Source: Magnetospirillum gryphiswaldense MSR-1 v2
Lineage (GTDB): Bacteria > Pseudomonadota > Alphaproteobacteria > Rhodospirillales > Magnetospirillaceae
DNA length: 64,000 nt
Direction of reading: 5' to 3'
Assembly (NCBI RefSeq): GCF_000513295.1
Contig: NC_023065.1
Coordinates: 124,001-188,000 of the forward strand
This document shows, in pieces, positions 1-64,000 of the stretch. A model generated the notes under the pieces. The model saw only the letters and a program-made list of their open reading frames with translations. It made no database searches and had not been told where the DNA came from. The translations under genes and the position numbers were made by a program. Within the stretch, counting starts at the first letter, position 1, and every line of letters starts with the position of its first letter.

Positions 1-684
1 GGTGATGTAATCCACGTGGATGGACGAGTGGACGTGGCCCGCATGGCCCAGCACCACATCGGCCATGTCCTCGGCCTCCATGCCGATGCTGTGGCTGTGG
101 CCGGCGACACAGGCCAGGACCCGCGCCGGTCCCAGCAGATGGGCGGCCAGATCGATTTCGTGGATGTAGTCGAACAGGGCGCCGCCGGTCTTGGGATCAT
201 TGGCGTAGCCCTGGGTCCAGTCCTGGCCGGGGCGCCAGTCGGGCAGGTAAAGCGCGGCGATGAAGCGGCCCCACAACACTTGGCCCAGCAAGTGTTGGTC
301 CAAGATGGCGCGGGCGCGCAAGGTGACCGGGTTGAGGCGCAGCATCATCGCCACCATCACCGTCAGGCCAGCGGCTTCGGCCTGATCCAGCACTTGAGAT
401 AGACCATGATTGCCGTGGGCCAGCGGCTTTTCCACCATGACATGGCGGCGGGCTTGGATACAGGCGGTCAGATCGTCCAGATGCCTTTCCGACGGGCTGG
501 CGATCACCACCGCACGGGCCGCCTGGATGGCCGCGTCACGGTCGGCGGTGACCATGCCGCCCTTGGCCGCCAGCAAATCTCGCCGTTCGGGCAGGGGATC
601 GAAGCCGATCACCTGTTGCCCCAGGGCCAGGGCATTGCCCGCATGACGCAGGCCGATACTGCCAAGGCCGAGAACGGCGATCAT
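1..684 (-). CDS. Gfo/Idh/MocA family oxidoreductase, C-terminus beyond window
   Basis: Reading the minus strand from an ATG at 684 gives 228 codons that stay open to the window edge, so the C-terminus is missing. The N-terminus starts with a Rossmann dinucleotide motif (GLGSIG, residues 6-11). The family signature VEKPL follows at residues 84-88, and HEIDL at about 175-179 lies in the region that carries the catalytic or metal-ligand histidine in this family. Members are NAD(P)-dependent sugar or inositol dehydrogenases. The gene starts 10 bp after the stop of the pseB-like gene on the same strand, so the two are probably cotranscribed. A role in making or modifying a nucleotide sugar or surface glycan is inferred from that neighbour. 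The substrate cannot be told from sequence. Confidence 0.85.
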   Translation of the reverse strand, partial: MIAVLGLGSIGLRHAGNALALGQQVIGFDPLPERRDLLAAKGGMVTADRDAAIQAARAVVIASPSERHLDDLTACIQARRHVMVEKPLAHGNHGLSQVLDQAEAAGLTVMVAMMLRLNPVTLRARAILDQHLLGQVLWGRFIAALYLPDWRPGQDWTQGYANDPKTGGALFDYIHEIDLAAHLLGPARVLACVAGHSHSIGMEAEDMADVVLGHAGHVHSSIHVDYIT

Positions 685-694
685 CGGCGCCCCC

Positions 695-1726
695 TTAAAG
701 CTGCGTGCGGCTGATCATGCTGAGCAGTTCGGCGTCGCTCAGCCACCAATCATTGCTGTCGCTGGCATAGCGGAAATCCTCGGGGACTTCCTTGGCGTCG
801 GCGGGCATGTCGGCCTGGGTCCAGAACGACAGGGCCGGATAGACCAGGTAGCGGTCGGTCAGTTCGCGGGTGGTGCGGGCCTCTTCTTCCGACACCATCA
901 CCTCGTGCAGCTTTTCCCCCGGACGGATGCCGATCACCTTGTGCGGCAGGTTGGGGGCCAGACACGACGCCAGATCGGTGATGCGCATGGACGGAATCTT
1001 GGGGATGAAAATCTCGCCGCCCCGCATCATGGCATAGCTGGACAGGACGAAATCGACACCCTGTTGAAGGGTGATCCAGAACCGGGTCATGCGTGGATCG
1101 GTGATCGGCAGATGGTCGGTGCCCTGGTTCAGCATCTGCTGATAGAACGGCACCACCGAGCCCTTGGACCCCACCACGTTGCCGTAGCGGACGACGGAAA
1201 AGCGGGTCTGGGCCCGACCGGCGATGTTGTTGGCGGCGACGAACACCTTTTCCGCCGCCAGCTTGCTGGCACCGTACAGGTTGACCGGGTTCACCGCCTT
1301 GTCGGTGGACAGCGCCACCACCGCCTGGACATTGTTGTCGAGTGCGGCGCGCACGACGTTTTCGGCGCCCCAGACATTGGTGTGCAGGCATTCGGTCGGG
1401 TTGTATTCGGCCAGCGGCACATGCTTTTGCGCGGCGGCATGGATGACCACGTCGACGCCCTTGAACGCCCGGTTCAACCGGTCGAGATCGCGCACGTCGC
1501 CGAGGAAATAGCGGATGGCCTTGAACTTGTGTTCAGGGAAGTCCCGCTGCATCTCGAAATGCTTTTGCTCATCGCGGGAAAACACGATCAGCCGCTCGAC
1601 GGCATAATTGTCAAGGATGGTGCGGATGAATTGCCGCCCGAACGACCCGGTACCGCCGGTGACCAGGACGGACTTGCCGTCCAGCTTGTTGCCGATGTCG
1701 TGGCGGAAGGAATTGAGAATGGCCAA
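695..1726 (-). CDS. pseB: UDP-N-acetylglucosamine 4,6-dehydratase (inverting), PseB/FlaA1 type
   Basis: This extended SDR enzyme is about 343 residues, close to the PseB/FlaA1 norm. Numbered from the upstream TTG at 1732, TGGTGSFG (25-32) is the NADP-binding motif. STDKAVNP (142-149) with NLYGASK (151-157) matches the Asp-Lys-Tyr active site of FlaA1 (D144, K145, Y153). The family dehydrates and epimerises UDP-GlcNAc as the first step of pseudaminic acid synthesis, mainly for flagellin glycosylation. No ATG is available. TTG at 1726 is preferred over TTG at 1732 because a GAGG sits six bases before 1726. The flagellin-like genes just upstream fit a flagellar glycosylation context. Other 4,6-dehydratases for capsule or O-antigen sugars are the main alternative. 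Confidence 0.88.
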   Translation of the reverse strand: MAILNSFRHDIGNKLDGKSVLVTGGTGSFGRQFIRTILDNYAVERLIVFSRDEQKHFEMQRDFPEHKFKAIRYFLGDVRDLDRLNRAFKGVDVVIHAAAQKHVPLAEYNPTECLHTNVWGAENVVRAALDNNVQAVVALSTDKAVNPVNLYGASKLAAEKVFVAANNIAGRAQTRFSVVRYGNVVGSKGSVVPFYQQMLNQGTDHLPITDPRMTRFWITLQQGVDFVLSSYAMMRGGEIFIPKIPSMRITDLASCLAPNLPHKVIGIRPGEKLHEVMVSEEEARTTRELTDRYLVYPALSFWTQADMPADAKEVPEDFRYASDSNDWWLSDAELLSMISRTQL

Positions 1727-1808
1727 GGTCAACCTCGCATGCTTTGCGGACGTTCTATCCGTGGTTCAAGCATGACGGCACAAAGGTTAAGATTTCCTGG
1801 CAGCGGCG

Positions 1809-2849
1809 TCAGTAGCCGCCGATGATGTCGAAGATCCCCTTGCTCTGGCCGATGGGCTGGGCCATGAACATCTGCTGGATGTAGTTGGTGGCCTGGTTCG
1901 AGGTCAGCGCCAGCGAGTTCACCGACAGGTCGAAACGGGCCTTGGCCGCCTTTTTCTCGGCGGTCTTGGCCTCGATGATTTCGATCGACTTGGATTCAAA
2001 GTCGCTTTGGGCCTGTTCCTGGGTCAAGCCCAGCTTGCTGAGCGCGCCACTGAGCTGCGCCTCGGCGATGCCCCACTGGGTTTCGGCCATGCGCACCCGC
2101 TCGATGGCGTCGTCGATGGCCGCCTTGGCGTTGTCCTGGTCGGTGGCGGTGGCGAAGTTATTGTAGCCCCAGGCACTGAGCACGCCGCCGCCACCCTTGT
2201 GCAGGGTGCCGGTATGGGTGGTGCCGCCGACATCGAAACTGATCTGGTCGCCGGTGATGGTGACGTTGCTGATGTCCTCGAACTTGGTCCCGCCCACCGC
2301 GCCGCCCGACAGAGTGTTTTCGGCGAGGTCGGGGCGCACGGTGCCGCTGCCATCATCCAACTCGATGGAATAGTCGTTGCCGAGGAAATAGTGCTTGAGC
2401 TCGATCTGATAGCTGCCGGCCGAGAACAGTTCCGGCCTGTCGGGCCAAGTGTTGGAATTGGTGCGGTTGTTGGAGGTGAGCAGGCTATTGTCCAGCCACG
2501 ACGAGCCGACCATGGTGGTCAGGGTCGAATAGGCGTAATCGAAGGCCTCGGCCGAGCCCAGATTGGCGGCGTTGCGCATCTCGATCAGCTTGTTGCGGAG
2601 GTCGTCCATCTTGCCCAGCGCGGTCTGCACCCGCTGATAGGGAGCGGCGATCTCGGCCTTGGCGTTGACGGCGGCTTCCAGCTTGGCTTCGTAATCGGCC
2701 TGGGCAGAGCCGTCGTACTTGTCCTCGATGCGTTCGTATTCCCTTTTCAGGCGGTCAGCCTGCGCCACCTTCACGCGCAACAGCGCGTTGTCGGAGTTGT
2801 AGGTGTAAAGGCTATGCTGCGTTTGCAGTAGCGAGGATATGTCCGCCAT
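1809..2849 (-). CDS. flagellin-like or filament-associated coiled-coil protein
   Basis: The protein has 346 residues and no signal peptide. Residues 1-120 and 240-346 are charged and helical with heptad-like spacing, and they flank a Gly/Thr-rich central part that looks beta-stranded. This helix-variable-helix plan, plus a segment reading AKAAIDDAIERVRMAE in the C-terminal half, resembles the D0/D1 arrangement of flagellins and FlgL. Canonical flagellin sequence motifs are too diverged to name the gene. The ATG at 2849 has an AGGCAGGTG ribosome-binding region about six bases upstream. It is transcribed divergently from another flagellin-like gene at 3090 and sits upstream of pseB, so a role in the flagellar filament or its modification is plausible but inferred. 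The reading frame is secure and the function is not. Confidence 0.8.
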   Translation of the reverse strand: MADISSLLQTQHSLYTYNSDNALLRVKVAQADRLKREYERIEDKYDGSAQADYEAKLEAAVNAKAEIAAPYQRVQTALGKMDDLRNKLIEMRNAANLGSAEAFDYAYSTLTTMVGSSWLDNSLLTSNNRTNSNTWPDRPELFSAGSYQIELKHYFLGNDYSIELDDGSGTVRPDLAENTLSGGAVGGTKFEDISNVTITGDQISFDVGGTTHTGTLHKGGGGVLSAWGYNNFATATDQDNAKAAIDDAIERVRMAETQWGIAEAQLSGALSKLGLTQEQAQSDFESKSIEIIEAKTAEKKAAKARFDLSVNSLALTSNQATNYIQQMFMAQPIGQSKGIFDIIGGY

Positions 2850-3089
2850 GGATCACCTGCCTAAGGTCGACGTTCTATCGCCTGCGCCCGGCTCTTTTCC
2901 GGGCTGTCAGCGCTGGGCTTGGCCCGGCACGGTTGGTTCTCTCCGACTGATACTGTAGCATCGGCGGGTGTGAAAGTCGTCAATATTTTTGTACCGATTG
3001 CCGCCGCCCCCACTTCGGTGGTAGGATAAACCTAGCAGAAGTGCATATGGCTGCGGATTCGCGGCCATCGTGACGGAAAGCGCACGGTC

Positions 3090-3821
3090 ATGGAAGCGGT
3101 TAGCAGATCCGTCGGTCGGTTGGACGACCTCTACGCCCTGACGCAAGTCACCGGGGCGCCGTTCCGTCGTTTCGGCCAAGTGGTCAGCAACCTCGACGCG
3201 CAGACGTCGACCAGCCAGCGCACCTATACCTTGGCCGAGGGCCGTTTGGCCAGTCAGGCGGCGGTCGACGCCGCCGCCGACGTGCTCGATTCGCTCTATG
3301 TCATCCGTGACAAACTGGGCATCGCCGATGGTTTGAGCGTCCCCAGCCAGCGCGGTGATGCCAGCCGTTTCTCGGTACAGACCGACATCACCACCTTGTT
3401 GGGCGGTATCGACCAAAGGGTGGCGCGGGCCTCGGTGTCCGGCCTCAATCTGGTGTCGCAGCCCAGCACCGCCATCCGCATCCAGACCACCGACCTGGGC
3501 GGGGTCTCCACGGTGACCAGCCAGCCTTTGGACAGTCGCAGCCTGGGGCTGTCGGGACTGAGCGTCATCGACCAAAGCGCCACCGAAGCGGCCCGCATCG
3601 CCGTCGATCGGGCCATTCGGCAGGTATCGACCCGGTACGAGGCCTTGTCCAACGCCGTGCAGGGGCTCCGGTACGACGACGGCATCAATTCGGGGTTGGT
3701 GGGGGCCTTGTCCAGCTTCGGTCGCGGCGACGGGGCGACCTCTTACTCCGCCTCCGCCACGGCCACCTCCTCTTCCTCCGCGGCCTTGCGTCGCGGTTCC
3801 TTGGTCAATCTCAGAGCGTGA
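3090..3821 (+). CDS. flagellin-like protein
   Basis: This 243-residue protein lacks a signal peptide. The N-terminal half is helical. The middle contains VSGLNLVS, and further on comes SRSLGLSGL followed by a helix with regularly spaced Ala and Arg (about 165-205). In flagellins the same order occurs: a GxNLL turn, LGLxGL, then the C-terminal D1 helix with AxxxIDxAxxxVxxxRxxLG. The last 30 residues are Ser/Ala-rich and low-complexity. A GGAAAG stretch precedes the ATG. The 240-bp gap to the divergent gene at 2849 should hold both promoters, but I could not find a convincing sigma-28 or sigma-54 motif in it. A minor flagellin or a hook-filament accessory protein is the best guess. Confidence 0.78.
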   Translation: MEAVSRSVGRLDDLYALTQVTGAPFRRFGQVVSNLDAQTSTSQRTYTLAEGRLASQAAVDAAADVLDSLYVIRDKLGIADGLSVPSQRGDASRFSVQTDITTLLGGIDQRVARASVSGLNLVSQPSTAIRIQTTDLGGVSTVTSQPLDSRSLGLSGLSVIDQSATEAARIAVDRAIRQVSTRYEALSNAVQGLRYDDGINSGLVGALSSFGRGDGATSYSASATATSSSSAALRRGSLVNLRA

Positions 3822-3872
3822 CAGCCATGCCCGGCTTTCGCTATAAGGCGCCGGCGCATCTTGGGAGGTTCC

Positions 3873-4157
3873 ATGGAAAACCGTGAAATGTATGACGAGA
3901 TCAACGCTCTGATCGGCGCCGTCGCCAAGGCGTTCGACACCAGCGAGGCCGATGTCGTCACCGCCATCGAACAGGGCCGTCTGGGCATGGAAATGATGGT
4001 GGACGACGAGGGGCGCAACTTCATCCAGGCCAGCCTGGACGAACGCTCGGTCCGCGTCTATCAGGGAGCCATCTTCCGCGAAGATGACGACGGTGCCGAT
4101 CTCGCCGCCGATGACGACGAGGATTGTGGCGGCGGGGGCTGTACCTGTGGGCATTGA
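3873..4157 (+). CDS. small acidic protein with Cys-rich C-terminal tail
   Basis: The product is 94 residues and I do not recognise the family. The ATG at 3873 is chosen over the in-frame TTG at 3861 because GGGAGG (3863-3868) lies just before it. The first 70 residues look like a compact alpha/beta domain. They are followed by an Asp/Glu-rich stretch and the tail CGGGGCTCGH. The acidic linker and closely spaced cysteines with a final histidine suggest metal binding or a redox tail, but that is inference. It follows the flagellin-like gene by about 50 bp on the same strand and could be cotranscribed with it. Confidence 0.75.
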   Translation: MENREMYDEINALIGAVAKAFDTSEADVVTAIEQGRLGMEMMVDDEGRNFIQASLDERSVRVYQGAIFREDDDGADLAADDDEDCGGGGCTCGH

Positions 4158-4232
4158 TGCCCCTTTAAGTCAGCTTTTGGCGTCCCCATGTGCTCTTGGT
4201 AAAGCGATTCGCTTGCAAGGGGAGTACCGGAG

Positions 4233-5009
4233 ATGCAAACCGCGACCCATACCAGCGTCCATCACAACCCCCATATCCGTTCCATCACCCTGAACCACCC
4301 ATGGCATTGGCTGTCGGCGGGGTGGGCGGACATGTGTGCCAATCCCGCTGTCAGCTATTTGTATGGCGGTCTGTTCACCGCCATCGGTTTCGGCCTGTTC
4401 TACGGTCTGGACGCGGTGGGGATGAGCTATCTGATTTTGCCTTTGGCCTTCGGCTTCGCCCTGATCGGCCCGGTCGCCGCCGTCGGCCTTTATGAAACCA
4501 GTCGTCGCCATCAGGACGATTGCGGCACCAATCTGGGCGACGCCTTGGTCGCCATTCGCCGCAACCCCACCCAGATCGCTCTGGTCGGGGCCTTTCTGCT
4601 GATCGCCTTCCTCGCCTGGGTGCGGTTGGCCATGCTGGAATTCATGCTGTTTTTCGGCTCGGCCCCGCCGTCGCTGGACCGATTGGTCGATACTATCTTG
4701 CTGTCGCCGCAAAGCCTGGCCTTCCTGCTGGTGGGGCTGGTCAGCGGCGGCGTTCTGGCCTTGGGCGTTTTCGCCATGACCGCCATCGCCGTACCCATGC
4801 TGCTGCATCGCACCGATTGCGACGCCATGACCGCCATGCTCACCAGTGTCGACGCGGTACGCCGCAACTGGCGGCCAATGATGCTGTGGGCCGGGCTGAT
4901 CTCGTTTTTCACCTTGTTTGGCATGGCCCTGTTTTTTGTCGGCCTGATCGTCACCTTGCCGTTGATCGGCCATGCCAGTTGGCATGCCTATCGTGATCTG
5001 GTGGAGTGA
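4233..5009 (+). CDS. DUF2189 family integral membrane protein
   Basis: The protein has 258 residues with about six hydrophobic segments. An initial soluble stretch (1-35) carrying the HPWHWLSAGWAD signature leads into TM1-TM2, a short loop, TM3-TM4, then TM5-TM6 near the C-terminus. The layout and the Trp-rich start fit DUF2189, a proteobacterial inner-membrane family of unknown function that resembles part of a cytochrome oxidase subunit fold. AAGGGGAG precedes the ATG by about eight bases. Downstream genes on the same strand start 60 bp later, so it may be the first gene of that cluster or stand alone. No function is claimed. Confidence 0.85.
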   Translation: MQTATHTSVHHNPHIRSITLNHPWHWLSAGWADMCANPAVSYLYGGLFTAIGFGLFYGLDAVGMSYLILPLAFGFALIGPVAAVGLYETSRRHQDDCGTNLGDALVAIRRNPTQIALVGAFLLIAFLAWVRLAMLEFMLFFGSAPPSLDRLVDTILLSPQSLAFLLVGLVSGGVLALGVFAMTAIAVPMLLHRTDCDAMTAMLTSVDAVRRNWRPMMLWAGLISFFTLFGMALFFVGLIVTLPLIGHASWHAYRDLVE

Positions 5010-5068
5010 CTTTTATCCGGTCCGGGCGCATGCTGTCGCCGGTTTGACAGGCGCCGGGGGCCGAATTC

Positions 5069-5851
5069 ATGGAAAACGGATTGCGGGTGAAGGTGGAGGG
5101 CGCGGTGGCGGTGGTAACGCTGAGCCGGCCCCAGGTGCACAACGCCCTGGACGAGGCGCTGGTGGTCAACCTGACCCAGGCGTTCCAGAAATTGGGGGTG
5201 GCCGAGGCGGTGCGGGTCATCGTGCTCGAGGCCGAGGGCACAACCTTCTGCGCCGGTCTTGACGTGGCTTGGGTGCGCCGTTCCATGGATGGCGGCAAGG
5301 ACCACAATCAGCGCGACGCCATGATGCTGGCGGTGTTGATGGATGCCATCGACCGTTGTCCCAAGCCGGTGATCGCGGTGGTCGCCGGTAGCGCCTTGGG
5401 CGGCGGTGTCGGTCTGGTCGCCGCCGCCGACATCGTCCTGGCCTCGGAAGAGGTGGGCTTCGCCCTGACCGAGGTCCGGTTGGGGCTGGAACCCACCATC
5501 ATCGGCCCGCAACTGGTGGCCGCCATGGGGGCGCGGGCGTGCCGGCGCTATTGGCTGACGGCGGAACGTTTCGATGCGCGCGAGGCGTTTCGGCTGGGTC
5601 TGGTCCATGCGGTGTTCCCCGCCGACAAATTGGCCGAGGCCCGCGATCGCATGGTCGAAAGCTGTCTGAAAGGGGCGCCCAAGGCCCAGGCCGGCGCCAA
5701 GGAAGCCATCCGCGTCATCGACGAGGCGGAAAGCGGCCCCGATCTGATGCGGCTGATCGCCCATCGCTTCGCCGAGCAACGGGTGGGCGACGAGGGACGC
5801 GAAGGCTTGGCCGCCTTTGTCGAAAAGCGCAAACCCGGCTGGAGCACTTGA
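5069..5851 (+). CDS. enoyl-CoA hydratase/isomerase, methylglutaconyl-CoA hydratase-like
   Basis: This is a crotonase-fold enzyme of 260 residues. The oxyanion hole is visible as CAGLD (61-65) and GGGVGL (111-116). E135 in the segment FALTEVRLGL is the conserved acid/base. The second glutamate of classical crotonases, expected inside the GGG motif, is a glycine here, as in the LiuC/AtuE group. The following sequence, EPTIIGP, also resembles LiuC. Methylglutaconyl-CoA hydratase acts in leucine breakdown, and related enzymes act in acyclic terpene breakdown. No other leucine-pathway gene is present in the window, so the exact substrate stays open. The start has GGGGG eight bases upstream. The next gene begins about 50 bp later. 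Confidence 0.88.
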   Translation: MENGLRVKVEGAVAVVTLSRPQVHNALDEALVVNLTQAFQKLGVAEAVRVIVLEAEGTTFCAGLDVAWVRRSMDGGKDHNQRDAMMLAVLMDAIDRCPKPVIAVVAGSALGGGVGLVAAADIVLASEEVGFALTEVRLGLEPTIIGPQLVAAMGARACRRYWLTAERFDAREAFRLGLVHAVFPADKLAEARDRMVESCLKGAPKAQAGAKEAIRVIDEAESGPDLMRLIAHRFAEQRVGDEGREGLAAFVEKRKPGWST

Positions 5852-5902
5852 CCAGGGCTGACGGTGCTGCTTCCCTGAACGCCCATCAGCGGAGGTCTGC
5901 CT

Positions 5903-7015
5903 ATGCTTGCCGAATGTCTTGCCGGAACCCGGGTTCTTGACCTGACCCAATACATCCCCGGTCCCTTCGCCACTCAATGGCTGGCCGATCTGGGGGCCGA
6001 GGTGGTCAAGGTCGAACCTCCCGCCGGTGACCCCATGCGGACAATGGGGCCGGTGGATGCCGACGGCACCACTTCCTTTTACAAGCTGGCCAACCGCAAC
6101 AAGGTGGTGGTTCGGCTGGATCTGAAGACCGAACCGGGCAAGGCTGGCCTGACCAAGCTGCTGGCCGCCGCCGACGTGCTGGTGGAAGCCTATCGCCCCG
6201 GCGTGCTCGACCGCCTGGGTTTTTCCGCCGATGAACTGGCCCGCATCAATCCACGGCTGATCCATTGTTCGCTGTCCGGCTATGGCCAGACCGGCCCCCA
6301 TGCTCCGGTGGCCGGCCATGACCTCACTTATGTGGCGCTGACCGGCGGGCTGTTCGCCTCGGGCATCGCCGGGCGTCCGGTGATGACCTTCCCGCCCCTG
6401 GCCGACCATGCCGGGGCCATGCTGGCGGTGCAGGGGGTTTTGGCGGCGCTGCTGCGCCGGGGCCGTACCGGCAAGGGCGCGCGGTTGGATATCAGCCTGT
6501 CCGAGGCGGCGCTGTCGTGGATGGGCGGTGTGCTGACCGCGGCCCATCGCGGCGGCGAGGCCCGGCGCGAACACGACATCATCAACGGCGGCGCTGCCTT
6601 CTATCGCATCTATCGTACCGGTGACGGGCGCTTCGTCGCCTTGGGCGCCATCGAGGAAAAATTCTGGCGCGGCTTCTGCGTGGCGGTGGGGCGCGAGGAA
6701 TGGATTCACCGCCAATTCGAGCCCATGCCGCAAAACGAGCTGATCGCCGAATTGGAGGCGCTGTTCCTGACCCGCACCCGCGATGACTGGGCGGCGCTTT
6801 TGTGTCCCGCCGATTGCTGTTTCGAGCCGGTACTGGAACCGGCGGAGGCCGCCCATCATCCGCAATGGAAAGAGCGCGATCTGATCCATGTGGGCAAGGA
6901 CAAGGACGATGTGGCGGAAGTGCTGCTGCCGGTGTTCCTGGACGGCGCCCGCGCCCATGATCGCCGCCCGTTCAAGGAAGACGACGTCCAGGCGGTGCTG
7001 GCCACATGGCGTTGA
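5903..7015 (+). CDS. CaiB/BaiF family (class III) CoA-transferase
   Basis: The protein has 370 residues. It begins with the family signature LAGTRVLDLTQYIPGPFA, in which GP(F/Y) and the following AxxLADLGAEVVKVE region bind CoA. GHD at 138-140 matches the His of methylacyl-CoA racemases, and D168 in PLADHAG sits where the nucleophilic Asp of formyl-CoA transferase lies. Members move CoA between carboxylic acids or racemise 2-methylacyl-CoAs. A GGAGG lies seven bases before the ATG. The gene overlaps the next one by 10 bp, which indicates translational coupling. With the enoyl-CoA hydratase upstream it suggests catabolism of a branched acid, but this pairing with a cobalamin gene is unusual. 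Confidence 0.88.
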   Translation: MLAECLAGTRVLDLTQYIPGPFATQWLADLGAEVVKVEPPAGDPMRTMGPVDADGTTSFYKLANRNKVVVRLDLKTEPGKAGLTKLLAAADVLVEAYRPGVLDRLGFSADELARINPRLIHCSLSGYGQTGPHAPVAGHDLTYVALTGGLFASGIAGRPVMTFPPLADHAGAMLAVQGVLAALLRRGRTGKGARLDISLSEAALSWMGGVLTAAHRGGEARREHDIINGGAAFYRIYRTGDGRFVALGAIEEKFWRGFCVAVGREEWIHRQFEPMPQNELIAELEALFLTRTRDDWAALLCPADCCFEPVLEPAEAAHHPQWKERDLIHVGKDKDDVAEVLLPVFLDGARAHDRRPFKEDDVQAVLATWR

Positions 7016-7980
7016 CCCTGCCCATCCATGGCGGTGACCTGATGGCTGCCGAAGCCCGCTGGGGCAAGCCCGTCGCCGGCTGGCTGGACTTGTCCACCGG
7101 CATCAATCCCTGGCCCTATCCGGTCGGGTCCCTGTCCGCCGATGTCTGGCACCGGTTGCCGGGGGCGCTCGAGGACGGCGCCTTGCGGGCCGCCGCCGCC
7201 GCCGCCTATGGCTGCCGTCCCGATCAGGTGCTGGCCACACCCGGTTCCAGCGCCGTCATCCAGGCCCTGGCCCGCAGTCAATCGCCCCGCCGGGTGGCAG
7301 TGGTGTCGCCCACCTATGGCGAACACGCCGCCGCCTGGGCCTTGGCCGGCCACGCGGTGAGCGAAGTTTCGGTGCCCGCCGACGCGGACGGCGCCGACGT
7401 GCTGGTGCTGGTCAATCCCAATAATCCCGACGGTCGCACCCATGCTCCCGCCGACATCCTGGCCCTGACGGCGCGTTTCGCCCTGGTGGTGGTGGACGAG
7501 GCCTTCGGCGAAGTGATGCCGCATCTGTCGGTGGCCGGACATTTGCGGCCCGGTCTGGTGGTGCTGCATTCCTTCGGCAAGTTCTATGGTCTGGCCGGGC
7601 TGCGCCTGGGTTTTTGCCTGGGAATGCCCGATCTGTTGGTTGGTCTGGCGGCGCAATTGGGGCCGTGGCCGGTCTCGGGGCCGGCTTTGGCCATCGGCGC
7701 CACCGCCTTGGCCGACAGGGTCTGGGCCGAGGCCAGCCGCGCCCATCTGGCCCATGCCGCCGCCCGTCTGGATACGGTGTTGGCCGCTGCCGGTCTGCGG
7801 GCGGTGGGTGGTACCAGCCTGTTCCGGCTGGTCGAACATCCCGATGCCGCCGGTCTTTATGATCGTCTGGGCCGCGCCGGCATCCTGGTCCGCGCCTTCG
7901 CCCATCGCCCCACCTGGCTGCGCTTCGGCCTGCCCGGCGGCGAAGCGGCCTTGCGCCGGCTGGAACAGGCCCTGTCATGA
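7006..7980 (+). CDS. cobD: threonine-phosphate decarboxylase, CobD/CobC type
   Basis: This is a fold-type I PLP enzyme of 324 residues. It starts with HGGDL (8-12) and LDLSTGINPWPYP (28-40), which are hallmarks of threonine-phosphate decarboxylase. VNPNNPDG (136-143) and VVVDEAF (161-167) follow, and K192 in SFGKFYGLAGLR carries PLP. The family makes (R)-1-amino-2-propanol phosphate, the linker of the cobalamin nucleotide loop. Rhodobacter-type organisms call it cobC. The start overlaps the CoA-transferase gene and the stop overlaps the HAD gene (ATGA), so translation is coupled across all three. No other cobalamin gene lies in the window. A histidinol-phosphate aminotransferase paralogue is the alternative, but the HGGDL start argues against it. 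Confidence 0.85.
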   Translation: MALTLPIHGGDLMAAEARWGKPVAGWLDLSTGINPWPYPVGSLSADVWHRLPGALEDGALRAAAAAAYGCRPDQVLATPGSSAVIQALARSQSPRRVAVVSPTYGEHAAAWALAGHAVSEVSVPADADGADVLVLVNPNNPDGRTHAPADILALTARFALVVVDEAFGEVMPHLSVAGHLRPGLVVLHSFGKFYGLAGLRLGFCLGMPDLLVGLAAQLGPWPVSGPALAIGATALADRVWAEASRAHLAHAAARLDTVLAAAGLRAVGGTSLFRLVEHPDAAGLYDRLGRAGILVRAFAHRPTWLRFGLPGGEAALRRLEQALS

Positions 7981-8669
7981 AGCTGGTGGCCTTCGACGGC
8001 GACGACACCTTGTGGCACAACGAGCCGTTATTCTGGGCCACCCAGGACCGTTTCAAGGCCTTGCTGGAACCCTATTGCCCGCCCGAGCATCTGGCGGAAC
8101 GGCTATTGGCCACCGAGGTGGCCAATCTGGGATTGTTCGGCTACGGCATCAAGGGCTTCGTCCTGTCCATGATCGAAACCGCCATCCAGGTGTCGGACGG
8201 CCAAGTGCCGAATACGGTGATCCATGAACTGATCGAGCGCGGCAAGCACATGCTGGCCCATCCGGTCCATCTGCTCGATCAGGTGGCCGAGACGGTGGCG
8301 ACGGTCAAGGCCGGCGGTCACCGGGTGATCCTCATCACCAAGGGCGATCTGATGGATCAGGAAGCCAAGCTGGCCCGCTCCGGTCTGGCCGATCTGTTCG
8401 CGGCGGTGGAGGTGGTCAGCGAAAAGGACGAGGCCTTGTACCGGCGGCTGTTCGCCAAGCACGGCAGCGGCTGCGAGGCTTGCGTCATGGTCGGCAATTC
8501 GGTGCGTTCGGATATTCTACCGGTGCTGGCGGCAGGGGGCTGGGCGGTTCATATTCCCTATGCCGGCCCGGTGTGGGCGCATGAACGGGCCGAGCCGCCG
8601 CTGCATCATCCCCGCTATGCGCGGCTGGATGGCATGGGCGGGCTGCCCGGCTGGCTGTCAGAACAATAG
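7977..8669 (+). CDS. HAD family hydrolase
   Basis: The product has 230 residues. Motif I is DGDDT (7-11), with D7 as nucleophile and D9 as acid/base. Motif II is the Thr in ILITKGD, and motif IV is VGNSVRSDI with the metal-binding Asp. The cap inserted after motif I is helical, typical of subfamily I HADs such as haloacid dehalogenases and phosphoglycolate phosphatases. The ATG overlaps the cobD stop (ATGA), so it is coupled to that gene. A phosphatase role linked to cobalamin or to the acyl-CoA genes is possible, but the substrate cannot be inferred. The 3' end overlaps by 12 bp the convergent small gene at 8658-8858. Confidence 0.87.
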   Translation: MKLVAFDGDDTLWHNEPLFWATQDRFKALLEPYCPPEHLAERLLATEVANLGLFGYGIKGFVLSMIETAIQVSDGQVPNTVIHELIERGKHMLAHPVHLLDQVAETVATVKAGGHRVILITKGDLMDQEAKLARSGLADLFAAVEVVSEKDEALYRRLFAKHGSGCEACVMVGNSVRSDILPVLAAGGWAVHIPYAGPVWAHERAEPPLHHPRYARLDGMGGLPGWLSEQ

Positions 8670-8858
8670 AACGTTGTCTTCCTGGGCGTGCGAGACGGTC
8701 AGTTCTTCCATCACCTCATGTCCATAACGCACGACGACGCTGGAATGCGGACAGTACCCGGCGATTTCGCGGGCGAACTGGATCAGATAGAAGCTTTCAC
8801 TGGTGCTGATCTTGCCGTTGCGCTTTTGACTGGGGGCAATGGTGACGGTACGCGGCAT
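8658..8858 (-). CDS. small protein of unknown function (66 aa)
   Basis: I do not recognise this 66-residue product. It is basic at the N-terminus, has one Cys, and contains a plausible beta-alpha-beta layout without a membrane segment. The ATG at 8858 is preceded closely by GGAGAGAG, a good ribosome-binding site, and codon use is normal for the region. An A+T-rich upstream stretch with a TATATT on the minus strand at 8912-8917 could be its -10 box. It converges on the HAD gene with a 12-bp overlap. Confidence 0.6.
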   Translation of the reverse strand: MPRTVTIAPSQKRNGKISTSESFYLIQFAREIAGYCPHSSVVVRYGHEVMEELTVSHAQEDNVLLF

Positions 8859-8966
8859 CTCTCTCTCCGGCTTTGTTCGGTGAGAGAATCATACGATGGT
8901 GATGCCAACTCAATATAATGGGTATGTGAATAGCACGTAAAAGCTGACCCAGGCGGAGCCATGGTT

Positions 8967-8985
8967 CCATGCACCGGGTGCATGG
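8967..8985. repeat. perfect 9-bp inverted repeat, possible operator
   Basis: CCATGCACC, one central G, then GGTGCATGG form a perfect palindrome in the 187-bp gap between the small gene at 8858 and tRNA-His. The centre is too tight for a stable hairpin terminator and there is no T-run, so a protein-binding site is more likely. It resembles half-sites of several regulators but matches none well enough to name. The rest of this gap holds no evident gene. Confidence 0.45.
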
Positions 8986-9045
8986 CAACGGGGCGAGCAC
9001 GTCCATAGGACAGGTCAAGTCCGTGCAGAAATCTAGAAGGGGGAA

Positions 9046-9123
9046 TGGGGCGAGTGATCGGATTCGAACCGACGACATCCAGGACCACAACCTGGCGCTC
9101 TAACCGACTGAGCTACACCCGCC
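9046..9123 (-). tRNA. tRNA-His (GTG), CCA encoded
   Basis: Read on the minus strand, a full cloverleaf is present. The acceptor is GCGGGTG pairing with CACTCGC with one G-T pair. The D-arm has TAGCTCAG, the anticodon loop is TTGTGGT giving anticodon GTG, and the T-loop is TTCGAAT. The extra G at position -1 (9123) that marks tRNA-His is present opposite C73 and is genome-encoded. CCA at 9048-9046 is also encoded. A TTGACG box lies upstream at 9163-9168. Confidence 0.95.
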
Positions 9124-9139
9124 ACCGGGAAGGCCGCAT

Positions 9140-9168
9140 GTGTACCTAAAGCCGGGGTATGCCGTCAA
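9140..9168 (-). promoter_or_regulatory. candidate sigma-70 promoter for tRNA-His
   Basis: On the minus strand TTGACG (9168-9163) matches five of six -35 bases. At 17-bp spacing it is followed by GTACAC, a poor -10 box. The position, 17 to 40 bases before the tRNA, is right for its promoter. Confidence rests on the -35 only. Confidence 0.35.
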
Positions 9169-9267
9169 GGGGCGAATTTGCACTTTGTCCGTCATTCAAC
9201 TTTCACCCCGCTGCTGGGGCGTCCGGCTAAACTGTCGGCCATGCCCCGCACGCAAGGATTTCGCCCC

Positions 9268-11172
9268 ATGAGCAACGACGATATCGGTGTCAATCCCTCG
9301 ACCGAACCCAGCTTTTCGGCGCTGGTCGACATGGCCCTGTCGCGGCGTACCGTCTTGGGCGGCATCGCCGCCGCCGCCTTGGTGCGGCAGGTGGATTTCT
9401 CCACCCCCGCCCGCGCCGCCGGCATGGCCGGTCCCAGCCTGACCTTCGCCGAGGCGCCGCACAGCATCGGCGAAAGCCATCAGGTGGCGCCGGGCTATGA
9501 TGCCAGCGTGCTGATCCGCTGGGGCGACAAGGTGCTGGCCGATGCGCCCAGTTTCGATCCGTTGGGCCAGAGCGCCGCCGCCCAGGCTCGCCAATTCGGC
9601 TACAACAACGACTTCTTGGGTTATTGCCCGCTGCCGGCGGGGTCGGGGGCGTCGGATCACGGCCTGCTGGTGGTCAACCACGAATACACCGATTCCTGGC
9701 TGATGTTCCCCGGTCTGACGGAAAAGGACGGCGCCACCAAGGTGACGCGGGAACAGGCGCAGATCGAACTGGCCGCCCATGGCCTGTCGGTGATCGAGAT
9801 CCGCAAGTTGAACGGCCATTGGCGGGTGGTCGAGGATTCGGCCTATGCCCGCCGCATCACCTTGGATACCGCCATGGCGGTATCCGGTCCCGCCGCCGGC
9901 CATGACCGGTTGAAGACCAAGGATGACCCGTCTGGGCGCTTGGTGCTGGGGACGTTGAACAATTGCGCCGGCGGCCTGACCCCTTGGGGCACCATCCTGA
10001 CGGCGGAAGAGAATTTCCATCAGTATTTCGCAGGCGTGCCGCAAGGGCCGGAGGCGGCGGCACACAAGCGCTTGGGGCTTGTCGGCAAGCCGGAATATTC
10101 CTGGGGACAGTATTTCGACCGCTTCGACGTGACGCGCGAGCCGAACGAACCCAACCGTTTCGGCTGGCTGGTGGAAGTGGACCCCTATGACCCCAAGGCG
10201 CAGCCGGTCAAGCGCACCGCGCTCGGTCGTTTCAAGCACGAGGCTGCCAATGTGGTGGTCAATGCCAATGGCCGGGTCAGCGTCTATTCCGGCGACGACG
10301 AACGGTTCGAATACCTCTACCGTTTCGTGTCGCGCGATCGGGTCGATCTGCTCAATCGCGCCAACAACCGCCGCCTGCTCGATGACGGCATCCTCTATGT
10401 GGCCAAGTTCCACGCCGACGGGCGGCTGACCTGGCTGCCCTTGATTTTCGGCAATGGCCCGCTCAACCCTGGCAACGGCTTCCACTCCCAGGCCGACGTG
10501 GTGATCGAGGCGCGCCGTGCCGCCGATCTGATGGGCGCCACCCCCATGGACCGGCCCGAGGACGTCGAGACCAACCCGGTCACCGGCAAGGTCTATATGA
10601 TGTGTACCAACAACACCAACCGTAAGGCCGAACAGACCGATGCCGCCAATCCGCGCGCCAACAACGTTCACGGTCACGTGATCGAGATGGTGCCGGCCAT
10701 GGTCGACGGTCAGCCCGACCATACCGCCTTGGACTACACGTGGTCGGTGTTCCTGTTGGCCGGTCCCAAGGGTCAGGGGCGCTATCACCCGGAAACCTCG
10801 GAATCCGGCTGGATGTCGGCACCCGACAATTTGGCTTTCGATCCGGCGGGACGGTTGTGGATTTCCACCGACCAGGGCTCGGCCCAGGCGACCAACAACA
10901 TTCCCGATGGCATGTATGCCATGGAAACCGAAGGGCCGTTCCGCGCCCTGTCCAAGTTCTTCTACGCCTGTCCGCGTGGGGCGGAAATGTGCGGCCCCAT
11001 GTTCACGCCCGACGGCAAGACGCTGTTCGTCGCCGTTCAGCATCCGGGCGAGAACAAAGGCTCGACCTTCGACGCGCCGTCCACCCGCTTTCCCGATTTT
11101 CAGCCGGGCATGCCGCCGCGTCCGTCGGTGGTCGCCATCACCAAAAAGGATGGCGGGGTGATCGGGTCATAG
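9268..11172 (+). CDS. PhoX-type (DUF839) Tat-exported phosphatase family protein
   Basis: The protein has 634 residues from the ATG at 9268, which has AAGGA nine bases upstream. In-frame TTG 9178 and ATG 9241 are less likely. SRRTVLG at residues 25-31 followed by an Ala-rich hydrophobic stretch is a twin-arginine signal. The long pre-RR segment is usual for PhoX. Family landmarks are NNCAGGLTPWGT at about 231, EEN just after, KHEAANVVV, and SGDDERFEYLYRF. PhoX enzymes are periplasmic calcium/iron phosphomonoesterases made on phosphate starvation. I see no Pho-box upstream, and many DUF839 proteins have no tested activity, so the activity is inferred from family. Confidence 0.88.
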   Translation: MSNDDIGVNPSTEPSFSALVDMALSRRTVLGGIAAAALVRQVDFSTPARAAGMAGPSLTFAEAPHSIGESHQVAPGYDASVLIRWGDKVLADAPSFDPLGQSAAAQARQFGYNNDFLGYCPLPAGSGASDHGLLVVNHEYTDSWLMFPGLTEKDGATKVTREQAQIELAAHGLSVIEIRKLNGHWRVVEDSAYARRITLDTAMAVSGPAAGHDRLKTKDDPSGRLVLGTLNNCAGGLTPWGTILTAEENFHQYFAGVPQGPEAAAHKRLGLVGKPEYSWGQYFDRFDVTREPNEPNRFGWLVEVDPYDPKAQPVKRTALGRFKHEAANVVVNANGRVSVYSGDDERFEYLYRFVSRDRVDLLNRANNRRLLDDGILYVAKFHADGRLTWLPLIFGNGPLNPGNGFHSQADVVIEARRAADLMGATPMDRPEDVETNPVTGKVYMMCTNNTNRKAEQTDAANPRANNVHGHVIEMVPAMVDGQPDHTALDYTWSVFLLAGPKGQGRYHPETSESGWMSAPDNLAFDPAGRLWISTDQGSAQATNNIPDGMYAMETEGPFRALSKFFYACPRGAEMCGPMFTPDGKTLFVAVQHPGENKGSTFDAPSTRFPDFQPGMPPRPSVVAITKKDGGVIGS

Positions 11173-11220
11173 GCATGATGGTCGGGGGGCGTAGGGTGCG
11201 GGCATAGTCGGAGAGTTTCA

Positions 11221-12012
11221 TTGACCCTGGAAGTCCTACATGTGCCGCCGACCGGTGCCGCCGCCGGGCCGCCCTTGCTGTTCATCCATGGCTCGTATTG
11301 TGCCGCTTGGATATGGGAAACCCATTTTCTGCCGTTTTTCGCCAGCCTCGGCTTTGACTGCCATGCGCTGTCCTTGCGCGGCCATGGCGGCTCGGATGGG
11401 ACGGTGGAATGGGCGTCGTTGGCCGATTATGTCGCCGATGTCGCCCAGGTGGCGGCATCGCTGGATCGTCCGCCGGTGCTGATCGGCCATTCCATGGGCG
11501 GTCTGGTCGCCCAGCACGTGGTCGCCGATGGCCATCCGGCCTGCGGCATGGCGCTGTTGGCCTCGACGCCGCCATCGGGCCTGGGGGCCTCCAGCCTGCA
11601 CATGATGGCCCATGCCCCCGACGTGCTGTTTCAACTGGGGCTGCTGCAAAGTCTGGGGCCGCACATGGTGTCGCCCAACGTCATGCATCGGGCGTTGTTT
11701 TCCGATCACACCGACCCCAATCACGTGGTGTGGATGATGAACCATCTGCAAAAGGAATCCACCCGCATCACCGCTGAATTGCTGCTGCCCGCCCGCCCGT
11801 GGCCGCCGGGCGGCGCGCCCGTGCCGGTGCTGGTGGTGGGCGGCGATGCCGACAAATTCCTGCCGGTATCGGCTTTCAATGAAACCGCCAAGCATTGGCA
11901 GGGCGAATTGCACGTTTTGGCCGGGGCGCCGCACGGGCTGATGGCCGACAGCCATTATTGGCGGCCGACGGCGGATTTGCTGCTGGATTGGCTCAGGCGA
12001 AATACCGTCTGA
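11221..12012 (+). CDS. alpha/beta hydrolase
   Basis: This 263-residue protein has a clear alpha/beta-hydrolase fold. FIHGSYCAAW carries the oxyanion loop, LRGHGGSDG follows the strand, and GHSMGGL around residues 88-94 is the nucleophile elbow with its Ser. VVGGDADKFLP gives the late acid, and GAPHGLM gives the catalytic His near 237. The start is TTG at 11221, supported by GGAGAG about five bases upstream. No ATG or GTG fits better. It follows the PhoX-like gene by 48 bp. The last 20 bp overlap the convergent aminotransferase gene. An esterase or lipase role is likely; the substrate is unknown. Confidence 0.87.
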   Translation: MTLEVLHVPPTGAAAGPPLLFIHGSYCAAWIWETHFLPFFASLGFDCHALSLRGHGGSDGTVEWASLADYVADVAQVAASLDRPPVLIGHSMGGLVAQHVVADGHPACGMALLASTPPSGLGASSLHMMAHAPDVLFQLGLLQSLGPHMVSPNVMHRALFSDHTDPNHVVWMMNHLQKESTRITAELLLPARPWPPGGAPVPVLVVGGDADKFLPVSAFNETAKHWQGELHVLAGAPHGLMADSHYWRPTADLLLDWLRRNTV

Positions 12013-13147
12013 GCCGGCCCAGCGCCTCGTCGATGGCCTGATCGGTCTTGGCGAAGCAGAAGCGGGCATAATGTTTGGGGGCGTCGGTCTCGAAGAAGGC
12101 GCTGACGGGGATGGCGGTGACCCCGGCCCGCTCGGTGATGTGGGTGCAGAAATCGCGGTCGTCACCCTTGAAGCCCAAGGGGCGGAAATCCGCCGACAGA
12201 AAATAAGAGCCGTGGCAGGGCAGGGGGGCAAGGCCGATCTCGGCCAGACCTTGCGCCAGCCGGTCGCGCCGCGCCGCCAAGGTGGCCGGCAAATTGGCCA
12301 TATAGGCGCCGGCATGCTCCAACCCCCAGGCCACCGCCGCTTGCAGGGCCGGTGCGGTGGTGAAGGTCAGGAATTGGTGGGCCTTGGCGATGGGGGCCAG
12401 CAGGGTTGGGGCGGCCACCACCCAGCCCACCTTCCAGCCGGTCAGGGAGAAGATCTTGCCCGCCGAGCCCACCTTGGCGCAGCGCCCGCGCATACCCGGC
12501 AGGCTCATCAGCGGGATATGGGGGCGGTCATCATAGGTCAGGTGTTCATAGACCTCGTCGCAGACGGCATAGGCGTCGTGGTGTTCCAGCAATTGGGCGA
12601 TGAAGGCCAGTTCGTCGGCGTCGAACACCTTGCCGCACGGATTGGCCGGGCTGTTCAGCATCAGCACCTTGGTCTTGGGGCCGAAGGCATCGGCCAGGGC
12701 TTGGCGCGGCAGCGACCAATCCGGCGCCTGCAGGCGGACGATGCGCGGCACGCCGCCGGCCCGGCGGATGATCGGCAGATAGGAATCGTAAAGCGGCTCG
12801 ATCACCACCACCTCGTCGCCGGGCTCGATCAGGCCGAACAGACAGGCGGCCAACGCCTCGGTGGCGCCCGAGGTCACCATCACCTCGGTTTCGTCCACCC
12901 CGGTGGCCCAAAAGCGGTTTTCATGCGCCGCCACCGCCTGACGCAGCGGGACGATACCCATCATCGACGGATATTGATGCGGCCCGTCGATCACCGCCTG
13001 GGCCAGGCGCTCGATCACCGGCGGCGGCTCCAGCCCCTCGGGAAAACCTTGCCCCAGATTGATGGCGCCATGGTGCTGCGCCAGGCGCGACATGGTTTCA
13101 AAGATGGTGGTGCCGCAGGCGGAGAAGACCGAATTGGCGCTGGGCAT
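11993..13147 (-). CDS. class I/II pyridoxal-phosphate aminotransferase
   Basis: The protein has 384 residues of fold-type I. INLGQGFPE (29-37), SGATEAL (93-99), NSPANPCGKV (165-174), CDEVYEHL (196-203) and GSAGKIFSLTGWKVGW with PLP-binding K231 are all present. The NLGQGFP start and SLTGWKVGW tail place it with kynurenine/glutamine transaminase-like and methionine aminotransferase (YbdL-like) enzymes rather than aspartate aminotransferases. It would move the amino group of an aromatic or sulfur amino acid to a 2-oxoacid. It is divergent from glnB across about 220 bp and converges, with a 20-bp overlap, on the hydrolase gene. Confidence 0.9.
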   Translation of the reverse strand: MPSANSVFSACGTTIFETMSRLAQHHGAINLGQGFPEGLEPPPVIERLAQAVIDGPHQYPSMMGIVPLRQAVAAHENRFWATGVDETEVMVTSGATEALAACLFGLIEPGDEVVVIEPLYDSYLPIIRRAGGVPRIVRLQAPDWSLPRQALADAFGPKTKVLMLNSPANPCGKVFDADELAFIAQLLEHHDAYAVCDEVYEHLTYDDRPHIPLMSLPGMRGRCAKVGSAGKIFSLTGWKVGWVVAAPTLLAPIAKAHQFLTFTTAPALQAAVAWGLEHAGAYMANLPATLAARRDRLAQGLAEIGLAPLPCHGSYFLSADFRPLGFKGDDRDFCTHITERAGVTAIPVSAFFETDAPKHYARFCFAKTDQAIDEALGRLRRYFA

Positions 13148-13218
13148 GGCGGGAACCTTGGCTGTTGCACGGGCGGCGGTACTTTAACATCAAGCGTGCG
13201 CGGGTCGATGCCTAATAA

Positions 13219-13707
<489 letters not shown>

Positions 13708-13779
13708 TGCTTTCCGCTTCTCGGCAAGCCTTTGACTTATAAATTTTCGCGTTTTCCACAATAAACAGGAATTGTGACC

Positions 13780-15192
13780 ATGGCCGACAACGTCAAGAAG
13801 GTCCTTGAAATGATCAAGGAAAACGACGTGAAGTACGTCGATTTCCGTTTCACCGATCCGCGCGGCAAGTGGCAGCACACTGCCCAGCACGTCTCCACCG
13901 TGGACGAAGACATGCTGACCGAAGGTCTGATGTTCGACGGCTCCTCCATCGCTGGTTGGAAGGCGATTGATCAGTCCGACATGGTGCTGATGCCCGACAG
14001 CTCGACCGCCGTCATGGACCCCTTCGCCGCCCAGTCGCAGATGATCATCTTCTGTGACATCATCGAGCCGGCCACCGGCCAGCTGTATGACCGCGATCCC
14101 CGCGCCATCGCCAAGCGCGCCGAGCGCTATGTGGTCGAATCGGGCGCCGGCGACACCGCCTTCTTCGGCCCGGAAGCCGAATTCTTCGTGTTCGACGACG
14201 TAAAGTTCAAGACCGGCATGAATGTCGGCTATTACGAACTGTCGTCGGAAGACGGCGCCGAAGCCTCGGGCAAGGAATTCCAGGAAGGTAACCTGGGCCA
14301 CCGTCCGGGCGTCAAGGGCGGCTACTTCCCGGTTCCGCCGGTGGACGCTTCGGTCGACATGCGCGCCGAAATGCTCACCATCATGGGTGAAATGGGTCTG
14401 CCCATCGAAAAGCATCACCACGAAGTTGCGTCGTCGCAGCACGAGTTGGGCTGCAAGTTCGGCACCATGGTTCAGGCCGCCGACTGGATGCAGATCTACA
14501 AGTACGTGGTCCACAACGTCGCCGCGTCCTATGGCAAGTCGGCCACCTTCATGCCGAAGCCGATCTATGGCGATAACGGCTCGGGCATGCACGTGCACCA
14601 GTCCATCTGGAAGGACGGCAAGCCGCTGTTCGCCGGTTCGGGCTATGCCGACCTGTCGGACACCGCGCTCTACTACATCGGCGGCATCATCAAGCATGCC
14701 AAGGCGCTGAACGCCTTCACCAACCCGCTGACCAACTCGTACAAGCGCCTGATCCCCGGCTTCGAAGCCCCGGTGCTGCTGGCCTACTCGGCCCGCAACC
14801 GTTCGGCCTCGTGCCGTATTCCGTACGCGACCAGCCCGAAGGCCAAGCGCGTCGAAATCCGCTTCCCCGATCCGGGCGCGAACCCGTATCTGGCCTTCTC
14901 CGCCATGCTGATGGCCGGCCTGGACGGTATCGCCAACAAGATCCATCCCGGCGAAGCCATGGACAAGAACCTGTACGACCTTCCCCCGGAAGAGCTCAAG
15001 CAGGTCCCGACCGTGTGCGGCTCGTTGCGTGAAGCCCTGGACAACCTGCGGGCCGACAACGACTTCCTGTGCAAGGGCGACGTGTTCTCGAAGGAATTCA
15101 TCGAGGCCTACATCGACCTCAAGTTCGAGGAAGTCTACAAGTTCGAACACACCCCGCACCCGGTGGAATTCTCCATGTACTACTCGGTCTGA
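13780..15192 (+). CDS. glnA: glutamine synthetase type I
   Basis: The protein has 470 residues from ATG 13780. AGGA lies nine bases upstream, whereas the in-frame GTG at 13774 would be too close to it. The GS type I-beta layout is complete: FDGSSIAGW near residues 50-58, PEAEFFVFD metal-binding segment, the [14 protein letters not shown] region, the ATP-binding [18 protein letters not shown] segment, and Y399 in [10 protein letters not shown], equivalent to the adenylylation site Tyr397. It makes glutamine from glutamate and ammonia as a dodecamer in the cytoplasm. It lies behind glnB and ends in a strong terminator at 15224. A TTGACT at 13731-13736 could start an extra transcript, but no good -10 box is apparent. 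Confidence 0.98.
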
Positions 15193-15223
15193 TCCGGGTA
15201 GACGGGTTAAAGGTTACGAACAG

Positions 15224-15253
15224 CCCCGCCGGTGCGAACCGGCGGGGTTTTTC
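15224..15253 (+). terminator. rho-independent terminator of glnBA
   Basis: CCCCGCCGGT pairs perfectly with ACCGGCGGGG around a GCGA loop, followed by TTTTTTCTTTG. It begins 31 bases after the glnA stop and isolates glnBA from the riboswitch-controlled gene. Confidence 0.92.
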
Positions 15254-15289
15254 TTTGCTTGCGGTCGCAGCGTCCGGCGGCTATTTTGC

Positions 15290-15415
15290 CCTTCTCCTTT
15301 GGGGAGTAGCCGCTCTCGCCTAGCAGAGAGGGGCGCGTCAACAGACTTGGCCTTTTGGGGCCGTGGCGCGTCCGGCCATCGGGTTTGGCAAGACCATGGG
15401 TTGCGGGTTCCGTCC
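15290..15415 (+). promoter_or_regulatory. yybP-ykoY manganese riboswitch
   Basis: The conserved core elements of this class are visible: GGGGAGTAGC at 15301-15310 preceded by CTCCTTT, then CGCGTCAACA about 25 bases on, and the distal loop TTTGGCAAGACC at 15385-15394. Two hairpins brought together by these loops bind Mn2+ in the class. It stands between the glnA terminator and a UPF0016/GDT1 gene, a known target of this riboswitch. The exact outer helix boundaries are estimated. A covariance-model search would settle it. Confidence 0.8.
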
Positions 15416-15458
15416 GGCCGGGCGGGGACCTTTGCAGCCTCGTGCGTCTTGCCCGGCC
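15416..15458 (+). promoter_or_regulatory. inverted repeat, candidate riboswitch expression platform
   Basis: GGCCGGGC (15416-15423) and GCCCGGCC (15451-15458) are perfect complements between the aptamer and the GTG start at 15472. There is no T-run, so control of translation or of Rho access is more likely than intrinsic termination. The right arm ends 13 bases before the start codon, where the ribosome would bind. Confidence 0.45.
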
Positions 15459-15471
15459 TTGGATTGTTCCC

Positions 15472-16050
15472 GTGGAAGCCTTTCTCGTTTCGACCGGTAT
15501 CGTCGCCATCGCTGAAATCGGCGACAAGACCCAATTGCTGGCCCTGCTGCTGGCCGCCAAGTTCCGCCGCCCCGTGCCCATCATTCTGGGTATTTTCGTC
15601 GCCACCATCGCCAACCATGCGGGGGCGGCGGCCCTTGGCGCGGCCATCTCCGCCCTGATCGGCCCCGATACCATGCGCTGGCTGCTGGCGGCGGGCTTTG
15701 CCGCCATGGGTATCTGGGTCTTGGTGCCCGACAAGGTCGACGACGACGAGGCGCCGAAAGCGCCGCGTTTCGGCGTTTTCGGTGCCACTGTCATCGCCTT
15801 CTTCTTGTTGGAGATGGGGGACAAGACCCAGATCGCCACCATCGCCCTGGCGGCGCGTTACAGCGAATGGTGGGTGGTGACCATGGGTACCACCTTGGGG
15901 ATGATGATCGCCAATGTGCCTGCCGTGCTGATCGGCCAGGCCGCCGCCACCACCTTGCCGCTGCCGGTGGTGCGGGTGGTGGCCGCCCTGGCCTTTTTCG
16001 TTCTGGCGGTTCTGTTGGCCCTGGATTCGTTCCCGCAGCTTGTGGGCTGA
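15472..16050 (+). CDS. UPF0016/GDT1 family manganese (Ca2+/Mn2+) exporter
   Basis: The protein has 192 residues from a GTG at 15472. The open frame reaches back to 15355, but that part overlaps the riboswitch. The two family signatures are EIGDKTQLLALLLAAKF near residues 14-30 and EMGDKTQIATIALAARY in the second half, each on a membrane helix. About six membrane segments form two inverted halves joined by a short acidic loop (DKVDDDEAPK). Bacterial members export Mn2+, and eukaryotic homologues (TMEM165/Gdt1) move Ca2+/Mn2+ for protons. Control by a yybP-ykoY aptamer fits induction by excess manganese. The ribosome-binding site is weak, as expected if it is regulated by RNA structure. Confidence 0.9.
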   Translation: MEAFLVSTGIVAIAEIGDKTQLLALLLAAKFRRPVPIILGIFVATIANHAGAAALGAAISALIGPDTMRWLLAAGFAAMGIWVLVPDKVDDDEAPKAPRFGVFGATVIAFFLLEMGDKTQIATIALAARYSEWWVVTMGTTLGMMIANVPAVLIGQAAATTLPLPVVRVVAALAFFVLAVLLALDSFPQLVG

Positions 16051-16080
16051 TTTTTCAGTCCAAAGAGGGCAAGAAACCGT

Positions 16081-16109
16081 TTGCAGGGGGCGGGGGATGG
16101 CGCTATAAG
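16081..16109 (+). promoter_or_regulatory. sigma-70 promoter of tRNA-Pro
   Basis: TTGCAG (16081-16086) and TATAAG (16104-16109) are separated by exactly 17 bases. The -10 box ends 18 bases before the mature tRNA, consistent with a short 5' leader removed by RNase P. Confidence 0.65.
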
Positions 16110-16127
16110 AACGGCCTCGCAGGCGAC

Positions 16128-16204
16128 CGGAGTGTAGCTCAGCCTGGTAGAGCACTGTCTTCGGGAGGCAGGGGCCGGAGGTTCGAATCCTCTCACTCCG
16201 ACCA
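16128..16204 (+). tRNA. tRNA-Pro (CGG), CCA encoded
   Basis: The 77-base cloverleaf is complete. The acceptor is CGGAGTG with CACTCCG, the D-arm has TAGCTCAG, the anticodon stem is CTGTC/GGCAG around loop TTCGGGA giving CGG, and the T-arm is GGAGG TTCGAAT CCTCT. The first base pair C1-G72 is the identity mark of bacterial tRNA-Pro. CCA is encoded at 16202-16204. Confidence 0.96.
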
Positions 16205-16210
16205 ATAAAA

Positions 16211-16242
16211 CCCCAGTTGGACTTGTCCGGCTGGGGTTTTTC
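16211..16242 (+). terminator. rho-independent terminator after tRNA-Pro
   Basis: CCCCAGTTGGA pairs with TCCGGCTGGGG over 11 bp (two G-T pairs) around a CTTG loop, then TTTTTCTTTG follows. It starts six bases after the tRNA and ends about 60 bases before ppc. Confidence 0.92.
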
Positions 16243-16304
16243 TTTGTTTGGCGCCCGCGCCCCCGGCGGCTACAGTGAATGGCGTTACCTGACGGGGAAA
16301 TGCC

Positions 16305-19106
16305 ATGCAGCGTGTCGATGACAAGAATTTGCGGGCCAGGGTCAAGCTGTTCGGCAATATCCTGGGTACAGTCCTGGCCGAACAGGAACGCCCGCAGGTT
16401 CTGGAGACGGTGGAAGCCCTGCGCAAGGGTTTCATCGACCTGCGCCAGCACGAAGACCCGGCCAAGCGCCGGGCGTTGATGCGGCTGATCGGCGCGCTTG
16501 ATCCGCACACCCTGTCCCATGTGGTGCGCGCCTTTGCCACCTATTTCCTCCTCGCCAATATCGCCGAGGAGGATTTCGCCAACCAGCAGCGCCGCCGCCA
16601 CGTGCAAAGCGGCGAGCGGCTGTGGTACGGCTCGTTCGACGACACCTTGCGCCAATTGAAGGCCGAAGGGGTGAGCGCCGGCCAATTGCAGCAGATGCTG
16701 GACGCGCTACGCTTTCAGCCGGTGTTCACCGCCCACCCGACCGAGGCCAAGCGCCGCGCCGTGTTGGAAGCCCAGCGCCGGCTTTACGTGCTGGCCCGGC
16801 GTCTCAACGACCCCAATCTGGCCGAGCATCAACGCCGGTCGCTGGATCAGCAGATCCTCAATCAGGTCCAGGTGTTGTGGAAGACCGACGAGGTCCGCAT
16901 CCAAAAGCCGGTGGTGGAAGACGAGATCAAGAACGGCCTGTTCTATTTCCGCGAGACTTTGTTCGACACCGTGCCCCGGGTCTATCGCAACCTGGAACGC
17001 GCGCTCGATAACGTCTATGCCGACGAGGGCGGGGCCAAGGCCTTCCGCGTTCCGGCCTTTTTGCGCTTCGGCTCGTGGATCGGCGGTGACCGCGACGGCA
17101 ATCCCTTCGTCACCCACGACGTCACCAAGATGGCGGTGCGGCTGCAATCGCGCGAGGTGCTGAAGCATTATCGCCGCCGCATCGAGGAATTGCAGGTGCA
17201 GTTGACTCATTCCGCCTCGCTGGTCAGGCCGTCGCCGGTCTTCGAGGCGCGCATGACCGCCGACGAGGACATCGTCGCCGAAGCCTTCGGCGCCAAGCCG
17301 GGGCGCTATGCCTTCGAGCCCTACCGGCGCAAGCTGCATCTGATGCATTATCGTCTGGGCCGCCAGATCGCCCGTATCGAGACGCTGTTGGACGGCGGCA
17401 GCGACCCCGGACGCGGCGCCGGCTATGGGTCGGAAGACGATCTGCTGGCCGATCTGCTGGCCATCAGCGATTCGCTGATCAGCCACGGCGATTCCAATGT
17501 CGCCGCCGCCGAGTTGCAGGACATGATCGCCCTGGTCCGCACCTTCGGCTTTTTCCTGGCCGAGTTGGATATTCGGCAGGAATCGTCGCGCCATACCCAG
17601 GCGGTGGCGGAATTGTTCGCCAAGGCGCCCAATCTGCCCGATTACAACGAGTTGAACGAAAGCGCCCGTGTCGGCGTGCTGGCCGATCTGCTGTCCCATG
17701 CCGGCACCCCTTTGCTCTATGCCCAGGATTTGTCCGACGGCACCCGCGAAATCCTGCGGGTGATGCGGACCATGGCTGATCTGCGGCGCGAGATCAGCCC
17801 GCGCGCCTTCGGCGCCTATGTGATTTCCATGACCCATCAGGCCAGCCATGTGCTGGAGGTGCTGTTTCTGGCCAGCTTCGCCGGCCTGTGCGGACGCCAT
17901 CAGGACGGGTCGTGGCATTGCGACATCCGGGTGGCGCCGTTGTTCGAGACCATCGATGATCTGGCCAAGATCGAGCCGACCTTGGAGCAATTGCTGGATG
18001 TCGGCACCTATCGGGCGCTGCTCAAGCAATCGGGCAATATCCAGGAAGTGATGCTGGGCTATTCGGATTCGTGCAAGGACGGCGGCATCCTGGCGTCGAG
18101 CTGGAGCCTGTACAAGGCCCAGCGCCTGATCAGCCGCAGCACGGAAACCCGAGGGCTCGCCTGCCGGGTGTTTCATGGCCGCGGCGGTTCGGTGGGCAGG
18201 GGCGGTGGTCCCACCCATGACGCTATCCTGGCGCAGCCGCCGGGTACGGTGAACGGCGATATCAAGTTCACCGAGCAGGGCGAGGTGCTGTCGGCCAAGT
18301 ATTCCAATGCCGACACCGCCACCTATGAACTGACCATGGGGGTGTCGGGGCTGATCAAGGCCAGCCGCTGCATGAGCGTCGCCTGTACCCCCGACCGTGC
18401 CGATTTCATCGAGATCATGGACGATCTGGCCCAGCGCGGCGAGGCCAGCTATCGCGACCTCACCGATCGCACCCCCGGCTTTATCGATTATTTCTATGAA
18501 GGCACCCCGGTGGCGGAAATCGGCCTGTTGAACATCGGTTCGCGCCCGTCGCACCGGTCCAAGGGCGATCGGTCGAAATATTCGGTGCGCGCCATTCCCT
18601 GGGTGTTCGCCTGGGCGCAATCGCGTCAGACCATCCCCGCCTGGTATGGCATCGGCAGTGCGTTGAAGGGCTGGCGCGGCGACGATGCCGAGCGGCTGCA
18701 AACCTTGCGGGCCATGGTGCGTGAATGGCCGTTCTTCCGCGCGCTGTTGTCCAATAGCGCCATGTCGCTGTCCAAGTCGGAAATGTCCATCGCCCGTGAA
18801 TACGCGGATTTGTGCGGTGAGGCCGGGGGCAGCGTTTTTGACCGCATCCAGGCCGAGTTCAACGAGTCCAACACCCAGATGCTGGAGGTGTTCGAGGCTG
18901 ACGAATTGCTGGGCGACAACCGGCAACTGGCCATGTCGCTGGCCCGGCGCAACCCCTATCTGGACCCCATCAACCACATCCAGATCATCGCGTTGCGGCA
19001 TTATCGTGATGCGCCGGAAAGCGATCAAGCGGAACGCCTGCGCTGGCAATTGCCGTTGCTGCGCTCCATCAACGCCCTGGCGGCGGGGATGCGCAATACC
19101 GGGTGA
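16305..19106 (+). CDS. ppc: phosphoenolpyruvate carboxylase
   Basis: The protein has 933 residues, full length for bacterial PEPC. FTAHPTEAKRR carries catalytic H144, YSDSCKDGG (around 585) holds the bicarbonate/PEP-binding Lys, and FHGRGGSVGRGGGPTH (from about 623) is the glycine-rich active-site loop with the second catalytic His. SRPSHRSK lies near 747, and the C-terminus ends RNTG like other PEPCs, whose terminal residues bind allosteric effectors. It fixes bicarbonate onto PEP to make oxaloacetate, refilling the TCA cycle. The ATG follows GGGGAAA. It stands alone and converges on the giant gene. Confidence 0.98.
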   Translation: MQRVDDKNLRARVKLFGNILGTVLAEQERPQVLETVEALRKGFIDLRQHEDPAKRRALMRLIGALDPHTLSHVVRAFATYFLLANIAEEDFANQQRRRHVQSGERLWYGSFDDTLRQLKAEGVSAGQLQQMLDALRFQPVFTAHPTEAKRRAVLEAQRRLYVLARRLNDPNLAEHQRRSLDQQILNQVQVLWKTDEVRIQKPVVEDEIKNGLFYFRETLFDTVPRVYRNLERALDNVYADEGGAKAFRVPAFLRFGSWIGGDRDGNPFVTHDVTKMAVRLQSREVLKHYRRRIEELQVQLTHSASLVRPSPVFEARMTADEDIVAEAFGAKPGRYAFEPYRRKLHLMHYRLGRQIARIETLLDGGSDPGRGAGYGSEDDLLADLLAISDSLISHGDSNVAAAELQDMIALVRTFGFFLAELDIRQESSRHTQAVAELFAKAPNLPDYNELNESARVGVLADLLSHAGTPLLYAQDLSDGTREILRVMRTMADLRREISPRAFGAYVISMTHQASHVLEVLFLASFAGLCGRHQDGSWHCDIRVAPLFETIDDLAKIEPTLEQLLDVGTYRALLKQSGNIQEVMLGYSDSCKDGGILASSWSLYKAQRLISRSTETRGLACRVFHGRGGSVGRGGGPTHDAILAQPPGTVNGDIKFTEQGEVLSAKYSNADTATYELTMGVSGLIKASRCMSVACTPDRADFIEIMDDLAQRGEASYRDLTDRTPGFIDYFYEGTPVAEIGLLNIGSRPSHRSKGDRSKYSVRAIPWVFAWAQSRQTIPAWYGIGSALKGWRGDDAERLQTLRAMVREWPFFRALLSNSAMSLSKSEMSIAREYADLCGEAGGSVFDRIQAEFNESNTQMLEVFEADELLGDNRQLAMSLARRNPYLDPINHIQIIALRHYRDAPESDQAERLRWQLPLLRSINALAAGMRNTG

Positions 19107-19114
19107 TGATGCCC

Positions 19115-19154
19115 CGGGGAAAAGTCCTTCGCTTCGCTCAGTGTAATTTCCCCC
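19115..19154. terminator. weak hairpin between ppc and the convergent giant gene
   Basis: GGGGAAA (19116-19122) and TTTCCCC (19147-19153) can pair around a 24-base loop in the 57-bp gap between two convergent genes. It lacks a T-run on either strand, so termination here is uncertain. Confidence 0.25.
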
Positions 19155-19163
19155 GAAGTCTGA

Positions 19164-22100
19164 TCAAACGCTGACCGTTCCCTCCACATAGACCGAGACG
19201 CCGTCCTTGGAATAGACGGCATAGCTGTCGCCGTTGATGGTCTGGTTGGTGCCGCTGGTCCAGGCGCCATCGTCGAAATCGACGTTGCCGCCATTGCCGT
19301 TGATGACCAGGGTGTTGGCGGTGTTGGTGAAGCCGTTGGTTCCTTCGGTCATGGCCTGCACGTCGGCGGCGGTCAGGGTGACCGAGGCATGGCCGATATC
19401 CAGGATTTCGACGCGCTGGATCAACTCGTCGCGGAGGGCGGTCAGGTCCAGCGGGCCGGGGCTGTACCACGACAGCGTGTCGATGCCGGCACCGCCATCG
19501 ACGAAGTGGACGTCAGTGTCGCTCAAGACGATGGTGTCGTTGCCGTCCTGGCCGAAGATGACGTCGCCGCCGCCACCGCTGAACAAGGTGTCGTTGCCGG
19601 CCCCGCCGGCCAGGGCTTCGGCGCCCATGCTGCCTTGGATGAAATCATCGCCCGTGGTTTCGTATTGCGACTGATGCAGGGTGCCGACGTGGATCCCGTT
19701 GCCGTCAAAGCGGATGTCATAGGCCCAGCCCCCGGCCAGCGGCGCATCCAAGCCGACGATATCGCTGAAACTGCCGGAAGCGTTGTCCCAACTCAGCACC
19801 TGGGTATTGCCGTCCAGGTCGCTGCCGGTGCCGGTGATATGCAGGATACCGTTCAGGTTCAGCTGACCGTCGATATTGACCAAAGTGCTGAAATCCATGC
19901 CGTTATTGCTGCCCACATAGGCCTCGACGGTGGAATTGGCGCCCAAGGTGACGGTGCCGTCGATGTCAAGCGAGCCGACAACCTGGTCATCGCCGCCGCG
20001 CAGCAGGCCGTTATTGGTAAAACTGGCACCGGTGACGTCGATGGTACCGAAGCCTTCCAACGTGCCGTTGTTGATGAAGCTGGCCCCGGCCCGGTTGATG
20101 TCCAAGGTACTGATATCGGCGACGGAAATGACGCCGCCGATGGCGTTGGTCAGGCTGATTCCGGCGAAATCCAGCCCCATGCCGTTGATCTGCATGGTGC
20201 CGGTGTTGATGGTGGTGGCGCTCAACACGTTCAGCACCGAGTTGGAGGTGCTGGTGAACGAATGAGCGTTGGTGAAGGTGCCGGCACTCAGCGCCAGACT
20301 GGCCGAATGGCCGGCCACGCCGCTGGAGGTCAGCAACACCTGACCATCGTTGGTGAACGACTTGGTCAGGGTCAGGCGCGACGCCGCACTCTCGGCCAGG
20401 ATTTCAATGGTGCCGGCGTAATCCGGGGTGGCAGCCAGACTTAGGGTGGTGGAAAGGGTACTGTTGCCGCGCACGGTCAACATGCCGTCTTCCGTCACTG
20501 CCAAGGTGCCGGTGCCCGACAACGTGCCGCCATTCAGTTGCGCCATGGCGCTGTCGATTTCCAGGCGACGGTTCAGTACCGAACTGCCGGTGATGGCGAT
20601 CTGGCCGTCCATGGCCACATAGGCGGTACCGGTGCCGCCCAAGGTGCCGCCGTTCAGGGTCAGGATGCCGTGGTTGTGGATGTCGCCGCTGCCGGCCCAT
20701 ATTCCGGTCCCCGACAACGCCAGAGAGCTGTTGTTGGTAAAGGTGGTGGCGCCGTTGACGGTCAAGGTGCCGCCGTTCAGGTCCAGCGTGCCGGCACTGC
20801 GCAAGCCGTCCAGGGTCAGGCTGCCCGCCGTCATGATGGCGATGTCGCCGGTGGTGATGATGGCCACGTCGCCGTTGGCGGGGGTGGCGCCCTCGGTCCA
20901 GATGCTGCTGGTGCCGGCGGCCAGGGTGAAGGTGACGGTGACGCTGCTGGCCGTGTAATTCACCGCCGCATTCCAGTCGGCCCCGAGGTCGTGGGTGATG
21001 GTGGCGAAGGTGCCGCCGATGGTCCCGGTGCTGGTGAAAACGGTGATGGTTTGGCCGTTTTCCGGCACATAGCCGTAGAAATCGAAGGCGACGGTGCCGC
21101 CCAACGTGGCGTCGCCGATGACATGGACGCGGTCGGCGCTGAGGCCGGAATTGTAGCCCACATCCACCGCCACGGTGGAACCGGCGGCCAGTGTCATGGT
21201 GCCGATGACGGTCATGGTGCCGTTCATCTGCGGGATACCGGATTCGGTTACGCCGGCGTCAAGGGTGCCGGTATTGGCGAAGGCGGCGCCCATCAGGTTG
21301 AGAGTGCCCAGGCCGGTGATGGTGCCGCTATTGGTCAAGGCGGTGCCGGCGATGGACAGCGATCGGCTCAGGCCCATCCACAAGGTGCCGCTGTTGGTCA
21401 AGGTGGCGCCGCCGTTAAGGGCCAAGCTGGAGTGCAGCTTCATATTGCCCTGGTTGACCACGCCGCCGCCGCTGATGAACGAATCGTTGTCGCTGCCCTC
21501 CACCGACAGCGTGCCGGCGGCCTGGTTGGTCAGGACCGCCCCGGCGGTCATGGTGAGGCCGGAATTATAGGCGTCGTTCACGTCGTCGCTGATGATGAAG
21601 CTGCCGGCATTGGTGATGTCGGAACTGGCGCCGTCGAAGGTGACGTTGGTGGATTGGTCGGTTTCGCTCTGGTCGACGCGAAGGGTACCGGTGGCGGCAT
21701 TGATCAGATTGGCGTGGAAGACGTCGTTGTTGGTGGACAGAACCAAGGTGCCGGCATTGGTGAAATCGGCGCCGCTGACATCCACCGCGCCCGACATGAA
21801 CAGTTGGTCGGCGGTGGCGGTGTGGGTATAGCCGCCGCTGCCGATGACCAGATCGTGCTGGCCTTGCAAATCCATCACGCCGGTACCGGCCCAGGTGATG
21901 TTGGTGCCGGTCAGACGGGTGGTGGCGGAATGGGGGGTGGCGCCGCCGGAGACGAACAGGTGGGTGTTTTGGGCGATATCGATGGTGCCCGAATTGATGG
22001 CGAAGGTGTTGTTCTGGCCGTTGTTGATGGTCAGGTCGTAATTGACGTTGATAAGGCCGCCGGCATTGGTGACGTTGCCGTTGATGACGCGCTGGCCCAT

Positions 22101-25100
22101 GGAATCGCTGCCGGTGCTGGAATAGATCTCGCCGCCGGCATAGTTGGTGAAGACCTTGCTGCCGGTCATGCTGATGCCGGCACTGCCGCCGCCGGTGGCC
22201 CCGGACGCGGCGGTCAGGCGCAACTGGCCGTAATTGGCGAAATCGTCGTTGAACACCAGTCCGGCGGAAATCGCGCTTTGCTCCAGCCGCAAGGTGGCGC
22301 CGGCGGCATTGACGAAGACGGAATTGAAGGTGTCGTTGGCATCGGCGATGGTCAGGGCACCAGCATTGGTGAAGGTGCCGCCTTGGATGGTGATGGCGCC
22401 ATCCAGATACATTTGCGCCGTGTTGGTGGCCAGCAAGGTGAAGCCGGCCCCGCTGATGGTCACCGTCTGGGTGCCGGTCAGGCTGATTTCGCCGCTGCCG
22501 GTAAAGCTCAGGCTGTTGCCCGACAAGGTCAGCGGCGCGCTGATGAACAGGGTTTGGCCGCTGGCGACATCAATGGTACCGCTGCTCAGGGTTACGCCGG
22601 CCCCGGTCAGCGACAAGTCGTAATCGATGTTCAAGGTGCCGCCGGCATTGATCAGCGAGCCGGTGATGGTGTTGACGCTGGCCGCCCCCCAGTGGCTGGA
22701 GGTGATGACGCCGCCGCTTTGGTTGGTCAAGACGGCACCGGCCAGCATCTGCAAGGTGTTGTTGTAGCCGACGCTGTCCACGGTGATGGTGCCAGTATTG
22801 CTGATATGACCGGCAAACGACAAGGTGGAGGCCGACGGCATCAGGCCGACGGCGATGCTGCCCGTGTTGGCAACCGCCAGATTGATCGTGGCACCGCTGC
22901 CGACAATGCTGCCGGCATTGGCCATGGTGCCGCTGCCGGTGATGCCAGTCCCGCCGCTCAGCGCCACGGTGGCGCCGCTTTGGACGACGATGCCGTTACG
23001 GACGGTGAGGGTGCCGGAATAAAGGTTCAGGTCGCCGGCATTGCCGATGACCACCGAACCGGCGTTGGCGGCACTGGTGACGTAGGCGCTTGTACCGGTG
23101 ATGGTGACCGCGGTTTCACTGCCGGGCGCCGCATTGGCGCTCCAGTTCGTGGACTCGTCCCAATATTGGTCGCCACCCAGGAAGTTGGCGGTGGGGGGGC
23201 CGTTTTCCGGGCTGACCACCACGGTGATGGTGCGGGTGGTGGGCGTTGCCCCGGTCACCCCGGTTTCCACCGCGGCGACGACGAAGCTGTCGGTGCCCGA
23301 CCAGTCGGCGGCGGGGGTATAGGTCAAGGTGCCGTTGGCGGCCAGGGTGATGGTGCCGCCATGGGCGGTGGTGGTGCCGCCGGGCAGGGAATAGGTCAGG
23401 GCTTGGCCCTGGTCGTCGAGCGCCAGAATCTTGCCGTGATAGCTGGCATCCTCGCGCAAGGTGATCAGGTCGTCGAAGGAAGCCGGCTTGGCGGTGACGG
23501 TGGTCGGGCCGCCGACCAAGGTGCCGTTGGGCAAAGCGTTGTCGGCAAAGTTGGGGGCAGTGGTGCCGGAGATGTCGTCGAACAGCCAATTGCCCTGCAA
23601 GCCGGGCTCGTCCGCACCCAGGCGGGCGTTCATGGTCTGGCGGATGTCGCTTTGGCTGCGGGCGGTGTTCCACAGGCGCACATCGCCGATCAGGCCATTC
23701 CAGCTTTGGTCGTCGCCGTTAAAGTAATGGCCGATTTCCAGGGCGGCGGCGGTGGCCTGCCGGGTGCCGGCGAAGGTGCCGGTGCCCACCTGATTGCCGT
23801 CCAGGAACAAGGTCACGGTGGTGCCGCTGACCGTTACCGCCACATGGTGCCAAGCATTGGCGGAAACCGCCGGCCCATCGACCAAGACGCCGTAATCGCC
23901 GCCGTTGCCCATGAAGAAGTTGAGATTGCCGGCGCTGTTGACTTGCAGGTTGAGTTCGGCGGCGTAATTGGACCCGCTGCCCTTGGACAGGATGGGGCGA
24001 TAGGCACTGTCGCCGTCATGGTTGATCCAGGCTTCCAAGGTGAAGTCGCTGGTCATGGCATTGGTGATGTTGGTGGTGACGTATTGGCCGCTGCCGTTCA
24101 GGTCCAACACCGTGCCCGGCGGGTTGATGCGGGTGGGATCGGCGGCATCATTGGTGCCGCTGGTCCCCAGGGTCAGGCTTTGGCCATAGGTGGTGGACGA
24201 GAACACCAGACCATCGGTGATATCCTCCATGGTCCAGTTGCCGATCATGTGATCGGAATTCTCGGGCACCTTCAGGCGCCAATTGTCGGCGATGTCCTCG
24301 GCGTCGCGGGCATATTGCCACAGCCGCACATTATCCATCTGGCCGATCCAGTCGGTGCTGCCGCCGGTCGAACCGACCATGAAGCTTTGGCCGGAATACT
24401 CGAACTGGGTGAACGGCACGGCGACGCTGGCGACTTGGCTGCCGTTGACATAGACATTGGCAGTGCCGCTGTCGAAGCTGACCGCCACATGGGTCCAGGC
24501 CTCGGCGCTGATCTGCGGCCCGGCGACGCTGCCGCCGAAGGTGGTGCCGTCGTCGGTGCTCCAGCCCAGGGTCAGGGTGCCGCTGGCGCTGACATAGGCG
24601 GCCAGCCGATAGACACCCTGGCTCAGGCCCCAGATGTCGTGACGGGCGCCGGTGGTGACCGACGGGTTGATCATGGCCTCGACGGTGAAGCCGGAGCCCA
24701 CCTGCAGAGTGCTGAGAGTGGCCTGGAGGCGGTCGTTGCCGTCGAATTGCAGGGCCGGGCCGGCGGCATTGGCGCCCAGCATGAAGGTGCTGTCGAGGAC
24801 GTCGACCATGACCGTGTGGGTGGTGGTGACGCCACGGCTGCTGGCGGTGACGGTGAAGCTGTCGTCACCGGCGAAGCCGGTATCGGGGGTATAGACGAAG
24901 CTGCCGTCGGCGCTGACCGTGACCCGACCGTGGCCACCCGCCGTTACCGCATTGGTTTGGGTGGTCCAGGTGATCGGGTGGCCGTCATCGGTGGCCACCA
25001 GATTGCCGGCGACGGTGTGCGATTCCTCGGCCTCGAACACGGTTTCCGCCAAGGTGGGGGCGGCGACGGCGACAAAGCTGGGGGTGCCGCTGATGCTGGC

Positions 25101-28100
25101 GTTGTGCCCGCCCACGGCATAATCGTCGATCAGGCCCGCACTGGTGGCGCCGTCCAGGCGCCAGGCACCGGCCAGACTGCTTTCGGCCAGTGGGAAGTCA
25201 CCGGCTACGGCGCCTTGCACCTGGGCCGGGGTCAGCGCCTGATTCCAGACGATGACATTGGCCAGGGCGCCCTTCAGGGTGTGGGCCGCATCGGCGGCGT
25301 CGCCGCCCATTTTGAAGACGCCGCTGGGAGTGTTCGGCGTTGTGGTGTTGTTGGTCAGGCCATAGGCGGTGCCGTCCACGTACAGCGTGGTGATACCGTT
25401 GTCGCGCACGGCGGCCAGATGGTGCCATTGCCCCAGCAGCGAACTGGCATTGAGCGAGCTGGACAGATAGCTGACCCCACCCATCAAGACGGCGATCTCG
25501 CCGCTGGATTGCACCACCAGACCAAAGCCGTTGCCGCCCGGCGCGCCGTTATAGGCGATGATCTGCTGGCCGCCATCGGTGGCATCGATGCGGGTCCAGG
25601 CCTCGAGGGTGAAATTGTTGGTCTGGGTGGTGACGACGCTGCCGGTGGCCACGTTCTGGCCATCGGTCGAGAAGACCAGGGCGCGTTCCGGCGCCTCGAA
25701 GACGGTGGCGCCGTTATTCAGGGTCAACGGGTTGTCATAATTGGCGCGGTCCTCGACCCTGGTGCCGGCGGCATTGACCCAATCGAAGGTCCAGTTTGCC
25801 ACCAGCCCCGGCTCGCTGCTTTCCATGGTGCGGGTGTAGTTGTCGGCGATCTCGTTGGCGGTGCGCACGTCGGACCAGATGCGGATATTGTCCACTTGGC
25901 CGTTGAAACAATTGTCGGCCCAATTGGTGGTGCCGACCAGCAGGCTGCCCGACCCGGTATAATCGCCGCTGGTGACATCCCGCGTCACCTCGACCCCGTT
26001 CTTGTAAAGAATGCGGGTGTTGGTGGCGGCGTCGTAGGTTCCGGCCCAATGCGCCCATTCGCCCACATTGCTGGTGCTGTCGACATAGTTCATGTCGATG
26101 TCGTAGAACGAATAGGTGAAAATGTTGCCGGCGCTGTAGCCGACCTGCAAGCCGGTCCCGGTCCCGATGCTGCCCTGGCCGAGGACGAAGTCGTTGGTGT
26201 TGGACGAGGCGCGGTTGGCCCAGAATTCCCAACTGAACGACTTGTTGGCCAGATCGATGGTGCCGCCGGCGGTGGCATGGTCGTTGGTACCGTCCAGACG
26301 CAGCACGCCGCTTTCCTGGCGGGTGCCCAGGATGGTCAGGTCGCTTTCACCGATGACGGTGATGGTCTTGCTGGTGATGGCGCCGCCGTCGTTGATCTGG
26401 ACGGTGAAGCTGTCGTTGCCGGCATAATTGACCGCCGGGTTATAGAGGAAGCGGCCATCGGCCAACACCGTCACCGTGCCGCCATGGGCGGTGGTGGCGT
26501 TGGTCTGGGTGACCCAGACCATTTCGGCGCTGCCCTGGTCCTCATCCCAGACGGCCAGTCGACCGCTGTAGCTCTCGTTGACCTCGACGTGGAACGAATC
26601 GGCGGTGATGGGGGCCAGAACATCGACACTGTGGGCGCTGCCGACGACGGTGGCGTCATGGTTGCCCGTGGACGAATCGGGGGCCGCGCCATTGACCATG
26701 TCGTCCAGGCGCCAATACCCGGCCAGATTGGCCGTGGACACCGGGTCCAGCCGTTCGTTCATGAAATCATTGATCTGGCTGGCGCTGCGGGCCGTGTTCC
26801 ACACCCGCACATCGGCCACGTCGCCCAGGAAAGTATGCTCAGCACCGATGACGCCGCCGATGGTGGTGGTGCCGGTGGCGGTGACCGGGGTGGCGGTGGT
26901 GGTGCCGCTCAGGGCGACGGGGACGCCGTCGATCAGCAGAGACCAGGTGCTGCCGTTGCGCACGGCGGCATAATGATGCCACTCGCCCGTATCCACGGTG
27001 ACCGAGGTGGCGGTCAGGTTGGCGCTGCCGCTGGCCCAGATGGCCGGCACGCCCTGATAGACGCTGATGCCGAAGCCGTTGCCGGCGGCGGCGTTACCGT
27101 TATAGACGATGACCTGCGACGCCGACGGATTGGCGGTGTCGAGCTTGGCCCAGGCCTCGAGGGTGATATTGCTGGTCTGGGTGGTGGCCAGGCTGCCGAC
27201 ATTGAGAAGGGCGCCGGTGCTGGTGAATTCCACCGCCTGGGCCGGCGGCGCCATGATGGTCGGCGCGGTGGCGCCGTTGGCCGCCAGCAAGGTGTCACCG
27301 CCGGCATGGTCGTCGCCCGGCTCGGCGCCGTCGAAGGTCCAGTTGGCGATCAGGCCGTCTTCATCGCCGGCCAGCGGGCGGTCGAAATTGCCGGCGATCT
27401 CGCTGGCGCTGCGCACGCCCTGCCAGATGCGGACATCGTCCAACTGGCCATTATAATAACCGCCGTTGAAGGCGCCGAGGCTCAGCGTCGTGCTGCCGGT
27501 GAAGCTGGTGGGGATGCTGGTCCGGGCCACCTCGATGCCGTTCTTGTACAAGATGCGTTCGTCGGTGCCGGTGTCGTAGCTACCGGCCCAGTGGACCCAT
27601 TCACCCACATTGTTGGTGCTGTCCGTATAGGACAGATCGCTGCCCCAGAAATTGTAGACGAAGGTCTGGCCTGAGCCATAGCCGACATGCAAGGCGCTGC
27701 CGCCTTCCTGGCTCAGGATGATGTCGGCATCGGTGGTGGTGCGGTTGGCCCAGAATTCCCAGGTGAAGGATTTATTGCCCAGATTGATCTGGGCGGTGGC
27801 CACGTCGTCGATGCCGTCGAAGCTGGCGAAGCCGCCGGCCTGGGTGGTGCCGATGATTTCGGTGGTGTCGGCGACGGTGACGCTGAAGGTCTTGCTGACC
27901 GGGCTGTTGACGCCGTTGGCCACCTGCACGGTGAAGCTGTCGGCGCCCACATAGCCGTATTTCGGCACATAGACGAAGGTGCCGTCGGCATGCAGGCTGA
28001 GGCTGCCATTGGTCGGCGCGGTGGTGGCGGTGAAGGTGTAGCTGCCGTCGCTGTCCGGGTCATGGGGCATGACCACGCCGGTCAGCGCCGTGTCTTCGTC

Positions 28101-31100
28101 GGTGATCAGGCTGGTGGTGGTGACCGGGATGCCGACGCTGTCGGACAGATCGGCCTGGTTGATGACCAGCGAGGTGCCGGCGGCGTCGTTGAGCGGCCAA
28201 TAGCCGACCAACCCGGTTTCGTCGCCGGTCAGGCGCGAATCCCAATTGCCGGCGATGTCCTGGGCGCTGCGGGCCTGATCCCACACCCGCACATCGGCCA
28301 TTTCCACGTTGGCGAAACCATTGCCGCCGCGATTGGTGCCGATCAGCACCAACCCGTTGAAGCTGGCAGCGGCAGGCATGGCAGCGTTGGTGACGGCGCC
28401 GTTGAAGGTGCCGTCCACATAAATGGAGACGGTCTTGGCGGCGGCATCGTAGGTATAGGCCACGTGGTGCCAGGCACCGTCATTGATGGCACTGGCGCTG
28501 GCGGTCGAGATCGACTGGTCATCGGCCAGTTCGACGGAGATGCCGCCGCTGCCGTTGATGGTCATCTGCATCCAGTTGGCCGGCCCGGCATTGGCCGGAT
28601 CGGTCAGCGAGATCAGTCCGGCCCAGTCCTCGGCATAGCCGATCGGGGTGCGCAGCCAGGTTTCCACCGTGTGCGACGACATCTGGATCACGCTGCTGCT
28701 GCGCAGCAAATCGTTGTCGCCGTCGAACTTGGCGACGGTAGCAGCATTGGCCAACGGCAAGGTGCCGGTGGGGGCGCCGAAGACGGTGCCGCCCATGGCG
28801 ACAAGGTTGTCGCCCGAATTGGCGAAATCGGTGACGACGCTGCCGCTGCCGTCATTCAGCTTCAGATAGGTCAGCAGGCCGCCTTCGTTGCCGGACAGGC
28901 GCTGGCCGCTGTAATCGTTGATCTGAGTTAACGTGCGGACGGAATCCCACACCCGCACGTCGGTGATTTCACCGGTGAAGTTGTTCATGCCGGCGGCACT
29001 GGTGCCGACCACCAGCGGGCCGTTGAAATGCATATCGCCGCTTAAGGTGCCGGTGGGGGTCACCGTACCGATGACCGATCCGGCGGTGGTGTCGCCGTGC
29101 AAGACGCCGTCGGTGTAGATCTTCAGCGTGTTGCTGGTCGGGTCGAAGCTGACCGCCACATGGTGCCAGGCATCATGGTCCAGGTCGATATTGTCCGAGG
29201 TCAGCGCGATGGCGTTGCCGGCGGCGTCGGCGACCACGGCGGTGATGCTGCCGTTGTCGTTGAGACGGACGGAGATGCGGTTTTCATCGTCGATCCGATA
29301 GGTACTCATCAGCCCGCGCTGTTGACCGTTATCGGTGGCCCGGAACCACATTTCCATGGTGGTGCTGGCAAAGGCGACGCTGCTGTTGGTGATCACCCGG
29401 TCGCCGTCGCCGCTGAAGCTGGCGACCTTGGCGCTGTCGGTCAGGGCAAGACCGCTGGGGGTGGCCCACGACACGCCGTCCAGCAAGGTGGCTTGGCCGG
29501 CCTCGCCGATATCGCCGACCAGATTGTCGACGACCGCACGGGCGTCGTTGAGCGGCCAATAGCCGGCCAGACCCAGTTCGGTCCCCGACAGCCGCATGTT
29601 CATCTGGCCCTGGATGGTGCCCAGGGTCAGAACCTCGTCCCAGACCCGCACATCGGTGATCTGGCCGTCAAGGAAATTGCTGGCGACGCCGTCATTGACG
29701 CTGGCTCCGGCCACCCAGCGCACGCCTTCGCCGTCCATCAACGGACCGCTGACCGCGGTGACGCCGACCGAGTTGCCGTTGACGTAAAGCACCATGTTGT
29801 TGACGGGGCCGTTATAGGCGGCGGCCACGTGATACCACTGGCCGGTCACCAGGGTGGCACTGGAGGCGATGGAATAGGTGATGCCGTTGGCGCCCGTGGC
29901 GTCCACGTGCAGCTTGCCGTCGGCGGTGACGGTGAGGTCGAATTCGCCCCCATGCGAGACGATGGTACGGGTGCCGGTCAGGCTGTCCAGCTTGACCCAG
30001 GCTTCCACCGTGGCGGTGTTGAACATGGAGGGCGTGTCGCCCAGCATCACCTTGTCGTTGCTGCCGTCGAAATCCATAACCTGGGTGACGTTCTCGATCC
30101 CCAGGCCGGTGCCGGTGGGGGCGGTCCAGGTAGCGCCGTCGACCATGCCGGCGCCGGCCACGTTATCGGGATTGCCACCGGCCAGAGGCCAATAGCCCAC
30201 CAGATCCATTTCATTGCCCGAGAGCGGGCCGTTCATGTTGGCCTGGATATCCGCCTGGGTCAGCGAACCATCCCAGATGCGGACCTCGCCGATCTGGCCG
30301 TGGAAGCCCTCGGTGCCGGCGGCGGTGGAGCCGATGGCCGTGTGCCCCTGGGCCGGGGCGAAGGCGGTGTTGCGGCCAGCGGTGATGTCCACCGCTTCGC
30401 CATCCACGTAGAAACGCCATTGGTTGTTTTCATGGGTGGCGGCCACGTGCTGCCACGCCCCGACCTTGGCGCTGGTGTCGGTATTGACCCAGCCATTGCC
30501 GCCGGCCAGACCGGCGAATTTTCCGGTATCGTCGATCAGCAGGCCGAAACCGTTGAAGGACGAATCGCCCTGATAGACGATGTACTGCCCGCCTGCGCTT
30601 CCATCCCACTTCACCCAGGCTTCCATGGTCAGGCTGCCGGTGGTGGCGGTGACCACCTGATTGGCGTGCAGGCCGTCGCCGCCCATGAAGGTCATGGCAT
30701 TGGCCGGCGGGGCCAGCACATGGGCGTCGTTCAGTTCCAGCTTTTGATTGCCGCCGGCGCGGTCGGCGACCGAGATGTCGTTGTAATCGACCCCCTCGAA
30801 GGTCCAGTTGGCGTAAAGTCCGGCTTCGTTGCCGGCCAAGGTGCTGTGCAGCCCTTGGGCGATCTGGAGCGGGCTGCGCGCCGTGGTCCACAGGCGGATG
30901 TCGTCCAAGGCGCCGCTGAAGGTGTCGGTGACACCGGCGGGGTAGCCTTCCATGGGCATGCCGGCGGTGGCGCCGATCAGCAACGGCGCGTCGGTGTTGA
31001 TGTTGATGGTCGCGGTGCTGACGGCGGAATCGACCATCTGGCCGTCGATATAGAGGCTGAAGGTGTTGCCGCTGCGGCTCACCGCCACATGCGACCATTC

Positions 31101-34100
31101 GGTCAGGGCGATGTCGGTATCGGCCTGCACTTCATAGACGCCGTTCATGCCCAGGCCATCGGCATCATCGCCGGCCATGAAGGTCAGCCTGCCGTTGTCC
31201 AGGAACAGGCGGAAGCGCTGGTCGCTGTCGCCGTATTCCTTGGCCAGGATGACCGGATTGCCGCTGGCCATCATCGCATCCGGGTTGATCCAGGCTTCGA
31301 TGGTGAAGTCGCCGGTGCCGACGGTGAAGACGTCGCCGGCGTCGGCATGGGCGTCGATGCCGCTCAGAGTCAGATGGGAATTGCGGGTGCCGGCGCCCAT
31401 GACCGTGAAGGCATCATCCACCGCGGTGACGTTGATGCTGGCGCTGGCGGTCGAGACCAAGCCTTGCGAATCGGTGATGGAATAGAGGAAGGAATCGGCG
31501 CCGGTATAATTGCGGTCGGGACTATAGGTATAGCTGCCATTGGCGTTCAGGCTGACCGTACCGTTGGCGGCTTGGCCGATCAGGGCGAAGGTGACCGCGC
31601 CCTCGTCGCTGGCGGTCAGCGTGCCGGTGAAGGCGATATCCTCGGTCACCGTGATGGTCGGCAGAACGTTCTGGATGGAAAGATCATCCAAGACGATGCT
31701 GTGGTCGCCGCCGGTTTCCGTCCATTCGCGGTTATGGATGGTCACATAGCTGGTGGCGGGGGCGAAATCGCTGCTGGCGGTCAGGCTGGCGGTATTGGCC
31801 GGATCGGTGGTGTCGATGACGGTAAAGGTGATATCGCTGCCGTCATCGATGACCTTGAACGTGTAGATGTGGCCATCGACCCAGGTCAGGCTGCCGTCGC
31901 CGGCGATACCCGTGACCGCGGCGCCGCCCAGGCCGTCGATGGTGATGTTGTTGTTGGTCGACACCACATTGAGCGTGATGCCGTGGGTCGGAGATCCGTA
32001 GAAACCGGCATCGGGCTGGCCGCTGCTGCGCAGGACGATGGACAGCAGATCATCGGCGCTGGCCTCGAACTTGCCGGTGAAGGTCAGCGGATTGGCGGCG
32101 GTACCGCGATACTGGCCGCTGGTGTTCAACAGCTCGCGGTTGGTCAGCTCGACCACGCCGTCGATGACGACGACGCTGTCGTCGCTGTTCTCGGTGCCGT
32201 CGACCACGCGCCATTGCGGACCCAGGCTGGGATCGTCGAAGGTGTCGAGGATGGGGGCGGAGCCGGCCACCGTGGGGGCATCGTTGACGGCGCTGACGGT
32301 GATGGTCGCCATCTTGGTGGCGGCACTGAACGAGGCGGTGTCGGCAGCCACATCGACGGTGTCGCCGGCCATGCCCGAGCCATTGCCCCAGGCGCGGAAA
32401 CCGAAGCTGGCGGTGCCGCTATATTCGGTATCGGGGACAAAGCGGACCGCGCTGGAACTGGACAGCAACAGGGCCTCGCTGGTGCTGACCGGCGGGAAAT
32501 CGTCCCAGGTGCCGCCGCCGTCAAGGCTGTATTGCCAGGTGCCGTGGCTGTTGTCTGCCGTCACCACTGCCATGCCCAGGGACATGGCCGGCAAATCGGC
32601 ATCGAAGGCGGCATGGTGCGGCAAGATGGACGACACGGTTTGGGCGCCATCCACGGCGATGGTCGGGGTCCAGTCCTCTTCGATGGGGGCAAGAGTGACG
32701 TTGTTCAGCAACACCGGGACGTCGTTGACCGAATTGACGGTGACGGTGATGGTCTTGCTGGCCTTGCCGCCCTGGGTGTCGGTGGCCTCGATGGTGAAGG
32801 TCTCGCTCGACCCGGTGATGGTCGGCCAATCGACTGGTGGGGTATAGGTCCAGTCGCCGTCCTGGGTGATGATCACCGACCCCATGGCCGGGCCGGACAT
32901 GATCGACAGGGTCAGCGCGCCGCCATCGGCGTCGGCGGCGGTAACGTGACCGCTGATGGCGCGTTCTTCCTGGGTCAGGCGCTGGCTGCTATCGGCCATC
33001 ATGCCGGGCGAGGTTATCCAGGTCGGAGGCTCGGCCGACATCAGCAGCGGATGGTTGCCCGGTGCCTGATCGCTGGCATTGCCGCTGCCGTGATCCATGC
33101 GCCAATAGCCGGCCAAGCCGCTTTCGCCGCCGGTCAACTGCCGGGTCATGTCGGTCTGGATGGAAGCGGCGCTGCGGGCGGTGTTCCACACCCGCAAATC
33201 GTCGATCATGCCCTCGAAGCCGGTGATGGTGTCGCCGATGATGGAGGCCGAGCCGATCTGGGTCACGCCGGTGGGGGTGACGATGGCGGCGCTGGTGGCC
33301 GACAGGGTTTGCGCCACGCCGTCCACGTAAAGGGTCCAGGCGGTGCCGTTATAGCTGGCGGCCACATGCTGCCAAGCCATCATCGAGGTGCTGGTGCCGG
33401 CGGCTTCCAGCACGGTGGTGCCGACACGGATACCCAGGTGGCCGTCATCGGTGACGACCAGGCCATAGCCATTGGTGCCGATGGTGCCGTTATAGGCGAT
33501 GATCCGTTCGGTGCCGATCATGGGGGCGCCCTTGATCAACACTTCCATGGTGACGGCGCTGGTGGCGGTGCTGACCACGGAGGTGGTCTCGGCGTGGGAT
33601 TGCGGCCCCAGATTGAGGGCGGCGGCCCCGCCGATGGTGGCCCCGGTCAGGGTCGGCAGGTCGTTGACGGCAGTGACCTTGATGGCCACCACCCGGGTGC
33701 TGACGGCACCTTGGTCGTCGGTGATGCTGATGGTGAAGCTGTCGATGCCGTTGAAATTGGCATTGGGAACATAGCTGACCTGACCGCTGGGGCTGACGGT
33801 CAAACTGCCGTTGGCGGTGGTCGAGGTGACGGCGAAGCTGGTCGCCGTCGGCGACATGTCGTCGGGATCGACGAAGGGCAGCGGCAGGTTGGCCAGCGGC
33901 ATGTCTTCGCTGATCTCGAACAGCGCCGCCGGGGCCAGATCGCCGAAACGTTGCAGCGTGTTGGTATTGCCGCTGAGGTCGGTCAGGGTGTTGCCGGAGA
34001 GGTCGGCAAAGCCATAGCCGGCCACCAATCCGGTGGTGGAACTGGACACCCCGTCCAGGTCGTCGCGAATCTGGAAGACGCTGCGGACCGTGTTCCACAG

Positions 34101-37100
34101 CCGGACGTCATCGACGGCGCCGCGCAAGGCGGTGTTGGGGTTGAAGCCGCCGCCGGCGAAGGCCTGATCCTGGCCGATGACCAAGGTGCCGCCGCTGGCG
34201 ATGGTGCCACCGGTATTGATTCCGCTGGCGCTGCCCACGGCGACGCCATCCTTGTAGAGGCTGATCTGGCCGGTAGAGGACTGCCAAGTCACCGCCAGAT
34301 GGTGCCAGTTGGCATCCACCATCACCATGGGCGTGATGGTGGCGCTGATTCCGTCGATGGTGACGGTGACCAGACCGGCGGAATCCGCCCCCAAGGTCAG
34401 CTTGCCGCCATCGGGAGCGACATAGGACAACAAGGTGGAACTGTTGCCGGCGGGGATGGTGTCGAACTTGGCCCAGGCCTCCACCGTCAGGCCGGTCCCG
34501 GCTCCCAGGCCGGAGACGGAATCCGCCTTCAGATAGCTCTCGGTGCCGCCGCTGAACAGCGCCCCCAGGCCGCTGGGCGCTTGCAACACGATGGCGGCGG
34601 ACGGGCTGGCATCGGTGATGCCGTCGAAATGGAGGGCGGCGGGGGCGGTGGCGAAGCCAGCCAGCCTGATCAGGGTGCCGTCATGGCTGGTGGCGCCGGT
34701 ACCGGCGCCCTTGACGTAAACCCAGCCATCGCTGCCATTGCTGAAGAACACCATCTTGTTGGTGATGGCGCTGGCGGTGATATCGGCGATGGTGGCGGCG
34801 ATGCCGCCGGGATTCAAGGCGAAGGGCTGGCTGGGGTCGTAACCGATGCCGGCCATGCCGCTGAAGCGGATGACGTCGCCATTGCCCAGGCCGGTAATGG
34901 TGTCGGTGGCGGTAAGGGTCGAGGTGCCGCTGCCCTGGCTGTGGAAGACATCGGCCCCACCACCGCCGATCAGGGTGTCGGCGCCATGGCCGCCGGTCAA
35001 GGTGATGCCGGTGGTGCGGGCGGACGCGTCCAGGGTGACGGAAGCGGTGGCCGCTATAGCGTCGACGCTGGTGATACCGGCATTCTGCGACGAATTGCCC
35101 AAGGTGACGCTTTGGGCGCTGGCGGCGGTGGACAGCAGGGTCAGCGTTTCCACCTGATTCACCCGCGCCAGATGGGTGTCGGTGATGGTGGCGGTATCGC
35201 TGATGGCCAGGGTGTCGGTCCCCAACCCGCCATTGATGGTCGTCGACCCGGTCACGGTGGCGTTGGTGGCGGTCAAGCGGTCGTCGCCGTCGGCCAGGGC
35301 GATGTAATCGAAACCGCTGCCCACATTCAAGGTGTTGGCGCCGGCACTGCCCAACAGGGCGGTGCTGGTCACGGTCAGGTCGCCATCGTTGAAGCGTAAA
35401 GTCTCGAAACCGCTGACGGTGTCGGTATTGCCGCTGGCCAAGGCGGCGACGCTCAGGGTACCGGCTGCGTTGGTGATGCGGTAGTCGCCGGCATTGCCGG
35501 TAAAGCCGGCTACGTCGGCGCCGCCGCTGCCGCCGGTCAGGGTGTCGCTGCCGCTGCCGCCGGTCAGGGTGGTGGCATTGGTGCGGGCGGCGGCGTTCAG
35601 GGTTACTCCGGCGGTGGAGGCCGAGGCGTCGATGGCGCCGATGACCGTTTCGGCGTTCAAGGTGATGGTCTGGCCGCCGCTGCCGCTATGGCCCAGCACC
35701 ACTTTCTCGATGCCGTGCAGGGCGTTGATGGCCCCGGTGGTATCCGAAACCGCGTCGGTGATGGTGATCTGGTCGGTGCCGGTGCCGCCGATGAAGGTGG
35801 CGCCGCCAGTGGCCAGGGCGGCAGTGGTGGTGAAGGAATCGTTGCCGGCCCCGCCATCCACCAGATTGAAATGGCTGGTGATGGTGGCGCTGTCGTTGCC
35901 GCTGCCGCCGGTCAACACCCGGCCACCGGCCAGAGTGCCGTCGGCGTTGAAACGCTGGGCGTAGACGCCGCCCGCCGCCCCGTCCTGACCAGCGGAGACC
36001 CAGGTGGCCTGGAAGCCGCCACCGGCCAGCGCGGTCAGCATCAGCGCGCTTTGGTCGCCGCTGGTATAGGTGTTGGCCTGGATCTCGCCGCTGACCGCAT
36101 TGCCCTGGGCGTCGAACACCCGTACCACCGCCGCCATGCCGGCGCCGTCCTTGTTGGCGGATGCCCAGCCGACGACGTAGCCGCCATTGGCCAAGGCGAC
36201 GACCTGGGGCTGGGTCTGTTCACCCGCCACCGTGGTGTTGACGATGGTCTCGGTCCCCAGCGCCGTGCCGGCGGCGTCGAAGCGCCGCACCGCGATACCG
36301 TTGCCGTCGCCGTCACCGGTCATGGTCTGCCAAGCGACGACCAAGCCGCCATTGGCCAGCACGTCGATGGCCGGTTCTTTCTGCGCCAAGGCGATGGTGT
36401 CGTTCAGCCGTATTTCGTTCGTAACGGCAGTGCCGGCGGCGTTGTAGCGGCGGGCATAGATGCCGTAGCCATTGGTGTCCAAGCCAGCATCGTGCCAGAC
36501 GACCATGAAACCGCCATCGGCCAAGCCGGTGACGCTACGCACGGACTGGTCGCCGGAAACGGTGATATTGACGCGGAATTCAACCCCCGCCGCGGTGCCG
36601 GCGGCGTCGTAGCGCTGGGCAAAGACGCCATAGGTGCTGGCGTCCTGGTTGGTGGAACTCCAGGTGACGACGAAGCCGCCATTGCTCAACTCGGCCACCT
36701 TGGGCCGCTGCTGGTCGCTGGTGACGTAGGTGTTGACGTGGAATTCCGCGCCGATCTTGGTGCCGTCCTGGCTGAAGCGCTGGCCATAGATGCCGGCATT
36801 GGGATCGCTGCCCTGGGCGTAGGATTGCCAGGTGGCGACAAAACCGTCGCCCAGGGAATCGATGGCCGGCCAATATTGATCGGGGGTGGTATGGGTGTTG
36901 ACGACGAACTCGTCGCCCAGCTTCTGCCCGCTCAGGTCGAAACGCTGGCCGATGATGCGGTAGCCGGTTCCCGTATCCGGCGTGCCGGCCCAGATCGCCA
37001 CGACGCTGCCGTCGGCCAGGGTGGTGAGGGCGGGGGCGCTCTGGTCGTATTGCGTGGTGGTGTTGAGACGCTGTTCGCCCTGGGGCAATTGGCTCAGGGT

Positions 37101-40100
37101 GAAACCGGAGGGAACGCGCAGCAGGTTGGCGTTGCCCGCCACCGTGCCACCCTGGCCGTCGCTGACCGTATAGGTCAGCGCCACCTCGACGGCGGTGCTG
37201 CCGCCGGAATTGAACACCACGTTGCCCGAGGCGTCGATGGTGGCGGTGCCGACACTGCTGCTGACGCTGGCGATGGACAAGGTGTCGCCGTCGATGTCGG
37301 CCATATTGGCCAGAAGCGAAGCCTTGTTGATCAGCAGACTGGTGGTGTTCTCGCCGGTGATGGCCAGGGGGATGGTGGCGGCATCGTCGTCGATGGCGGT
37401 GAGGGTGATGTTGTCCAGCCGCGATTCACCGTTGTCCCCCTTCAGGAACATGGTGTTCCAGTTGGCCGGATCGGCGGCGTTGGCGCCCAATTGGGCGTTG
37501 ATGTCGGTCAGCCCGGACACCTTGGTCCAGGTGCCGCCGCCGGGCTGGTTGATTTCTCTGTATTCCAGACTCAGGGCGCCTTGACCGCCATTGGCGGCGG
37601 TATCGACCACCAGGCGGAAACGGACCCAGCCATTGGCGGAGGAATCGTTGGTCAGGTTCAGGTTGATCCAGCCGGTCTGGCTGCCATCGGCCAGGAACAG
37701 CGCCACCCGTTCGCCGCCTTCCTGGCGGAAGGCGACGCCGATGCTGGCTTCATTGGTGTCAAGGGTGGTGCCGGCACCGGCGGCAGTGAAGATGTCGCCG
37801 TCATTGTTGGCGTCGTAGCCCAGGCCGAAACGCGCGCCCCAGTAATTGGGGGTGGTGTCGTATTCGATCACCAGCTTGCCGCCGGTCGGGATGGATGGAA
37901 TGGCGAAGTTGCCGTCGTTCTTGCGCGAGATGACCAGGGGCCAGCCCTGCGGGCTTTCCGGTGTATAGGCGACACCGCCGGTATAGCCGCCAACCGTGGT
38001 CGATGCCCCCAGGTCGGAATGCATGGGGCTGCTGGAGCGCCAGCCGCCCTGCTGGTCCAGGGTATTGCCGGGGGTGGTGTCCAATCCTTCGAAATTGAAC
38101 TGGGCGGCGCCGGTCACGGCCAGCCGGGTGGGGGCGTCGTTGATTGTGGTGATGCTGGTGGAAAGCGCCGTGGCGGTGGCGGCGATGGCGCTGTTACCGC
38201 CGGTGACCGAGGTGTCGATCAGCACCGGCGCGCCGGTGCTGTCGGAGAACGACCCGGCATAACTGGAATCCAGGCCGCGCACGGTCAGTGTCGGCGCGGC
38301 GCCGTTGAAATCGGCGGCGGGGACGAAGCGCAGTTTGGTGGCGGCGGACAGGGCCAGGGCGCTGGCGCCGTCGTTGACGCCGCCGACATCGGCCCAATTG
38401 GTGCCGTTATTGCTGGAAAATTGCCACGTGCCGTAAGCCGTGATCGGGTTGCCGATGACGGCCACGCCGGCGATGCTGCCGCCGTCCACGTCGGTGAAGC
38501 CGGCGGAGAACAGGCTGGTGACGGTGGCACCGGCAGGGGTGGTGGCGTCTTCGTTCACCGCCGCCAGACTGGCCGAACTGGCCATGCTGGGGGCGTCGTT
38601 GACCGGGGCGACGGTGACATTGATGGTCTTGCTGGCGGTCTTGGCGCCGCCGGCACCGCTCATGCCCAGATCATTGACGGTGACGGTGATCTGGTCGGCG
38701 CCGTTGTAATTGGCGTTGCCGCGATAGGTCAGGCTGGACAGGGCTGCATTGATGGCCGCCTTGGTGCCGGTGAAGGTGACCGCGCCGGCATCGGTGAAGC
38801 TGCCGGCAACCACGCTGAGGCCAGCGGTCTGGGCGATGGTCAGGGTGCCGCTGGTGGCACCGATGGTGACCTGCATGGCATCGCCCGCGGCGCTGTCCAC
38901 ATCGCTGACCGACAGGCCGGGGACCAGGACCGGGTGATCCTCGGTCACGGTGATGGCGGTCACCGGCGTATTGGTCCAGCCGACGGTACCATAGGCGGCG
39001 GGCAAGCTGATATTGCCGGTCTGTCCGCTCAGATCGACGATGGTGTTGCCGCTGCCTTCGTTGAAGCGCCAATCGGCCAGCAGTCCGGTGGTTACCGGTT
39101 GGCCCAGGGTCAGCTTGATCACATCGGCTTCGGCCAGGCCGGTGCTGTACAGGCGCAGGCTGTCCAAGGCGCCGTCGAAGCCGCCATTGGCTTCGGGGAC
39201 GCCGAAGGTCAGGCCGTTGGTGTTGGTGGTCTCAGCCGCGCCCATATGGGTGGCGTCGACAATATCCGACAGAACCTTGACGCCATTCACATAGATGTCG
39301 CGGTTGCTGCCGCTTTTCACCATGGTGATCTGCGACCACTGGTCAAAGGTGATCACGCCGGGGGCGGTCTGGCCCCATTGCCAACCGGTGGATTGCTTGT
39401 CCAGGCCGAACACCAGCGAGCCGTCGGCGTTGACGGCGGTCAAAATCCCCAATTCGCCGTTATAGGACGCCTGTTTCAGCATGGTGCCGGCGGCGGCGGG
39501 CTTGACGTCCATGACGATGGTGAAATCGTCGCTGCCGGCGAAGCGGGTGGCCGGCGTGCTGGGCAGGGCGATGGCGCCGTCGGTGAAGCCGAGACCGGTG
39601 CGCGCGGCGCTCAGGATGGGGGCGTCGTTGATTGCGGTGACGGTGGTGGAAAGCGCGGTGGCGCTGGCGGCGATGGCCGAGGTACCGCCGGGAGAAGCGG
39701 TATTGATCAAGGCGCGGCTGCCGGCGCTGTCCGACCAGCCGCCGGCATAACTGTTGTCGATGCCGCGCACGGTCAGCGCCGGCGCGGCGCCATTGAAATC
39801 GGCGGCAGGGACGAAGCGCAGCTTGGTCGCCGCTGACAAGGCCAGGGCGGCAGAGCTGTCGTTGACGCCGTCCACATCGGCCCAGGTGGTGCCGTTGTTG
39901 CTGGAATATTGCCAGACACCGGATGCGGTGATCGGGTTGCCGATGACGGCCACGCCGGCCAGGCTGGCGCCGCTGTCCACATCGCTGAAACTGCCGTTGA
40001 ACAGGGCCAGCACGCTGGCCCCGCCCGGTGCGGTGTTGTCTTCGACGACGCTGGACAAGGTGGCGCTGGCGGTCATGACCGGGGCGTCGTTGACGGCGGC

Positions 40101-43100
40101 GATGGTGGTGGTCAGCGAGCCGCTGGCCAGGGCGATGGCGGTGCTGGAGGAGGGCGCGAGGGTGACCCGGATGGCGCCGTTGGTAAACAGGCCGCCATAG
40201 CTGTCATCCATGGCCCGCACGCCCAGCGACGGCGGCGTGCCGTTGTAATTGGCGACGGCGACGAAGCGCAATTGGGTTGCCGCCGACAGGGCCAGGGCGT
40301 TGGCATTGTCGCCGACGCTGCCCACCGCGTTCCAATTGCCGCCGGAATCGGTGGAATATTGCCACACCCCTTGGGTGGTGGCGTTGGCGGTATTGCCGAT
40401 CACCACGATGCCCGACAGGCTGGCGCCGGGATCGGGGTCGCTGAAGGTGGAGGCGAACAAGGACGACACCGTGCTGCCGGTGGCGGCCACGTCCTCGGTC
40501 TGGCTGAGGACCGCGTTGCCGGTGGCGGTGGGGGTGTCGTTGACGTTGCTGACGGTCAGCGTGAAGGTGGCGCTGGCGGTGGAGAAGGCGGTGCCGTCGA
40601 AGCCCTTCCAGGCAAAGCTGGCATTGCCGGCGAAATTGTCGGCGGGGACGAAGCGCAGTTCCCCCGCGTTCAACTGAGCGACGGTCAGATCGACCGGATT
40701 GGCGGCCAGACTGGTGCTGGTGACGTCGGACCAAGTGCCGTTCACCAATATCTGCAACTTGCCTTCACTTGCCGTCGGCACCGAGGCCAGACGGATCTTG
40801 CCGAGCGCATCGCCGTCCACGTCGCTGAAACCGGCGCTGAAATCGGAGGCCTGCAACAGCAGCGAGGCACCTTCCGCGGTGGTCTGGCTGACGGCATTGA
40901 CCACCGGCAGATCGTTGGTGCCGGTCACCGTCACCGTCACCGAAGCGGTCTGGCTGGCGCCCTGGCCGTCGGAGACGGTGTAGGTGAAGGTGTCGGTGCC
41001 GGTTTCACCCGCCTTCAGCGACAGGTACTGATTTTCCGTCGGCGTGTAGACCAGCTTGCCGGAAACGATGGCAACCGTCCCCTTGGCGCCATTGCTGGCG
41101 GCGGTGATGGTCAGGGTGTTGCCGTCCACGTCGGCATCATTGGCCAGGGCATCGATGGTGACGCTGGTTTTGGCGTTGATGGCGGTGCCGACGTCGTTGG
41201 TCAGGGTGGGGGCGTCGTTGACCGCCGCCACGGTGACGGTGACGGTGGCGGTGTCGCTGGTGACGCGGGTCTGGCCGTTGACCACCACCGTGTTGGTGAT
41301 GGTGTAGGTGAAGCTGTCGGTGCCGTTGAAATTGGCATTGGGGGTATAGATGACGTCGGTGCCGTTGGCGGCCAGCTTGACCTGACCGTTGGTGGCGGCT
41401 CCCAAGGCGACGATGCGGCCCTGATTAAGGCCTGCGCCATCGACGCGGGTGTCGTTGCCCAGCACGCTGACGGTGATGGCATTGTCTTCGTTGCCGCTGC
41501 CGCTGTCGTTCTTGGCGTCGGCGGCGGCATTGGCGGCGGCTTGCTCGATGGCCTGGCGGGCGGCCAGGGCGGCCTGTTCATCGACCTGGCTTTTCCAGCC
41601 GGCGAAGGCGGTGGCCAGGGCGGTGGCATCGGCGCTGACCTGGCTGGCAGCATTGGCCTGGGCCTGGGCGATGGTCGCCTGCTTGCGGGCGGCATCGGCG
41701 GCGGTTTTGGCGGCGGCGACCTGGGTGTTGGCATCGGTGACGTCCTGGGCGTCATTGATGTCGTCGTCCAAGGTGGCCGGATCGTCGTCGATGGCGCGGA
41801 TGGCGGCGACGCCGGCATCGGCCTCGCCGTCACGGCTGGCGGCATTGGTGGCGGCGGTGGCGGCGGCAGTCTTGATGGTGACCGCCGTGGTTTGCAGCGC
41901 CACCGCCTTGGCCCGGATGGCGTTGGCGATGGTGGCGTCGGCGCCGCTATTGGCCGCCTTCCAGGTATCGATGGTGTCGATGATGGCGGTCAGGCGGTCG
42001 AGCACGGTACCGGACGCGCCGATACTGCCCAGCACGGAATCCGCATTGGTCTTGGCGCTGTTGGCATCGGTCTTGGCCGCTTCCGAAGCCAGGGCCGATT
42101 GCTCGGCATTGGCCAAGGCGGAATCGATGGCGGCCTCGAAGGCGGTGCCGTTGGTGATGGACAGCGCCGAGTTCTGGGCGGCGCTCTTGGCCGCCAGGGC
42201 GGTGGCCAGGGCGCGGTCGGCGTCGCTGGCGAAGCCGCTGGCCTCGGTCCCGGCGCTTTGCGCCTTGGTCGCCCAACCTTGGGCGGCGGGACTGGCCGAC
42301 AAGGTGAAGCTGCCGGTGGACAGGGTCACCGTCTTGGCGGCACTGGCGGCATTAGCCGCCGACAGGGCATCGGCGGTGGTGGCGTCACCGTCACTATAGG
42401 CGTTGACTGCGGCCAGCTTGGCCGCCTGGGCCAGGTCGCGGGCGGTCTGGGCGGCGGCGTGGGCATCGCTGGCCATTTGCCCCCATTGGGCAGTGGTCTT
42501 GCCCAGATAGGCCAAATCGGCATCGCCGGCGGTGGCGGCGTTCACCGCCGCTTGGGCGGCGTTGGCGGCATAGGTCTTGGCATCGGCGGCCAGGCCTGCG
42601 GCCTCCACTGCCTTGGTCTTGGCGATGGTCGCCTGAGCGGCGGCGGTATCATAGCCGGCCTTGGCGATGTCGGCGTTGTCCAGCAGCACCTTGGCGGCGT
42701 TGACCACCAGCAATTCGTCGGCGACCTTGACCTGCTCGGCCAGGGCGGCGGCTTTCGAGGTGGTGACGATGGTGGACAGGCGGGCGATTTCCGCGCGGGC
42801 GTCGTCGATGGACTTGGCCAGTTCGGTGGCTTGGCCGGCGGTTACCGATGCGCCGGCCAGCTTGGTCGTCAACTGATTCAGCAGCGATAATTGGCCATAG
42901 GCGGATTTCACCGTGGCGGCGTCGCTGGACAGGCCCAGAGCGGTGGCTGATTGCGCCTGGGCCGAGTCCAGGGCAGCCTTGGCGATGGCGGCCTTGTCAT
43001 GGGCGGCGTCGATCAAGGCGCGGGCTTCGCGGTCGGAAGACGCGGCGGCGCTTTGGCCGCTGACGCGGGTGGCGTAGATGCCGTTGATGGCGCTGACATC

Positions 43101-46100
43101 GGCGGCGGCGGCGGTTTTGGCGGCGGCGGCGGCGGCATTATTGTCGACGGCATCGACCGTGCCGCCGGCGGCACCGATGGCGGCGATGGCGGCGGCTTTG
43201 TCGTCGGCGGCGTCGGCTCGGGCGGTGGCGATGGTCACCAGGGCTTCGGCGCTGGCCAGGGACTGGCCGGCGGCGGCGGTCTTGCCCGCCACTTCGGCCT
43301 GAAGATTGGCGACGATCTTGACCTGGGTCTGGGCGATGGCGGCCTTGGCGGCGGCGGCTTCCGACGCGGTGGCGGCGGCCTTGGCGAAGCTGCCGGCGTC
43401 GGCAGCGGCGGCCTTGGCGGCGGTCACGTCCAGCGCGGCATCGGCCTCGGCGACCTTGGCCAGGGCGTCGTCGGTGCCGTCGACACCATCGCTGTAGCTG
43501 TTTTGAGCGGTCGCCGCCAGTGATGCGGCATCGCTGGCGGTGCCGTCGTCATAGGCGTTCTGCGCCGCCAGCAAGGCGGCATTGGCGGTGGTGGTGGCGC
43601 TGGCAGTGGTGGTGCTGGCGGTGGTGATGGCGGCGGCGGCGCTGTTCTTGGCCGCCTGCAAGGCCGAGACATCGATGCCGCGCGCCTGCAAGGCGGCGAT
43701 CTTGGTAGCCAACAGGGTGTCGCGGCTGGAAAAGTCGGCCAGACGGGTGGTCGATCCGGTGATTTCACCGTTCAAGGTGGTGCGCAGATCGCCGACACCA
43801 TTGCCGTCGATCAGGTTGCGGGCATCCAAGGTGGCGGTGGCGGCGGCAGCGGCCTTTTGTGCCGCGCTCTGTGCAGCGGCGGCGGCATCGGCGGCGGCGG
43901 CCTGGGCGGCGACGATGGTCTGGGCGTCGGCGGCGGCAGCCTGGGCTTGCAGGGACTTGGCCAGATTCAGGGATTCAAACGCCTGGCCGGCATAGGATTG
44001 AGCCAGGGCGGCCTGCTTGGCCACTTCCGCCTGAATGCCGACGGCCTGGGCAAGATCGGCCTCGGCCTTGGCCAGCGAGGCGCGGGCGGCCTCGGCGGCG
44101 GCGGCCTGCGGGTCGTTACTGTCGTTGTCGAAATCGCCGTCGTTGTCGAGGTCGATTCCCATCTGATCGGGCAGGTCGGCGGCCAGATCGCGTGCCGCCT
44201 GGGCGGCGATCACGGCGGCATCCGCATTGGCGATCAGCGTCTGCGCCGCGTCCGAAGCGGCCTTGGCGGCGTTATAGGCGGTTTGGGCGGCGGTGAAGGC
44301 GGCCAGGGCCTCGGCGCTGCTGACGCTTTCATCATTGTTGGCATCGACGGCGGCAACGGCGGCGCCGGCGGTCTGCGACTGGGTCCGGGCCGTGCTGACG
44401 TAATCAATGCCGTCACTGTCGCCGCTGGCGCTGGTCAGCTTGTCGAGCGCGTCCTGGGCGCTGTCCAGGGCGCTGGACATGGCGGTATCGACCTGACGCT
44501 GGGCCGTGTACTGGGCGATGGTTTCCGCCGCTTCGGCATTGGACAGGCCGGCGGCGGCGTCGGCCAGGGCCGATTGCGCCGCCACATAGGCGATGGCGGC
44601 GTTGGTCGAGTTGGTTTCCGCCAAGGTGGCGCGATCAACGGCGGCATCGGCGGCGGCGCGGGCGTTGATCGCAGCGTCAACGGCGTTGTCATAGGCGGCG
44701 ATGGCGCTGTCCAGCGCATCCTTGTAGGCCAGCACCAGCGGATCGCTGGCATCGTTGCTGGCCTCGGTCAGGGCTGCATCATAGGTGGCCTGGGCGGCGT
44801 TCTTGGCGGCCATCTGCGAATCGCGGGCGGCGTCGGCGGCGGCGGCCTTGATCAGCGGATCGCGGCTGGCGGTGCTGGCGGCGCTGGAATCGGCGGCGGC
44901 TTCCTCGTAGCCGGTCTTGGCCGCGGCCAGCGAGGTTTCCGCCTGGGCATAGGCTTCCTTGGCGCCATAGCGGCTGGTGACGGCCAAGCCGGTGCGCCAG
45001 CTTTCCGCCGCCGCTTCCAGGTTGGCGGCGGCGGCGGCGATAGCCTTGGCGGCGGCGGCATGGGATTGCGCCAGCCGGTTCTGATCGGCGGCGTCGGCCA
45101 GATATTGGGTGGCGCTGGGGTGGCCTTCGGCGGCGCTGGCGGCGGCGTTGAAGGCAGCCTTGGCCGCCAGGGCGGCGGCCTGGCTGCGGGTGGCGGCGGC
45201 CTGGGCACCGGCGATGTCGCCATCGTCATAGGCGGTCTGGGCGCTGGCCTTTTCCGCCAGGGCGGTGACCTTGTGGGCGGCGGCCTGGGCGGCATAGGTT
45301 TCCGCCTGATCCTCGGCCAGGGCATCGGATTGGGCCTTGGCATCCTCGGCGTTTTTGATGGCCAGGGCTTGATCGGCAGCGGCCTTGGCGGCGGCGGCCT
45401 CGGCCTCGGCCTGGGCGGCGGCGGCGGCGGCAAAGGCATCGCTACGGGCGCTTGCGGCTTCGGCGATCTGGGCCGCCTGACTTTTGGCGGCGGTGGCATC
45501 ATCCTGGGCCTTGGTCGCCTTGACCGCCTGCAATTCCAGGCTGGCGATGGCGTCTTTGGCCAAGCCGATATTGCCGTTCTGGCTATCGGCCTGGGTGGAA
45601 TTGCTGGCCGGGCGCAGCGCCAGCAGGGCATCGAACTGGGTCTTGGCGGCACCGAGCGCCGCATTGGCGGCGGCAGCCTTGGTGGCCGCGTCGGTGTTGG
45701 CGCTGGCGGCGCTGGTGCTTTGCGCCAGAACCGCCGCTTCCTTGGCATCGTGGTTGTCGGCGGTCATTTCCGCCGACCGCGCCTTGGCGGCGACCAGGGC
45801 GGCCTTGGCGGCGGTGGCGAACGAGGCGGCGCTGGTGGCGTTGGTCTGGGCGGTGCTCAGATATTGCTGAATGGCCGCCAGCCCCTTGGCCGCAGCCTCG
45901 ACCAGGGCGGCATCGGCCTGGGTGCGGGCGGTGGCGGCGGCGGTGCCGGCCTCGGTGGCGGCGATTCGGGCGGCATCGGCGGCGGCTTCGGCGACCGTGC
46001 GGGTGACGGCGGCGTTGGCCAGGGCCAATTGCGCCTGGGCGGCGGCCAGTTTGCTGGCGGCGGTATCGGCGGCAGTTTGGGCGGCGGCGTGGGCGCTGGT

Positions 46101-49100
46101 GGTGGTGGCGTTGCTGAAGGCGGCCTTGGCGGCGGCGGCGTCGACCAGGGCCTGATCGGCCTGTTGCTTCAACTGGGTGGCGTCTTCGACAGCGGCTTCC
46201 GCCTTGTCGCGGGCGGCATCGATCCCGGCGGCATCCGCCGTCGCCTTCAGCGCGTTGGCATCGGCCAGGGACAGGGTGTTGGCGGCGACGTCGCGATAGG
46301 CCTCGGCGGCGTCGGCGGCGGCGTCGGCGGCGTCGCGGGCGGCGGCGGCGGAGGCCACCGCCTTGACCGCCGCCTGATAGATGGTGTCCATCTCGTCGGT
46401 ATTGACCCGCCAAGTCTCGGACTTGGTCAGGGCGGCCTCGGCGGCGGCGCGGGCGTCTTCCGCCGCCTGATACTTGACGATGGCCAGATTAGCCGCCTCG
46501 CGGGCGGTGGTGGCGTCGCTGGTGGCGTCGGTCAGGTTGCCCACATGGGCTTCCGCCTCGGTGGCCTCTTGTTTGGCGGTCTGGGCCAGATCCTCGGCCT
46601 GTTTGGTGGCGGTCACCGCCAGATTGACGGCATCGATGATTTCCGCCCGCACCGCGTTGGTGGCGGTGCCTTGGGCGTAATCGGTATACCACTCCGCCGC
46701 CGCCCATTCGGATTGGGCCTTGGTGTTGGCATCATAGGCGGCCAGCAACGCAGTCATCTTGGCCGTCGCCTGGGTTTCCAGGCTGGTGACGATATTGTGC
46801 TTGGCGCTATAGGCAGTGTTGGCGGCGGCGGCCAGGGCTTCCGCCGTGTCGGCTTCGGTGTCAAGGGCGGTATAGGCGGTCTGCCACTGGGTTTGCAGAT
46901 CGGTGAAATAGGCCTGCACTTCCAACAACGACGCGTTGCTTTGCGCCACCAGCACGGTGGTGGCTTCCATCACCACGCTTTCATCGCTCGAGCCCAAGGC
47001 GGCGATGGCGTTGGTGATGCGGGTGTGGGCGTCGGCGGCAATGAGTTGCGCGGTCTTCCACGCCGCCACTTCGATATATTTGTCGGCTTCGGCGGTGGTG
47101 GCGGCGGGGTTCTCGGCCTTGTACTCGGCCAAGGCGGCCTGATAGCCGGCATCGGCGCTGTCCTTGGCCGATTGGGCGGCGGTCAGCGCCTCGGTCAGCA
47201 AGGATGCGCGGGTGCTGCCGGCGGCGGCATAGGCGTTCACCGTCTTGGTGGCGGCCAGGGCCAGATCGGTGCCGGTGGCGCTGCCGGCATCCAGGGCGGT
47301 GACGGCCTCGCCGGCATCGTCAAGGATGGGCTTGACGCTGCCATCGGCGTAGTCGCGCTTGACCGTGGCGGTGGCCAGCTTCTTCTGCCAGTCCAGATAA
47401 AGCGGCTGCTCGACCTTGCGGGCGTCGTCCAGATCGGTGATGACCGTCTGGTTGCTGGTTTTTGCGGTGTCCAGCGCCGTGGTGGTGCCGTTGCGGGCTT
47501 GCAGCAGCTGGGCTTCGCGCGCTTCGGCGGTGCCGCTGGTCCAGGCGTCGATGACTTCGGATTTCTGCGACGATTTCAGTACCGGCAGGGCGGCGTTGAC
47601 GACGCCGGCGGCGGTTTCGCCACGGGTGAACTGAGTCTGAAGCGTGTTGATCTTGTTGAGGATGGCCGTGCTGGAAAAGCTTGATGCGGTGGTTTCCGCC
47701 TCGGATTTATAGGTGGCGGCTTCGGTCTGATATTTTTCCAGCTTGCTTTGCAGCAAGGTCACCTGGGACAGATCACCACTGCTTTGCAGGGCGATGATCT
47801 TGGTCTGAATGGCTTCCTGCCGCTCGGCGACGATTTCCATCTTGGCGGCAAGAACGGTGACCTTGGCCTCGGCCACCGCCACCTGCAGCGACGAGAACAG
47901 CCCGCTGGTCGCCCCCGCTCCCGCGGTCTCGGTCAGGATCTGGTTGATCTCGGTGGTCTTGCTGTCCAGCAATTCGGTCAGGGCGGCGATCTTGTCGTCG
48001 GCGTCGATGTCGCCGTCGCCATCCTCATCGGTACCGGCGGTGAGGACCGCATTGATTTCGGCCAGGACGGTCGCGTCGTCGTCATCGGTGTCGCCGTCGC
48101 CGTCCAGGTCGCCGGCGGCGAGGAAGGCGTCGACGGCGTCGTCGATGGCGTTGTCGTCGGCATCGCCGACGACACCATCGCCGTCATAATCGATGTCCGA
48201 CACCATCCAGGCGGCGCCGGCATTGCCGCCTTGCAAGGTGACCGACAGCCCGCCGAGGAAATAGGACGCCAGATCGACGCCCTTGGCCCCGTACAGGGCC
48301 TGGATGGCAGCGATATCGTTTTCCTGCAGCGATAGCGGGTATTCCAGCGCCGAGCCGCCGAAATACGACATGATCGAGTAAAGGCGCGAATCATAGGCGT
48401 TGGTCGGGCTGCCGCCGCCATTATAGTCGCCGGCATGTTCCAGGCCCAAGGCGTGGCCGATTTCATGCAGCAGGGTGAAATAGCCGTACTCGCCCGGGTC
48501 CAACTGGCCGTTGTCGGCATAATCGGCGGCGATCCACACATCGCCGCCCTGACCGTCACCGGGCAAATAGGTCCAGGCGACGTCGGGGCCCAGCGTGGTG
48601 TTGGCGAAACGGATTTCGCCGCCGTCACCGGTGACCTCGACGAAGGTGATGTTGGCCGCCGCCGCCCATTGGGCCAGGGCAGCGCGTGCCGCGTCCTTTT
48701 GCGGGTCCGAGAACGACGAGAAACCGCCGGCCTCGATCTGGCCGGCATAGTCCACCGGCACGTTGTCGGGGAAGGAATAGGTGATGACGGTGCTGCCATC
48801 GGCATTGATGCCGGTCCATTTCTGTCCCGACAGCAATTCCAGGATGGCCAACATGCGCTCGGCGGTGCCGCCGGTGCCGGTGGGGGCGTCGGTGCCGACG
48901 CCGAATTCGGCCTGGACCAGGGCGTTGGGGGAGATGTGCGACAGCACTCCGCTGATGCCGGTCACCTGTCCGGCCAGCTTGCCCACTTCCGTCAGGGCGG
49001 CCAGCACTTCGCCGTCACGGTTAATGGGGGTGGGCAGCAGCGGCGGCGGTGGCGGCAGTTCGACCTTGACGCCGGCCAGGATATCAAGCACCTGACCGCG

Positions 49101-50192
49101 CATTTCGCCCATGGCCTGGGTGACCATGGCACGGGCACGTTCGCTCAGGCCGTTGAAATCGGTGGGGTCGTCCTGGCCGGTACGGTCTTGCAGCAGGTTG
49201 GGCGGCGGCGGCGCATCGTCGGGCTTGTTGGTGTTGTTGCTGTCGAAGCCCTTTTCGATCTTGTCCGAGAACGAACCGACCGAGGCGTTACCCAGCATCT
49301 TGTTGACGTCGCCGGGGCTGAACTGCTGCACCTGGGCGATGCCCTGCGGGCTGAGGTTCAGGCCCAGGCCGGGGGTGTTGATGGTGAAGCTTTGGCCCGA
49401 TTGGGTGGTGATGTTCAACTGGCCGGTGGCGCCGCCCTTTTCCGGCGCCAGCACCACCTGCACGCCTTCACCGCTGACCCGTCCGCCGGCGGCGGTGCCG
49501 CGGATGCCGATGGTCATGCCCGGGGTTTTGACGATGGCTGCGTCGGGGGCCAGCTTGGCGATGTCGCCGGAAACGAAGGTGAACGAGCCGCCGACCACAG
49601 AAATCTGCGAGTTTCCGCTATGAGCCGACGGGTCATAGACCAGTTCGTCCAGCACCAGACGGCCCTTGGCACCGAGCGAGAAGGTGGATTTGTCGGCGAA
49701 GACGATGGCGACGTTGCCGCCGTCGCCGGTCTGCACCTGGTCGCCCTGATAGACGGTGTCGCCTTTTTTCAGGGTGCCTTTGCTGCCGTCGGCGTGGCGG
49801 ACCTGGACGGTGCCGCCGGCCACTTCCACCGTGCCGATGGCCACTTGCCCAGTATTGCCGCCGGCCTGGGCGTATTGCGCCGGGGCCAGCGGGCCGACCA
49901 GCTTGGCGGCCAGGGCCGGGTCGATGACCAGACCGGCGGCGCCGACCAGATCGGGCGGGGTTTCACTGGCGAAATAGCCACGGATGACGACGCGGCTGCC
50001 GTCTTCGCCCACCAGGATCAGATCGCTGCCCGAGCGGACGTATTCGGCCGTCAGGATCAGGTCGCCGCCGGGCACATGCACGCGACCGGCGCCGGTGGCG
50101 TCGATGGTTTGGGACAAGGGCACACCCGCACCGCGCCCCGTCGAAGGGGTTCGGGAAACGCCGCCATTCTGGCCGTTATCGATGTTCGCCAA
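19164..50192 (-). CDS. giant multidomain surface/secreted adhesin with embedded M10-type metallopeptidase (10,342 aa)
   Basis: One uninterrupted frame of 31 kb encodes roughly 1 MDa. From the N-terminus: a FecR-like domain (about 125-240); an M10-type protease domain (455-638) with H576ExxH580xxGxxH586 and Met-turn M608; an Asp-rich EF-hand/dockerin-like segment (665-740); Ala-rich helix (765-2893); cadherin-like modules (2898-4355); seven repeats of about 48 residues (4368-4750); Gly/Asp RTX-like sequence (to about 5120); LamG-like modules with Ig-like linkers (about 5190-8860); a beta-helix-like part (about 9000-10165); and RTX nonapeptides near 10174-10240. No Sec signal is present, and the C-terminal RTX block implies type I secretion. 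The start is TTG at 50192 with GGCGG six bases upstream; no in-frame ATG or GTG precedes it. Adhesion or cell-cell contact is the likely role. Confidence 0.93.
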   Translation of the reverse strand: MANIDNGQNGGVSRTPSTGRGAGVPLSQTIDATGAGRVHVPGGDLILTAEYVRSGSDLILVGEDGSRVVIRGYFASETPPDLVGAAGLVIDPALAAKLVGPLAPAQYAQAGGNTGQVAIGTVEVAGGTVQVRHADGSKGTLKKGDTVYQGDQVQTGDGGNVAIVFADKSTFSLGAKGRLVLDELVYDPSAHSGNSQISVVGGSFTFVSGDIAKLAPDAAIVKTPGMTIGIRGTAAGGRVSGEGVQVVLAPEKGGATGQLNITTQSGQSFTINTPGLGLNLSPQGIAQVQQFSPGDVNKMLGNASVGSFSDKIEKGFDSNNTNKPDDAPPPPNLLQDRTGQDDPTDFNGLSERARAMVTQAMGEMRGQVLDILAGVKVELPPPPPLLPTPINRDGEVLAALTEVGKLAGQVTGISGVLSHISPNALVQAEFGVGTDAPTGTGGTAERMLAILELLSGQKWTGINADGSTVITYSFPDNVPVDYAGQIEAGGFSSFSDPQKDAARAALAQWAAAANITFVEVTGDGGEIRFANTTLGPDVAWTYLPGDGQGGDVWIAADYADNGQLDPGEYGYFTLLHEIGHALGLEHAGDYNGGGSPTNAYDSRLYSIMSYFGGSALEYPLSLQENDIAAIQALYGAKGVDLASYFLGGLSVTLQGGNAGAAWMVSDIDYDGDGVVGDADDNAIDDAVDAFLAAGDLDGDGDTDDDDATVLAEINAVLTAGTDEDGDGDIDADDKIAALTELLDSKTTEINQILTETAGAGATSGLFSSLQVAVAEAKVTVLAAKMEIVAERQEAIQTKIIALQSSGDLSQVTLLQSKLEKYQTEAATYKSEAETTASSFSSTAILNKINTLQTQFTRGETAAGVVNAALPVLKSSQKSEVIDAWTSGTAEAREAQLLQARNGTTTALDTAKTSNQTVITDLDDARKVEQPLYLDWQKKLATATVKRDYADGSVKPILDDAGEAVTALDAGSATGTDLALAATKTVNAYAAAGSTRASLLTEALTAAQSAKDSADAGYQAALAEYKAENPAATTAEADKYIEVAAWKTAQLIAADAHTRITNAIAALGSSDESVVMEATTVLVAQSNASLLEVQAYFTDLQTQWQTAYTALDTEADTAEALAAAANTAYSAKHNIVTSLETQATAKMTALLAAYDANTKAQSEWAAAEWYTDYAQGTATNAVRAEIIDAVNLAVTATKQAEDLAQTAKQEATEAEAHVGNLTDATSDATTAREAANLAIVKYQAAEDARAAAEAALTKSETWRVNTDEMDTIYQAAVKAVASAAAARDAADAAADAAEAYRDVAANTLSLADANALKATADAAGIDAARDKAEAAVEDATQLKQQADQALVDAAAAKAAFSNATTTSAHAAAQTAADTAASKLAAAQAQLALANAAVTRTVAEAAADAARIAATEAGTAAATARTQADAALVEAAAKGLAAIQQYLSTAQTNATSAASFATAAKAALVAAKARSAEMTADNHDAKEAAVLAQSTSAASANTDAATKAAAANAALGAAKTQFDALLALRPASNSTQADSQNGNIGLAKDAIASLELQAVKATKAQDDATAAKSQAAQIAEAASARSDAFAAAAAAQAEAEAAAAKAAADQALAIKNAEDAKAQSDALAEDQAETYAAQAAAHKVTALAEKASAQTAYDDGDIAGAQAAATRSQAAALAAKAAFNAAASAAEGHPSATQYLADAADQNRLAQSHAAAAKAIAAAAANLEAAAESWRTGLAVTSRYGAKEAYAQAETSLAAAKTGYEEAAADSSAASTASRDPLIKAAAADAARDSQMAAKNAAQATYDAALTEASNDASDPLVLAYKDALDSAIAAYDNAVDAAINARAAADAAVDRATLAETNSTNAAIAYVAAQSALADAAAGLSNAEAAETIAQYTAQRQVDTAMSSALDSAQDALDKLTSASGDSDGIDYVSTARTQSQTAGAAVAAVDANNDESVSSAEALAAFTAAQTAYNAAKAASDAAQTLIANADAAVIAAQAARDLAADLPDQMGIDLDNDGDFDNDSNDPQAAAAEAARASLAKAEADLAQAVGIQAEVAKQAALAQSYAGQAFESLNLAKSLQAQAAAADAQTIVAAQAAAADAAAAAQSAAQKAAAAATATLDARNLIDGNGVGDLRTTLNGEITGSTTRLADFSSRDTLLATKIAALQARGIDVSALQAAKNSAAAAITTASTTTASATTTANAALLAAQNAYDDGTASDAASLAATAQNSYSDGVDGTDDALAKVAEADAALDVTAAKAAAADAGSFAKAAATASEAAAAKAAIAQTQVKIVANLQAEVAGKTAAAGQSLASAEALVTIATARADAADDKAAAIAAIGAAGGTVDAVDNNAAAAAAKTAAAADVSAINGIYATRVSGQSAAASSDREARALIDAAHDKAAIAKAALDSAQAQSATALGLSSDAATVKSAYGQLSLLNQLTTKLAGASVTAGQATELAKSIDDARAEIARLSTIVTTSKAAALAEQVKVADELLVVNAAKVLLDNADIAKAGYDTAAAQATIAKTKAVEAAGLAADAKTYAANAAQAAVNAATAGDADLAYLGKTTAQWGQMASDAHAAAQTARDLAQAAKLAAVNAYSDGDATTADALSAANAASAAKTVTLSTGSFTLSASPAAQGWATKAQSAGTEASGFASDADRALATALAAKSAAQNSALSITNGTAFEAAIDSALANAEQSALASEAAKTDANSAKTNADSVLGSIGASGTVLDRLTAIIDTIDTWKAANSGADATIANAIRAKAVALQTTAVTIKTAAATAATNAASRDGEADAGVAAIRAIDDDPATLDDDINDAQDVTDANTQVAAAKTAADAARKQATIAQAQANAASQVSADATALATAFAGWKSQVDEQAALAARQAIEQAAANAAADAKNDSGSGNEDNAITVSVLGNDTRVDGAGLNQGRIVALGAATNGQVKLAANGTDVIYTPNANFNGTDSFTYTITNTVVVNGQTRVTSDTATVTVTVAAVNDAPTLTNDVGTAINAKTSVTIDALANDADVDGNTLTITAASNGAKGTVAIVSGKLVYTPTENQYLSLKAGETGTDTFTYTVSDGQGASQTASVTVTVTGTNDLPVVNAVSQTTAEGASLLLQASDFSAGFSDVDGDALGKIRLASVPTASEGKLQILVNGTWSDVTSTSLAANPVDLTVAQLNAGELRFVPADNFAGNASFAWKGFDGTAFSTASATFTLTVSNVNDTPTATGNAVLSQTEDVAATGSTVSSLFASTFSDPDPGASLSGIVVIGNTANATTQGVWQYSTDSGGNWNAVGSVGDNANALALSAATQLRFVAVANYNGTPPSLGVRAMDDSYGGLFTNGAIRVTLAPSSSTAIALASGSLTTTIAAVNDAPVMTASATLSSVVEDNTAPGGASVLALFNGSFSDVDSGASLAGVAVIGNPITASGVWQYSSNNGTTWADVDGVNDSSAALALSAATKLRFVPAADFNGAAPALTVRGIDNSYAGGWSDSAGSRALINTASPGGTSAIAASATALSTTVTAINDAPILSAARTGLGFTDGAIALPSTPATRFAGSDDFTIVMDVKPAAAGTMLKQASYNGELGILTAVNADGSLVFGLDKQSTGWQWGQTAPGVITFDQWSQITMVKSGSNRDIYVNGVKVLSDIVDATHMGAAETTNTNGLTFGVPEANGGFDGALDSLRLYSTGLAEADVIKLTLGQPVTTGLLADWRFNEGSGNTIVDLSGQTGNISLPAAYGTVGWTNTPVTAITVTEDHPVLVPGLSVSDVDSAAGDAMQVTIGATSGTLTIAQTAGLSVVAGSFTDAGAVTFTGTKAAINAALSSLTYRGNANYNGADQITVTVNDLGMSGAGGAKTASKTINVTVAPVNDAPSMASSASLAAVNEDATTPAGATVTSLFSAGFTDVDGGSIAGVAVIGNPITAYGTWQFSSNNGTNWADVGGVNDGASALALSAATKLRFVPAADFNGAAPTLTVRGLDSSYAGSFSDSTGAPVLIDTSVTGGNSAIAATATALSTSITTINDAPTRLAVTGAAQFNFEGLDTTPGNTLDQQGGWRSSSPMHSDLGASTTVGGYTGGVAYTPESPQGWPLVISRKNDGNFAIPSIPTGGKLVIEYDTTPNYWGARFGLGYDANNDGDIFTAAGAGTTLDTNEASIGVAFRQEGGERVALFLADGSQTGWINLNLTNDSSANGWVRFRLVVDTAANGGQGALSLEYREINQPGGGTWTKVSGLTDINAQLGANAADPANWNTMFLKGDNGESRLDNITLTAIDDDAATIPLAITGENTTSLLINKASLLANMADIDGDTLSIASVSSSVGTATIDASGNVVFNSGGSTAVEVALTYTVSDGQGGTVAGNANLLRVPSGFTLSQLPQGEQRLNTTTQYDQSAPALTTLADGSVVAIWAGTPDTGTGYRIIGQRFDLSGQKLGDEFVVNTHTTPDQYWPAIDSLGDGFVATWQSYAQGSDPNAGIYGQRFSQDGTKIGAEFHVNTYVTSDQQRPKVAELSNGGFVVTWSSTNQDASTYGVFAQRYDAAGTAAGVEFRVNITVSGDQSVRSVTGLADGGFMVVWHDAGLDTNGYGIYARRYNAAGTAVTNEIRLNDTIALAQKEPAIDVLANGGLVVAWQTMTGDGDGNGIAVRRFDAAGTALGTETIVNTTVAGEQTQPQVVALANGGYVVGWASANKDGAGMAAVVRVFDAQGNAVSGEIQANTYTSGDQSALMLTALAGGGFQATWVSAGQDGAAGGVYAQRFNADGTLAGGRVLTGGSGNDSATITSHFNLVDGGAGNDSFTTTAALATGGATFIGGTGTDQITITDAVSDTTGAINALHGIEKVVLGHSGSGGQTITLNAETVIGAIDASASTAGVTLNAAARTNATTLTGGSGSDTLTGGSGGADVAGFTGNAGDYRITNAAGTLSVAALASGNTDTVSGFETLRFNDGDLTVTSTALLGSAGANTLNVGSGFDYIALADGDDRLTATNATVTGSTTINGGLGTDTLAISDTATITDTHLARVNQVETLTLLSTAASAQSVTLGNSSQNAGITSVDAIAATASVTLDASARTTGITLTGGHGADTLIGGGGADVFHSQGSGTSTLTATDTITGLGNGDVIRFSGMAGIGYDPSQPFALNPGGIAATIADITASAITNKMVFFSNGSDGWVYVKGAGTGATSHDGTLIRLAGFATAPAALHFDGITDASPSAAIVLQAPSGLGALFSGGTESYLKADSVSGLGAGTGLTVEAWAKFDTIPAGNSSTLLSYVAPDGGKLTLGADSAGLVTVTIDGISATITPMVMVDANWHHLAVTWQSSTGQISLYKDGVAVGSASGINTGGTIASGGTLVIGQDQAFAGGGFNPNTALRGAVDDVRLWNTVRSVFQIRDDLDGVSSSTTGLVAGYGFADLSGNTLTDLSGNTNTLQRFGDLAPAALFEISEDMPLANLPLPFVDPDDMSPTATSFAVTSTTANGSLTVSPSGQVSYVPNANFNGIDSFTISITDDQGAVSTRVVAIKVTAVNDLPTLTGATIGGAAALNLGPQSHAETTSVVSTATSAVTMEVLIKGAPMIGTERIIAYNGTIGTNGYGLVVTDDGHLGIRVGTTVLEAAGTSTSMMAWQHVAASYNGTAWTLYVDGVAQTLSATSAAIVTPTGVTQIGSASIIGDTITGFEGMIDDLRVWNTARSAASIQTDMTRQLTGGESGLAGYWRMDHGSGNASDQAPGNHPLLMSAEPPTWITSPGMMADSSQRLTQEERAISGHVTAADADGGALTLSIMSGPAMGSVIITQDGDWTYTPPVDWPTITGSSETFTIEATDTQGGKASKTITVTVNSVNDVPVLLNNVTLAPIEEDWTPTIAVDGAQTVSSILPHHAAFDADLPAMSLGMAVVTADNSHGTWQYSLDGGGTWDDFPPVSTSEALLLSSSSAVRFVPDTEYSGTASFGFRAWGNGSGMAGDTVDVAADTASFSAATKMATITVSAVNDAPTVAGSAPILDTFDDPSLGPQWRVVDGTENSDDSVVVIDGVVELTNRELLNTSGQYRGTAANPLTFTGKFEASADDLLSIVLRSSGQPDAGFYGSPTHGITLNVVSTNNNITIDGLGGAAVTGIAGDGSLTWVDGHIYTFKVIDDGSDITFTVIDTTDPANTASLTASSDFAPATSYVTIHNREWTETGGDHSIVLDDLSIQNVLPTITVTEDIAFTGTLTASDEGAVTFALIGQAANGTVSLNANGSYTYSPDRNYTGADSFLYSITDSQGLVSTASASINVTAVDDAFTVMGAGTRNSHLTLSGIDAHADAGDVFTVGTGDFTIEAWINPDAMMASGNPVILAKEYGDSDQRFRLFLDNGRLTFMAGDDADGLGMNGVYEVQADTDIALTEWSHVAVSRSGNTFSLYIDGQMVDSAVSTATININTDAPLLIGATAGMPMEGYPAGVTDTFSGALDDIRLWTTARSPLQIAQGLHSTLAGNEAGLYANWTFEGVDYNDISVADRAGGNQKLELNDAHVLAPPANAMTFMGGDGLHANQVVTATTGSLTMEAWVKWDGSAGGQYIVYQGDSSFNGFGLLIDDTGKFAGLAGGNGWVNTDTSAKVGAWQHVAATHENNQWRFYVDGEAVDITAGRNTAFAPAQGHTAIGSTAAGTEGFHGQIGEVRIWDGSLTQADIQANMNGPLSGNEMDLVGYWPLAGGNPDNVAGAGMVDGATWTAPTGTGLGIENVTQVMDFDGSNDKVMLGDTPSMFNTATVEAWVKLDSLTGTRTIVSHGGEFDLTVTADGKLHVDATGANGITYSIASSATLVTGQWYHVAAAYNGPVNNMVLYVNGNSVGVTAVSGPLMDGEGVRWVAGASVNDGVASNFLDGQITDVRVWDEVLTLGTIQGQMNMRLSGTELGLAGYWPLNDARAVVDNLVGDIGEAGQATLLDGVSWATPSGLALTDSAKVASFSGDGDRVITNSSVAFASTTMEMWFRATDNGQQRGLMSTYRIDDENRISVRLNDNGSITAVVADAAGNAIALTSDNIDLDHDAWHHVAVSFDPTSNTLKIYTDGVLHGDTTAGSVIGTVTPTGTLSGDMHFNGPLVVGTSAAGMNNFTGEITDVRVWDSVRTLTQINDYSGQRLSGNEGGLLTYLKLNDGSGSVVTDFANSGDNLVAMGGTVFGAPTGTLPLANAATVAKFDGDNDLLRSSSVIQMSSHTVETWLRTPIGYAEDWAGLISLTDPANAGPANWMQMTINGSGGISVELADDQSISTASASAINDGAWHHVAYTYDAAAKTVSIYVDGTFNGAVTNAAMPAAASFNGLVLIGTNRGGNGFANVEMADVRVWDQARSAQDIAGNWDSRLTGDETGLVGYWPLNDAAGTSLVINQADLSDSVGIPVTTTSLITDEDTALTGVVMPHDPDSDGSYTFTATTAPTNGSLSLHADGTFVYVPKYGYVGADSFTVQVANGVNSPVSKTFSVTVADTTEIIGTTQAGGFASFDGIDDVATAQINLGNKSFTWEFWANRTTTDADIILSQEGGSALHVGYGSGQTFVYNFWGSDLSYTDSTNNVGEWVHWAGSYDTGTDERILYKNGIEVARTSIPTSFTGSTTLSLGAFNGGYYNGQLDDVRIWQGVRSASEIAGNFDRPLAGDEDGLIANWTFDGAEPGDDHAGGDTLLAANGATAPTIMAPPAQAVEFTSTGALLNVGSLATTQTSNITLEAWAKLDTANPSASQVIVYNGNAAAGNGFGISVYQGVPAIWASGSANLTATSVTVDTGEWHHYAAVRNGSTWSLLIDGVPVALSGTTTATPVTATGTTTIGGVIGAEHTFLGDVADVRVWNTARSASQINDFMNERLDPVSTANLAGYWRLDDMVNGAAPDSSTGNHDATVVGSAHSVDVLAPITADSFHVEVNESYSGRLAVWDEDQGSAEMVWVTQTNATTAHGGTVTVLADGRFLYNPAVNYAGNDSFTVQINDGGAITSKTITVIGESDLTILGTRQESGVLRLDGTNDHATAGGTIDLANKSFSWEFWANRASSNTNDFVLGQGSIGTGTGLQVGYSAGNIFTYSFYDIDMNYVDSTSNVGEWAHWAGTYDAATNTRILYKNGVEVTRDVTSGDYTGSGSLLVGTTNWADNCFNGQVDNIRIWSDVRTANEIADNYTRTMESSEPGLVANWTFDWVNAAGTRVEDRANYDNPLTLNNGATVFEAPERALVFSTDGQNVATGSVVTTQTNNFTLEAWTRIDATDGGQQIIAYNGAPGGNGFGLVVQSSGEIAVLMGGVSYLSSSLNASSLLGQWHHLAAVRDNGITTLYVDGTAYGLTNNTTTPNTPSGVFKMGGDAADAAHTLKGALANVIVWNQALTPAQVQGAVAGDFPLAESSLAGAWRLDGATSAGLIDDYAVGGHNASISGTPSFVAVAAPTLAETVFEAEESHTVAGNLVATDDGHPITWTTQTNAVTAGGHGRVTVSADGSFVYTPDTGFAGDDSFTVTASSRGVTTTHTVMVDVLDSTFMLGANAAGPALQFDGNDRLQATLSTLQVGSGFTVEAMINPSVTTGARHDIWGLSQGVYRLAAYVSASGTLTLGWSTDDGTTFGGSVAGPQISAEAWTHVAVSFDSGTANVYVNGSQVASVAVPFTQFEYSGQSFMVGSTGGSTDWIGQMDNVRLWQYARDAEDIADNWRLKVPENSDHMIGNWTMEDITDGLVFSSTTYGQSLTLGTSGTNDAADPTRINPPGTVLDLNGSGQYVTTNITNAMTSDFTLEAWINHDGDSAYRPILSKGSGSNYAAELNLQVNSAGNLNFFMGNGGDYGVLVDGPAVSANAWHHVAVTVSGTTVTLFLDGNQVGTGTFAGTRQATAAALEIGHYFNGDDQSWNGLIGDVRLWNTARSQSDIRQTMNARLGADEPGLQGNWLFDDISGTTAPNFADNALPNGTLVGGPTTVTAKPASFDDLITLREDASYHGKILALDDQGQALTYSLPGGTTTAHGGTITLAANGTLTYTPAADWSGTDSFVVAAVETGVTGATPTTRTITVVVSPENGPPTANFLGGDQYWDESTNWSANAAPGSETAVTITGTSAYVTSAANAGSVVIGNAGDLNLYSGTLTVRNGIVVQSGATVALSGGTGITGSGTMANAGSIVGSGATINLAVANTGSIAVGLMPSASTLSFAGHISNTGTITVDSVGYNNTLQMLAGAVLTNQSGGVITSSHWGAASVNTITGSLINAGGTLNIDYDLSLTGAGVTLSSGTIDVASGQTLFISAPLTLSGNSLSFTGSGEISLTGTQTVTISGAGFTLLATNTAQMYLDGAITIQGGTFTNAGALTIADANDTFNSVFVNAAGATLRLEQSAISAGLVFNDDFANYGQLRLTAASGATGGGSAGISMTGSKVFTNYAGGEIYSSTGSDSMGQRVINGNVTNAGGLINVNYDLTINNGQNNTFAINSGTIDIAQNTHLFVSGGATPHSATTRLTGTNITWAGTGVMDLQGQHDLVIGSGGYTHTATADQLFMSGAVDVSGADFTNAGTLVLSTNNDVFHANLINAATGTLRVDQSETDQSTNVTFDGASSDITNAGSFIISDDVNDAYNSGLTMTAGAVLTNQAAGTLSVEGSDNDSFISGGGVVNQGNMKLHSSLALNGGATLTNSGTLWMGLSRSLSIAGTALTNSGTITGLGTLNLMGAAFANTGTLDAGVTESGIPQMNGTMTVIGTMTLAAGSTVAVDVGYNSGLSADRVHVIGDATLGGTVAFDFYGYVPENGQTITVFTSTGTIGGTFATITHDLGADWNAAVNYTASSVTVTFTLAAGTSSIWTEGATPANGDVAIITTGDIAIMTAGSLTLDGLRSAGTLDLNGGTLTVNGATTFTNNSSLALSGTGIWAGSGDIHNHGILTLNGGTLGGTGTAYVAMDGQIAITGSSVLNRRLEIDSAMAQLNGGTLSGTGTLAVTEDGMLTVRGNSTLSTTLSLAATPDYAGTIEILAESAASRLTLTKSFTNDGQVLLTSSGVAGHSASLALSAGTFTNAHSFTSTSNSVLNVLSATTINTGTMQINGMGLDFAGISLTNAIGGVISVADISTLDINRAGASFINNGTLEGFGTIDVTGASFTNNGLLRGGDDQVVGSLDIDGTVTLGANSTVEAYVGSNNGMDFSTLVNIDGQLNLNGILHITGTGSDLDGNTQVLSWDNASGSFSDIVGLDAPLAGGWAYDIRFDGNGIHVGTLHQSQYETTGDDFIQGSMGAEALAGGAGNDTLFSGGGGDVIFGQDGNDTIVLSDTDVHFVDGGAGIDTLSWYSPGPLDLTALRDELIQRVEILDIGHASVTLTAADVQAMTEGTNGFTNTANTLVINGNGGNVDFDDGAWTSGTNQTINGDSYAVYSKDGVSVYVEGTVSV
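19465..19670 (-). other. C-terminal RTX block and type I secretion region
   Basis: GSMGAEALAGGAGNDTLFSG and GGGDVIFGQDGNDTI are RTX nonapeptides, and a third, HFVDGGAGIDTLSW, follows. About 75 further residues complete the protein, a typical size for a type I secretion signal. It would leave the cell through an ABC transporter, membrane fusion protein and TolC-like channel encoded elsewhere. Confidence 0.8.
19700..23190 (-). repeat. beta-helix-like (autotransporter passenger-type) region
   Basis: Residues about 9000-10165 repeat short strands such as GTLTVNGxTTFTNNSxLxLSGTG, GTLNIDYDLSLTG and NxGTLxxxG at roughly 20-30 residue spacing. This resembles beta-solenoid passengers and filamentous hemagglutinin-type adhesins. 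It probably forms a rigid rod just before the secretion signal. Confidence 0.7.
23600..34600 (-). repeat. array of about 13 LamG/concanavalin A-like modules with Ig-like linkers
   Basis: The core phrase (T/N)xTxEAWxxxD followed by GQWHHVAxxxxxxxxxLYVDG and a closing DVRVWNxAxSxxxI recurs about 13 times, spaced from about 165 to 400 residues. Longer gaps hold cadherin-like Ig modules, often starting EDTALTGxV. LamG domains bind glycans or matrix proteins, and the spread in sequence between copies suggests several specificities. The count is by eye and may be off by one or two. Confidence 0.8.
34840..35930 (-). repeat. internal Gly/Asp-rich RTX-like region
   Basis: Units such as LTGGSGSDTLTGGSGG, FNLVDGGAGNDSF and LTGGHGADTLIGGGG recur across about 360 residues, with stretches between them that resemble beta-rolls. 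RTX sequence in the middle of a protein suggests a calcium-dependent folding section separate from the C-terminal one. Confidence 0.7.
35930..37090 (-). repeat. seven tandem repeats of about 48 residues, possible beta-propeller
   Basis: Seven units share the pattern xExxVNTxxxxDQxxPxVxxLxxGGFVVxWxSxxxDxxxxGVxAQRFDAxGxxxG. The spacing and beta-strand pattern fit blades, and seven is a common blade number. Domains like this occur in other RTX adhesins. The fold is inferred from pattern only. Confidence 0.7.
37130..41500 (-). repeat. cadherin-like/Ig-like tandem modules
   Basis: Residues about 2898-4355 repeat modules of roughly 90-110 residues with the marks TYTPNANFNGTDSFTYT, AVNDAPTL and SDVDG, as in VCBS/cadherin-like adhesin repeats that bind calcium between modules. 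Several units share the phrase LSAATKLRFVPAADFNGAAP. One LamG-like module is inserted near 39,230-39,560, and a different beta-rich domain lies near 37,390-38,100. Confidence 0.8.
41515..47900 (-). repeat. about 2,100-residue Ala-rich helical/coiled-coil region
   Basis: Residues 765-2893 are dominated by Ala with Asp, Lys, Gln, Glu and Thr in patterns such as AAxxAAxxA, with almost no Pro or Trp and few Gly. The DNA is a GC-rich run of GCC/GCG codons. Short motifs recur without an exact period. Continuous helix of this length would reach about 0.3 micrometres, so it could be a stalk, although folding back is equally possible. Confidence 0.8.
47975..48200 (-). other. Asp-rich EF-hand/dockerin-like calcium-binding segment
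   Basis: Residues 665-740 contain three evenly spaced loops of the type DYDGDGVVGDADD, DLDGDGDTDDDD and DEDGDGDIDADD, each followed by a helix. They match EF-hand loops as found in dockerins. Calcium would order this hinge between the protease and the helical part. Confidence 0.75.
48280..48830 (-). other. M10/serralysin-like zinc metallopeptidase domain
   Basis: Residues 455-638 begin with a strand TVITYSF, continue with ARAALAQWAAAANITFVEV as in serralysins and matrixins, and reach LHEIGHALGLEHAGDY, the complete metzincin zinc motif with catalytic Glu577. SIMSYF supplies the Met-turn at 608. NDIAAIQALYGAK is the usual end of an M10 catalytic domain. All ligands are intact, so it is predicted to be active. 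Targets could be the protein itself or external proteins. Confidence 0.85.
49473..49820 (-). other. FecR-like N-terminal domain of the giant protein
   Basis: Residues 125-240 show the FecR pattern: KKGDTVYQGDQVQTGDGGN, then FADKSTFSLG, SVVGGSFTFVSG and KTPGMTIGIRGT. Similar domains open many large RTX adhesins, where the N-terminus can hold the protein in the outer-membrane exit channel. A TAAG at 233-236 falls inside the domain. Confidence 0.75.
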
Positions 50193-50296
50193 TTCTATGC
50201 CGCCCGCCGTGAATTTACGCTCTAGGGGTGATTGGTCAATCGATATGCACAGCCTACACGTTAGCTATGCCGGTAATCCACCCATCCCACACCTAA

Positions 50297-50324
50297 GGTA
50301 TAGTTTTTCGAGCAATTCTGAAAG
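50297..50324 (-). promoter_or_regulatory. candidate promoter of the giant gene
   Basis: On the minus strand CTTTCA (50324-50319) and TATACC (50302-50297) are 16 bases apart, about 105 bases before the TTG start. Matches are modest. The leader between them and the start holds no other evident signal. Confidence 0.3.
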
Positions 50325-50371
50325 AGCTGTGCGGTATGGGGTGATGAATGGCTGTCGACAAATGGGCGGGG

Positions 50372-50785
50372 TCAGAACCGCATGAACGGCGTGGCTCCGT
50401 CGGGGCCGAACAGGTAGACGACAAAGGGTTCCGGCGTGCCCGACATGCCGGGCGACCCCTGCGGCATGCCCGGTGCCGCCAGGCCGGTAGCCCGGGGGCG
50501 TTCCTTCAGCAATTTGTCGATGGCCGCCACCGGCACGTGGCCTTCGACCACATAGCCGTCGATAAGGGCGGTGTGGCACGATTCCATGCGCGCCGGCACA
50601 TTGTAGCGGCGTTTGATCTGCTCGATCTCATCGATGTCGATGATCTTGGTTTTCTAGCCTTGGCCTTGCATGTACTCGGCCCAGCCCTGGCAACAGCCGC
50701 AACTGGGATTTTTGTACATGGTCAGCTCGGCCGCCAGGGCCGGCGTGGTGATCAGGGCAAGGGCAAGAGTGATGGCGATACGCAT
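50372..50785 (-). pseudogene. DUF411 family metal-binding protein gene interrupted by in-frame TAG
   Basis: From ATG 50785 the frame encodes a signal peptide-like start (MRIAITLALALITTPALAAE) and the DUF411 motif PSCGCCQGWAEYM. A TAG at 50656-50654 then interrupts it. Without a frame change it resumes as KTKIIDIDEIEQIK and continues through the rest of the family: ESCHTALIDGYVVEGHVP, GLAAPGMPQGSPGM, ending FMRF. The product would be 137 residues. DUF411 proteins are periplasmic and linked to copper or other metal resistance. One base change explains the stop, so it is either a fresh pseudogene, a sequencing error, or a read-through case. The second half alone would lack the signal peptide and the CGCC pair. 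Confidence 0.85.
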
Positions 50786-50851
50786 GGCGGCACCTATGGC
50801 GAAGGATGGGCCATCCTGGCCCGTCCGCCACCGGTGCCGCCATGATCCAGG

Positions 50852-53173
50852 TCAATCCTGGGTCAGCGCCCGGCCCAATTCGTCCAGCAGGTCCAGCACC
50901 TCGTGCGAGGCGGTGTTCATCAGATCCACCTCGAGATTGGCGTTGTCCATGTCGCCTTGGGCGTGCAGTTCCAGGGCGCGCTTGCCATGGGCGTGCACGC
51001 GCTGATGCGGATCGGCCAGACGGACAAAGGCCGGGTGCGCCTTGATGATCGGGTTGTCCACAGCATCGTACCATTTGCCCAGACGGCAGGAATGGTGGGT
51101 CGACACCCGGTCGGCGGTCAGGTCGTTGCGTTCCAGCAGGCGGTCGATGATGCTGCGCTTGAAGCGGACATGGTCGTTCTTGGCGATCTGGATGATGCTT
51201 TCGGCGTTGCTCAGGCTGGAGAATTCCTCGACCCGCTGATCCAGCACGGTGGCGGCCTTTTGCATGGCTTCCAGCACTTCCGAGATTTCATCCAGATTGC
51301 GGTTGGACAATTCGGCGATGCGCAAGGAACCGCCGGAAATCTCTGCCGCCGCTGCTGATTGCTGGGTCAGGATGCCGGCGATGTCGCGCATGTGGCCGGT
51401 GACGCCGTCGACCCGTTCGGCGATGGCGCCCAGGCCGTTGGTGACCTGATCCACCGCCTGTTGCCCTTCGGCGGCGGCGGCGGTGCTGTCATGCATGGAT
51501 TTCAGCGCCGCGGCCATTTCCTGGGTCAGGGCGGCGATGCGGTTGCGGATATCCTCGGTGGCGCGTCCGGTCTGGTTGGCCAACCCCTTGACCTCGGCGG
51601 CGACCACGGCGAAGCCCTTGCCGGCTTCACCGGCGCGGGCCGCTTCGATGGTGGCGTTGAGGGCCAAAAGGTTGGTTTGGCTGGCGATGGCCTCGATCTG
51701 GTCGACCATGGCGCCGATCTGTTGCGACGCATTGGCCAGATTGCGGATCTTGCCGCCCACATCCTCGACCGCACTGGTCAGGGTCTCGGTGGCCTGACGG
51801 GCGGTGCCGGCATCGCGGACGCCGTTGCGGGCCGCCGCCTCGGCGTCGCCGGCTTCCGCTGCCGCCACTTCCGAGTTCTGGGCGATGGTGTTGACGGACG
51901 CCACCATCTCCTCGATGGCGGCGGCGATGGCCTGGCTTTCCTGCGCCGCCTTGCGCACGTCGCCCATCATCTTGGCCAGCACGACGCCGGCTTCGTTGCT
52001 TTGGATGGCCGCCTGGACTACGCCCTCCAATTGCGAACGCATGGATTTGTGCAAAGTGTCCTGGTTGGCCTGCATTTCCTCGACCAGACGCTTTTGCTCG
52101 GATTCCATCCAGGCCAGTTTCTTCGCCTCGTCGCGGACGACTTCGACGGCGCGGGCCATGTGGCCGATTTCGTCGGGGCGCTCGGTGCCGGTCAGCACGA
52201 CGTTGAAATCGTGCTGGCTGATGCGGTCCATGGCCGTGGTCAGATGGCGGATGGGGTTGGTGATGCTGCGGGCCAGCAAGACGCTGACGACGATGGTGAC
52301 CAGCAAGGTACCGATGACCAGGATGGCGATGGTGCGATGGACCTCGGCCAGTTGGTCGGCATAGGCCTGGCCATCCATGGCGATTTCGATGATTCCGAAC
52401 GGCTTGCCGGAATAATCCAGCGCTGCTTGGCCAAGGACGGAAATGCGTTGGCCGCCATCAGTGAAGGTGCGCACCACCGGGGTGCCGGCCAGGGCCTGAC
52501 GGATTTCATCCGTGCTCAGGCGCGAGCTTTCAAAGCTGGCGGCGAACAGCTTGAAGCCGTTTTCGTCAGGCACCAGCAGGCCGGCATCCAGCTTGTGGGC
52601 GGCCTTGAACTCGTCGAAGAACGGCTTGCCGAAGGACAGGCCGAATTCCACCGAGCCCACATGGGTTTCGCCGGCAAACAGGGGCACCACGCCGCGCACG
52701 CCCAGGCCGGCGCGACCGATTTCCAGGCCACGGGTGGGTTTTTTGGCGGCATTGGTGCGGATGACGGTTTCGCGGATTTTCGACAGGTCGTCGCCGAACT
52801 TGGCCGGCTGATGCGCCCGCAAAAACGACGTCGCCGGCGGCAGGTGGAACTGGAACTGCTCGACCGCATAGGGTTTGGTCAATTGCTTGAAGACGGGGGT
52901 CATCTGCACCGCCAGCCGGTCGCGCTCGCCGGCTTGCACCAGTTCGGGCACGCCGGGCAGGGCAGCGACCAGCGACGCCATGGCCTCGGCCTGACGGGAA
53001 CTGGCGTCGATGGTTTCCACCAATTGGTCGAAACGGCTGTGCAACTCGACCTTTTCCGCGCTCGCGATCATACTGGTGAAATAGCCGTTGACGGCAAAGC
53101 CGATGACCAGGGCCGAAGCCAATGAGACGCCAACCAAAGCCAAGCCGAAACGAACGGCAATCCCAATGTGCAT
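50852..53173 (-). CDS. methyl-accepting chemotaxis protein with periplasmic CACHE-like sensor and C-terminal CZB domain
   Basis: The protein has 773 residues. TM1 (about 7-27) and TM2 (about 278-300) enclose a periplasmic region of about 250 residues that looks like a double-CACHE ligand sensor. A HAMP domain follows, starting [16 protein letters not shown]. The signalling tip, at about 491-520, includes [20 protein letters not shown]. The C-terminal CZB domain (about 661-760) shows H in [23 protein letters not shown] and HQRVHAHG, the His3-Cys zinc site that senses oxidants such as hypochlorous acid in other bacteria. ATG 53173 with GGAAGGG upstream is preferred over 53263. Its role is to steer the CheA kinase. 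Confidence 0.93.
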
Positions 53174-53236
53174 GTTCGATACACCCTTCCCGCGATAGAC
53201 AACCGAGTGGTAGCCCCCCCACTGCGGGCGGATCAT

Positions 53237-54463
53237 ATGACAAAACCTTATAAGAATATACATATGTTCAAATATCTCGGGCGCGGTGTGGGGGCGGTGC
53301 GTCTTCTGTGCTTGGCGGAAGTGCTGACCATGGGGCCTGTATTCGCCTTTCCCGCGCTTTTGCCTGATTTTATTTCCCTATTCGACTTTTCCAGTACCGA
53401 GGCCGGTTGGCTGTCGGGGATCACCTTTGCCGGTTACGCGGCGGCGGTGCCGACCTTAAGCGCATTGACCGATCGTCTGGACGCCCGCCGGGTCTATGTG
53501 GCCGGGGCGGTGGTGGCCGGGCTGTCGGCGCTGCTGTTCGCGGTGTTGGCGGAAGGATTTTGGACAGCCTTGGTGTTCCGCGCCCTGGCCGGCATCGGTT
53601 TGGCCGGTACCTATATGCCGGGGCTGAAGGCTTTGGTCGACCGCACCGACGGGCCCGATCAGCCGAAATGGATGAGTTGGTACACCGCCAGCTTCTCGCT
53701 CGGTACCGGCATTTCGTTTTTGACCGCCGGGCTGTTCGCCGAAATCCTGGGCTGGCGTGGCGCCTTTGCCCTGCTGGGGGCGGGGGCCTTGGTGGCGGCT
53801 GCCCTGGTGCTGGCCCTGGACAACCGCATCCCCGCCGCCAAGCCTATCGGCAAGCTGTTGGACCTGCGTCCGGTTCTGGCCAATCGCCGGGTGATGGCCT
53901 ATGTGCTGGGATACTTCGCCCATATGTGGGAATTGTTCGGCCTCAGGTCGTGGATGGTGGCTTTTCTGGCCTTTGCCGCCGCCGGTCCGGCCTTTCTCAC
54001 CCCCACATTGGTGGCGGCGCTGTCGTCGGTGGTGGCCATGACCGCCAGCATCGGCGGTGCCGCCCTGGCGCTGAAATACGACCGCATTCGCACATGTTCA
54101 CTGTTCGCCGTGGCCTCTGGCACCTGTGCCGTGCTGGTCGGGCTGTCGTCGGGCTGGGGGATGGCGGCGGTGGTGGTACTGATGCTGGTCTATAACGGCG
54201 TGGTGCAGTTGGATTCCGCCGCGCTGACCACCGGGGCGGTGCTGGCCGCCGAACCCGAACGCCGCGGCGCCTCCATCGCCGTGCATTCGCTGATCGGTTT
54301 TGCCGGCGCTTTCCTGGGGCCGCTGGCCTTTGGCTGGATTTTGGAAAGTGCCGGCGGCGCCCAATCGGCCCTGGCCTGGGCGCTGGCTTTTGCCAGCCTG
54401 GGTGCGGTGGCGGCCTTGGGGCCGCTGGCCCTGATCGGGCTGGGACGGGCGCGGTCGAAGTAA
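53237..54463 (+). CDS. MFS transporter
   Basis: The protein has about 408 residues with 12 predicted membrane segments in two halves of six. Between TM2 and TM3 the motif-A-like DRLDARR lies on the cytoplasmic side ([12 protein letters not shown]). The family covers proton-coupled uptake or export of small molecules, and the substrate is not evident. Two starts are possible: ATG 53237 (GGGCGGA four bases upstream) and ATG 53264 (weak ribosome-binding site). The gene is divergent from the chemoreceptor, and the short gap must hold both promoters. It is followed by soeA about 175 bp downstream and could relate to sulfur-compound transport, but that is speculative. Confidence 0.87.
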
Positions 54464-54534
54464 TGTTTGCTTTATTAGGTCGTTCTTAATTACTGTATTC
54501 CCGACAAATAAGGCCGCAAATGGCCAGGGGACAG

Positions 54535-54588
54535 GGACACGGACAGGAGAGAACGGCCTTCGCCTTGCGCGCGAAGGGGGCCGTGTCC
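54535..54588 (+). promoter_or_regulatory. structured leader hairpin before soeA
   Basis: GGACACGG (54535-54542) pairs with CCGTGTCC (54581-54588), enclosing a second perfect stem CCTTCGC/GCGAAGG (54557-54563 with 54571-54577). The 3' strand can also pair with the offset copy CGGACA at 54540-54545, so two mutually exclusive folds exist. It lies about 50 bases before the soeA ATG. I tried to match it to known riboswitch classes and found none convincing. Confidence 0.4.
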
Positions 54589-54637
54589 GTTTGCCTGAGC
54601 CTTTGGCGGCAAGCGGTCGACCCCAGGGAGCCAGTTC

Positions 54638-57532
54638 ATGCGAGACCCCGTCACTTCTTGCGATTCCCAGCTTGGCCGGGCCGAGGTCAAGACCACCACC
54701 TGCTACATGTGCGCCTGCCGCTGCGGCATTCGCGTGCACTTACGCGATGGTGAAGTGCGCTATATCGAGGGCAACCCCGAACATCCCCTGAACCACGGCG
54801 TGATCTGCGCCAAGGGCGCGTCGGGGATCATGAAGCAATATTCCCCCGCCCGCCTGACCAAGCCGTTGAAGCGCAAGCAAGGAGCCGAGCGCGGTTCCAA
54901 CCAGTTCGAGCCGATCGAGTGGGAAGAGGCGCTGTCCATGCTGGGCGACCGGTTGGACCACATCAGGAAGACCGACCCCAAGCAACTGGCCCTGTTCACC
55001 GGGCGCGACCAGATGCAGGCCTTGACCGGCATGTTCGCCAAGCAGTTCGGCACCCCCAATTATGCCGCCCATGGTGGTTTCTGCTCGGTCAACATGGCCG
55101 CCGGCATGATCTACACCATCGGCGGCTCGTTCTGGGAATTCGGCGGGCCTGATCTGGAGCGGGCCAAGCTGTTCGTGATGATCGGCACCGCCGAGGATCA
55201 CCATTCCAATCCCATGAAGATCGAGCTGGCCAAGTTCAAGCGCGGCGGCGGGCGGTTCATCGCCATCAACCCGGTGCGCACCGGCTATGCCGCCATCGCC
55301 GATGAATGGATCCCCATCCGTACCGGCACCGATGGTGCCCTGCTGCTGGCGCTGATCCGCGAGATCATCGAAACCGGCCTGTTCGACCGCGAGTTCCTGA
55401 TGCAATATTCCAATTCCGCTGAATTGGTCATCCAGGACATCAAGCGCGACGATCACGGCCTGTTCGCCCGTGACCCCAATGTCGGCGTGCGCCCCGACAC
55501 CTTCGATACCCCCGACCGCTTCTGGTGGGACAAAGCCACCGACCAGCCGGTGCTGTCGCGCAGCAAGGGCACCGAGGGCCGGTTGATGGGCGAATACACC
55601 CTGCCCGACGGCACCCCGGTCAAGCCGGCCTTCCAGTTGCTGAAGGAGCGGGTCAAGGATTACACGCCGGAATGGGCCGAGGGCATCACCGGTATCCCCG
55701 CCGACACCATCCGCCGCCTCGCCCATGAGATGGGCATCACCGCGCGCGACCAGAAGATCGAATTGCCCATCGCCTGGACTGATTCGTGGGGCAACGAACA
55801 CCAGACGGTGACCGGCAATCCGGTCGCCTTCCATTCCATGCGCGGTCTGGCCGCCCATTCCAACGGCTTCCACACCATCCGCGCCCTGGCCATTCTGATG
55901 AGCCTGTTGGGTACCATCGACCGTCCCGGCGGCTTCAGGCACCGCGCCCCGTTCCCGCGTCCGATCCCGCCGTGTCCGAAGCCGCCCAAGGGGCCGCACG
56001 CGGTCAAGCCGTCGACGCCCTTGGACGGCATGCCGCTGGGCTGGCCCGCCGATCCCGATGATCTGTCGGTGGACGAGAACGGCGCCCCCATGCGTCTGGA
56101 CAAGGGCTTTTCCTGGGAATACCCGCTGTCGGTGCACGGTTTGATGCACAATGTCATCACCAATGCCTGGCGCGGCGACCCTTACCCCATCGACACGCTG
56201 TTCCTGTTCATGGCCAACATGGCGTGGAATTCGTCCATGAACACGTCGGAAGTCAGGAAGATGCTGACCGACAAGCACGAAAACGGCGAATACAAGATCC
56301 CGTTCGTGGTGGTCGGCGACGCCTTCCAGTCGGAAACCGTGGCCTTCGCCGATCTGGTGCTGCCCGATACCACCTATCTGGAACGCCACGACGTCATGTC
56401 CATGCTGGATCGGCCCATCTCGGAATTCGACGGGCCGGTCGATTCGGTGCGCGTGCCGATCATGCCGCCCCTGGGCGATTCGCGCCCGTTCCAGGACGTC
56501 ATCATCGAACTGGCGACGCGGCTTAAGCTGCCCGCCTTCATGACCAAGGAAGGCACGCGCAAGTACCGCGACTATCCCGATTTCATCACCAATTTCGAGA
56601 CCGAGCCGGGCTCGGGCATTGGCTTCCTGGCCGGCTGGCGCGGCAAATCGGGCGAAAAGTCCATGGTCGGCGAGCCCAATCCCAACCAATGGGACATGTA
56701 TGCCCGCAACAACAACCACTACCACCACCATCTGCCCAAAAGCTTCCAGTACATGCGCAACTGGAACAAGGGCTACCTGACCTGGGCCCAGGGCAACCGG
56801 CTGGTGCGCTATCACGACCCCATCAACATCCATATCTATTCGGAAGTGCTGCAAAAATTCCGTCTTGCCGCCCAGGGTAAGTGGAAGGGCAAGCAGCCGC
56901 CGGACGAATTGCGGCCCCGGGTCGAACAGTTCTTCGACCCATTGCCGTTCCATTATGCGCCGCTGGAATGGGCCAAGACCGACACCGCTCGCTATCCGCT
57001 GTCGGCGCTGACCCAGCGGCCCATGGCCATGTACCATTCGTGGGATTCGCAAAACGCCTGGCTGCGGCAAATCCATACCCAGAACTACATCATGGTCCAT
57101 CCCAGCGTCGGTGCTGGCAATGGCTTCGACGATGGTGGCTGGGTGTGGGTGGAAAGCCCGTGGGGCAAGGTGCGGTGCATGGCGCGCTTCACCGAGGCGG
57201 TGGAGCCGGGCACGGTGTGGACCTGGAACGCCATCGGCAAGGCCTCGGGCGCTTGGGGTCTGGACGGCGATGCCAACGAAGCCAAGAACGGTTTCCTGCT
57301 CAACCACCTGATTTCCGAGGAACTGCCCAACATGGTGGGCGGGCGGCATGTCTCCAACTCCGATCCGGTCACCGGGCAGGCGGCGTGGTACGACGTGCGC
57401 GTGCGCATCACCCCGGCTGCCGCCGACGAACCCCAGGAAAGCTGGCCGCAATTCCCCACTTTGGGGCAATTGCCGGGCCAGACCGGCTTTGGCGCCAAGA
57501 TGCGCGCCTTCTTCGCCGGCAAGAAGCGTTGA
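54638..57532 (+). CDS. soeA: molybdopterin oxidoreductase, sulfite-oxidising SoeA type
   Basis: The 964-residue catalytic subunit begins with a [4Fe-4S] motif TCYMCACRCG (C22, C25, C29) and closes with C57 in VICAKG. The rest follows the DMSO reductase/CISM layout with bis-MGD binding, including FTGRDQMQ and MIGTAEDHHSNPMK. There is no Tat signal, so it should stay in the cytoplasm, unlike PsrA/DmsA. That, the size (964/244/322) and the gene order match SoeABC of Allochromatium, which oxidises sulfite to sulfate on the inner face of the membrane. AGGGAG precedes the ATG by eight bases. Other CISM enzymes, such as a polysulfide or tetrathionate reductase, remain possible. Confidence 0.88.
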   Translation: MRDPVTSCDSQLGRAEVKTTTCYMCACRCGIRVHLRDGEVRYIEGNPEHPLNHGVICAKGASGIMKQYSPARLTKPLKRKQGAERGSNQFEPIEWEEALSMLGDRLDHIRKTDPKQLALFTGRDQMQALTGMFAKQFGTPNYAAHGGFCSVNMAAGMIYTIGGSFWEFGGPDLERAKLFVMIGTAEDHHSNPMKIELAKFKRGGGRFIAINPVRTGYAAIADEWIPIRTGTDGALLLALIREIIETGLFDREFLMQYSNSAELVIQDIKRDDHGLFARDPNVGVRPDTFDTPDRFWWDKATDQPVLSRSKGTEGRLMGEYTLPDGTPVKPAFQLLKERVKDYTPEWAEGITGIPADTIRRLAHEMGITARDQKIELPIAWTDSWGNEHQTVTGNPVAFHSMRGLAAHSNGFHTIRALAILMSLLGTIDRPGGFRHRAPFPRPIPPCPKPPKGPHAVKPSTPLDGMPLGWPADPDDLSVDENGAPMRLDKGFSWEYPLSVHGLMHNVITNAWRGDPYPIDTLFLFMANMAWNSSMNTSEVRKMLTDKHENGEYKIPFVVVGDAFQSETVAFADLVLPDTTYLERHDVMSMLDRPISEFDGPVDSVRVPIMPPLGDSRPFQDVIIELATRLKLPAFMTKEGTRKYRDYPDFITNFETEPGSGIGFLAGWRGKSGEKSMVGEPNPNQWDMYARNNNHYHHHLPKSFQYMRNWNKGYLTWAQGNRLVRYHDPINIHIYSEVLQKFRLAAQGKWKGKQPPDELRPRVEQFFDPLPFHYAPLEWAKTDTARYPLSALTQRPMAMYHSWDSQNAWLRQIHTQNYIMVHPSVGAGNGFDDGGWVWVESPWGKVRCMARFTEAVEPGTVWTWNAIGKASGAWGLDGDANEAKNGFLLNHLISEELPNMVGGRHVSNSDPVTGQAAWYDVRVRITPAAADEPQESWPQFPTLGQLPGQTGFGAKMRAFFAGKKR

Positions 57533-57547
57533 TCGGGGGACATGACG

Positions 57548-58282
57548 ATGGCGAATGAAAAACAACTGGCCCTGGTCATCGACTTGAACGTCTGCGTCGG
57601 CTGCCATGCCTGCGTGACCAGTTGCAAGGAATGGAACACCTCGGGCTGGGCCGGTCCCATGCCCGACCAGCAGCCTTACGGCAAGGACCCCGACGGCGTC
57701 TTTTTCAATCGGGTGCAGACCTTCGAATGCGGCACCTTCCCCAATACGGAAACCGTGCACTTCCCCAAATCCTGCCTGCATTGCGAAGACCCGCCCTGCG
57801 TGCCGGTCTGCCCCACCGGCGCGTCCTACAAGCGTGAAAGCGATGGCATCGTCCTGGTCGATTACGACAAGTGCATCGGCTGCAAATATTGTTCGTGGAA
57901 CTGCCCTTATGGCGCCCGCGAATTCGACGAAGTCACCGGGGTGATGAAGAAATGCACCCTGTGCGTCGATCGCATCTATGACCAGACCCTGGAGCCGGAA
58001 CGGCGCAAGCCGGCCTGTGTGCTGGCCTGCCCGGCCAGTGCCCGTATCTTCGGCGACATCAAGGATCCCGAATCCGAGGCGTCGCGGGCCATCCGCGACA
58101 ATGGCGGCTATCAGTTGATGCCGGAAGCCGGCACCAACCCGGCCAACCATTATCTGCCCCGGCGCAAGACCAATGCCCAGGTGCATGACGACCAGTTGCA
58201 GCGCGCCGACAATCCGTTGTCGCGGGAAGCCGAGCCGCCGAAATTCGGCGGCCCGACCATCGACGACGCGTCCCAGTGGTAA
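57548..58282 (+). CDS. soeB: four-cluster iron-sulfur subunit, SoeB type
   Basis: The protein has 244 residues. It holds the ferredoxin-like cysteine groups CVGCHACVTSC (16-26), CLHCEDPPCVPVC, CIGCKYCSWNC and CTLCVDR with a later CVLACP, which give four [4Fe-4S] clusters as in DmsB/NrfC. It carries electrons between SoeA and the membrane subunit. The ATG at 57548 has GGGGGA seven bases upstream; the in-frame ATG at 57542 is too close. The gene starts 15 bp after soeA and precedes soeC by 17 bp, so the three form an operon. Confidence 0.9.
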   Translation: MANEKQLALVIDLNVCVGCHACVTSCKEWNTSGWAGPMPDQQPYGKDPDGVFFNRVQTFECGTFPNTETVHFPKSCLHCEDPPCVPVCPTGASYKRESDGIVLVDYDKCIGCKYCSWNCPYGAREFDEVTGVMKKCTLCVDRIYDQTLEPERRKPACVLACPASARIFGDIKDPESEASRAIRDNGGYQLMPEAGTNPANHYLPRRKTNAQVHDDQLQRADNPLSREAEPPKFGGPTIDDASQW

Positions 58283-58299
58283 GGGAGGGGAGATAAATC

Positions 58300-59268
58300 A
58301 TGCGTCCCGCTTTTTCCGTTCTCTTCCTCACCACCTTGATCGGCGCCGCCCAAGGCCTGCTGATCGCCCTGGTGGTCGGCCAATTGTTCCTGGTGGTCGG
58401 TACCGGCCAACAGACCGTACCGGGGGGCTTTTATGCCCTGGGGGCGTTCATCGCCCTGGTGCTGCTGGCCCTGGGCCTGCTGGCCTCGTTCTTCCATCTG
58501 GCCAATCCGGCCCGGGCCTGGCGTGCCGCCAGCCAATGGCGCACCTCGTGGCTGTCGCGTGAAGTCATCGCCCTGCCGGCGGTAATGGGTATGGCGGTGC
58601 TTTATGGCGGACTGCATTGGCTGGGCCTGGATATGCCGCTGTTGCATTTTGCCAATGGCAAAAGCCTGGACCTGACCATGGCGGTGGGTTTCATCACCAT
58701 CGCCGCCTGTGTGGCTTTGTTCATCTGCACCGGCATGATCTATGCCTGCGTCAAGTTCATCCGCGAATGGGCCAGCGTATGGACGGTGATCAATTACACC
58801 CTGATGGGGCTGGCCTCGGGCTTTACCCTGGCCGCTGCCTATGCCGCCAGTTGGGCATCGGTGCTGACCGGTCTGTTCGCTGTCTTCGCCCTGATCCTGA
58901 CCATCGCCGCCCTGGCCGGGCGCGTCTACAGCCTGTGGCGCAATGCCCGGCTGCGCCCACTGACGACGCTGAAAGGCGCCATCGGCGCGCCGCACCAGCA
59001 CATCCGGCAAGTGTCGCAGGGCTTTGGCGGCGGCTCGTTCAACACCAAGGAGTTCTTCCACGGCGTCAGCCCAGAGAAGGTGCGGGCCCTGGTGTTTTTC
59101 TTCCTCGTCGCCGCTTTCCTTGCCCCCATGGTGCTGTTGGCGCTGGGGGCGGGGGTGATGCTGTGGCTGGCGTTTGTCGTCCAATATGTGGGGCTGCTGG
59201 CCGAGCGCTGGGTGTTCTTCGCCCATGGCAACCACGTGCAGAACCTGTATTACCAGCGTAAGGCGTGA
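58300..59268 (+). CDS. soeC: membrane anchor subunit, DmsC/SoeC type
   Basis: The protein has 322 residues with about eight hydrophobic membrane segments. The first is a long LTTLIGAAQGLLIALVVGQL stretch. LASFFHLANPARAWRA in the loop after TM2-TM3 is a DmsC family signature. It anchors the complex and passes electrons to quinone. GGGAGGGGAG before the ATG is a strong ribosome-binding site. It is the last gene of the operon, which ends in a terminator ten bases later. Compared with NrfD-type anchors, the sequence resembles DmsC more. Confidence 0.9.
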   Translation: MRPAFSVLFLTTLIGAAQGLLIALVVGQLFLVVGTGQQTVPGGFYALGAFIALVLLALGLLASFFHLANPARAWRAASQWRTSWLSREVIALPAVMGMAVLYGGLHWLGLDMPLLHFANGKSLDLTMAVGFITIAACVALFICTGMIYACVKFIREWASVWTVINYTLMGLASGFTLAAAYAASWASVLTGLFAVFALILTIAALAGRVYSLWRNARLRPLTTLKGAIGAPHQHIRQVSQGFGGGSFNTKEFFHGVSPEKVRALVFFFLVAAFLAPMVLLALGAGVMLWLAFVVQYVGLLAERWVFFAHGNHVQNLYYQRKA

Positions 59269-59277
59269 GAAAGCGAA

Positions 59278-59307
59278 AGGCCCGGTGTCACCACCGGGCC
59301 TTTTTAT
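59278..59307 (+). terminator. rho-independent terminator of soeABC
   Basis: AGGCCCGGTG and CACCGGGCCT pair perfectly over 10 bp around a four-base loop, followed by TTTTATT. It may also serve the convergent XRE gene, whose stop lies at its right edge. Confidence 0.9.
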
Positions 59308-59753
59308 TCTTCCTCGCCGTTCAGCTTGGCGGCCAGGGATTTGGTCAGATCATAGACGCTGCGGCGGATGGCCTCGTCGGTGATGCGGTGGTAATTGCGC
59401 ATCATCTCCAGCCCCTCGCGGCTGCTTTCCGGCGCGGAGAAGGCGACGGCGTCCTCGTGCAGGCCGTATTTCCCGGATGACCGGCTCATGTCGTCGAAGA
59501 AAAAGCTGACCGGCACGTCCAGCGCCTCGGAAATATGATAAAGCCGGCTGGCGCTGATGCGGTTGGCGCCGCTTTCGTATTTCTGCACCTGCTGAAAGGT
59601 CAGTCCCACCGATTTGGCCAGCTCGGTCTGGCTCAATCCCATCAACGTGCGGCGCAGGCGCAACCGCGCGCCGACATGGGTATCGATGGGGTCGGGGTCG
59701 CCAGATTCGGTGCGGGCACGATAAATTCTCTTGCTGTTCGTTTCGGTGGCCAT
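59304..59753 (-). CDS. XRE/Cro-CI family transcriptional regulator
   Basis: From ATG 59753 the protein has 149 residues. An HTH_3 domain at about 25-85 contains VGARLRLRRTLMGLSQTELA, LTFQQVQKYESG and RISASRLYHISEALDVPVSFFF. A C-terminal segment of about 60 residues probably mediates dimerisation. This type, with DTHVGARLRLRR at the start, is widespread in alphaproteobacteria. The alternative GTG at 59828 would place the promoter inside the gene and is rejected. The promoter region 59780-59814 holds an inverted repeat that covers both -35 and -10, so autorepression is likely. Targets other than itself are unknown; soeABC is convergent, and a link there cannot be inferred. Confidence 0.9.
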   Translation of the reverse strand: MATETNSKRIYRARTESGDPDPIDTHVGARLRLRRTLMGLSQTELAKSVGLTFQQVQKYESGANRISASRLYHISEALDVPVSFFFDDMSRSSGKYGLHEDAVAFSAPESSREGLEMMRNYHRITDEAIRRSVYDLTKSLAAKLNGEEE

Positions 59754-59779
59754 ATCGAATCGTCGTTGAATGGATGGGG

Positions 59780-59814
59780 TTGCATACAATACCCGCACTG
59801 GTAATTGTATGCAA
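59780..59814 (-). promoter_or_regulatory. promoter embedded in an 11-bp perfect inverted repeat (operator)
   Basis: TTGCATACAAT (59780-59790) and ATTGTATGCAA (59804-59814) are perfect complements with 13 bases between. On the minus strand the same bases supply TTGCAT as -35 and TATTGT as -10 at exactly 17-bp spacing. A dimeric regulator bound there would block RNA polymerase, and the XRE gene just downstream is the obvious candidate. Confidence 0.75.
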
Positions 59815-59829
59815 CAATCCCTCTCCACC

Positions 59830-60522
59830 CTAGTCCTGGTTATGCCAACCGCATTGAATCAGGGCGTCGATCATGTGCGCCGGGACTGGCGCCTGGGCGG
59901 TGATCGGCGATTTTTTCGGGTTGTAGGGCAGGGTGATGGACCGCGCATGCAGGTGCAGATGCGGCGACACCAGATCGGCGGTGCCGCGACCATAGGTAGA
60001 ATCGCCGACGATGGGGCAGCCGATGGCGGCCAGATGCACGCGGATCTGGTGGGTGCGTCCGGTTCGGGGCTTGGCCTCGATCCACGACAGCCGCCCGTTG
60101 CCGCCCAGGACCCGGTATTCGGTCACCGCGTCCTGGCCCTTGTCGTCGACCACCATGCGCCAGCCGTGGCGGCGTTCCAGTTTTTTCAGGCGTTTGTCGA
60201 TGATGCCGCTTTCGGCGGGCGGCTTGCCCACCACCACCGCCCAATAGGTTTTCTGCGCTTCGCTGCCGGCGAAGATTTCGCCCAGGCGGGCCAGGGCCTT
60301 GCGATGGCGCCCCAACACCAGACAGCCCGAGGTGTCGCGGTCCAGCCGGTGAGCCAGTTCCGGGTTGCGCGGCAGGCCGAAGCGCAAGGGTTCCAACAGG
60401 TCCATCAGGTGGTGGCTGCCATCGCGGGCACCGGCATGCACGGCGAGGCCGGCAGGCTTGTCGATAATCAACACCATGGCGTCGCGGTACAGCACCCGCG
60501 CCAGCAATTCGTCCGGGCTCAT
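59830..60522 (-). CDS. RluA/RluD family pseudouridine synthase
   Basis: The 230-residue protein carries the catalytic motif HRLDRDTSGCLVLG with its Asp, KTYWAVVVG, and KPRTGRTHQIRVH near the C-terminus. The N-terminus goes directly into the catalytic fold (VLIIDKPAGLAVH), so there is no S4 domain and it resembles RluA more than RluD/RluC. It converts uridine in ribosomal or transfer RNA to pseudouridine; the target base is not known. The start overlaps the stop of the SPOR gene by 4 bp, which implies coupling. Confidence 0.92.
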   Translation of the reverse strand: MSPDELLARVLYRDAMVLIIDKPAGLAVHAGARDGSHHLMDLLEPLRFGLPRNPELAHRLDRDTSGCLVLGRHRKALARLGEIFAGSEAQKTYWAVVVGKPPAESGIIDKRLKKLERRHGWRMVVDDKGQDAVTEYRVLGGNGRLSWIEAKPRTGRTHQIRVHLAAIGCPIVGDSTYGRGTADLVSPHLHLHARSITLPYNPKKSPITAQAPVPAHMIDALIQCGWHNQD

Positions 60523-61643
60523 GGCGGGAACGGGGTGGGCTGGCAGGTCTGGCCCTTGGGCTTGAGAGCGGCGCAGATTTCGGCGGCATTGGCCGGGCTC
60601 AGGGGGCCGGCGATCAGCCGATGGGTGACCCCCAATTCGCCCAGATCGACGCGCACCACCTTATAGGTCAAGGCGGCCAGTTGCGGATGTTCGGTGGTCA
60701 GCGACTTCCACGCCTGTTCGGCATGGCTGGCGCTGCCCATGGACAATAGGTGGATGCCGGCCTGACCGGTAAAGCCGGCGGGCAGCGCGGGTGCGTTGAT
60801 TTCCATGGGCGAGGGGATGACCTTGAGCTCGCCGGTGACGCCGCCTTGCAGCCGCTCCATCGGCTTGGCCGAGCCGGTGCCGGTGCCGCTGCCGCGACCG
60901 GGCTTTTTCGGCGTCACCGGTTTGACCGGTTCGGGCGGCGCCTGGGCCAGCAGGGAGTCCGGCAGGGTGTTGCCGTCCAGCAGGGCGTTGAGCGCGGCCA
61001 GTTCCTCGTCCTTCTGGCTGCGGCTGATCAGGCCGCTTTGATACAGACGGTCCAGCCGGGCCAAGGCGCGCCGCCCGGATTCCTTGTCGGGAATGAACAG
61101 CGGCTGGCGCTGCTTCGGATCCTTGGGCAGCATGTTGTCGATCAGGAATTCACGCTGGGCCTGGGTGTGGGGTTGGTTCCACAGGTCGCGGATGATGCCT
61201 TCCATCTCGGACGGTGCCATGGCCGGGGCGAACAGGCCGGCGGCTGGCGGCTGGGCGGTGGTCAGCGGCAGCAGCGCCGCCAGGTTGGCCTGAATGCGTT
61301 CGCCCGCGTCGGTCGGCGGGATCAGCCCGGTCTCGGCCAGCCGGCGGATGGCGAGGAAACGCAACGCCGCCGGATCACCGGCCAGCAGGGCTTCGGCTTC
61401 GGCCTGAGTCAACAGCCGGGGCAGGAACGGCAGATCCTGGGCGTCTGGCGCCACCGGCGGCGGGATAAAGGCCGGATTGGGGGGGGGATTGGCCGGCTGG
61501 TACAAGGGCTCCAGCCCTGGGCGCGGCTTGTTGCTGTCCATGCCTTGTTCCAACTTGGTAACGGTGGACAGCACATGGGATTCCACCGCCGAACAGGCGG
61601 GCAGCAGGGGCAATAACAGCAACAGAGGCAGGGCGCGCCGCAT
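60519..61643 (-). CDS. SPOR-domain lipoprotein
   Basis: From ATG 61643 the protein has 374 residues. It begins MRRALPLLLLLPLLPAC, a lipoprotein signal with the Cys at 17. A Pro-rich linker follows, then a helical region of about 200 residues, a second low-complexity part (PVTPKKPGRGSGTGTG), and a C-terminal SPOR domain of about 75 residues (GIHLLSMGSASHAEQAWKSL and later VTHRLIAGPLSPANAAEI). SPOR domains bind denuded peptidoglycan at the division site. The start at 61676 is less likely because the lipobox would be too far from it. The gene overlaps the pseudouridine synthase downstream and is divergent from the TPR gene. Confidence 0.87.
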   Translation of the reverse strand: MRRALPLLLLLPLLPACSAVESHVLSTVTKLEQGMDSNKPRPGLEPLYQPANPPPNPAFIPPPVAPDAQDLPFLPRLLTQAEAEALLAGDPAALRFLAIRRLAETGLIPPTDAGERIQANLAALLPLTTAQPPAAGLFAPAMAPSEMEGIIRDLWNQPHTQAQREFLIDNMLPKDPKQRQPLFIPDKESGRRALARLDRLYQSGLISRSQKDEELAALNALLDGNTLPDSLLAQAPPEPVKPVTPKKPGRGSGTGTGSAKPMERLQGGVTGELKVIPSPMEINAPALPAGFTGQAGIHLLSMGSASHAEQAWKSLTTEHPQLAALTYKVVRVDLGELGVTHRLIAGPLSPANAAEICAALKPKGQTCQPTPFPP

Positions 61644-61746
61644 TCCATTCTCGTAAACACTTGTGTCGGCAGCCATTTTGGCCGGTTACCCAGCCTTTGC
61701 AACCCTTAACCTTGCGTTTGGCCGCAGGCTTTGGCACAACCGCGCC

Positions 61747-62934
61747 ATGAATTCCAAACAACACGCGGCTACCTTGGCCGCAAACGGGCGTTTCGACGCG
61801 GCTCTACGCCTGCTGGTGGGCCTTGACGGTGACGATGCCGCCCTGGTCGCCTTTCGTCGTGGCGCCCTGGCGTTGAAGCGCAACGATGCCTTTGCCGCCG
61901 TCGCTGGCTTTGAAGCGGTGATGACGCTGGACCCGGACTTCCCCGCCTTGCGTGATGCTCTGGTCAGCGCCTATCGCCGCGACGCCCGTTATGATGACGC
62001 CATTGCCCTGGCGGGCGCTGGTGCGCAAACCCGGCAGATCCGGTACGAATGCGGCATGGCCCATCTGGCCTTGGGCCAGGGGGGCGAGGCGCTGGCCTGT
62101 TTCGACGCCATCCTGGCCGCCGATCCCGACCATGCGGTGTCGTGGTTCGCCAGCCATGCCGCCGCCTTGGAGTTGAATGGACTGGGCGACGCGTTGGCCC
62201 GCCTGGACCGGGCCTGCGCTTGCCAAGGCGCCAATGGCCGCTATCGGGCCTTTGCCGTCGCCTATGGCCTGCTGACCGGGGCCGATGTGGCGGCGATGGA
62301 AGCAGAGCATATCGCCGGCTTTCCCGCCCGCCGTCCGCTGGTGGACGGGGTGCGGGCGCTGGCGCCGTTGCTGCCGCGCCCGCCCCGCCTGTTCGGGCTG
62401 TCGGCCAGCACCTTGGATTTCGCCCTCGATCAGGCCACCGTGCCGGGATTGGTGCTGGAATTCGGTGTCCGTCGCGGCACCTCGCTCAATCGGTTGGCGG
62501 CGCGGGCCGGGCAGGGGGTGCACGGCTTCGATTCCTTTGAAGGCTTGCCGCAATCCTGGGGGGCGGAACCGGCAGGGGTGCTGACCACCGGGGCGCAAAT
62601 GCCGAAAGTAGCCGATAACGTCACGCTGCATGCCGGCTGGTTCGACGACACCTTGGCGCCTTTCCTGGCTGACCATGCCGGTGATGTACGACTGGTCAAT
62701 ATCGACAGCGACATCTATGCCTCGGCCCGACAGGTGTTGTTCGCTTTGGCGCCGCGCCTGAAAGCCGGCAGCATCATTGTTTTCGACGAGTTGATCGGCA
62801 ACCGCACCTGGGCCGAGGACGAGTTCAAGGCTTTGCTGGAATTCATCCAGGCCTTTGATACAGAAGTGGAAATTCTGGCGGTGGCGCCGTTTTCCAAGCA
62901 AGTGGTCATGCGAGTCTTGACTCTGCGCCGCTGA
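61747..62934 (+). CDS. TPR protein fused to a TylF/macrocin-type O-methyltransferase domain
   Basis: The protein has 395 residues from ATG 61747. The first ~180 residues are TPR-like pairs of helices, including FEAVMTLDPDFPALRDAL and CFDAILAADPDHAVSW. The C-terminal half is a class I methyltransferase-like domain: VLEFGVRRGTSLNRLA gives the SAM-binding Gly motif, GFDSFEGLP is the TylF/MycF-like segment, and NIDSDIYASARQVL lies at the metal and catalytic Asp position. It may methylate a glycan or a small molecule, with the TPR part binding a partner. The ribosome-binding site is weak. It is not related to the gene downstream by sequence. Confidence 0.85.
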   Translation: MNSKQHAATLAANGRFDAALRLLVGLDGDDAALVAFRRGALALKRNDAFAAVAGFEAVMTLDPDFPALRDALVSAYRRDARYDDAIALAGAGAQTRQIRYECGMAHLALGQGGEALACFDAILAADPDHAVSWFASHAAALELNGLGDALARLDRACACQGANGRYRAFAVAYGLLTGADVAAMEAEHIAGFPARRPLVDGVRALAPLLPRPPRLFGLSASTLDFALDQATVPGLVLEFGVRRGTSLNRLAARAGQGVHGFDSFEGLPQSWGAEPAGVLTTGAQMPKVADNVTLHAGWFDDTLAPFLADHAGDVRLVNIDSDIYASARQVLFALAPRLKAGSIIVFDELIGNRTWAEDEFKALLEFIQAFDTEVEILAVAPFSKQVVMRVLTLRR

Positions 62935-62973
62935 TGGTCAGAGTCGGGCGTTTATAGCGAGAGGACGAATCCA

Positions 62974-64000
62974 TGACCGTAGCCATCGAGATGGGAACGA
63001 CGCAGGCGGGCATCGCCGCGACGCTCGATCTCGAGGAATTGCTGGCCACCCGTCTGCTGGTGCAGGGCAATTCCGGCTCGGGCAAGTCGCATCTGTTGCG
63101 CCGGCTGGTGGAGCAAAGCGCCCAATGGGTGCAGCAGGCCTTGATCGACCCCGAAGGCGATTTCGTCACCCTGGCCGAGCAATTCGGCCATGTGGTGGTC
63201 GATGCCGCCGCCCATACCGAGGCGGCGTTGCAGCAGATCGCCGCCCGCGTGCGCCTGCATCGGGTGTCGGTGGTGCTGAACCTGGAAAATCTGGAAACCG
63301 AACGGCAGATGCGCCATGCCGCCGCCTTTTTGGGCGGTCTGTTCGATGTCGACCGCGACTATTGGTTCCCCATGCTGGTGGTGGTGGACGAAGCGCAATT
63401 GTTCGCCCCGGCCGCTGCCGGCGAGGTGTCGGACGAAGCGCGCAAGGCCAGTCTGGGGGCCATGACCAATCTGATGTGCCGGGGCCGCAAACGCGGTCTG
63501 GCCGGCATCATCGCCACCCAGCGTCTGGCCAAGCTGGCCAAGAACGTGGCGGCGGAGGCTTCCAACTTCCTGATGGGCCGGACCTTCCTGGATATCGACA
63601 TGAGCCGCGCCGCCGACCTGCTGGGCATGGAACGGCGCCAGGCGGAAATGTTCCGCGATCTCAATCGCGGCCAGTTCATCGCCCTGGGGCCGGCTTTGTC
63701 GCGCCGCCCGCTGTCCATCCGCATCGGCGCCGTCGCCACCGATGGCCGCACCGGCAACGCCCGGCTGCTGCCCTTGCCGGAAAAGCCGCCGGAAGACGCC
63801 CATGATCTGATCTTCAAGGCGGGCGAAAACGAAGTGCTGCGCCCGGCCAACCGTCCGGCCCCCATGGATACGGCGCAATTGCTGGCGCAATTGGCCGCCA
63901 CCCGCCCGCCGCCGCCGCCGCCGGGCGAGGTGCTGGCGCGCGAGGTGACGGCGCCGCCGCCGCGCCCGCCGGACGGCCCCAAGGCCAGCATCGACGACGT
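62974..64000 (+). CDS. HerA/DUF87-like ATPase, C-terminus beyond window
   Basis: The 342 visible codons start at ATG 62974 with AGAGGA upstream and run off the window. GNSGSGKS near residue 35 is the Walker A motif. VVVDEAQLF is Walker B with catalytic Glu, and GRKRGLAGIIATQRL is the sensor/arginine region typical of HerA and FtsK-like hexameric ATPases. After about residue 290 the sequence becomes Pro/Ala-rich. HerA-like ATPases pump DNA in repair and in conjugation or phage defence. No NurA or other partner is visible in the window. Confidence 0.88.

Follow-up and report, generated by a model that had tools for sequence, protein, structure and literature searches.

The intergenic region between an RluA-type pseudouridine synthase gene and an XRE regulator gene of Magnetospirillum gryphiswaldense contains a perfect inverted repeat, which raises the question of what this repeat does and which protein, if any, acts on it. 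In the window (the whole stretch of DNA analysed, 64 kb in length), both genes lie on the minus strand, the rluA-type gene (59830-60522) directly upstream of the XRE gene (59304-59753), which encodes a 149-residue protein related to PraR, CdxA and RtrA. A terminator-like hairpin (plus strand, about 59275-59304) that follows the convergent gene (58300-59268, plus strand) abuts the stop codon of the XRE gene. The repeat itself (59779-59815, hereafter the box) reads GTTGCATACAAT-N13-ATTGTATGCAAC on the minus strand: the upstream arm (59804-59815), or predicted operator 1, contains the predicted -35 and the core TGCATAC at 59813-59807, while the downstream arm (59779-59790), or predicted operator 2, overlaps the predicted -10 and has the core as GTATGCA at 59787-59781.

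By direct reading of the sequence the perfect arms are 12 bp each and the spacer is 13 bp; each arm alone is a near-palindrome, TTGYATRCAA. The first-pass annotation had recognized the repeat and its place, but had given the arms as 11 bp, one outer G/C pair short, and had delimited an interval that begins at the start codon (59753) and ends one base before the outer end of the arm. While 64 kb may well contain an 11-bp repeat by chance (shuffle mean 0.975, maximum 3), perfect 12-bp repeats with loops of up to 30 bp occur twice in the window (the box and the hairpin at 59276-59303), compared to a mean of 0.2 and a maximum of 2 in 40 dinucleotide shuffles of the window. It is the intergenic placement of the box, along with its conservation in 13/13 genomes of the genus, that argues for a non-random repeat. 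The centres of the arms are 25 bp apart, a non-integer number of helical turns that counts against reading the arms as operators; the promoter offers the simplest account of this fixed spacing, because each core overlaps one of the hexamers.

A predicted promoter embedded in the box

The sequence bears out the earlier proposal of TTGCAT and TATTGT at a gap of 17 bp, and we took hexamers 16-18 bp apart as the criterion for a sigma-70 promoter. On the minus strand the predicted -35 (TTGCAT) lies at 59814-59809, with TTGCA invariant in all 13 orthologs, and the predicted -10 (TATTGT) at 59791-59786, replaced by TAATGT in three of the 13. The predicted transcription start is an A inside operator 2 (59780-59781), 5-6 nt past the -10, which would leave a leader of 27-28 nt; it was placed from the sequence and from the ranges reported for M. 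gryphiswaldense, i.e. an A 6-9 bp past the -10 and a dominant leader fraction of 25-35 nt (PMC9549626). A promoter scan with an E. coli-type consensus found none (0) and did not list the box, because both hexamers fall under the scan thresholds: counted manually, TTGCAT agrees with TTGACA at 3/6 positions and TATTGT with TATAAT at 4/6, which is weak by that consensus and counts against the proposed promoter. The consensus reported for M. gryphiswaldense promoters (-35 cTTGcc, -10 TATaaT; PMC9549626) suits the box better on sequence comparison. An alternative GTG start at 59828, which would place the repeat inside the reading frame, was rejected, since the distance from the box to the ATG shifts out of frame among the orthologs (25 nt in G023, 26 nt in our own genome, G000, and 28 nt in G030) and the flanks are unconserved.

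Conservation of the box in the genus

Akin to the gene order, with rluA directly upstream of the XRE ortholog, the 35-bp box is present in all 13 genus genomes, as are its length and the embedded TTGCA[T/C]-N17-TA[T/A]TGT. Pairwise identity among the 13 boxes is complete for TGTATGCA (operator 2), 95% for TTGCATAC (the other arm) and 62% for the spacer, as opposed to only 31% and 37% for the 25-bp flanks. The ortholog was the top match in 11 of the 12 other genomes; in G027 it matches only partially (91% identity over residues 1-80), at the end of a contig, and a paralog ranks higher. Without mismatch, the double pattern occurs once each in 8/13 genus genomes, always before the XRE ortholog, and is absent from the 42 further genomes in the family set, while its reversed control gave no match in the genus and one in the family set. 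With one mismatch the genus gave 22 matches versus six for the controls: 11 were at orthologs, now with G028, G029 and G031 among them, and the remaining 11 were elsewhere, which counts against the reading as twin operators; the boxes of G025 and G026 deviate by more than one mismatch.

In nine of the 13 genomes the Watson-Crick symmetry of the arms is broken, which favours two copies of a single operator (core TGCATAC) over one inverted repeat as the reading of the arms. The geometry described in the first-pass annotation is retained, whereas its reading as a single inverted repeat gives way to that of two operator copies.

The regulator and its paralogs

The window protein has an HTH domain at about residues 26-85 (Pfam HTH_3, E 3.1e-13), followed by a C-terminal helical part, and no NCBIfam model scored above its cut-off for it. 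The AlphaFold model (mean pLDDT 79.1, pTM 0.52) is reliable in the HTH part only, and the close matches among solved structures also cover only this part. Thirty aligned relatives, taken from the best 80 of 583, are 45-84% identical to the window protein and have a C-terminal motif in common with it. By homology of the HTH and of the C-terminal part, the protein belongs to the PraR/CdxA/RtrA family of XRE regulators. PBC5 and Atu_ph08, named as phage homologs in PMC10688885, are 47% identical over 91% and 41.5% identical over 87% of the protein, respectively. The Caulobacter phages CcrSC and CcrBL9 are also found among the matches listed (15 of 75), and phiCbK is not among these 15 of 75 records.

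Our own genome holds eight matches to the window protein including the query, six of them at E 2e-17 or better. One paralog (3211481-3211918) is flanked by lnt-like and metK-like frames, as read by eye, which recalls the neighbourhood of praR, where the SAM synthetase gene (metK) is reported to lie downstream (PMC10790750). By contrast, what follows the window XRE gene is a convergent gene and not metK, the neighbour that marks PraR/CdxA orthology proper. The recognition region LTFQQVQKYE is identical in the window protein and in three paralogs of the same genome, and their operator preference is therefore probably common. As to the surroundings, we noted by eye a convergent cluster at 54638-59268 with a molybdopterin oxidoreductase, a 4Fe-4S subunit and an NrfD-type membrane subunit; the membrane-subunit gene also lies near the XRE gene in G031, and within about 0.8-1.2 kb of it in G024, G022 and G023.

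The core TGCATAC in family promoters

The enrichment set comprised 79 upstream regions, i.e. those of the best 80 of 583 relatives minus L057, for which there was no upstream sequence. TGCATAC/GTATGCA was the most enriched 7-mer by z-score, occurring in 17/79 regions (16/78 excluding the one window ortholog) compared to a shuffle mean of 2.0 and a maximum of 7 in 300 shuffles. These counts are not independent events, as some genomes are near-identical relatives, and that only 17/79 promoters hold the core counts against the operator reading. TTGCAA was not enriched in the same promoters (7 versus a shuffle mean of 7.1).

A longer form, TTGACTTGYATRC, in which a TTGAC -35 runs into the operator, matched 32 times in 31/55 genomes, whereas its reversed control gave no match. 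Twenty-nine of these 32 matches precede a family gene on the same strand, at 102-157 bp from its matched part; the other three, one each in G048, G053 and G054, do not. Within the genus there are twelve of the 29, each before the ortholog of the metK-linked paralog; these orthologs show 90-99% identity, that of G027 being a partial match with 96%. The promoter of this paralog contains the operator within one mismatch in 12/13 genus genomes (nine exact including G027, three with one mismatch) and with two mismatches in G020. In other family promoters the core is present as single copies, without a second arm. Compact dyads GCATAC-N4-GTATGC, in which the core is arranged differently, were seen in promoters other than that of the window ortholog, at the family loci L026, L041 and L104 (exact) and L068 and L111 (partial).

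Proposed mechanism and alternative explanations

The sequence of the box, its promoter-like spacing, its conservation in the genus and the enrichment of its core are the observations from which we propose, as the likely explanation of this locus, that the arms are twin operators for PraR-family repressors, laid over the -35 and the -10 of the gene's own sigma-70 promoter and giving autorepression. The regulator encoded at 59304-59753, which probably acts as a repressor, would find in its own promoter two copies of the operator with the core TGCATAC, in opposite orientations and 25 bp apart, operator 1 over the -35 and operator 2 over the -10 and the predicted start. With enough regulator (the window protein, or paralogs whose recognition helix is the same), dimers would fill both sites, presumably one dimer per arm; with both arms occupied, the -35, the -10 and the start would be covered, RNA polymerase would be excluded and expression would settle at a low set point. 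A signal or an anti-repressor could relieve the repression. Cross-repression of the XRE gene by paralogs is also probable on the sequence evidence. The first-pass annotation had already seen promoter hexamers inside the arms and a geometry of autoregulation, a proposal that now has the backing of conservation in 13/13 genomes and of the core in family promoters. The box is probably an unusually clear and well-conserved example of the ordinary self-control of a regulator.

It is possible, although we do not favour it, that the arms serve chiefly as operators for a paralog, most of all the metK-linked ortholog of praR/cdxA, with the XRE gene as a target in a hierarchy. This explanation overlaps with autorepression by twin operators, and joint control is possible. 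Besides the same operator within one mismatch in the promoter of the praR-type paralog in 12/13 genus genomes and the identical LTFQQVQKYE of the two proteins, it can draw on Rhizobium leguminosarum, where PraR binds at the promoter of RL0149, its paralog, and an RL0149 mutant leaves praR expression unchanged (PMC4149787). However, all eight exact doubled boxes precede the ortholog of the window gene, an observation that argues against a paralog as the main ligand and is still compatible with control by one.

Binding of the box by an unrelated regulator, such as a TetR- or GntR-type dimer across both arms, is improbable. Spaced inverted repeats are typical of many dimeric regulators, which we counted in favour of this explanation, but the core is enriched before XRE-family genes far past the genus, and also as single copies.

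Similarly improbable is that the repeat works as an RNA hairpin in transcripts that read through from rluA, in processing, stability or attenuation. The repeat starts 15 bp past rluA, no terminator-like site is listed in that interval, and the predicted fold is strong (-19.2 kcal/mol, z -5.2). In the alignment, paired cells (93.6% vs 91.6%, reached by 23/500 shuffles), cells changed on both sides (5 vs 1.8, reached by 11/500) and the covariation score (0.120 vs 0.091, reached by 26/500) all lie above most shuffles. Yet the changes on both sides are confined to one pair, the outermost (shuffle mean 0.9), further pair types are no more numerous than in shuffles (6 vs 6.3), and even with G-U pairs allowed 10/156 cells are unpaired, in 7/13 genus genomes. 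No U-run follows the repeat, the same core stands as a single copy in other family promoters, and a protein site present twice in opposite orientation would preserve such symmetry too. A chance repeat with a coincidental promoter can practically be dismissed: although 11-bp repeats arise about once per shuffled 64-kb window, the length fixed in 13/13 genomes between unconserved flanks speaks decisively against it.

Candidate targets of the operator

The first-pass annotation had expected other copies of the arm in the genome to give the regulon, an expectation that finds no support, as a whole-genome search found the exact 11-mer only at the two arms; an arm-based search would fail because there is no further copy. 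The looser TTGYATRCAA occurs at six places in our own genome, where judging by the flanks only the two arms hold the exact 11-mer. Compared to its reversed control this 10-mer is hardly more frequent in our own genome (6 vs 5), a point against the operator reading, and is found 66 vs 33 times over the 13 genus genomes.

The core directs attention to the metK-linked paralog as a candidate target and, as a lead only, to dprA and a tolC-type gene. Just upstream of our own dprA, which is followed by a topA-like frame (by eye), lies TTGCATGCAA at 327882-327891 (L003); upstream of dprA, TTGYATRCAA is exact in 6/13 genus genomes (including G027, L167) and within one mismatch in 8/13. An operator-like site at 862005-862014 (L004) lies between a tolC-type and a gntR-type gene and is exact in 4/13 genus genomes, and a site upstream of the tolC-type gene is found within one mismatch in 8/13. 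Exact operator-like sites also precede phasin-type genes (by eye) in two genus genomes (G021:C119, L142; G030:C87, L170). In G021 (C152:127774-127815, L146) two operator-like sites, spaced by 32 bp, precede a gene whose translated product, read by eye, resembles a LuxR-type regulator with an autoinducer-binding domain. Gene names at these sites were read by eye from translations, except that dprA and comM were named by family models.

Sixteen of the 42 single sites examined lie inside a reading frame; four of these 16 are dprA sites in a frame extension, and the other 12 look like chance. The one-mismatch background, 13 sites in 94,799 bp, came from unoriented locus ends, with some target sites among them; it therefore overstates chance, and no probability for dprA or tolC was based on it. 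As for comM/yifB, we rejected it as a target in our own genome, where there is no site; among the genus genomes, 12/13 of which have the gene, its site is exact in one and within one mismatch in two more.

The operators published for PraR are CAAC-N5-GTTG by SELEX (PMC5527310) and TTGCAA by MEME (PMC4149787), and their difference from the box counts against the proposed twin operators. No exact CAAC-N5-GTTG occurs between 59754 and 59829, which leaves inexact sites possible, and TTGCAA is absent from the box, which reads TTGCATACAA. In Azorhizobium caulinodans, three of the sites tried with two or three substitutions were bound (PMC5527310). The exact SELEX consensus (GCAAC-N5-GTTGC) was found in the promoter of another paralog of our own genome (matched at 784953), as GCAACAAGAGGTTGC at 784827-784841, and these 15 bases are also found before the orthologs in G022, G023, G024, G027 and G031 (L258); the genus may therefore use two operator classes. 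As a genus-wide marker of a regulon, CAAC-N5-GTTG was rejected, because GCAAC-N5-GTTGC was no more frequent than its reversed control (97 vs 117 over the 13 genus genomes, 7 vs 10 in our own).

We advance only as a speculation, and one we hold to be rather doubtful, that the PraR/CdxA paralogs of Magnetospirillum form a single TGCATAC network distinct from the rhizobial CAAC-N5-GTTG, with mutual and self-repression from operators at varied promoter positions and a regulon that would include dprA and a tolC-type export gene. If true, this network would link DNA uptake and surface export, as members of the family in Caulobacter link adhesion with gene transfer agents; were dprA and tolC confirmed as targets, the PraR/CdxA family would be tied to DNA uptake besides surface traits. 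The box itself offers a candidate operator for a large and partly characterised family of alphaproteobacterial regulators, in a magnetotactic host that is probably genetically tractable, and its compact promoter with one operator per hexamer would make autorepression and cross-talk from paralogs separable.

Comparison with known systems

The best solved match of the window HTH domain, by sequence and by fold, is C.BclI. As a group, the restriction-modification controllers (C.BclI, C.AhdI, C.Esp1396I) are associated with restriction-modification genes, and they control their own promoter through paired operators. Unlike the window protein, with its 149 residues and C-terminal part, the matched solved chains have about 65-80 residues. 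No restriction-modification genes were recognized by eye among the reading frames of 54-64 kb (the family-library scans covered the XRE and RluA-type proteins only), and on this count the window protein falls outside the controller class. The Cro/C1-type HTH is also a likeness to the 434 and lambda repressors, which repress via paired operators overlapping promoter elements; the sequence of those operators differs from the box, and no phage neighbours were seen by eye within 54-64 kb.

CdxA, CdxB, RtrA and RtrB of Caulobacter and TgrL of phage phiCbK likewise form a paralog set with overlapping binding sites. When overexpressed, the Caulobacter members and the phage homolog are reported to have 59-99% of their ChIP peaks in common with another member, and family targets include hfiA and gafYZ (PMC10688885). 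Their motif is described as one strong and one weak half-site (PMC10688885); its letters are given in a figure and the comparison of the CdxA/RtrA motif with TGCATAC follows the text description of the half-sites only, so that the TGCATAC motif may already be known. Among the papers listed by our literature search, none joined this motif to the PraR/CdxA family, which is not proof of absence.

PraR of R. leguminosarum and A. caulinodans belongs to the same XRE family, as judged through homologs and from the relation described in PMC10688885. It differs in its operator, published as CAAC-N5-GTTG or TTGCAA, as opposed to TGCATAC here, and in its genomic setting, since praR has the SAM synthetase gene downstream whereas the window XRE gene follows rluA. 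PraR of R. leguminosarum binds at its own and at a paralog's promoter, most probably as a direct repressor of both (PMC4149787), and is, by analogy, a direct precedent for the autorepression and the paralog repression proposed here.
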